Virus record (IMG/VR): IMGVR_UViG_3300006875_000114
Span: 1 to 27,908 of that record
Source: a virus
Length of the DNA stretch: 27,908 bases
Direction: 5' to 3' (one strand)
Positions 1 to 27,908 of the stretch are shown one piece after another (the first letter of the stretch is position 1; each line of letters starts with the position of its first letter). The translations under genes and the position numbers were made by a program. The notes under the pieces were generated by a model. It had not been told where the DNA came from. It searched no databases and was given only the letters and a program-made list of their open reading frames with translations.

Positions 1-4935: not shown

Positions 4936-5272
4936 GTGTCACGGGTGTGACGAGGAGCAGCTGAAAGACGAAGCCCTCTTGCAAAGAGTGATGGAAGACG
5001 GAGCTGTTTTCGCTCGTGCTGAGGTTCTCCATAGTTACTTCCATAAGTTTGATCAGGGAGAGGGAGTTACCGGCGTGGTTGCTCTGGCTGAATCACACAT
5101 ATCCGTTCATACTTGGCCGGAACATCGTTACATGGCTGTGGATATCTTTATGTGCGGAGACTGTAACCCATACGACACTTTCGATTACATCATCACCAAC
5201 ATGGTTATCGGTGAATACAGCGTTGATTGTATTGATCGCGGGTCTGAATATACGAACTTACATAACGTATAA
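4907..5272 (+). CDS. speD: S-adenosylmethionine decarboxylase proenzyme (SpeD/SpeH type)
   Basis: AdoMet decarboxylase makes decarboxylated AdoMet, the aminopropyl donor for spermidine. The proenzyme self-cleaves to form a pyruvoyl group. At 121 residues it has the usual length of the short bacterial class. With GTG 4907 as start, the cleavage site is Glu62-Ser63 in AESHISVHTWPE, with His68 and Cys83 (DIFMCGDCNP) exactly where the Thermotoga-type enzyme has Ser63, His68 and Cys83. All key residues are present, so it should be active. The N-terminus MPLGRHVILECHGCD also matches the family. It overlaps the upstream gene; a T4-type late promoter sits across its stop. Phage speD genes are known in cyanophages. 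Role: raising spermidine for DNA packaging or host physiology (inference). Confidence 0.95.
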   Translation: MPLGRHVILECHGCDEEQLKDEALLQRVMEDGAVFARAEVLHSYFHKFDQGEGVTGVVALAESHISVHTWPEHRYMAVDIFMCGDCNPYDTFDYIITNMVIGEYSVDCIDRGSEYTNLHNV

Positions 5273-5275
5273 ATA
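5268..5275 (+). promoter_or_regulatory. T4-type late promoter (TATAAATA)
   Basis: An exact TATAAATA overlaps the speD stop codon, about 55 bases before the PqqA-like gene. In T4-type phages this word alone, read by the late sigma factor, defines late promoters. It would drive the PqqA-like peptide and the secreted protein. Confidence 0.65.
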
Positions 5276-5330
5276 TTACGAGCAGTGTATACACTATAAA
5301 AAAAATCATATTTTGATCAAGGAGAAGAAC

Positions 5331-5405
5331 ATGAACTGGACAACACCTACTTTTGAAGATTTTAGACTCGGTTTTGAAATTACACTCTACATCAACAACC
5401 GCTAA
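5331..5405 (+). CDS. pqqA: PqqA-like peptide precursor of pyrroloquinoline quinone
   Basis: ATG 5331 to TAA 5405 encodes 24 residues, with a strong ribosome site AAGGAG (5319-5324) six bases upstream. The peptide has the PqqA layout: a Trp-x-x-Pro N-terminus, then D-F-R-L-G-F-E-I-T-L-Y and a short I-N-N-R tail, very like the 23-residue PqqA of Klebsiella. Glu16 and Tyr20 have the required E-x3-Y spacing; in the PQQ pathway these two side chains are cross-linked by PqqE and become the cofactor. No pqqB-E genes are in the window, so the peptide would feed host enzymes. A late promoter lies just upstream. Confidence rests on several invariant positions in a very short peptide. Confidence 0.85.
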   Translation: MNWTTPTFEDFRLGFEITLYINNR

Positions 5406-5435
5406 ACAATTTAATTATTTAAAGGAGAAATTAAT

Positions 5436-6068
5436 ATGAAGAAGATTATCTTTGCTGTACTGTGCGCAGTTTTTGCACAAGTGTCTTTTGCTGACCAGCT
5501 AGCAACTGATAAGAAGATTTATCGAGACACAGTTATTTGGCCCATCATAAGTAACATTGTTCTTTGCCGGCCGAATGCATCTGGTTTAGGCCCAAACCCA
5601 ACCAAAGCGCAGATGGATGCATGCTGGGCTAGTATGCAGGGTAAGGGATTTAGGTTCCCCACGTTAGAAGCAATCAACGCAGAAGTTGATCGATCCACTA
5701 CTTTGCATGCTAACATCGCTCGTGGTAAATGGCAGATTAAGACTGCACAGACGCCCGAAGAGCTTCCTTATTGGAACAATCGATGTGGTGCACCAGACAA
5801 GATTACTCAGATCCCAATGGCTACAACGTTTGAAGAATGTGAAGCTAAGGTAAGTAAGTGGTCCAATCAAGAAACCAAGGCTGCGTTTCTCTCACGCGAT
5901 TATATCGTAGACGAGAATGGTAACTGGGTCGATCATCGCAATGCATATACAATCCAACCCGGTTGGGCAAAGAGACTCGGTCATACTAATCCAAGATTTG
6001 CAACCAATATTTGGAACAGCAAGCTAGCTACGTTGAAAGCTAAGTTGGCTGCAGCTGCTCCTAAGTAA
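5436..6068 (+). CDS. secreted protein of unknown function
   Basis: A 210-residue protein with a textbook signal peptide (MKKIIFAVLCAVFAQVSFA, then D-Q), so exported to the periplasm or beyond. AAAGGAG precedes ATG 5436. The mature part has four cysteines (in LCRPN, DACW, NRCG and FEECE), which could make two disulphides. It is otherwise rich in Trp, Asn and Lys, with a C-terminal Ala/Lys helix (LATLKAKLAAAAPK). It follows the PqqA-like gene by 30 bases on the same predicted late transcript, so a periplasmic role linked to PQQ enzymes is tempting, but nothing in the sequence proves it. Lysis or superinfection roles are alternatives. Confidence 0.75.
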   Translation: MKKIIFAVLCAVFAQVSFADQLATDKKIYRDTVIWPIISNIVLCRPNASGLGPNPTKAQMDACWASMQGKGFRFPTLEAINAEVDRSTTLHANIARGKWQIKTAQTPEELPYWNNRCGAPDKITQIPMATTFEECEAKVSKWSNQETKAAFLSRDYIVDENGNWVDHRNAYTIQPGWAKRLGHTNPRFATNIWNSKLATLKAKLAAAAPK

Positions 6069-6081
6069 TAAGAGGTTATAC

Positions 6082-6201
6082 ATGTTAAGCACATTATTTT
6101 GGTTAGCTGTCGGTGCATTCATCGGTTGGAACTTACCTCAGCCTGAATTCGCCAAGCGTATTCAACAAATCATAGAAGAAAAAATAGATATCTTTAAATA
6201 A
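6082..6201 (+). CDS. 39-residue membrane-anchored peptide
   Basis: ATG 6082 to TAA 6201, with AAGAGG upstream. One hydrophobic segment at the N-terminus (LSTLFWLAVGAFIGWNL) is followed by a short charged helix (FAKRIQQIIEEKIDIFK), suggesting a small inner-membrane protein with a cytoplasmic helix. It lies 13 bases after the secreted protein and 14 before the next gene. Function unknown. Confidence 0.6.
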   Translation: MLSTLFWLAVGAFIGWNLPQPEFAKRIQQIIEEKIDIFK

Positions 6202-6215
6202 GAAAGTGATATATT

Positions 6216-6695
6216 ATGACTAAAGCAACTAGAGTAGTTTTGCGAGCAGGAAAAGAATGTAGTACCGAATGGGCCGAACCATGGCTTACGACAGATGATA
6301 ATGGTAGCTGTTCCACAGATGATGATGGTTCTACTGAATGGGGTCTATGTCACGAGAAGATTGGTAAAAACAATAATACCAGATGGTACACAGGTGGTTC
6401 ATCGGATATCTATGGTGATGTTGATGGGCAAGTGTTAGAACAAGGTAAATATTGTGTTTCATTCTCTTGTTTTAATCCTTGGCTAGGATATCCTCTTGTA
6501 GTATTCAATAGTGGTGGGATGGGCGCATATGCATTTCAGCAGAGTGATCATAGAGCCCGATTGTCAGAGGGTGAATCATATGAATATATTTCTGAGCTAT
6601 TCGATAGCGGAATAAAGTATAAGCATATTATTAAAAGACTCGATGATACAGATTATAAGGAATTTGAAGTCTGGATTGCAGTAGAAAAAGTTTAA
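6216..6695 (+). CDS. protein of unknown function
   Basis: A 159-residue acidic protein, starting at ATG 6216. The first 60 residues are rich in Asp, Ser, Thr and Trp (STEWAEPWLTTDDNGSCSTD and a second STEW copy), reminiscent of a metal-binding or carbohydrate-binding beta domain. A central hydrophobic strand region (YCVSFSCFNPWLGYPLVVF) and a C-terminal charged part follow. Repeated STEW units and D-rich loops hint at calcium binding, but I cannot assign a family. It is the last gene before the structured RNA at 6704. Confidence 0.6.
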   Translation: MTKATRVVLRAGKECSTEWAEPWLTTDDNGSCSTDDDGSTEWGLCHEKIGKNNNTRWYTGGSSDIYGDVDGQVLEQGKYCVSFSCFNPWLGYPLVVFNSGGMGAYAFQQSDHRARLSEGESYEYISELFDSGIKYKHIIKRLDDTDYKEFEVWIAVEKV

Positions 6696-6703
6696 ATAAG
6701 CTA

Positions 6704-6771
6704 AGCCCGGCCAGTACGGTGGGACGTGCAGATCGACAAGACTAGGACAAGGTTCGAATCCAAGCTGGGCT
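6704..6771 (+). ncRNA. tRNA-like structured element, possibly degenerate tRNA or terminator
   Basis: A 68-nt element in the gap 6696-6790. AGCCCGG (6704-6710) pairs fully with CTGGGCT (6765-6771) like an acceptor stem. A D-arm-like hairpin GTAC/GTGC (6714-6729) and a canonical T-loop word GGTTCGAATCC (6751-6761) are present. However, the region between is too short for an anticodon arm plus variable loop, and the T-stem has A-A mismatches, so it is not a normal tRNA. The outer stem is followed at once by TTTTT, so it could also terminate transcription before the sugar cassette. GATCGAC and GGAC echo words of the tmRNA tRNA-like domain. I call structure, not function. Confidence 0.4.
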
Positions 6772-6790
6772 TTTTATATATGGGTTAACT

Positions 6791-7141
6791 ATGATAAATT
6801 TATTAGTGGATGAAGCGTATGCGTTTGACTATCTAAGTGTTCTAGAAATTAAAAAAAATAATTCATTAAAAGATCGTCAGTACTATTCGATGATCTATGA
6901 CCATGTCCGATTAGAAATTGGAAATGAATCATTTGATCGCATCATTGCATCTGAGATATATCATGAAATGATATATGCAAATAAAAAAATCTATGATTTG
7001 ATAGATGATATAAGAATTAGAAAAATAAGTATGGACGCTAAAATTGTAGATGACGCTAATAACCAAAGATTTTTCTTAAAAAGAAAGCTTCAACAAAAAT
7101 ATTTTACAAATGAATTGACTGAATTGAAGACTGGTATTTAA
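6791..7141 (+). CDS. helical protein of unknown function
   Basis: A 116-residue, mostly helical protein rich in Ile, Asp and Lys (VDEAYAFDYLSVLEIKKNN; KIYDLIDDIRIRKISMDAK). No family recognised. It starts right after the structured RNA and ends one base before gmd, so it is the first gene of the AT-rich sugar cassette. The spacing suggests co-transcription with gmd; its role there is unknown. The ribosome site is weak. Confidence 0.6.
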   Translation: MINLLVDEAYAFDYLSVLEIKKNNSLKDRQYYSMIYDHVRLEIGNESFDRIIASEIYHEMIYANKKIYDLIDDIRIRKISMDAKIVDDANNQRFFLKRKLQQKYFTNELTELKTGI

Positions 7142-7142
7142 T

Positions 7143-8177
7143 ATGAAAAAAGCTTTAATCACCGGTATTACTGGCCAAGATGGTTCTTATTTAGCTGAAC
7201 TGCTGTGTGAACAAAACTATGAAGTTCATGGAACAATAAGAAGACAATCAGATCGTGATCATAAAAATATCAAGCATATTAAAAATAACTGCGTCTTTCA
7301 CCAGTTAGATCTTACAGATTATAATTCTATAACTAGGTGTATAGAACTCATTAAGCCGCAAGAAATCTATAACCTTGCGGCGCAAAGCCATGTGAAGCTT
7401 AGTTTTGACCTTCCCATTAACACCGCAGATATTAATTCATTGGGTCCTCTTCGTATCTTAGAAGCAATTAAGCAACTAAAGCTAGATATAAAGTTTTATC
7501 AAGCTAGCACCAGTGAATTGTTTGGAACGACTGATGAATTTCCTCAAAACGAGAATACATATTTCATGCCCGCCAGTCCTTATGGAATATCTAAAATGTT
7601 TGCACATTGGTCTGTAATCAATTACAGATCGAGCTATAATATGTTTGCATGTAATGGAATATTGTTTAATCATGAAAGTCCTAGGAGAGGAGAGTTATTT
7701 GTTACTAAAAAAATAACTAGTGGTTTTGCAAAAATATTTTTAGACATTAAAAACAATCGTGTTCATTACCCCATTCATCTTGGAAATTTAGATTCTCTTC
7801 GAGACTGGGGACATGCAAAAGATTATGTAGAAGCTATGTGGTTGATGCTGCAACAAAACGAACCCAATGATTACGTGATAAGTTCTGAGAAGCAATACTC
7901 AATACGACAATTTTGCAATTTAACCGCTGACTTTTTTGGGTTCAAATTAGAATGGATTGGTGAGGGTCTAAATGAACACGCTGTAGATAAAGAAACAGGA
8001 AAATTAATAGTAGTTGTAGATCCTGCTTTCTACCGCCCGGTAGATGTTGTCAATCTTATTGGAGATTCTACTAAAGCTCATACTGATTTAAATTGGACTC
8101 CTAAATATAATATAGTCGACTTAGTAAATGAAATGTGCTCGTATGATCTTAACGAAAAGGAAAAAGAATATGTCTAA
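7143..8177 (+). CDS. gmd: GDP-mannose 4,6-dehydratase
   Basis: Converts GDP-D-mannose to GDP-4-keto-6-deoxy-D-mannose, the branch point for GDP-fucose, -perosamine, -rhamnose and -colitose. It is an extended short-chain dehydrogenase of 344 residues, the normal size. The NAD(P)-binding motif T7-G-x-x-G11-Q-D-G14-S-Y-L is typical of Gmd. The catalytic set is present: STSELFG around residues 122-128 and Y147-x3-K151 in SPYGISK. RDWGHAKDYVEAMW and YRPVDVV are family signatures. The ATG follows the previous stop by one base, and the 3' end overlaps the next gene by eight bases. Cyanophages and pelagiphages also carry gmd. Composition is much more AT-rich than the early block. Confidence 0.93.
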   Translation: MKKALITGITGQDGSYLAELLCEQNYEVHGTIRRQSDRDHKNIKHIKNNCVFHQLDLTDYNSITRCIELIKPQEIYNLAAQSHVKLSFDLPINTADINSLGPLRILEAIKQLKLDIKFYQASTSELFGTTDEFPQNENTYFMPASPYGISKMFAHWSVINYRSSYNMFACNGILFNHESPRRGELFVTKKITSGFAKIFLDIKNNRVHYPIHLGNLDSLRDWGHAKDYVEAMWLMLQQNEPNDYVISSEKQYSIRQFCNLTADFFGFKLEWIGEGLNEHAVDKETGKLIVVVDPAFYRPVDVVNLIGDSTKAHTDLNWTPKYNIVDLVNEMCSYDLNEKEKEYV

Positions 8178-9327
8178 ATGGCCTTTGATAAAAAATGCAA
8201 TAAAGTTTACTGATAGAGTAAAGCTATGTAGTTTTATACTAACATCTGACCGATATACTAATGGGCAAAAAGTTCGTGAGTTTGAAAAGATGTGGTCGGA
8301 GTGGATAGGCTCTAAGCATTCGTTAATGGTGAGTTCTGGATCTACTGCTAATTTTCTTCTTTTAGCTGCAATAAAAGAAAAATATAATTTAAAAGAAGGT
8401 GACAAAGTATTAGTTCCTGCATGCACATGGGTTACTAATATAAGTCCAATAATTCAATTGGGATTGACACCAATTTTCTGCGATATAAATTTAACTAATT
8501 TTAGTTTTGATTTAGATCATATGAATCTTATTAAGAAAAATCATGATATAAAAGCTATTTTCATAACACACTTACTAGGATTCAGCGCAGAGAATGAAAA
8601 ATATAAACAGATATTTCCTGATGCAATTATTTTAGAAGACGTATGTGAAAGTCATGGATGTAGAAGTGAAACGGGTGAATTAAGAGGAAAAGAAAAAGGA
8701 ACATTTAGTTTTTATTTTGGTCACCACATGACTACTATAGAAGGTGGTATGGTTACAACAAGTGATGACGATTTATATGAGCTTATGCGTATGAAAAGAA
8801 GTCATGGGCTAGCTAGAGAATCTGGAAACTTAAACAAATATACAGAAAAATATCCTGGTATTCATCCTCAATTTTTATTTGTTACTGATGGATATAATTT
8901 TAGAAGTACTGAATTAAATGCATTTTTGGGTATTCAGCAATTACCTAGACTCAATTCGTTCATAGAAACTAGACGACAAAATTTTAAATTCTTTACTAAA
9001 CTAATCAATGAACAAGAAAATTTATTTTATTCAATAGATAATCAGTTTGGAAATAGTAATTATGCTTTTCCTTTTATTTGTAAAAACATGGAAATTAAGC
9101 ATAAATTAATTGATGTATTTGATCAATATCAAATTGAACATAGACCAATAGTTAGTGGAAATCTTTTAAAACAACCATTTTTAATCAAATACGAATTTGG
9201 TGTTAAGAGACAAAAATATAATGTTGATGTATTACATGAGCAAGGATTATACATAGGAAATAGTCAATTTGTGTCACAAACACAAATTTATAAATTATTT
9301 GAAACAATTTATCAAAATCTTATATAA
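8170..9327 (+). CDS. ColD-type PLP-dependent GDP-4-keto-6-deoxymannose 3-dehydratase (DegT fold)
   Basis: A 385-residue DegT/DnrJ/EryC1/StrS-fold protein. ATG 8170, overlapping gmd by eight bases, is preferred because AAAGGA lies just upstream; a 14-residue-longer form from 8128 is unlikely. The PLP pocket is recognisable: SSGSTAN (55-61) and LEDVCESHG. At the place of the usual Schiff-base lysine the motif is SFYFGHHMTTIEGGM, so the lysine is replaced by His185. That swap marks the E1/ColD branch, which removes the 3-hydroxyl instead of adding an amine. RPIVSGN and GYNFRSTELNAFLGIQQL also resemble ColD. With Gmd upstream, the predicted product is GDP-4-keto-3,6-dideoxymannose (colitose/abequose-type route). 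No ColC-type reductase lies in the window. Confidence 0.85.
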   Translation: MSKWPLIKNAIKFTDRVKLCSFILTSDRYTNGQKVREFEKMWSEWIGSKHSLMVSSGSTANFLLLAAIKEKYNLKEGDKVLVPACTWVTNISPIIQLGLTPIFCDINLTNFSFDLDHMNLIKKNHDIKAIFITHLLGFSAENEKYKQIFPDAIILEDVCESHGCRSETGELRGKEKGTFSFYFGHHMTTIEGGMVTTSDDDLYELMRMKRSHGLARESGNLNKYTEKYPGIHPQFLFVTDGYNFRSTELNAFLGIQQLPRLNSFIETRRQNFKFFTKLINEQENLFYSIDNQFGNSNYAFPFICKNMEIKHKLIDVFDQYQIEHRPIVSGNLLKQPFLIKYEFGVKRQKYNVDVLHEQGLYIGNSQFVSQTQIYKLFETIYQNLI

Positions 9328-9338
9328 GGATTTTAAAA

Positions 9339-10022
9339 ATGTTATTTGCTTTTCGTAATTTTAAAAGAAATAAAATGGTTAATTTATCAGCTATTAGTAT
9401 AAAGCATTTCATACCAGATGCTGAAATTTTTTGTATAACTTTTTATGAAAATAGTCCAAATGAATATGATGATCAAGAGCCTCTTTTGCCTTTTATTACT
9501 GAAAAAAAAGTAAAAACAAAATATCCTAATACTAATGGCAAACCTCATGATCATCCAGATGTAAATGCAACAAGCGGAGAAGGAAATCCTGACACTACAA
9601 AATTTTTCTCTGAAGGTTATAATGAAATATGGAATCTATTAAAGCATAGAGAAGAAAAAGTTTTAATGTTAGGAGAAGATTGTTTTTTTACAACCGGAAA
9701 AGTTTTAGAAGAATTGATACAAAATCAAAATTCTTATGCAGTTGCTTTTGGTTCTTGGTGCTGGTGGGGGTATGAAGAAAAGTGGGCAAACGCTACCTGT
9801 ATTTGTTTTGATTTAAAACTTTTAAATGGAATATTTCCAATTTCCGAAGAAGGGCCAGCATTTATAGAAGCTCATTTATACAATATATTAACTAGAATTC
9901 CACCTGAATATAGATATTCTATAAAACATAGAACATTTGAAAATTATCATGGAGATGGTATAAGAACAAATTCTTCTTTAGCAATTGAAAATGAACTTAA
10001 AAAAGCAGGTATATTGAGATAA
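9339..10022 (+). CDS. conserved protein, possibly glycosyltransferase-like
   Basis: A 227-residue protein from ATG 9339, behind AAGGA. The N-terminus (a basic loop, then LSAISIKHFIPDAEIFCITFYEN) looks like the first strand-helix-strand of a GT-A-type fold. VLMLGEDCFF near residue 110 is placed like the acidic metal motif of such enzymes. It continues with a Trp-rich stretch (SWCWWGYEEKW) and a C-terminal NYHGDGIRTN motif. It follows the gmd/colD-like pair by 11 bases and shares their AT-rich composition, so transfer of a deoxysugar is a reasonable guess. I have no catalytic proof, and a virion-associated role is possible. Confidence 0.55.
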   Translation: MLFAFRNFKRNKMVNLSAISIKHFIPDAEIFCITFYENSPNEYDDQEPLLPFITEKKVKTKYPNTNGKPHDHPDVNATSGEGNPDTTKFFSEGYNEIWNLLKHREEKVLMLGEDCFFTTGKVLEELIQNQNSYAVAFGSWCWWGYEEKWANATCICFDLKLLNGIFPISEEGPAFIEAHLYNILTRIPPEYRYSIKHRTFENYHGDGIRTNSSLAIENELKKAGILR

Positions 10023-10027
10023 ATATA

Positions 10028-10056
10028 TGTACAAGATTTGTTGATGGTGTTATAAT
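10028..10056 (+). promoter_or_regulatory. early-type promoter of the tmRNA (TGTACA-N17-TATAAT)
   Basis: TGTACA at 10028-10033, a 17-base spacer and a perfect TATAAT at 10051-10056 give the same layout as the early promoter modules. The start site would fall near 10058-10064, right at the first tmRNA nucleotides. A GATAAATA word at 10018 is only a weak late-promoter lookalike. Confidence 0.75.
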
Positions 10057-10093
10057 AGGTCTGTTGGACGCGGGTGCGAATCCCGCCACCTCC

Positions 10094-10164
10094 ACCTAAG
10101 TATACTGGCGTAATATGGCACTCTAAAGCCTAAAAACGAAATCTGTGTTCCAGTATACTTAGGT
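10094..10164 (+). repeat. tmRNA intervening segment with 15-bp inverted repeat
   Basis: ACCTAAGTATACTGG (10094-10108) is the exact reverse complement of CCAGTATACTTAGGT (10150-10164). It continues directly into the acceptor stem, so the precursor would have a 22-bp helix (10087-10108 with 10150-10171) closed by a 41-nt loop. This is the part removed between the mature 3' end of the acceptor piece and the mature 5' end of the coding piece. Confidence 0.9.
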
Positions 10165-10271
10165 GGGGGTGTTATAGATTCGACAGCGGATTGAAAGAAC
10201 ACCGGAGAATCGGCAATGCGAAAGCCGTTAGGATTGGGATTTCCCGGTCGAAGAAGCAAAAAACTATAAAT

Positions 10272-10316
10272 GCCAATGATGACATTTATGAGCAGGAGTA
10301 TGCTCTAGCAGCATAA
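10272..10316 (+). other. tmRNA proteolysis-tag reading frame
   Basis: Resume codon GCC at 10272, then AAT GAT GAC ATT TAT GAG CAG GAG TAT GCT CTA GCA GCA and TAA at 10314-10316. The 14-residue tag ANDDIYEQEYALAA starts AND and ends in the ALAA degradation signal read by ClpXP/ClpA. The AND start and EYALAA end resemble alphaproteobacterial tags. Confidence 0.93.
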
Positions 10317-10331
10317 CCTCTCTGGGGTTTC

Positions 10332-10370
10332 GCCACCTGTCCTTATCACCCAATCAGGTGGCACTCTTAA
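10332..10370 (+). terminator. hairpin at the 3' end of the tmRNA coding piece
   Basis: GCCACCTG (10332-10339) pairs with CAGGTGGC (10355-10362), eight pairs with a 15-nt loop. The following ACTCTTAATATTT is only moderately T-rich. It may be the last helix of the coding piece, a terminator, or both. A smaller hairpin AACCTC/GGGGTT overlaps the tag stop codon (10315-10329). Confidence 0.5.
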
Positions 10371-10387
10371 TATTTGGACACTATATC

Positions 10388-10813
10388 ATGGAGACTCACT
10401 CGCGTAAGCGAGATAAGAAAATTCTCGACTTCCTTTCAAAAGCTGCCGAAGCAGCGGATCACGTAGGAATACGTGCTAAGCTTGCTGCTGCAGTTGTCAT
10501 TAAAAATGAGATCATATCGATTGGATTTAATCGAAGAAAGACTCACCCTTTTCAAGCTCAGTTTCAAGCAAACGATAAGCAGATTTATCTTCATGCTGAG
10601 AATGACGCCATCAATCGTGCTTTAAAGTACATTACAAAAGAAGAACTTAAGAAAGCTACTCTATATGTAGCTAGGGTTAAGTATCGAGATAACAAAACAA
10701 AGAAAGCTATTTGGGCTGAAAGCAAACCATGTTCTGGTTGCCAGAAAGCTATCCATTCTCATGGAATCAAGACTGTTGTTCATACGTATTCAGAAGGATA
10801 TAAATATATGTAA
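10388..10813 (+). CDS. zinc-dependent cytidine/deoxycytidylate deaminase-like protein
   Basis: A 141-residue member of the cytidine/dCMP deaminase superfamily. The zinc motif is complete: H69-A-E71 (YLHAENDAINRAL) supplies one ligand and the proton-shuttling glutamate, and P114-C115-S-G-C118 supplies two cysteines. The likely reaction is dCMP to dUMP, feeding ThyX downstream, but tRNA or other nucleotide deamination cannot be excluded. ATG 10388 is preferred; the frame stays open to 10358, but that start lies inside the tmRNA hairpin. Its 3' end contains an exact late promoter word that serves the next gene. Confidence 0.8.
   Translation: METHSRKRDKKILDFLSKAAEAADHVGIRAKLAAAVVIKNEIISIGFNRRKTHPFQAQFQANDKQIYLHAENDAINRALKYITKEELKKATLYVARVKYRDNKTKKAIWAESKPCSGCQKAIHSHGIKTVVHTYSEGYKYM
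10799..10806 (+). promoter_or_regulatory. T4-type late promoter (TATAAATA)
   Basis: An exact TATAAATA, encoded within the last codons of the deaminase gene (Y-K-Y-M), lies 30 bases before the next start at 10836. It is well placed to open the late gene block that follows. Confidence 0.7.
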
Positions 10814-10835
10814 GCTTACACATAGGTTTATTTAA

Positions 10836-11750
10836 ATGATATTAAAATTTAATTCTTTTTTAAGGGAAAAATTAGAAGGCGATCTTGGTAATCATGAAAG
10901 TGGTACTTTGCATGAAATACTAGTAGCACATTCATTAAATGGCAATAAACACGTCAATCCTCGAGCAGAACAAGTTCACGATGACTATGCTAATAGATTG
11001 GGAGGAACTTCTAGCCCACTTTACCAACATCATCTAGCCCGCGCACAAGAAGCAGCTAAAAATATTAAGCAACATATAGAATCGCAGGGGCACGAAGTTT
11101 CTCATTCTTCTTGGTCAGCGCAAGCAAGCGAAAAAGAAGAAGGACACGGAGATCCTTCTGATGTTTATGTTCATACAAAAACTGGTAAAAAAATAGGTGT
11201 TAGCTTAAAAGTAGGAGATACACATGGTACTAAACCTATCTCCAATCCTGGTGTTAGTTCAGAAATTAAGACTCATTTAGATGATGCAAGACAATCTTTA
11301 GCACAGCAACACCCACACACAAAAGGAATGACTACTGCGCAAATTAAACAAGAAGCTAGATCTAATCCAGAAGTTGGAAAAACAGTAGATGCTTTAAGAA
11401 AGCAAACATTAGAAAAATCTGTCAATCAATTACACTCTGATTATTCTAAAATGTCTGAACCAGAATTACATCAGCATGTAATGAAGCTTTTGCATGGCGG
11501 ATCAGATTATCATTCTGATCATATTAGAGCGACTACAACAGGAACCGGTGGAAATTATAGAAGTAAAATAATAAACCCATCATCTCATTATGCTGGACAA
11601 ATTGAACCAGGAAAAATAGATGTTGTAAAATCTGGAACATCAGTTTTATTTAAACATAAAGATACTGGAAAAACTTTAGCTAAACACAGATTAAAATTTG
11701 AATCTAGTGGTCTTTCTAGTATTAAAGGATCTGGAGAATCATCATTGTGA
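10836..11750 (+). CDS. late protein with PD-(D/E)XK nuclease-like motif and capsid-targeting-like N-terminus
   Basis: A 304-residue, His/Ser/Lys-rich protein. A possible nuclease core is visible in residues 20-130: a helix with a conserved-looking Glu (GTLHEILVAHSL), then GDPSDVYVHTKTGKKIGVSLKVG, which fits the Asp ... Ser-x-Lys pattern of PD-(D/E)XK enzymes. This is inference from a loose motif. The N-terminus (MILKFNSFLRE then K) resembles the T4 capsid-targeting sequence, with an (L/I)-x-E site as cut by the T4-type prohead protease, so it could be packaged and injected. Its TGA overlaps the GTG start of the next gene. It lies behind a late promoter. Confidence 0.6.
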   Translation: MILKFNSFLREKLEGDLGNHESGTLHEILVAHSLNGNKHVNPRAEQVHDDYANRLGGTSSPLYQHHLARAQEAAKNIKQHIESQGHEVSHSSWSAQASEKEEGHGDPSDVYVHTKTGKKIGVSLKVGDTHGTKPISNPGVSSEIKTHLDDARQSLAQQHPHTKGMTTAQIKQEARSNPEVGKTVDALRKQTLEKSVNQLHSDYSKMSEPELHQHVMKLLHGGSDYHSDHIRATTTGTGGNYRSKIINPSSHYAGQIEPGKIDVVKSGTSVLFKHKDTGKTLAKHRLKFESSGLSSIKGSGESSL

Positions 11751-12916
11751 AATCTTTCATTGAATTGACTGAATCTTCAAATGAAGAAAAATTAACTCAT
11801 CTTGAACATGCAGAAGATCATCCTATCAATGCTGGTCATGAAGGAACTCAGCATGCAATAAACACTTTGCAGCAAACCGCAAACGCATTACGCGGCAAAC
11901 CAAGTACTGCGCGGGTTATGACTAAGTTTGATGGATCGCCTTCTATCGTGTTCGGCCGACACCCAGAAACAGGTCAATTCTTTGTAGCTTCCAAATCAGC
12001 ATTTAACAAAGAACCTAAGATCAATTATACAGAAGAAGATATTCAACGTAATCATGGCCATGCACCTGGATTAGTTTCCAAATTAACAGCAGCTCTTCAA
12101 CATTTACCTAAAGTTACTCCAAAGACTGGTGTTTATCAAGCAGATATAATGCATACACCAGAAGACGTTAAAGATGACGGGATGTCAACATCTTTTAGAC
12201 CAAACACGATATCTTACTCTTCACCAAGTAATTCTGAAACATCTTCAAAAATTAAGAAATCTAAGATAGGAGTAGCTGTACATACTGCGTATCACGGAAA
12301 TGATTTTGGTTCACTCAGAGCAGAATACGGAGCTGATATATCTGGGTTTGGATCACACCCTGATGTACATGTAATATCTACTCAATACAGACCAGAAAAT
12401 GCTCAATATTCAGATGAAGATCACAGCCAATTCAGACAACATATTCAAGCAGCGACCACTCTTTCGAGACAAATCAAGCCAGAACATTATGATGTTTTAA
12501 ATGATCATGGTCATAAAGACATGATTAAAACATACATCAATAGCACAGTAAGAAATAATACTAAGCCTGATGTTGAAGGATATAAAGCTTTCACAAGAGA
12601 ACGTGCATCCGTTGCTGCTAGCAAAGTTAAAAGTGATAAAGCTAAGCAAGCTAAGCATGAAGCGGGCGATGCTGCTGTTACTCACATTGACGCTAATACT
12701 CCTCATTTTCAAAATGTATTAAATTTGCATCATCACCTACAACAAGCTAAAAATGTGTTAGTAAGCTCCATGTCCCGTGGTTCTGATTATGAACATCGCA
12801 TAGCCGGACAACTTACTAAGCCAGAAGGATTTGTGTCAGTTATAAACAATCGGCCAACTAAATTGACTGATCGTTATGAATTCAATAGAATGAATTTTTT
12901 AAGAAGCAAGGAATAG
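11747..12916 (+). CDS. ligase-like covalent nucleotidyltransferase (KxDG motif), probably virion-associated
   Basis: A 389-residue protein from GTG 11747, overlapping the previous stop. It shows a nucleotidyltransferase-superfamily motif set as in DNA/RNA ligases and capping enzymes: motif I K60-F-D-G-S-P; TGVYQADIM near 127 as a motif III equivalent; IGVAVHTAYHG near 174 as IIIa; and EGFVSVINNRPTKL near the C-terminus as IV/V. It should therefore form a Lys60-AMP (or GMP) intermediate. Similar proteins occur in cyanophages and pelagiphages without assigned function. The N-terminus MKSFIELTE then S closely resembles the T4 capsid-targeting peptide with an L-x-E cleavage site. Pairing with the nuclease-like protein suggests end processing of DNA or RNA, possibly after injection. 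Confidence 0.7.
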   Translation: MKSFIELTESSNEEKLTHLEHAEDHPINAGHEGTQHAINTLQQTANALRGKPSTARVMTKFDGSPSIVFGRHPETGQFFVASKSAFNKEPKINYTEEDIQRNHGHAPGLVSKLTAALQHLPKVTPKTGVYQADIMHTPEDVKDDGMSTSFRPNTISYSSPSNSETSSKIKKSKIGVAVHTAYHGNDFGSLRAEYGADISGFGSHPDVHVISTQYRPENAQYSDEDHSQFRQHIQAATTLSRQIKPEHYDVLNDHGHKDMIKTYINSTVRNNTKPDVEGYKAFTRERASVAASKVKSDKAKQAKHEAGDAAVTHIDANTPHFQNVLNLHHHLQQAKNVLVSSMSRGSDYEHRIAGQLTKPEGFVSVINNRPTKLTDRYEFNRMNFLRSKE

Positions 12917-12919
12917 AAT

Positions 12920-14230
12920 ATGGCTCAATTTAGAACGGATATCAAAAAATACGCGACTAGTCATGATGTAACTCGTCATGAAGTCTTCATGTTGAATGAT
13001 CGACTTACTCCTTCTGGCACACTAACAGACGCATTTGGGCGACTCAGAATATCTCCTCCATTAACACTATTTGATAGCTCTCATCGTTATCAAGACAATG
13101 GGCTGTGGGCTACGTCAAACACGGGGACAGCAAATGCAACATTCATTCCAAATCAAAGCACGATTGCAATGAATGTTGACAACACCGATGGTGCTGAGGT
13201 GATTCGCGAAACAAAAAGAGTGTTTGTTTATCAACCAGGTAAGTCTTTACTCATTATGAATACTTTTGTGATGCAGACACCTACTGCAAACGTGAGACAG
13301 AGAGTTGGATATTTTAATTCACAAAATGGAATCTATCTCGAAAATGATGGCACAACAAACTATCTCGTTTTACGCACATTCACATCCTCTGCCGTAGCTG
13401 AAACGCGAGTAGCACAAGCGAATTGGAATATTGATAAGTTTGATGGTACGGGATATTCTGCACAAGGCACACAACCAGAGCATTCTACTGGGCTTGACGT
13501 AAGCAAATCAAATATCTTTTGGATCGATGTTGAATGGTTGGGCGTAGGTGATATTAGAGCTGGGTTTGTTATTGATGGTAGATTTTGCACAGCACATATA
13601 TTTCATAATGATAATCGAAATACGCTTCCCTACATGACAACAGCGACTCTTCCTTTGAGATATGAAATAAAAAATACAGGTGTGGTGTCAGGCTCTAGCA
13701 CACTCAAGCAAATATGCTCTACCGTCATATCTGAAGGTGGTTATCAATTATTTGGTACACAGCGTGCTGTAGGAGTTCCTATAACTTCTGCAAAAGATCT
13801 TGCTACAGCCGGAACAACATACCCAGTTGTTTCTATTCAATTAAAATCTAATAGGCTTGATGCAGCAGTAATTGTCACCGCACTTTCGATTCTAGGTAAA
13901 TCTAACTCTCCAACAACAATACGATGGAGTGTACATACGGGAACAACCCTAACAAGCCCAAGCTGGGTGTCAGCAGGAGATGATTCTTCAGTAGAATATG
14001 ATTTATCAGCAACAGCAATGAGTGGTGGAAGACAAGTGGCTACGGGTTATCTTAGCGTCACAAACCAAGCATCAACGTCAATCGATATTCTTAAAGAAGC
14101 TCTCTTCAGATTTCAATTAGAGAGAAATGGACTCACAGCAACGCCAACGATATTTACACTTGCTGCAACCCCAGCGTCAAACGGAGACGACGTTCTTGGT
14201 AGTATTGATTGGGAAGAAATTACTAGTTAA
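12920..14230 (+). CDS. virion structural protein
   Basis: A 436-residue, Thr/Ser/Asn-rich, beta-type protein with no signal peptide. The sequence LNDRLTPSGTLTDAFGRLRISPPLTLFDSSHRY starts a fold I associate with structural proteins of cyanophage-like myoviruses. The composition (few Cys and Lys, many T-S-N-G) and its length suit a tail, baseplate or fibre component. Family recall only; no domain name is claimed. It starts three bases after the preceding stop and ends shortly before a late promoter, consistent with late expression. Confidence 0.7.
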   Translation: MAQFRTDIKKYATSHDVTRHEVFMLNDRLTPSGTLTDAFGRLRISPPLTLFDSSHRYQDNGLWATSNTGTANATFIPNQSTIAMNVDNTDGAEVIRETKRVFVYQPGKSLLIMNTFVMQTPTANVRQRVGYFNSQNGIYLENDGTTNYLVLRTFTSSAVAETRVAQANWNIDKFDGTGYSAQGTQPEHSTGLDVSKSNIFWIDVEWLGVGDIRAGFVIDGRFCTAHIFHNDNRNTLPYMTTATLPLRYEIKNTGVVSGSSTLKQICSTVISEGGYQLFGTQRAVGVPITSAKDLATAGTTYPVVSIQLKSNRLDAAVIVTALSILGKSNSPTTIRWSVHTGTTLTSPSWVSAGDDSSVEYDLSATAMSGGRQVATGYLSVTNQASTSIDILKEALFRFQLERNGLTATPTIFTLAATPASNGDDVLGSIDWEEITS

Positions 14231-14251
14231 AATAGAAGAAACTATATAAAG

Positions 14252-14259
14252 TATAAATA
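14252..14259 (+). promoter_or_regulatory. T4-type late promoter (TATAAATA)
   Basis: An exact TATAAATA in the 51-base gap between two late genes, 22 bases before the ATG at 14282. Position and wording are ideal for a T4-type late promoter. Confidence 0.8.
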
Positions 14260-14281
14260 CTCATAAAATCGGTTACAGTTT

Positions 14282-15331
14282 ATGGAAAAACATACAGTCG
14301 TAGCATTCGGTAGGATGAATCCTCCTACAGTAGGTCATCAAGCTTTAGTTAATGCTGTCCAAGAGCATGCTAAAAAGGTAGGTGGTACGGCTGAAGTCCA
14401 TCTTTCAAAGTCACAAGATCCTAAGAAGAATCCTCTTTCTTACAAAGATAAGTTAGGTTACGCTCAAAAAGCTTTTGGCGATGTTGTTAAAGACTCTTCA
14501 GCTAAGAATCCTTTAGAAGTTTTAAAAGGACTTCATGGCAAAACTGATCACGTGACAATGGTTGCCGGCAGTGATCGAGTAGAAGAATACAAAGCCTTAC
14601 TTAACAAATACAATGGTCATCCAGATCACTATACATTTAAGTCTATAAGTGTTGTTTCGGCTGGAGATAGAGACCCAGATTCAGAAGGTGTTGAGGGGAT
14701 GAGTGCTTCTAAGATGAGAGAGCACGCTAAAAATAAAAGCCATGAAGAATTTTCAAGCGGACTGCCTGAAAATCTTAAACAACATAGTCATGAAATGATG
14801 TCGAGAGTTAGATCCGGAATGGGTATTGCAGAATCATATAATAGTTTAATAAAAAGAATTATTCGTGAGAATCAAATATCAGAAGGAAGATTTTCTTCTT
14901 CATGGATATCCCGTTTAAGATCATTGATTTCAGGAGAAACACGAAAACAAAATTTTACAAAGCAATGGGCTGCATCTCTTCAGCCAGCAGAAAAGTCTCC
15001 TGGTCTTAAACCAAGAAATGAAAGATCTCAATATGGTGCTAAGCATAATAAAAAAATAGAATTTAAAAGCGATGAGAATAAAGTGAAAAAAGAAGAAGTT
15101 TCTTTACAAGAATCATATGATAGTTTTAATATAACTAAACCAAGTGGATATGGTTCATTTATGACGGCAGGGGATATTGGGCTTAAGATAAAAGCTGGAT
15201 TTGCTCATCATCCAAGCGTAGAAGAAGCTATACAAGAATTAGAAAATAAAAAGAAAAAACAAATAAATAGGTTCAATCATGAAAACTTTTCTAAATCTAA
15301 ACTATCTGATCAGCAATTCCTATCTGATTAA
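14282..15331 (+). CDS. NMNAT/cytidylyltransferase-like nucleotidyltransferase with C-terminal extension
   Basis: A 349-residue protein. The first 150 residues form a nucleotidylyltransferase domain: VAFGRMNPPTVGHQ gives the T16-x-G-H19 form of the (H/T)xGH motif, and GMSASKMREHA (S141, R146) matches the ISSTxxR loop. These enzymes join a nucleoside monophosphate to a phosphorylated partner (NMN, phosphocholine, pantetheine phosphate); the substrate is not readable here. NAD synthesis is the closest analogy. The remaining 200 residues are Lys/Ser-rich, with (L/I)-x-E sites (GIAESYNSLIKRI near 181, SLQESYDSF) like targets of the prohead protease, so processing in the capsid is possible. A late promoter is directly upstream. 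The protein family recurs in marine T4-like phages. Confidence 0.75.
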   Translation: MEKHTVVAFGRMNPPTVGHQALVNAVQEHAKKVGGTAEVHLSKSQDPKKNPLSYKDKLGYAQKAFGDVVKDSSAKNPLEVLKGLHGKTDHVTMVAGSDRVEEYKALLNKYNGHPDHYTFKSISVVSAGDRDPDSEGVEGMSASKMREHAKNKSHEEFSSGLPENLKQHSHEMMSRVRSGMGIAESYNSLIKRIIRENQISEGRFSSSWISRLRSLISGETRKQNFTKQWAASLQPAEKSPGLKPRNERSQYGAKHNKKIEFKSDENKVKKEEVSLQESYDSFNITKPSGYGSFMTAGDIGLKIKAGFAHHPSVEEAIQELENKKKKQINRFNHENFSKSKLSDQQFLSD

Positions 15332-15345
15332 AAGAGTAAGCCCAT

Positions 15346-15489
15346 ATGTTAAATAAATTTTTTGGTTGGATTCTTGGTAGTAAAAAACTATCAGTAGATT
15401 CACAGATAACTGATTCAGTTACAGTAGAACAGAAAAAAACTAAGCAACCACGTAAACCTCGTGGGTCAAACAAAAAGAAGAAGGTTTAA
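15346..15489 (+). CDS. 47-residue basic protein
   Basis: ATG 15346 to TAA 15489. A short hydrophobic start (MLNKFFGWILGSKK) precedes a Thr/Val middle and a very basic tail (KQPRKPRGSNKKKKV). It lies between two late genes, with only one base before the next ATG. The basic tail suits DNA or capsid-interior binding, but there is no family match. The ribosome site is poor (GAGTAAG). Confidence 0.5.
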   Translation: MLNKFFGWILGSKKLSVDSQITDSVTVEQKKTKQPRKPRGSNKKKKV

Positions 15490-15490
15490 T

Positions 15491-16501
15491 ATGGCGGATA
15501 AAGATAAAAGAGAATACGATTACGAAGGTGATATGGCTATGTCACAGCTTCGAAGCATTATACGTAATGCACAGATGATGCATGATAAATTGTTAGAACC
15601 TACTACTAATCTTCCGGAATGGGTTCAGGCTAAAATCACATTAGCAAAAGATTATATTGAAACTGCTACAAACTACATGCAAAGCGAATTAGATGAAGAC
15701 TTCATCGAAGAATCAGCTGATAGTGGCTTAGCAGCCAAGGCTAAAAAATCAGGTATATCTCTATCTACTTTAAGAAAAGTGTACAAGCGAGGTGTTGCTG
15801 CATGGAATTCCGGCCATCGTCCAGGAACAACACCTCAACAGTGGGGAATGGCAAGAGTAAATTCTTACATTACAAAAGGTAAAGGAACTTACCACGGAGC
15901 AGATAAAGATTTGAGAGAAGAAGATTTAGATGAAGCATGCTGGGATTCATATAAGCAAGTTGGTATGAAAAAGAAAAATGGGAAGATGGTTCCAAACTGT
16001 ATTCCAAAAGAACAAGTAGAAGAAGACTCTAGACTAGAAAATAAAGCTTATCATAAAGGATTAAGTTCTTCTACAGCAAAAGCTCGCGTTGCTCATTGGA
16101 AAGAAATGGATAAGCTTTCAGATAGAGACCCTAAAGCTTATAAGCCTGCTCCTGGTGATGAAACAGCAAAAACTAAATTAAGCAAGCATACTTTAAAGTA
16201 TCGTAAAATGTATGGTGAAGAAGTTAATGAAGAAAAGAAAAATGTTAAGTTAGGCAAAGTAAAACGATTACCAGCAGGATCAAATAAAAAATTTGAAGTA
16301 TTCGTTAAAAACGCAAAAGGCAACACGGTAAGCGTTAAGTTTGGTGATCCTGGTTTAGAGATAAAGAGAGATGATCCGGGTCGTAGAAAAAATTTCAGAG
16401 CAAGACATAATTGTGATACTGACCCCAAAGCAAAAGATCGTACTCGTCCAAAGTATTGGAGCTGTCGTCAATGGCGCGCCGGAGCAAAAGTAGAAGCATA
16501 A
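15491..16501 (+). CDS. multidomain phage structural/capsid-associated protein
   Basis: A 336-residue basic protein with domains I recall from cyanophage-like myoviruses. An N-terminal helical part (1-75) is followed by a conserved block SGLAAKAKKSGISLSTLRKVYKRG...HRPGTTPQQWGMARVNSYI (78-140). A short Cys-containing unit CWDSYKQVGMKKKNGKMVPNC (150-170) comes next. The C-terminal module VKFGDPGLEIKRDDPGRRKN...RARHNCDTDP...YWSCRQW (260-330) has the basic, Cys/His pattern seen in capsid-associated phage proteins. The ATG directly after the previous stop is preferred to the open frame back to 15461. Exact role (scaffold, decoration or packaged protein) unknown. Confidence 0.65.
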   Translation: MADKDKREYDYEGDMAMSQLRSIIRNAQMMHDKLLEPTTNLPEWVQAKITLAKDYIETATNYMQSELDEDFIEESADSGLAAKAKKSGISLSTLRKVYKRGVAAWNSGHRPGTTPQQWGMARVNSYITKGKGTYHGADKDLREEDLDEACWDSYKQVGMKKKNGKMVPNCIPKEQVEEDSRLENKAYHKGLSSSTAKARVAHWKEMDKLSDRDPKAYKPAPGDETAKTKLSKHTLKYRKMYGEEVNEEKKNVKLGKVKRLPAGSNKKFEVFVKNAKGNTVSVKFGDPGLEIKRDDPGRRKNFRARHNCDTDPKAKDRTRPKYWSCRQWRAGAKVEA

Positions 16502-16502
16502 T

Positions 16503-16940
16503 ATGTCTTTAACAGATTCATTAAAAATAGTATTAGCAGAAAACTTTGCGCTTTACTTAAAAGCGCAATACTACCATTGGAATGTTGAAGGATCAGACTT
16601 CTATCAATTGCATGAATTCTTTGGCGATTTATATGAAGAAGTATATAGTTCAATTGATAAATTTGCAGAAGAAATTCGTGCATTAAATTCTTATGCTCCC
16701 GGTTCATTAAAAAGATATTCTGAGTTGTCTAAAATTGAAGGAGAAGAAAGAATTCTTACTTCAAAAGAAATGATATCCCAATTACTAACAGATAATAACA
16801 CATACATAAATACATTAACTGAAGCTTTTCAATTATCTGAAAATCAAAAAGAAATAGGTTTATCTAACTTTATCCAGGATAGAATAGATCAACACAAAAA
16901 GCATGCTTGGATGTTAAGATCTTTTCTTAAAGGGCTATAA
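16503..16940 (+). CDS. Dps-like ferritin-fold protein
   Basis: A 145-residue four-helix protein of the Dps/ferritin-like family, which oxidises and stores iron and shields DNA. The family signature is clear: YYHWNVEGSDFYQLHEFF, then IDKFAEEIRALNSYAPGS. Relative to E. coli Dps (H51, H63, D67, D78, E82), the ferroxidase residues H25, H37, D52 and E56 are present at matching spacing. The D67 place is G41 with D42 next to it, so metal oxidation may be altered. It lacks the long basic N-terminal tail of DNA-binding Dps. It sits among late virion genes, one base after the previous stop, so it may protect new or packaged DNA from peroxide, or be a virion component. Confidence 0.85.
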   Translation: MSLTDSLKIVLAENFALYLKAQYYHWNVEGSDFYQLHEFFGDLYEEVYSSIDKFAEEIRALNSYAPGSLKRYSELSKIEGEERILTSKEMISQLLTDNNTYINTLTEAFQLSENQKEIGLSNFIQDRIDQHKKHAWMLRSFLKGL

Positions 16941-17582
16941 ATGGACAACAAGTACAAAACTTTAGAAACTATTATTAAAGAGATGTCATCTATACCTATG
17001 TTAGATGGCACTGATTGGCAATATTCAAGATTATGTAATACCATAAGGAAAGTGCATGAGCAGAGACAAGATATTGAAAAGCATGAAAGAGATCAGCTTG
17101 CTGTTGGTACCTATTTTACTAAGAATTTTGAAATGTCTCCAAAAGCTCAGTTACTCTATGCTAACTTACCTAAAGATACTGATCCGGTTTCTGCGGAAAA
17201 GAGTGCTATACTTCATGATAAACTATTTGCTTTGGAAAAGCAATCGCAAGCTTCACAAAGCTCTTCTAAACAAACAGTAAAATCAGCTCAAGACTATGTT
17301 GATGAAATAAAAATGCATGCCAAAAAGATGGGTCTTGAAAAAGAACATTCATATCTTGAAACAAATTTAAACAACATTAAAAAATATGCAGGAGAAGTTC
17401 CTGATGTTCCTATGGCTACTTCTGATGATGAAGCAGAAACGCTTAAATCTAAAACAAGTAGTAGCCCACCGTTTCAAAGAAATCCAGATCCTGTAAAAGA
17501 CATGGACTTGGATTCTAAAAACTTTTTAATACGTCGTAACTTAGCAGCTCAACGAAAAATAAAAATAATAGATGGAGATTAA
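16941..17582 (+). CDS. helical protein of unknown function
   Basis: A 213-residue, highly charged, mainly helical protein that directly follows the Dps-like gene (TAA then ATG). Gln/Ser-rich and Ser/Thr-rich linkers (residues about 100-112 and 155-175) separate three helical parts; it ends in a basic segment (RRNLAAQRKIKIIDGD). No motif recognised. The context implies a late, virion-related or assembly protein. Confidence 0.6.
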   Translation: MDNKYKTLETIIKEMSSIPMLDGTDWQYSRLCNTIRKVHEQRQDIEKHERDQLAVGTYFTKNFEMSPKAQLLYANLPKDTDPVSAEKSAILHDKLFALEKQSQASQSSSKQTVKSAQDYVDEIKMHAKKMGLEKEHSYLETNLNNIKKYAGEVPDVPMATSDDEAETLKSKTSSSPPFQRNPDPVKDMDLDSKNFLIRRNLAAQRKIKIIDGD

Positions 17583-17593
17583 AGGAAGCCATT

Positions 17594-18721
17594 ATGTCTA
17601 AATTAAAAAACACTTTCGGATTACCAGAATCTTTGATTGACATAGTAAATCAAATCAATGAAACTTCTCACTTATCTCCTAAGCAAAAAAAGATCGCTAA
17701 GATGGCAGGTGATCCTGATAAAATTGATGCAGAAGATCTTCAAAAATTAAGAATGAAAAATGAATCCGAACAGTTTTCAAAAGACATGACAAATTTAAAT
17801 AAAGCAGAAACTGAAAGGCTTAAGTCTGAGGCAGAATTAAGAAGTGTAAAGAAAGCCACTGCGCCTAAGCAACCTCCAGTAAAAATAGGTGAAGAATCAC
17901 TTAATGAAGTTGGTGATACTCCTAAAGGACAACAGAAGTTAATTGATCTTATAAAGAGAAGACAATCACAAGGATATGTACACCCTGAAAAAGATCCTAC
18001 GCAGCAAAACGCAGCTAAAAGATTAGAGAAGAGTGCAGAAGTCATTAAAAATTCTTTTGAACAAGATGAAGAAACAATTGAAGAAGTTACTGGAACGTAT
18101 CCATTTAAAGCAAATGAAATGGCTCCTTTACTAGCTACTCTTCGTGTTCTTTTAAACTTCTTAGCTTCTTCACCTGCACTAAAGAGAATGATGAAAGAAG
18201 AAACTGGTATTGATTATGATAATGTTGATTCATTATTAAATTTCTTCGAAGTTCTTGGCGAAGAGCTTGAATTAATTGAATATAGAACAAAAGGTGCTGT
18301 TGGTAAGAAAAAGAAAATGGCTACTGCTTCATCCGCACCGGCTGCAAGCAAACCAGAGCATAAAGATGACGATGAAGAAGAAGATGAAGGACCAGCATAT
18401 TCACCAGCTTCTGGTAAAGATCAAGAACATATAATGACTCAGCTCAAAGGCGCTATGGATGATGAAAAAGGTGGAAGACATATTGATACATCTTCTGGAA
18501 AGAAATATGTGAGCGGGCCTACAGCTAAAAAGATTCATTCACACCTAATGGGGCTCAAAGCTCCAGAAAGAGCACAATCTTCTTCTGACCTTTACAACCT
18601 TAAAGCAACACATCCAATGACGAAGCATATTCAAGATGATGATCGCGCTGCAGCACAGAGAGGAATCAAAGCTCCTTCTGAGAAAAAAGGTAGAGGAAGA
18701 CCTAAGAAAATGGTTGATTAA
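17594..18721 (+). CDS. late protein, disordered/helical, with AT-hook-like tail
   Basis: A 375-residue protein with strongly alternating charged regions. The N-terminal helix FGLPESLIDIVNQINE is followed by a long Lys/Glu coiled region (40-165) and a folded hydrophobic part (FKANEMAPLLATLRVLLNFLASSPALKRMM and SLLNFFEVLGEELELIEY, 170-230). A D/E-rich acidic tract (250-265) precedes a basic C-terminus ending KKGRGRPKKMVD, an AT-hook-like GRP motif that could contact DNA. It resembles a scaffold or capsid-interior protein in composition, but no family is recognised. AAAGGAAG gives a good ribosome site. Confidence 0.6.
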   Translation: MSKLKNTFGLPESLIDIVNQINETSHLSPKQKKIAKMAGDPDKIDAEDLQKLRMKNESEQFSKDMTNLNKAETERLKSEAELRSVKKATAPKQPPVKIGEESLNEVGDTPKGQQKLIDLIKRRQSQGYVHPEKDPTQQNAAKRLEKSAEVIKNSFEQDEETIEEVTGTYPFKANEMAPLLATLRVLLNFLASSPALKRMMKEETGIDYDNVDSLLNFFEVLGEELELIEYRTKGAVGKKKKMATASSAPAASKPEHKDDDEEEDEGPAYSPASGKDQEHIMTQLKGAMDDEKGGRHIDTSSGKKYVSGPTAKKIHSHLMGLKAPERAQSSSDLYNLKATHPMTKHIQDDDRAAAQRGIKAPSEKKGRGRPKKMVD

Positions 18722-18723
18722 TT

Positions 18724-18972
18724 GTGGCTATCATAGCAAATATAATAAAGCGTGACACTCGTAAGGAAGAGAAACAAGAGGCTCAACCAAAGCCTCTTGT
18801 GTCTTTAAAGACTATTCATGAAGTACATAATAGAAATATGAACAACAAAAAACACTTGACTAACTCTTTGGATAAGCCTAAAAGGATTTCAAGTGTTCAA
18901 GAAACAAATGAAATAAATATAAAGAAAACTTCTAGATATTTAGAAGACCTTACGACTAAAGGAGACAACTAA
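18724..18972 (+). CDS. small basic protein of unknown function
   Basis: An 82-residue basic protein starting at GTG 18724, two bases after the previous stop, probably coupled to it. Composition is Lys/Asn/Thr/Glu-rich with no hydrophobic core (KEEKQEAQPKPLVSLKTIHE), suggesting disorder or a bound assembly factor. It stops one base before the next ATG. Unknown function. Confidence 0.55.
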   Translation: MAIIANIIKRDTRKEEKQEAQPKPLVSLKTIHEVHNRNMNNKKHLTNSLDKPKRISSVQETNEINIKKTSRYLEDLTTKGDN

Positions 18973-18973
18973 C

Positions 18974-19822
18974 ATGTCACAATGGAAAAACGACGATTCT
19001 GCTGCTAACTCCGTTCTATGGGGTGTAGTAGGATATAACAAAACGGGCAATACTGCAAACAGAGATGTATTCTTTGGGAATACCACCGCTGATGCATATG
19101 TAACTGGTTTAACAGTTGGCCAATTCGGTGTATCCGCTGCAGAAGCAGGATCAACTAATGGCACAGTTAGTTTTACCACAATTACATTTGCAGGTTCAGG
19201 ATACAACGCCAATGCTACTATTACTGTAACTGGCGGTGGTGGTGCTTCTTTCGCCGCAAACGCTCAATCAAATGCTTCAGGAAGAATTGCAGCTATAAAC
19301 ATTGGAAATAATGGTGTTGGATATACTTCTTCTCCAATAATTACTATTTCAGCACCAGCTGCTTTAACATTCAACGGTAACACTACTGCAGTAACCGCAG
19401 GTAATAGTTCATCTAATGGATTTATTACTCTTGGCACAAAAGCCCCATTTCTTGCAGTAAATGATCAAGTAACTTATTTGGTAGGAGCTGGCAATACTGC
19501 TATTGGCGGGTTGGCAAACGCTACTACATATTTCGTTACATTTGCAAACAGCACAGCTGTTCAATTGGCAACAACAAGAGGCGGTGCTGCAATCAACCTA
19601 ACATCAGTTGCTACAAGTGCTCAAGTTGGTCACTCGCTCACCGGTGAAACCGCCACAGCTTCTGCTGTATTGAGTAGAGGTGCTGCAGTTGCTCATGCTG
19701 GTTGGGTTGTTCGTAAAGTAGGTACCGGTGGTCGTGCAGGTCGAGTTGAATATGAAACACTAGTAGCTATGGGATCGATGACTGGTGATGCATCAGACGA
19801 TAATGTCTTTAAGGATACCTAA
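18974..19822 (+). CDS. virion structural protein (beta-rich, Gly/Ala/Thr repeats)
   Basis: A 282-residue protein with a strong ribosome site (GGAG). The opening MSQWKNDDSAANSVLWG, followed by NRDVFFGNTTADAYVTGLTVGQFGV, is typical of a small structural protein of cyanophage-like myoviruses (recall). The middle is a low-complexity beta domain of Gly, Ala, Thr, Asn and Ser with repeated TITFAGSGYNANATITV-like units, as found in fibres or decoration proteins. A C-terminal GGRAGRVEYETLVAMGSM element is conserved in that family in my memory. The next gene starts inside its stop (TAATG). Confidence 0.75.
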   Translation: MSQWKNDDSAANSVLWGVVGYNKTGNTANRDVFFGNTTADAYVTGLTVGQFGVSAAEAGSTNGTVSFTTITFAGSGYNANATITVTGGGGASFAANAQSNASGRIAAINIGNNGVGYTSSPIITISAPAALTFNGNTTAVTAGNSSSNGFITLGTKAPFLAVNDQVTYLVGAGNTAIGGLANATTYFVTFANSTAVQLATTRGGAAINLTSVATSAQVGHSLTGETATASAVLSRGAAVAHAGWVVRKVGTGGRAGRVEYETLVAMGSMTGDASDDNVFKDT

Positions 19823-20106
19823 TGAGCGATCGCTCTAAAAAAGTTTCTGAGCTTACGGCGCTAACAGCTCCGGCCGGAGAGGATCTTCTACTCATTGTAG
19901 ATGATCCCTCCGGTACTCCTATTACTAAAAAAGTTACGGTGTCTAATCTTTTTGGAAATGTTACGGCGAACGTTGTCATCTATAATGCTACTGTTGCCAA
20001 CAGCACTATAACTGTAAAGAAAGGAACTATCATGTTTGATACTTCTTATCTTTATGTTGCAGTAGCTAATAACGTTCTAAAAAGGGTAGGATTAAACGCG
20101 TTTTAA
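19822..20106 (+). CDS. small virion structural protein
   Basis: A 94-residue protein coupled to the preceding structural gene by TAATG. KKVSELTALTAPAGEDLLLIVDDPSGTPITKKVTVSNLF is a recurrent module of phage tail and fibre proteins (KxSxLxxLTxPxxxDxLxVVDxxxGxTKKVTxxNL). It is followed by a beta-type tail (VVIYNATVANSTITVKKGTIMF). Probably a structural component that accompanies the 282-residue neighbour. Confidence 0.75.
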   Translation: MSDRSKKVSELTALTAPAGEDLLLIVDDPSGTPITKKVTVSNLFGNVTANVVIYNATVANSTITVKKGTIMFDTSYLYVAVANNVLKRVGLNAF

Positions 20107-20109
20107 ATA

Positions 20110-20499
20110 ATGCAATTTGATAATTTGGATAGTTCTAATTTTTTGTTATACGCCGCAAAGCATTATGACAATCCTCAATGCTTTGACACAAAAGATTTTT
20201 ACGATGATTTAAAACGATTTAAATATGTAAAAAGATTATTCAATAGATATAAAGAAACTGGTGAACTTAAAGAAAGATTGATCATCAATCATCTTCAAGT
20301 TTTATATAATTTGTTTGGAACAGAAGCAACAACTCGAATGTTGTTTTTTTCATTGAAAAAACATCATGAATGTTTGAAACCGTTTTTAATATTGTTTAAT
20401 ACGATGCCTGAAATAATTAAAAATATTGAAGGCAAAGATTTTCATAATAGCGATATAGCGATGGATAGTCATATAGTAGAAGTACTAAGGACAATTTAA
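20110..20499 (+). CDS. conserved helical phage protein
   Basis: A 129-residue helical protein (NFLLYAAKHYDNPQCFDTKDFYDDLKRFKYVKRLF, then ELKERLIINHLQVLYNLFG and TRMLFFSLKKHHECLKPFL). I recall such a short conserved family next to neck/structural genes in T4-like marine phages; its function is not established. Its stop overlaps the next start (TAATG). Confidence 0.65.
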   Translation: MQFDNLDSSNFLLYAAKHYDNPQCFDTKDFYDDLKRFKYVKRLFNRYKETGELKERLIINHLQVLYNLFGTEATTRMLFFSLKKHHECLKPFLILFNTMPEIIKNIEGKDFHNSDIAMDSHIVEVLRTI

Positions 20500-20666
20500 T
20501 GAAAAGATTCATAGAGTTTGTAAATGAAGAAGGAGAAGGAGCTGTTCCAGCAAACGCCGTAGGCTCTGGCTCAGGTGTTGCCGGCTTAACGGGAGATCCT
20601 CCAGTTACAAAGAAAAAACAAAAAGAATATACACAGAAAAATGCTTCCATACAGTTTAATAATTAA
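20499..20666 (+). CDS. 55-residue protein with capsid-targeting-like N-terminus
   Basis: ATG 20499 overlaps the previous stop. The N-terminus MKRFIEFVNEEGEG resembles the T4 capsid-targeting sequence MKTYQEFIAEA. The middle, AVPANAVGSGSGVAGLTGDPPV, is a low-complexity linker I recall as a hallmark of short peptides in marine T4-like phages, followed by a basic end. The 3' end overlaps the spanin gene by 26 bases in another frame. Likely an internal or scaffold-associated peptide; function unproven. Confidence 0.6.
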   Translation: MKRFIEFVNEEGEGAVPANAVGSGSGVAGLTGDPPVTKKKQKEYTQKNASIQFNN

Positions 20667-21078
20667 ATTTGGATTTGTAGCAGTATTAGTGATAATTGTT
20701 TCTTTCTTTTACATTGACTATAAAAGATTACAAAACCAAACAATAGAACTTTCAAAACAAATTGAAAATTCTAAATCTGAGATCTTATTACAACAAGAAC
20801 AAATTGTTGCTTTAGAAAATAGTTTTGAAAAACAAAAGCAAGTTAGACAAGTTTTAGATAAAGAAATAAAAACCATAACAAAAGAAATAAGTGGGTTAGA
20901 AGAAAAAGTCTTGAAGCATGATATAGCATACCTTGCAAGTAAAAAACCAGTATTGATAGAAAAAGCTATAAATAATGGTACTCAAGAAATTATTCGCTGT
21001 ATCGAATTAGCAACAGGCTCTGAGGCAAACCCAGATGAAAAAAATAAAACTTGCCCTAGTCTTCTTACTTCTGATTAA
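20641..21078 (+). CDS. inner-membrane spanin (Rz-like)
   Basis: A 145-residue protein with the i-spanin layout: one N-terminal membrane span (IIKFGFVAVLVIIVSFFYIDY), a long periplasmic coiled coil (KRLQNQTIELSKQIENSKSEI... to about 105) and a soluble end containing two cysteines. With the overlapping lipoprotein gene it should fuse the inner and outer membranes in the last step of lysis. The o-spanin gene starts inside this gene in another frame, the classic Rz/Rz1 arrangement. No endolysin or holin gene is recognised nearby. Confidence 0.75.
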   Translation: MLPYSLIIKFGFVAVLVIIVSFFYIDYKRLQNQTIELSKQIENSKSEILLQQEQIVALENSFEKQKQVRQVLDKEIKTITKEISGLEEKVLKHDIAYLASKKPVLIEKAINNGTQEIIRCIELATGSEANPDEKNKTCPSLLTSD

Positions 21079-21391
21079 TTTAGTTGGTTGCTCGCACAGT
21101 ATAAAACCAACTCCTCTTCCCAAAACACAAACAATAGAAATTGATTTGCCCGAGCCTGTTAAATTAAATTCGGTTCGTTGGGTAGTTATTACTCAAGATA
21201 ATTATAAAGAAGTTATTGAATCTTCTAAAAATAAAAATGGTGTTATTTTTTTAATAGCTTTACAAGAAAATGAATATAAAGCTTTGTCTTCAAACCATAT
21301 AAAAATATTAAGATATATAAGAGAACAAAAGAGTGTGATAGCTGCTTATAGAAAATATTATGCAAAAGAAAACAACAAAAAAAGTAAGTAA
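21035..21391 (+). CDS. outer-membrane spanin lipoprotein (Rz1-like)
   Basis: A 118-residue lipoprotein beginning within the i-spanin gene in another frame. The signal sequence MKKIKLALVFLLLINLVGC has the lipobox L-V-G-C19, so Cys19 should be lipidated and the protein held in the outer membrane. A proline-rich stretch (KPTPLPKTQTIEIDLPEPV) follows, as in Rz1 proteins. It is longer than lambda Rz1, with a helical C-terminal part. Overlap and lipobox together give good support. Confidence 0.78.
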   Translation: MKKIKLALVFLLLINLVGCSHSIKPTPLPKTQTIEIDLPEPVKLNSVRWVVITQDNYKEVIESSKNKNGVIFLIALQENEYKALSSNHIKILRYIREQKSVIAAYRKYYAKENNKKSK

Positions 21392-21396
21392 AGCCT

Positions 21397-21759
21397 ATGG
21401 ACCAATTATCTACTAAAGTAGCAATTTTAGAAAGAGATATGTCTCGCGTGTCTTTAATTATAGACAAATTAGATGCAACGATAGATAAGTTATCTGATTT
21501 TTCATCATCAATAAAAGAACTTTTAGCTGTGCATGATCATAAGCTTCAAGTGCAGATTGAAGTTAATAATGAAATATATTCATTAATACGTGATCTTAAA
21601 GAACAAAATCATAGAGAACATGCAGAAACTAAAGAACAAATAAAATCGTTAGCACGACGTATAGATTCGTTTGAAAGATGGAAGTATACTTTAATTGGCG
21701 GAGCTATGGTCGTAGGTTTCTTTATTTCAAAAACTATAACCAAAATAGGGTTTACATAA
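21397..21759 (+). CDS. coiled-coil protein with C-terminal membrane anchor
   Basis: A 120-residue protein: a long heptad-type coiled coil (residues 1-95, LSTKVAILERDMSRVSLIIDKLDATIDKL...) and one C-terminal membrane segment (YTLIGGAMVVGFFISKTI). The layout resembles XhlA-type lysis accessory proteins. Together with the spanins just upstream it may form part of the lysis cassette. That is an inference from topology and position; no catalytic function is visible. Confidence 0.65.
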   Translation: MDQLSTKVAILERDMSRVSLIIDKLDATIDKLSDFSSSIKELLAVHDHKLQVQIEVNNEIYSLIRDLKEQNHREHAETKEQIKSLARRIDSFERWKYTLIGGAMVVGFFISKTITKIGFT

Positions 21760-21771
21760 TATCTCATGTGA

Positions 21772-21802
21772 TGTATAATTAAGTTATGGTATTTAATATA
21801 AT
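21772..21802 (+). promoter_or_regulatory. possible early-like promoter before the primase gene
   Basis: TATAAT at 21797-21802 is followed by GGAATACAATG, similar to the TATAATGGATC of the early modules. The nearest upstream element is TGTATA at 21772-21777, with a long 19-base spacer, so strength is uncertain. It could start the primase-thyX-nrdA-nrdB operon. Confidence 0.5.
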
Positions 21803-21810
21803 GGAATACA

Positions 21811-22830
21811 ATGAGTATTTGGATAGACGATAAGTATGTTAACTTGATCTCAGCTAGACTACCTAGGTTCAAGCAAAAGAATAAGAACCTATACAATTTC
21901 AGGTGTCCTATCTGTGGAGACTCTGAAAGGAGTAAAACAAAGGCACGAGGATGGATCTTCGAGAAGTCTGGTAAAATGAGGTTCTATTGTCATAATTGCA
22001 ATGCATCAATGTTGATTGGTAGTTTTATTAAGCAACTTGATCAGACGATATATCTCGAATATCAGCGTGAGAAGTTTATTGAAAACAATATTGTTAATCC
22101 AATAGTTGAACCAAAACCAAACATAGCAAAGGCGACAACGCCTAAGTTCATGTCTGGTGATTCACCGCTGAGATTCTTGAAGAAGGTGTCAGCTCTTTCG
22201 GTGGATCATCCTATTAAGAAATATGTGATGTCGAGGAAGATTCCTTCTCATCATCACTACAGATTGTTCTATGCTCCATCATTTAAAAAATGGGTAAATA
22301 CATTCATACCAAATAAATTTGATGAGGAGAACGATTCTCCTAGACTAGTGCTTCCTTTGCTTGACAGGGAGAAAGTATTTTTTGGGTGTCAAGCAAGAAG
22401 CTTAACTGATAAAAAAGTTAAATACATAACAGTACTTAAAGATGAATCCAAACCTAAAGTGTTTGGATTAGATACTTGCAATCTATCTAAACAATTTTAT
22501 GTTCTTGAAGGGCCTATAGACTCATTGTTTTTTGACAATGCAATTGCAATGTGTGGAGCTGATCTAACTAAATCATTAGAAGTAGATAAAAGTAAAGCAA
22601 CAATTGTGTTCGACAACGAGCCACGATCATTGCAGATTGTTAAGAAGATAGAGAAATATATAGACAACGGTTACAAAGTTTGCCTCTGGCCATCCAGCGT
22701 TAAGGGAAAAGACGTGAATGAGATGGTGTTGAATGGCCATGATTCTGAAGAACTAAAGATCATAGTTGACAAGAACACGTTTAGTGGTCTTGATGCAAAG
22801 TTAAATATTCAAATGTGGAGAAAGTGCTGA
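21811..22830 (+). CDS. DNA primase (T4 gp61-like, DnaG-type)
   Basis: Makes RNA primers for lagging-strand synthesis with a replicative helicase. It has 339 residues, about the T4 gp61 size. The N-terminal zinc finger C32-P-I-C35 ... C60-H-N-C63 is complete. A TOPRIM domain follows, with the glutamate in FYVLEGPIDSLFF (E233) and the acidic pair in IVFDNE (D268, E270). It starts at ATG 21811, and its stop overlaps the thyX start (TGATG). It is the first gene of a DNA-precursor/replication operon. No helicase is present in the window. Confidence 0.88.
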   Translation: MSIWIDDKYVNLISARLPRFKQKNKNLYNFRCPICGDSERSKTKARGWIFEKSGKMRFYCHNCNASMLIGSFIKQLDQTIYLEYQREKFIENNIVNPIVEPKPNIAKATTPKFMSGDSPLRFLKKVSALSVDHPIKKYVMSRKIPSHHHYRLFYAPSFKKWVNTFIPNKFDEENDSPRLVLPLLDREKVFFGCQARSLTDKKVKYITVLKDESKPKVFGLDTCNLSKQFYVLEGPIDSLFFDNAIAMCGADLTKSLEVDKSKATIVFDNEPRSLQIVKKIEKYIDNGYKVCLWPSSVKGKDVNEMVLNGHDSEELKIIVDKNTFSGLDAKLNIQMWRKC

Positions 22831-23567
22831 TGATTCTTGATGGTGAAGAAATGTGGGCTAGTGAAGTGATCGATAAGCACTCAAAGCGACCTGTTAAGTT
22901 GGTTAGCTACTCAAAAATCGACGACGACTACGCGTATTCTGTAGAAGTTGATCGTGGGGTTAGTTGTGAAGAACTAATCGCATTTTGTGCTAGGGTAAGC
23001 AATCCAAGTAACCAAAGTAATGTACAAACTTCTGAAAAATTGATACAATACCTTGTAAAGAACAAACACTGGTCTCCTTTTGAAATGGTTACTGTTTGTC
23101 TCGAGATCTCTACAACAAGAGATATAGCAAGGCAGATTCTTAGACACAGATCATTTTCATTTCAGGAATTTAGCCAGAGGTATGCTAATCCTGTCGATGA
23201 ATTGACTTTTGAAGTTAGAGAAGCGCGTCTTCAAGACAATAAAAATAGACAGAATTCTATAGAAGTCAATGATGAAGTACTTCATCATAACTGGATCACG
23301 TTTCAAGAAGAGATTATACAGTACACAAAACACGCATATGAATGGGCTATCAATAATGGTATCGCCAAAGAAGTAGCAAGAGCTGTTCTTCCTGAAGGAT
23401 TAGTTATGTCAAAGATATACATGAGCGGAACTATTCGTTCATGGATTCATTATCTTGAAGTAAGAACAGATCAGTCAACACAAAAAGAACACAGAGTAAT
23501 AGCACAGCAGTGTGCTAATGAATTGAGTGTAGTCATTCCAAACATAATTAAGAATCTTATCAAGTAG
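22830..23567 (+). CDS. thyX: flavin-dependent thymidylate synthase
   Basis: Makes dTMP from dUMP with FAD, NADPH and methylene-tetrahydrofolate. The 245-residue protein carries the ThyX motif R105-H-R-S-F-S-F-Q-E-F-S-Q-R-Y118 (RHRxxSxQExSxRY) exactly, and HWSPFE upstream. ATG 22830 overlaps the primase stop; a GTG five codons earlier is possible. Together with NrdA/NrdB and the deaminase at 10388, it completes a route to dTMP. An early-type promoter word lies inside it (23021-23049). Confidence 0.95.
   Translation: MILDGEEMWASEVIDKHSKRPVKLVSYSKIDDDYAYSVEVDRGVSCEELIAFCARVSNPSNQSNVQTSEKLIQYLVKNKHWSPFEMVTVCLEISTTRDIARQILRHRSFSFQEFSQRYANPVDELTFEVREARLQDNKNRQNSIEVNDEVLHHNWITFQEEIIQYTKHAYEWAINNGIAKEVARAVLPEGLVMSKIYMSGTIRSWIHYLEVRTDQSTQKEHRVIAQQCANELSVVIPNIIKNLIK
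23021..23049 (+). promoter_or_regulatory. possible internal early-type promoter inside thyX
   Basis: TGTACA (23021-23026), a 17-base spacer and TACAAT (23044-23049) match the early module consensus exactly, about 540 bases before nrdA. It may boost nrdA/nrdB. Being within a gene, it could also be chance. Confidence 0.4.
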
Positions 23568-23586
23568 TAACAACCGAGGCGCTCTT

Positions 23587-25395
23587 ATGTCAAATAAAAA
23601 TAATCACATGGGTATCAATATCGACTATTCAAGAGACGCTTTATTTGATGAACTAGGATTGAAACGATTACGCGAATCATACATGCTCGAAGAAGAAAAA
23701 TCACCGCAAGAGAGGTTTGCGTATGTCTCCAAAACTTTTTCGTCGAACATGGAACACGCTCAAAGACTGTATGACTATAGTAGTCGTCACTGGTTGTCTT
23801 ACTCTACTCCTATCCTGTCAATTGGCCGTAGTCGCCATGGATTACCTATCTCATGCTTTCTTCCATACTTGCACGACACGGCTGAAGGCCTTGTGGACTG
23901 CTTGTCAGAAGTCAACTGGTTGTCTATGCTTGGTGGCGGGATTGGTATCGGCGTCGGCATTCGTTCTTCTGATGACAAGTCTACGGGAGTTATGCCACAT
24001 CTTAAAATCTATGATGCATCTTCTCTAGCGTATCGGCAGGGTAAAACTCGTCGAGGCTCGTATGCAGCATACTTAGACATCTCTCATCCAGATATCGTGA
24101 TGTTCCTTGACATGAGAAAACCTACTGGTGATCCTAACATGAGGACATTGAATCTACATCATGGTGTAAATATCACCGATGAATTCATGCAACTTATTGA
24201 AAAGTGTATGTTGGATCCTGAAGCAGATGATTCATGGAACCTAATCGATCCTCATTCTAAAGAAATTAGAGAAACCGTTTCTGCTAAAGAACTATGGCAA
24301 AAGATCTTAGAAGCAAGAATGTTGACAGGAGAACCATACATTCATTTTATTGATACATCAAACAAGCATTTACCCGAATGGCAAAAGAAGTTAGGCCTTT
24401 CAATCAAGCAGTCTAACCTGTGCTCTGAAATCATTCTTCCTACAGATAAACAAAGAACTGCTGTGTGCTGTTTGTCATCTGTGAATCTTGAATACTTTGA
24501 TGATTGGAAAAATAATAAGATGTTCTTAAAAGACATTGCTGAAATGCTGGATAATGTTTTAGAGTACTTCATTACTAATGCTCCAAACACAATCAAGCGT
24601 GCAAAGTACTCAGCAATGCGTGAAAGAAGTATAGGTGTCGGCGCTCTAGGTTTTCATGCTTATCTGCAAAAGAATTCCTTGCCATGGGAATCTGCTATGG
24701 CAGTCGGTGCGAACAGACGAATCTTTAAACATATTAGAACTCAGCTGGATATCGCTAACAAGGAACTAGGAAATATTCGTGGAGAAGCACCAGACGCAAA
24801 AGGAACTGGTCTTAGATTTAGTCACTTGATGGCTATTGCACCCAATGCTTCTAGCTCAATCATCATGGGCAACACTTCTCCATCCATTGAACCATATCGA
24901 GCAAATGCATATCGTCAAGACACATTGAGTGGCGCTTCATTTTACAAGAATAAGTTCCTTGATAAATTGATTTTGGAAAAAGTTACTCATGAAGAAAAAG
25001 ATAAAGGTAAAATAGAAGAGATCTGGTCATCCATCATAGCAAATGATGGATCTATCCAGCACTTAGACATGTTCACTGAGTGGGAAAAAGATGTATTCAA
25101 GACATCAATGGAAATTGATCAGAGATGGGTTATTGAACACGCAGCGGATAGACAAGAATATATTGATCAAGCACAATCGTTGAATTTATTTTTCAGACCA
25201 AATATAAATATCAAGTATCTTCATGCAGTTCATTTTCTTGCTTGGAAACGTGGATTGAAAACTCTTTATTATTGCCGTTCAGAAAAGATTGGCAAGGCTG
25301 ATAAGGTGGCTAAGCGAATCGAAAGACAGATCATAGAAGAAATTGATATAAAGCAACTGGTTGATGGAGAAGCCTGTCTAGCTTGCGAGGGCTAA
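23587..25395 (+). CDS. nrdA: ribonucleotide reductase class Ia large subunit, lacking the ATP cone
   Basis: Reduces ribonucleoside diphosphates to deoxyribonucleotides, with NrdB providing the radical. The active-site residues are present: C90 (PISCFL); N277-L-C279-S-E281 (the Asn/Cys/Glu triad); the second disulphide cysteine near C294/C295; the tyrosine pair in LKTLYYCRS near the end; and a C-terminal C-L-A-C tail that re-reduces the enzyme. At 602 residues it is shorter than E. coli NrdA (761) and begins without the ATP-cone activity-control domain, so it should not be shut off by dATP. That suits a phage needing large dNTP pools (inference). It starts 19 bases after thyX and overlaps the next gene by one base. 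Confidence 0.95.
   Translation: MSNKNNHMGINIDYSRDALFDELGLKRLRESYMLEEEKSPQERFAYVSKTFSSNMEHAQRLYDYSSRHWLSYSTPILSIGRSRHGLPISCFLPYLHDTAEGLVDCLSEVNWLSMLGGGIGIGVGIRSSDDKSTGVMPHLKIYDASSLAYRQGKTRRGSYAAYLDISHPDIVMFLDMRKPTGDPNMRTLNLHHGVNITDEFMQLIEKCMLDPEADDSWNLIDPHSKEIRETVSAKELWQKILEARMLTGEPYIHFIDTSNKHLPEWQKKLGLSIKQSNLCSEIILPTDKQRTAVCCLSSVNLEYFDDWKNNKMFLKDIAEMLDNVLEYFITNAPNTIKRAKYSAMRERSIGVGALGFHAYLQKNSLPWESAMAVGANRRIFKHIRTQLDIANKELGNIRGEAPDAKGTGLRFSHLMAIAPNASSSIIMGNTSPSIEPYRANAYRQDTLSGASFYKNKFLDKLILEKVTHEEKDKGKIEEIWSSIIANDGSIQHLDMFTEWEKDVFKTSMEIDQRWVIEHAADRQEYIDQAQSLNLFFRPNINIKYLHAVHFLAWKRGLKTLYYCRSEKIGKADKVAKRIERQIIEEIDIKQLVDGEACLACEG
25204..25211 (+). promoter_or_regulatory. late-promoter word inside nrdA (uncertain)
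   Basis: An exact TATAAATA within the nrdA coding region (codons for N-I-N-I). It could give late expression of nrdB and downstream genes, but AT-rich coding DNA makes chance occurrence quite possible. Confidence 0.25.
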
Positions 25396-25598
25396 TGGAT
25401 AATAAGATAATTTTGTTAGCTGATGTGTATAAAATGCGAGAAGAGAAGCAAAAAGAACTCGCATTTTATACCGACAAACTTAAAGAATTAGAATTAAAAT
25501 TGTTCTTCATTAATAAAGAAATACAAGTAACCACCTTCATCATCGATATGATCGAGCATGAAAAGGTTCACACAATTGGACACACGGAAAATGATTAA
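25395..25598 (+). CDS. small coiled-coil protein between nrdA and nrdB
   Basis: A 67-residue protein whose ATG overlaps the nrdA stop (TAATG). It is largely a coiled coil (KMREEKQKELAFYTDKLKELELKLFFINKE), then a hydrophobic strand and a His-containing end. Its 3' end overlaps the nrdB start region in another frame. It is not a recognised glutaredoxin or NrdI. Its place inside the nrd operon suggests co-regulation, or a role as adaptor or assembly partner, but this is only positional. Confidence 0.55.
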   Translation: MDNKIILLADVYKMREEKQKELAFYTDKLKELELKLFFINKEIQVTTFIIDMIEHEKVHTIGHTEND

Positions 25599-26571
25599 AA
25601 AGCCAGACTTAAAACTTACTGACGAACGTAATTACTTTAAGCCATTTACTTATCCATGGGCATACGATGCATGGCTTAAGCATGAACAATCTCATTGGAT
25701 TCACACTGAAGTACCTATGGTCGAGGACGTGAAAGATTGGAAAAAGAGGTTGACCAATGAAGAAAAAACGTTTCTTACAAATATTTTCAGATTTTTTACG
25801 CAAGGAGATATTGACGTTGCTGGCGGCTACGTTAATAATTACCTTCCTTATTTTCCTCAACCTGAAGTAAGGATGATGTTGTGTGGCTTTGCCGCAAGAG
25901 AAGCATTACATGTAGCTGCTTATTCACATTTAATAGAAACTTTAGGAATGCCTGAAACTACATATAATGAATTCATGCAATATGAAGAAATGCGGGCAAA
26001 ACATGACTTCTTTACTCAGATAGCTGGTCAAGACGCAAAAACTATAGCTCAACAGATCGCTGCATTCTCTGCATTTACTGAAGGCATGCAGTTGTTCTCT
26101 TCATTTATCATGCTTCTTAACTTTCCTCGTCATGGTAAGATGAAGGGAATGGGACAAATCATCACATGGTCAATTGTAGATGAAACTATTCATGCCGAAT
26201 CGATGATAAAGGTATTTAGAACTTTTATAGAAGAAAACAGGGACATTTGGAATGATCAACTTAAATCAGACATCTACAAGATTGCAGAACGCATGGTTGA
26301 ATTGGAAGACAAATTCATCGATCTCGCATTCTCTATGGGCAGCATGGAGAGTCTTTCAAGTGATGATGTTAAGCACTATATTAGGTATATTGCTGATCGC
26401 CGCCTCATTAGTCTGGGGCTTAAAGGAATTAATAAAGTAAAGAAGAATCCACTTCCATGGGTAGAGACTATGATCAACGCGCCTATTCATACAAACTTCT
26501 TTGAAAATCGTGCTACAGACTATGCTAAAGGAGCTTTAACTGGTTCTTGGGAAGATGTATGGGCGACATAG
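25591..26571 (+). CDS. nrdB: ribonucleotide reductase class Ia small subunit
   Basis: Carries the diiron-tyrosyl radical that starts catalysis in NrdA. The 326-residue ferritin-fold protein has the expected ligands: an aspartate near 73-75 (QGDIDVAGGY), E104 and H107 in AAREALHVAAY, E in EGMQLFSSF, and E/H in VDETIHAE. Y111 sits four residues after H107, the radical-tyrosine position, so this is a true tyrosyl-radical class I enzyme. ATG 25591 is preferred, though the frame is open from ATG 25558. The end overlaps a possible 32-residue membrane peptide. No glutaredoxin or NrdH gene is visible nearby. Confidence 0.93.
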   Translation: MIKKPDLKLTDERNYFKPFTYPWAYDAWLKHEQSHWIHTEVPMVEDVKDWKKRLTNEEKTFLTNIFRFFTQGDIDVAGGYVNNYLPYFPQPEVRMMLCGFAAREALHVAAYSHLIETLGMPETTYNEFMQYEEMRAKHDFFTQIAGQDAKTIAQQIAAFSAFTEGMQLFSSFIMLLNFPRHGKMKGMGQIITWSIVDETIHAESMIKVFRTFIEENRDIWNDQLKSDIYKIAERMVELEDKFIDLAFSMGSMESLSSDDVKHYIRYIADRRLISLGLKGINKVKKNPLPWVETMINAPIHTNFFENRATDYAKGALTGSWEDVWAT

Positions 26572-26657
26572 TTACACACTTAATAGCTGAATATAATTAT
26601 TATATCATGTGTGTTTTGTTTGTTGCTTTTTCATATATTTTGAATCGATTAAAATGA
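26559..26657 (+). CDS. possible 32-residue single-span membrane peptide
   Basis: ATG 26559 overlaps the nrdB stop by 13 bases in another frame and runs to TGA 26657. GGGAAG lies just upstream. The peptide has one hydrophobic stretch (YYIMCVLFVAFSYIL) and a basic end (NRLK), the usual look of tiny phage membrane proteins. Length and overlap make it uncertain. Confidence 0.4.
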   Translation: MGDIVTHLIAEYNYYIMCVLFVAFSYILNRLK

Positions 26658-26664
26658 AATAAAT

Positions 26665-26689
26665 AACAACATCTACTAGAGGTGTTGTT
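26665..26689 (+). promoter_or_regulatory. hairpin covering the ribosome site of the GIY-YIG gene
   Basis: AACAACATC (26665-26673) pairs with GGTGTTGTT (26681-26689), nine pairs around TACTAGA, ending at the base before ATG 26690. The only ribosome-site candidate (AGAGG) is split between loop and stem, so translation from long transcripts should be low. An AATAAATA word (26659-26666) overlaps the left arm. T4 homing endonuclease genes are controlled by comparable hairpins. Confidence 0.65.
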
Positions 26690-27085
26690 ATGTGGTTGTT
26701 TGAAGAAAAAGAATTTAATCATGATTTAGCTCAAGAATATTATGGCTTTGTTTACCTAATAGAAAACATAGAAACGGGTAAACGGTACATTGGTCGCAAA
26801 TACTTCACCAAAGCTTCTTCAAAACAAGTCAAAGGTAAAAAGAAACGTTGCCGTAAAGAGTCTGATTGGAAAGACTATTGGGGTTCTTCACAACGTCTTT
26901 TAACAGAAATAGAATCTTTAGGAAAAGATAAGTTTAAAAGAACAATCTTACGATTGTGCGAAACGAGAGGCGAATGTAATTACTGGGAAGCTAAACTTCA
27001 ATTTATGCATAACGTATTAGAGAGTGATCTCTATTATAATGATAACATCATGATGAAGTTTACAAGAAGAAACATTGGTCTATAA
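26690..27085 (+). CDS. GIY-YIG family endonuclease
   Basis: A 131-residue protein with the GIY-YIG fold at its start: YGFVYLIENIETGKRYIGRKYF (residues 17-38) carries the two defining strands in the G-F-V-Y ... R-Y-I-G form, with the arginine/lysine-rich helix after it. YWGSSQRLL and ECNYWEAKLQFMHNVL are typical later elements, the glutamate in the latter being a plausible metal ligand. It is compact, without a separate DNA-binding domain, so it could be a free-standing homing endonuclease (Seg-like) or a repair or host-DNA nuclease. It lies behind a hairpin covering its ribosome site and ends right at the next start. Confidence 0.8.
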   Translation: MWLFEEKEFNHDLAQEYYGFVYLIENIETGKRYIGRKYFTKASSKQVKGKKKRCRKESDWKDYWGSSQRLLTEIESLGKDKFKRTILRLCETRGECNYWEAKLQFMHNVLESDLYYNDNIMMKFTRRNIGL

Positions 27086-27478
27086 ATGGCTAAGTGGTTC
27101 AAAAGATCAAAAAGATCAGGAATCACTTACACTTCATATTTAGACGGCAAACCTACTACATGGTCACAGTCTTATAAAGATGGATCTACACGTACCACTT
27201 ATACACATCGAAATGGTCGTATTACTGTTACTAAAACGACTAAACAGGGTGGTTACAGTAAGATAGAAAAACATGTTCAAAATAAAAAACAAAAACCTAA
27301 GAAACATAAGGCTTGGAAAACAAGTTATCGTGCTAAATGGAATACGCCGATTAGATTGCATAAGACAAAAGCAATAAGATATAAGAGCGAAAATCTATCA
27401 TTTAAGACAATCATATTATTCATTCTATTTGGTTTTTCTCCACTTATTGTCGATATAATCAAAACATTGTTCAATTAA
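27086..27478 (+). CDS. basic protein with C-terminal membrane segment
   Basis: A 130-residue protein that starts directly after the GIY-YIG gene's stop. The N-terminal 60 residues are beta-hairpin-like repeats (SGITYTSYLDGKPTTWSQSYKDGSTRTTYTHRNGRITVTKTT). A strongly basic middle (KNKKQKPKKHKAWKTSYRAKW) and one C-terminal hydrophobic segment (TIILFILFGFSPLIVDIIKTLF) follow. The combination suggests a membrane-tethered nucleic-acid- or envelope-binding protein. No family recognised. Confidence 0.6.
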   Translation: MAKWFKRSKRSGITYTSYLDGKPTTWSQSYKDGSTRTTYTHRNGRITVTKTTKQGGYSKIEKHVQNKKQKPKKHKAWKTSYRAKWNTPIRLHKTKAIRYKSENLSFKTIILFILFGFSPLIVDIIKTLFN

Positions 27479-27481
27479 TGG

Positions 27482-27510
27482 TGTACATATTTTTTTATTA
27501 TGGATAGTAT
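27482..27510 (+). promoter_or_regulatory. early-type promoter of the tRNA cluster (TGTACA-N17-TAGTAT)
   Basis: TGTACA at 27482-27487, a 17-base spacer and TAGTAT at 27505-27510 repeat the early promoter layout just 11 bases before the first tRNA. The -10 overlaps an inverted repeat TATGGATA/TATCCATA (27500-27519), which may be an added control element. Confidence 0.6.
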
Positions 27511-27521
27511 ATATCCATAAT

Positions 27522-27598
27522 CTGCCCATAGCTCAGCTGGATAGAGCAACAGCCTTCTAAGCTGTTGGTCGGGGGTTCGAGTCCCTCTGGGCAGGCCA
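27522..27598 (+). tRNA. tRNA-Arg (anticodon TCT)
   Basis: A complete cloverleaf of 77 nt. Acceptor CTGCCCA/TGGGCAG, D-stem GCTC/GAGC, anticodon arm ACAGC-CTTCTAA-GCTGT with TCT, T-arm GGGGG-TTCGAGT-CCCTC, discriminator G and encoded CCA. It reads AGA and AGG, codons common in the AT-rich genes of this phage. Confidence 0.95.
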
Positions 27599-27604
27599 AA
27601 CAAT

Positions 27605-27689
27605 GCCTCGGTGGTGGAATAGGTAGACACAAGGGACTTAAAATCCCTCGCTTAATTGCGTGCCGGTTCGAGTCCGGCTCGAGGTACCA
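27605..27689 (+). tRNA. tRNA-Leu (anticodon TAA)
   Basis: 85 nt, with the long variable arm expected for leucine. Acceptor GCCTCGG/TCGAGGT with two G-U pairs, anticodon arm AGGGA-CTTAAAA-TCCCT, T-arm GCCGG-TTCGAGT-CCGGC, encoded CCA. It reads TTA and TTG. Confidence 0.95.
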
Positions 27690-27704
27690 AATTTGATGAA
27701 TAAC

Positions 27705-27780
27705 GCTCCAGTAGCTCAGGGGTGAGAGCAGACGGCTTATATCCGTCCGGTCGGTGGTTCAATTCCATCCTGGAGCACCA
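27705..27780 (+). tRNA. tRNA-Ile (anticodon TAT)
   Basis: 76 nt. Acceptor GCTCCAG/CTGGAGC, D-stem GCTC/GAGC, anticodon arm GACGG-CTTATAT-CCGTC with TAT at the anticodon, T-arm GGTGG-TTCAATT-CCATC, encoded CCA. It reads ATA. Bacterial TAT-isoleucine tRNAs are uncommon; most bacteria use a lysidine-modified CAT tRNA instead. Confidence 0.9.
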
Positions 27781-27789
27781 AATGTAATA

Positions 27790-27866
27790 GGGCCTTTAGC
27801 TCAATTGGTCAGAGCAGGTGACTCATAATCACTTGGTTGGGGGTTCAAGTCCCTCAGGGCCCACCA
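27790..27866 (+). tRNA. tRNA with CAT anticodon, probably tRNA-Ile2 (lysidine type)
   Basis: 77 nt. Acceptor GGGCCTT/AGGGCCC with a normal first pair (so not an initiator), anticodon arm GGTGA-CTCATAA-TCACT, T-arm GGGGG-TTCAAGT-CCCTC, encoded CCA. The overall wording (CCTTTAGCTCA, GGTGACTCATAATCACTTGG) is closer to tRNA-Ile2, whose C34 is changed to lysidine by host TilS to read ATA, than to elongator Met. Confidence 0.85.
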
Positions 27867-27870
27867 ATTT

Positions 27871-27908
27871 AGGGATATGGTGTAATGGCAGCACAGCAGA
27901 CTTTGACT
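27871..27908 (+). tRNA. tRNA-Gln (anticodon TTG), truncated by window end
   Basis: The 5' part of a tRNA: acceptor strand AGGGATA, D-arm and GCAGA-CTTTGAC with anticodon TTG. The window stops inside the anticodon arm, so the 3' half is outside. It reads CAA and CAG. Confidence 0.75.

Follow-up and report, generated by a model that had tools for sequence, protein, structure and literature searches.

A lone pqqA gene in a T4-like virus that probably supplies the PQQ precursor to a methylotrophic host

The peptide PqqA (PF08042/TIGR02107) is the precursor of the cofactor pyrroloquinoline quinone (PQQ) and is consumed one for one per cofactor. More peptide can therefore mean more PQQ, and a phage could raise the cofactor with a gene of 75 bp. 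Methanol dehydrogenase is a PQQ enzyme, the formaldehyde that it makes is fixed by the ribulose-monophosphate (RuMP) enzymes HPS and PHI, and the Methylophilaceae are methanol consumers in seas and lakes. One methylotroph has five pqqA genes, of which three are lone and one lone copy is highly expressed (PMC9851590); the same paper cites the conversion to PQQ of PqqA added to a cell extract. In Acetobacter, overexpression of pqqAB increased PQQ by 29% and that of the whole operon eightfold (PMC7936290), so that the gain from precursor alone may be modest. The idea of a phage pqqA is not new. The accessible text on the Lake Baikal phage population VP_266 describes a T4-like phage with a predicted Methylophilaceae host, a methanol dehydrogenase gene and a single pqqA proposed to serve that enzyme, and it reports no hps-phi linkage (PMC7678222, 2020); pqqA is also listed for viruses of reservoir sediments (PMC13188868, 2026).

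The window analysed here is the whole of a 27,908-base virus record of IMG/VR. It contains T4-like myovirus genes (a virion structural protein, a primase, a spanin pair, ThyX, a ribonucleotide reductase and a permuted tmRNA), and pqqA sits among these phage genes and not in a stretch of host DNA. The same virus is present in an overlapping 33.9 kb contig that adds about 25 kb on the upstream side of the window and has ORFs resembling a B-family DNA polymerase and a UvsX-type recombinase (L219; by inspection). Megablast with the window as query gave no similar phage record. The locus resembles that of VP_266 in its T4-like setting and single pqqA, but differs in that no methanol dehydrogenase is found in the 33.9 kb contig or recognised among the window ORFs. 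The features of the locus are collected in Table 1.

Table 1. Features around pqqA in the window and the related cassette in other phage contigs (window positions unless a contig is named).
Feature	Position	Strand	Remarks
speD, S-adenosylmethionine decarboxylase	4907..5272	+	PF02675 122.7 bits, TIGR03330 124.3 bits; precedes pqqA
TATAAATA, T4 late-promoter consensus match	5268..5275	+	Overlaps speD stop codon; 55 nt before pqqA ATG
Shine-Dalgarno AAGGAG	5319..5324	+	Read from sequence; ATG 6 nt downstream
pqqA, 24-residue PQQ precursor peptide MNWTTPTFEDFRLGFEITLYINNR	5331..5405	+	PF08042 and TIGR02107 above curated cut-offs; HMM compared with shuffles
210-residue protein, apparent N-terminal signal peptide	5436..6068	+	30 nt after pqqA
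39-residue apparent membrane peptide	6082..6201	+	Relative (68%) directly 3′ of pqqA in contig L300
Permuted two-piece tmRNA	10005..10407	+	Ends the variable slot starting at pqqA
dCMP deaminase	10358..10813	+	Right-hand collinearity marker; 79–81% identical in L322 and L318
(speD-)pqqA-hps-phi cassette	L322:3482-5195; L318:896-2246; L308:1501-2855		T4-like phages

The first-pass annotation had described a 24-residue ORF with a strong ribosome site and the PqqA pattern, including E16-x3-Y20, and had named alignment to a PqqA model as a check. Translation of the + strand confirms the ORF with AAGGAG ahead of its ATG, and both of the residues from which PQQ derives are in place. Its length lies within the PqqA range of about 22–29 residues, and both PqqA models match well above their curated cut-offs (Pfam PF08042, 39.1 bits, E 7e-10, cut-off 21.1; NCBIfam TIGR02107, 40.8 bits, E 1.4e-10, cut-off 20). 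PHROGs has no family that matches the gene. As a control, an HMM was built from bacterial PqqA peptides alone and applied to the window, translated in six frames, and to 100 dinucleotide-preserving shuffles; the window gives 45.5 bits and the best shuffle 14.1 bits, which excludes a chance match. The peptide shares with bacterial PqqA its length, the W-x-x-P...R-x-G-F-E-x-T-x-Y core, the E16-x3-Y20 pair and a basic last residue, whereas the gene differs in lying in a phage, beside speD and without adjoining pqqBCDE. At the level of sequence, the ORF is confirmed as a real pqqA gene.

The absence of pqqB–E from the window, as annotated earlier, also holds. A tblastn search of the window gave no match to pqqB, C, D or E, and an HMM for PqqE gave none in either the window or the overlapping contig. 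In the viral loci sampled, too, tblastn detected no pqqB–E next to pqqA, whereas pqqB adjoins pqqA in all 17 of 17 bacterial pqqA loci. Linkage to pqqBCDE, usual but not obligatory for PqqA, is thus missing from the window and the viral loci; this does not exclude membership of the family, because the chromosome of one methylotroph has pqqA copies that stand alone (PMC9851590). Four large viral records gave PqqE HMM matches, but these fell below the cut-off and were taken as other radical-SAM proteins.

The gap between speD and pqqA is 58 nt. The TATAAATA motif occurs five times in the window, each time on the + strand, compared with 2.9 expected on both strands, which is only weakly above chance, and the copy before pqqA is no more than suggestive of a late promoter. 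The 210-residue neighbour has no Pfam, NCBIfam or PHROGs match and a pattern scan gave no relatives outside the same virus; a weak relative (29% over 118 amino acids) lies directly 5′ of pqqA in L300.

A search for pqqA in related phages had been proposed, and T4-like relatives do carry it: pqqA is present in nine of the 40 records that encode the virion protein of the window, most of the 40 being fragments, and in four of the nine it lies on a contig of 133–214 kb that also has a T4 gp23 capsid gene. Glu and Tyr are kept in all sister PqqA peptides. Contig L308, with a virion protein 70% identical to that of the window, has the closest phage PqqA, MWATPTFEDFRLGFEISLYINTR (PTFEDFRLGFEI[TS]LYIN), and the gene order pqqA-hps-phi (HPS, TIGR03128, 248 bits, cut-off 200; PHI, TIGR03127, 164 bits, cut-off 160). 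The order in L318 is pqqA-hps-phi-tmRNA-dCMP deaminase, and in L322 homologues of 65 and 125 amino acids are followed by speD-pqqA-hps-phi-tmRNA-dCMP deaminase, with speD 60% identical to that of the window. An HPS scan yielded seven viral IMG/VR contigs that carry hps-phi; HPS matches in Staphylococcus and Salmonella 'phage' records are distant (31–43%) and were not counted as phage HPS. The window shares the landmarks of L322 in equal order, and the speD-pqqA pair is therefore orthologous and the cargo behind it variable: the slot between pqqA and the tmRNA holds the 210-residue protein, the 39-residue peptide, a GDP-mannose dehydratase and an aminotransferase in the window, and hps-phi in L322 and L318. 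The tmRNA of the window scores as alpha-type in Rfam, and those of L322, L319 and L318 match the betaproteobacterial model.

Since HPS and PHI fix the formaldehyde that comes from PQQ-dependent methanol dehydrogenase, pqqA and hps-phi belong to one pathway, and their joint cassette suggests phage reinforcement at both ends of methanol use. If this is correct, the speD-pqqA-hps-phi cassette would push both the oxidation of methanol and the fixation of formaldehyde in infected cells. A hairpin with a T-run lies between pqqA and hps (L322:3913-3990, CCCGTG/CACGGG; L318:965-1044, CCCACG/CGTGGG), and its arms have changed and are complementary. It is a possible attenuator, which would yield more message for pqqA than for hps; the folding is no better than that of shuffles (z −1.0 and −1.5). 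A PQQ alcohol dehydrogenase was found in only one of 30 records tested. Positions 34049-35731 of G352 (the record of L050), a 72 kb viral record, encode a PQQ-dependent alcohol/methanol dehydrogenase (608 bits with neighbours in frame), and this record also has a lone pqqA, as in the Baikal phages.

These observations make it likely that pqqA of this T4-like phage feeds PQQ synthesis in a methylotrophic host, where methanol dehydrogenase would be kept loaded during infection. The phage peptide would be made in the host cell, and host PqqD/PqqE, PqqF/G, PqqB and PqqC would cross-link Glu16 and Tyr20, excise the pair and oxidise it to PQQ. The additional PQQ would leave methanol dehydrogenase loaded while host genes shut down, so that the flow of energy and formaldehyde could continue despite the shut-down, with the formaldehyde in the sister phages handled by phage-encoded HPS and PHI in the RuMP cycle. 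The PQQ-using host anticipated by the first-pass annotation is supported by the relatives with pqqA directly 5′ of HPS/PHI genes and by nine Methylophilales-phage records, and a methylotroph of the Methylophilaceae type is the most probable host. The betaproteobacterial tmRNAs of L322, L319 and L318 also favour this reading, and it agrees with the several pqqA copies, some of them lone, in methylotrophs (PMC9851590). Against it, the window contains no methylotrophy gene besides pqqA and its tmRNA scores as alpha-type, pqqA appears in only nine of the 40 related T4-like records, and a PQQ alcohol dehydrogenase is rare among the records tested.

The same peptide and chemistry could instead operate in a Burkholderiales/Oxalobacteraceae-like host that is not a methylotroph and uses PQQ for glucose or alcohol dehydrogenases. 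The nearest bacterial PqqA peptides found are from Oxalobacteraceae/Burkholderiales and not Methylophilaceae (MTWTTPTAIDFRFGFEITLYIANR, identical in 19 of 24 residues), and on this account such a host retains a small probability. However, the pattern used on bacterial genomes demanded DFR..GFE, which in itself selects that group, the closer phage relatives with the PTFEDFRLGFEI signature encode HPS and PHI, and the window locus is collinear with the hps-phi-bearing L322. Among 300 genomes drawn from the order Burkholderiales, 62 have pqqA, often in 2–7 copies and including genomes of 1.3–1.8 Mb. Several of these small genomes (G009, G163, G230, G260, G290 and others) have three separate copies each, and one genome of 2.4 Mb has seven. 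The dosage of the precursor thus seems important to hosts as well.

Methylotrophs are the hosts of the cultured phages with pqqA. The carriers in INPHARED are Melnitz (four isolates), P19250A, Venkman, MEP301, MEP401 and MEP402, together with the uncultured ctXG6705. All nine cultured-phage records have Methylophilales/Methylophilaceae hosts, and pqqA is unannotated in all ten; the records of Melnitz-1 and ctXG6705 instead annotate an ORF on the opposite strand. These phages resemble the window in having a lone pqqA with a Shine-Dalgarno site, and their host is a methylotroph, but their PqqA is of a different subtype (EMRFGFEVTMY). The Melnitz paper has PQQ solely as a medium supplement and does not mention pqqA as a phage gene (PMC9004378), and phage pqqA is likewise unmentioned in the MEP401/402 and Frontiers 2021 OM43-phage papers (PMC8024684, PMC10580990). 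Culture pairs already exist in the OM43 strains with Melnitz, Venkman, MEP301 and MEP401/402. The two matches to Acinetobacter phage MD-2021a, which ranked best by tblastn, were rejected as phage pqqA, as that stretch is bacterial chromosome carrying ppk, fur and the complete pqqABCDE operon; the record of that name (L002, CAKLQF020000010.1) is mislabelled.

A scan of IMG/VR with a degenerate DNA pattern for PqqA gave at least 120 contigs; in almost every one, pqqA stands alone and is preceded by a Shine-Dalgarno site. In a second scan only the N-terminal half was fixed and the Glu and Tyr codons were left free, to avoid circularity; it again gave at least 120 contigs with a lone pqqA, 90 of those listed being common to both scans. 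The counts are of contigs, including redundant ones, and hence not of independent phages. Among the matches listed in the second scan, Glu and Tyr are each present in 120 of 120 although neither was demanded, so that the E–Y conservation named earlier as a test is borne out. The same 120 of 120 listed matches have the stop at the identical codon, and thus the same ORF length, and an AGG, GGA or GAG triplet at most 16 nt before pqqA. The listed matches comprise 108 distinct DNA sequences, with a mean pS of 0.575 and pN of 0.070; pN/pS is 0.12 overall and 0.22 on the codons left free by the pattern, and the Tyr codon is TAC in 56 and TAT in 52. Judged by these substitution rates, the phage copies are coding genes under purifying selection.

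This conservation bears on the idea that the phage uses the peptide as a decoy or competitive inhibitor against host PqqD/PqqE, to lower PQQ or block its synthesis; with no enzymes of its own, a lone peptide resembling the substrate could titrate PqqD. A decoy could do without the reactive Glu and Tyr, yet they are kept in 120 of 120 phage matches listed and in all sisters, and the hps-phi linkage points to support of methylotrophy; inhibition is thus very improbable. A reading of the ORF as passive host DNA or a functionless chance match, as its length of merely 75 bp might suggest, is scarcely credible given 45.5 bits against a shuffle maximum of 14.1, the contradicting selection on the phage copies (pN/pS 0.12, 108 distinct sequences) and a speD neighbourhood kept in two phages.

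Judging from the scans, pqqA may rank with the more frequent metabolic genes in phages of Methylophilaceae. On balance, precursor supply appears to be a widespread and mostly unannotated strategy of methylotroph phages from several unrelated lineages, some T4-like members having the speD-pqqA-hps-phi cassette. The 75-bp gene escapes standard gene calls and PHROGs, and the open-access literature yielded no published report of the spread of unannotated phage pqqA, of hps-phi in phages or of the pqqA-hps-phi cassette.

Two further features were observed upstream in the window. Positions 1-3400 contain a repeated leader of 45–80 nt, TGTACTTATTTTCATA...ACAATGG...ATGAAnAAnGGnACAAA-ATG/GTG, before many small genes (copies at 198-277, 613-682, 878-947, 1136-1215, 1756-1835, 2005-2084 and 2333-2412), as though copies had been made of a single early promoter/ribosome-site module; seemingly similar starts occur in L130, the overlapping contig, and in L322. 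A 162-residue ORF at 2375-2863 is based on an 18-nt repeat, in at least 15 registers, has the residue pattern DNAxVxDNA and resembles a left-handed β-helix hexapeptide protein.

Follow-up and report, generated by a model that had tools for sequence, protein, structure and literature searches.

A permuted two-piece tmRNA gene in a T4-like phage, with a putative late promoter and signs of exchange between phages

Why would a phage carry a tmRNA gene, when in infection would it be read, and how did the gene reach its place? These questions are raised by a virus record of 27,908 bases (IMG/VR IMGVR_UViG_3300006875_000114; this whole stretch of DNA is called the window), in which an original prediction, made from the sequence alone, had placed a circularly permuted two-piece tmRNA under an early promoter. 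The neighbouring genes are T4-like and comprise dCMP deaminase, primase, thyX, nrdA, nrdB, a cytidylyltransferase, a virion protein and S-adenosylmethionine decarboxylase. Relatives of a 389-aa protein encoded downstream occur in 460 phage records, which with few exceptions belong to cyanophages, the rest including Pelagibacter and Methylophilales phages. This gene content points to a T4-like, Kyanoviridae-like phage. A search of the phage collection found no close relative of the window at the DNA level and no match to the 227-aa protein encoded upstream of the tmRNA. The window also carries, at 2375-2863, an ORF built of 18-nt repeats (hexapeptide-like units).

Identity, fold and 3' end of the RNA

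The region 10035-10316 matches the Rfam model of permuted tmRNA (RF04321, tmRNA_permuted) at 115.3 bits, against a gathering threshold of 47 (E = 3.9e-22), which is the covariance-model check that the original prediction had proposed. ARAGORN likewise calls a permuted tmRNA (tmRNA*) at 10005-10407 with the tag ANDDIYEQEYALAA, and the only other Rfam matches at E <= 1 in 9700-10700, apart from further tmRNA models, were two weak ones (mir-2006 and rsmX). By both ARAGORN and the sequence, the acceptor/T-arm piece lies upstream of the 5'/coding piece. The two meet in a seven-pair acceptor stem (10087-10093, CACCTCC, with 10165-10171, GGGGGTG), whose third pair, G10167-U10091, is of the alanine type and is invariant in all 22 aligned phage sequences. 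The tag frame is open, starts with the alanine resume codon GCC and has a degradation-type end. The permuted order, the stem, its G-U pair and the tag are all as originally described. The acceptor piece had been placed at 10058-10096, of which the 3' part holds; its start moves to about 10035 on the P2 pairing of the RF04321 alignment, in which 10035-10039 pairs with 10205-10209 and 10048-10051 with 10199-10202. Judged by its sequence, the window RNA is a real permuted two-piece tmRNA, far beyond chance. The alphaproteobacterial two-piece model scores 70.3 bits (gathering 50) and the betaproteobacterial one 71.5 bits, under its own gathering threshold of 84, and between these two subtypes there is no clear winner as to the bacterial source (Table 1).

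Table 1. Positions and properties of the features at and around the tmRNA gene of the window
Feature	Position	Strand	Remarks
Upstream ORF, 227 aa	9339..10022	+	Without PHROG match; shares 75% identity with the ORF that precedes the L120 tmRNA
T4-type late promoter motif NATAAATA (GATAAATA)	10018..10025, core 10019-10025	+	Overlaps the upstream ORF's stop codon; transcription expected to start ~10031
Early-promoter string TGTACA-N17-TATAAT	10028..10056	+	Mostly inside the acceptor piece; probably not the promoter
Acceptor piece	10035..10096	+	5' strand of P2, T-arm 10070-10086, acceptor 3' strand 10087-10093, discriminator A10094, CC; RF04321 alignment
tmRNA cassette	10036..10371	+	96.1% identical over 336 nt to G017 (L025), sharp ends, flanks unrelated
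Intervening sequence	10097..10164	+	Continues the acceptor stem into a hairpin
Coding piece	10165..10366	+	Acceptor 5' strand 10165-10171, P2 3' strand, tag, 3' hairpin; 3' end approximate
Tag reading frame	10272..10316	+	ANDDIYEQEYALAA plus TAA; ARAGORN
3' hairpin	10332..10362	+	GCCACCTG/CAGGTGGC, cassette end, without U-run, z = -2.0
dCMP deaminase	10388..10813	+	Downstream neighbour; order same in L120, L123, L126
tRNA cluster Arg-Leu-Ile-Met and truncated fifth gene	27518..27908	+	90-97% identical to the cluster of the L025 phage

Conservation of the fold was assessed on 22 phage sequences (acceptor plus coding pieces), hand-picked from 53, which include the window, the phage Melnitz and one Stenotrophomonas phage and omit L025, a near-duplicate of the window. 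The 53 derive from 76 permuted calls, with five unparsed (L077, L119, L160, L225 and L228) and duplicates merged. The RNAalifold consensus has 26 pairs, and 17 of these show changes in both partners. Paired cells amount to 94.7%, against 80.9% in shuffled alignments, and the covariation score is 0.408; shuffles give 0.152, and sliding the structure by 1-3 columns gives 0.070 at most, a control that is generous to the consensus because the structure was derived from the same alignment. With the structure in the window's own register, the outer two helices are paired in just 46% and 23% of cells, since MAFFT sets the window one column off there. By this covariation, the tmRNA is under selection as an RNA, with covarying helices joining its two pieces.

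The intervening sequence and the acceptor stem together form an uninterrupted 20-bp hairpin stem (-40.1 kcal/mol, z = -8.1); around 10332-10362, no terminator-like site was found on the + strand. The 3' CCA is incompletely encoded in the window, where ACC is followed by T10097, and the same holds for L025 and L092. Most kin have ACCA facing TGAT; in the window and L025, ACCT faces AGGT, so that the hairpin is kept though the encoded CCA is lost, and L092 has ACCT with AGTT facing. Such an end might be expected of a non-functional passenger or pseudogene derived from a host or prophage, a reading that we consider extremely improbable. Neither the helices nor the tag frame are disrupted; the L025 copy varies in the tag region yet keeps the frame and an ALAA end; the change at the CCA has its counterpart on the other strand of the hairpin; and an RF04321 match above the cut-off was kept in all 24 phage records tested, each chosen for a permuted tmRNA already called there by ARAGORN. 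The absence of an encoded CCA is not defining by itself, because CCA can be added after transcription, and we infer that the CCA of a working window tmRNA must be completed post-transcriptionally.

A putative late promoter and the early-promoter string

The original prediction set the gene under the early promoter string at 10028-10056. With 10 of 12 matches, this string is the best sigma-70-like site in its 1.6 kb, a stretch that holds 7 such sites against 5.9 +/- 2.1 in shuffles. Its hexamers also match the phage's own early module: the pattern TGTACW-N15-18-TAYAAT occurs nine times in the window against 0.16 expected, seven of the matches being the module at 201-2363 and the two extra copies lying at 10028 and at 23021 (inside thyX). 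The module itself, TGTAC(T/A)TA(A/T)TTTCA...TA(T/C)AAT followed by an ATG/ribosome-site leader, is repeated in the stretch 201-3380, which is richer in GC, and its copies precede a series of small genes there. At the tmRNA the hexamers alone match, with TTTCATA... and the ribosome site missing, and the full module was found in none of the other loci compared. Moreover, because the acceptor piece begins at about 10035, TATAAT (10051-10056) lies inside the RNA, and a start at about 10063 would drop 10035-10051, the P2 strand that takes part in two helices with the coding piece and ties the two pieces together. The tmRNA of L025, 96% identical, keeps the TATAAT letters but not TGTACA. We therefore rejected this string as the main promoter, and the early placement gives way to a late-type motif at the offset seen in kin.

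This motif, GATAAATA at 10018-10025, lies about ten bases ahead of the 10035 edge of the acceptor piece, that is, at promoter distance from the 5' end; its core NATAAATA is described as the late promoter motif of the cyanomyovirus S-PM2 in the part of the source available (PMC2984593). Among 57 unique upstream sequences of phage permuted tmRNAs, ATAAATA stands 41-51 nt before the T-arm in 17, Melnitz included, against a mean of 0.30 and a maximum of 4 in 500 dinucleotide shuffles, and 0.26 at random positions in the same loci; by eye, these 17 carriers form about eight groups of relatives and are not 17 independent cases. The 57 comprise 52 unique sequences from 71 anchored ones among the 76 permuted calls, plus five anchored by hand, with the window (L001) counted and L119, probably a false call, retained. 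The other 40 upstreams are without the motif at that offset, and NATAAATA is absent at the matching offset in L025 (nearest copy 106 nt upstream), HTVC008M and Mosig; L025 may use a promoter before speD. Elsewhere in the window, six of the ten other + strand copies stand 15-75 nt before a gene start, where 0.94 are expected (9.4% of positions; p = 1e-4), on a gene list drawn up by hand, and the motif is the best of 21 anagrams in this comparison.

Two readings would place expression earlier. A TTGAC-N16-20-TA box overlaps NATAAATA in 9 of 15 anchored carrier upstreams, and that of Melnitz reads TTGACA-N17-TATAAATA, a sigma-70 box overlapping the late motif. This overlap would suit middle-type expression, with host polymerase reading the gene early and the gp55/gp33 polymerase late from overlapping promoters as in kin, the sigma-70 half having degenerated in the window. 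For cyanomyoviruses, the available part of PMC2984593 discusses early promoters that overlap late ones. In the window, L048 and three further members of the dCMP deaminase locus (L084, L089 and L120), however, the late motif stands alone, with no overlapping TTGAC/TA box, and we hold middle-type expression of the window gene to be rather unlikely. The same box could be taken in favour of a tmRNA read as an early gene from the TGTACA string and tagging host proteins for recycling. Early expression with tagging of host proteins was proposed, as a guess, for the Melnitz tmRNA, whose promoter its authors called early with a sigma-70 predictor, as far as the consulted text goes (PMC9004378). In the kin, though, the sigma-70 box lies upstream of the RNA and not within it, and for the window we judge this reading improbable, given the position of its -10 and the loss of its -35 in L025. 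Early tagging of host proteins is thus less favoured by the promoter evidence, as read from sequence.

Spread of the gene and its exchange between phages

One T-arm/acceptor string retrieved at least 119 loci from viral contigs, and for 119 loci among the matches listed ARAGORN called 59 permuted tmRNAs, 40 one-piece tmRNAs and 20 none. The exact string with G at T-loop position 2 occurred in 15 bacterial contigs only, each with a one-piece call by ARAGORN. Among isolates, RF04321 matched Stenotrophomonas phage Moby (118.6 bits), Acinetobacter phage BUCT628 (123.9) and the Xanthomonas phages X1 (76.6) and Rb1 (103.4); the bacteria Stenotrophomonas, Xanthomonas and Acinetobacter have a one-piece tmRNA of their own. 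The permuted tmRNA of Moby (L227, 68083-68349) is unannotated, and the small CDS inside it, CPT_Moby_106, is probably spurious. No tmRNA is annotated in the records of the permuted-tmRNA phages HTVC008M (L225, 145161-145370), X1 (L228), BUCT628 (L230) and Rb1 (L231).

The gene occupies different loci. In 20 of 36 loci, the window among the 36, the tmRNA lies downstream of an exonuclease gene (names taken from GenBank records) and is followed by a cell-wall-hydrolase-like gene (read by eye) or by relatives of gp33, gp59 or gp32. In four it precedes dCMP deaminase: the window, L120, L123 and L126. In L120 the bases about 100 nt upstream of the tmRNA resemble the 3' end of the SIS-isomerase-like gene (named by eye) found ahead of the tmRNA in L123 and L126, although a different gene occupies that place in L120; this trace is a sign that upstream genes were swapped while the motif and the tmRNA stayed. 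Directly downstream of the L126 tmRNA lies an HNH-type endonuclease-like ORF (2583-3212, - strand; by eye), a possible means of mobility.

Likeness of the tmRNA does not follow likeness of the phages. L120 is the syntenic relative of the window, with neighbour proteins mostly 70-80% identical (one 50%), NrdB 92% and NrdA 79%. Its tmRNA is 87% identical to that of the window in the acceptor piece, 63% in the intervening sequence and 56% in the 5' part of the coding piece, and its tRNAs, where they match, are just 82-89% identical. By contrast, L025 (G017; IMGVR_UViG_3300005805_000273, a contig of 32.8 kb) carries its near-identical tmRNA, whose tag is ANDDIYEMEYALAA, at another locus next to speD, with phoH, exonuclease and speD upstream. 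Between the whole window and the whole L025 contig, BLASTN matches are confined to the tmRNA, three stretches of tRNA genes and a 135-nt part of speD (76%), and one of the 15 window proteins tried had a match, SpeD (59%). The window's own S-adenosylmethionine decarboxylase gene lies at 4907-5272, and its homologue stands directly upstream of the tmRNA in L025. The tRNA stretches are 95%, 97% and 90% identical, spacers included, with Arg, Leu, Ile and Met in the same order; a fifth tRNA gene at 27870-27908, cut by the window end, matches the tRNA-Gln of the L025 contig. Between the window and L025 the intervening sequence is identical at 67 of 68 positions, although it varies freely in other relatives, and even strong constraint on RNA genes alone is therefore insufficient to account for the likeness. 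We infer that an exchange of tmRNA and tRNAs took place between two dissimilar phages, probably within a single host.

An assembly chimera was considered and is unlikely, as gene content and order on either side agree with those of L120. Yet one contig of this virus (L121/L122; L122 is IMGVR_UViG_3300006030_000172) begins inside the tmRNA, at about window position 10256, which would fit a cassette that is repeated in that sample.

More broadly, we propose, tentatively and at a little under an even chance, that translation RNAs form a mobile pool common to T4-like aquatic phages. Two-piece tmRNA cassettes, late-expressed and about 340 bp long, and tRNA blocks would move between unlike phages and loci apart from protein genes, probably via a shared host, and two-piece tmRNAs of this kind would also have arrived in phages that infect Stenotrophomonas, Xanthomonas and Acinetobacter. 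No report of late promoters of phage tmRNAs or of tmRNA exchange between phages was found in a literature search whose reach mostly stopped short of subscription papers. Both the late-promoter reading and the exchange are, as far as that literature goes, additions to published knowledge.

Proposed role and comparison with known systems

Taken together, the evidence makes it likely that the window encodes a functional two-piece tmRNA of a T4-like phage, transcribed late, recycling ribosomes with host SmpB and gained by exchange. The gene would be transcribed late from GATAAATA at 10018, along with the dCMP deaminase gene that follows it. RNase P would cleave before G10165 and host nucleases would take out the intervening sequence, after which the CCA-adding enzyme would complete the ...ACC end and AlaRS would charge the tmRNA. 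Host SmpB and EF-Tu would then carry it to ribosomes caught on broken mRNA; this would recycle the ribosomes and mark truncated late proteins for ClpXP-type proteases. The gene itself would have come into this locus by exchange with a phage carrying the same tRNA set. Late in infection, T4-like phages produce structural proteins from mRNAs at a time of mRNA breakage, so rescue would free ribosomes and remove truncated virion proteins; for the window tmRNA, ribosome rescue is a plausible role.

SmpB was found in none of 29 related phage records (the control was positive in 10 of 14 genomes), many of which are fragments, and as the window is itself a fragment, its phage could encode SmpB elsewhere; on this count, these phages should rely on host SmpB. 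The same lack would also fit a decoy RNA drawing SmpB away from host tmRNA, the role suggested for the mycobacteriophage DS6A gene, which has no tag, and a DS6A-like RNA inhibits E. coli tmRNA according to the available portions of two sources (PMC4131195, PMC11915505). DS6A, however, has the tRNA-like part only, whereas the window keeps a whole tag frame with ALAA, and an AA end is found in 33 of the 35 distinct permuted tags from L002-L120, so that a decoy seems very improbable here.

If the preferred reading of a late, ribosome-recycling tmRNA is right, phage-borne trans-translation RNAs, common in aquatic T4-like phages, are likely part of the late programme and not of the early one put forward in the literature, and pass between phages along with tRNAs as translation modules fitted to the host. 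Late ribosome recycling and early tagging of host proteins are directly testable as alternatives with cultured phages, such as Melnitz.

Two-piece tmRNAs are already known from phages, and the window gene is one more of them. In the accessible part of one survey, 53 of 133 unique phage tmRNA structures are two-piece, 50 of those 53 being marine or aquatic (PMC9004378); 79 bacteriophage sequences are counted in the part consulted of another (PMC11915505). The permuted architecture is common to the window and the bacterial two-piece tmRNAs (Rfam alpha, beta and cyanobacterial models). In one-piece phage tmRNAs the gene order is uninterrupted. These too are phage-borne, as in mycobacteriophages such as Bxz1 and in Bacillus phage G, by the available text of PMC4131195. 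Closest in kind are Melnitz (MZ577097, a Methylophilales phage) and the pelagimyophages Mosig and HTVC008M, which share with the window a permuted two-piece tmRNA in a T4-like, Kyanoviridae genome, an alanine-type stem and a degradation-type tag. The kinship originally suggested, with two-piece ssrA of SAR11 and OM43 myophages, is borne out by what was seen of PMC9004378, where a host transition was inferred from the alphaproteobacterial ssrA and tRNAs of Melnitz. In these three phages ssrA lies between exonuclease and gp33/gp59 and CCA is encoded, whereas the window gene precedes dCMP deaminase and encodes ACC-U; Melnitz also has a glutamine riboswitch, for which the window gave no Rfam match at E <= 1 in 9700-10700. 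Melnitz and the window nevertheless share a late-type motif upstream of the tmRNA (TATAAATA in Melnitz), at a similar offset.
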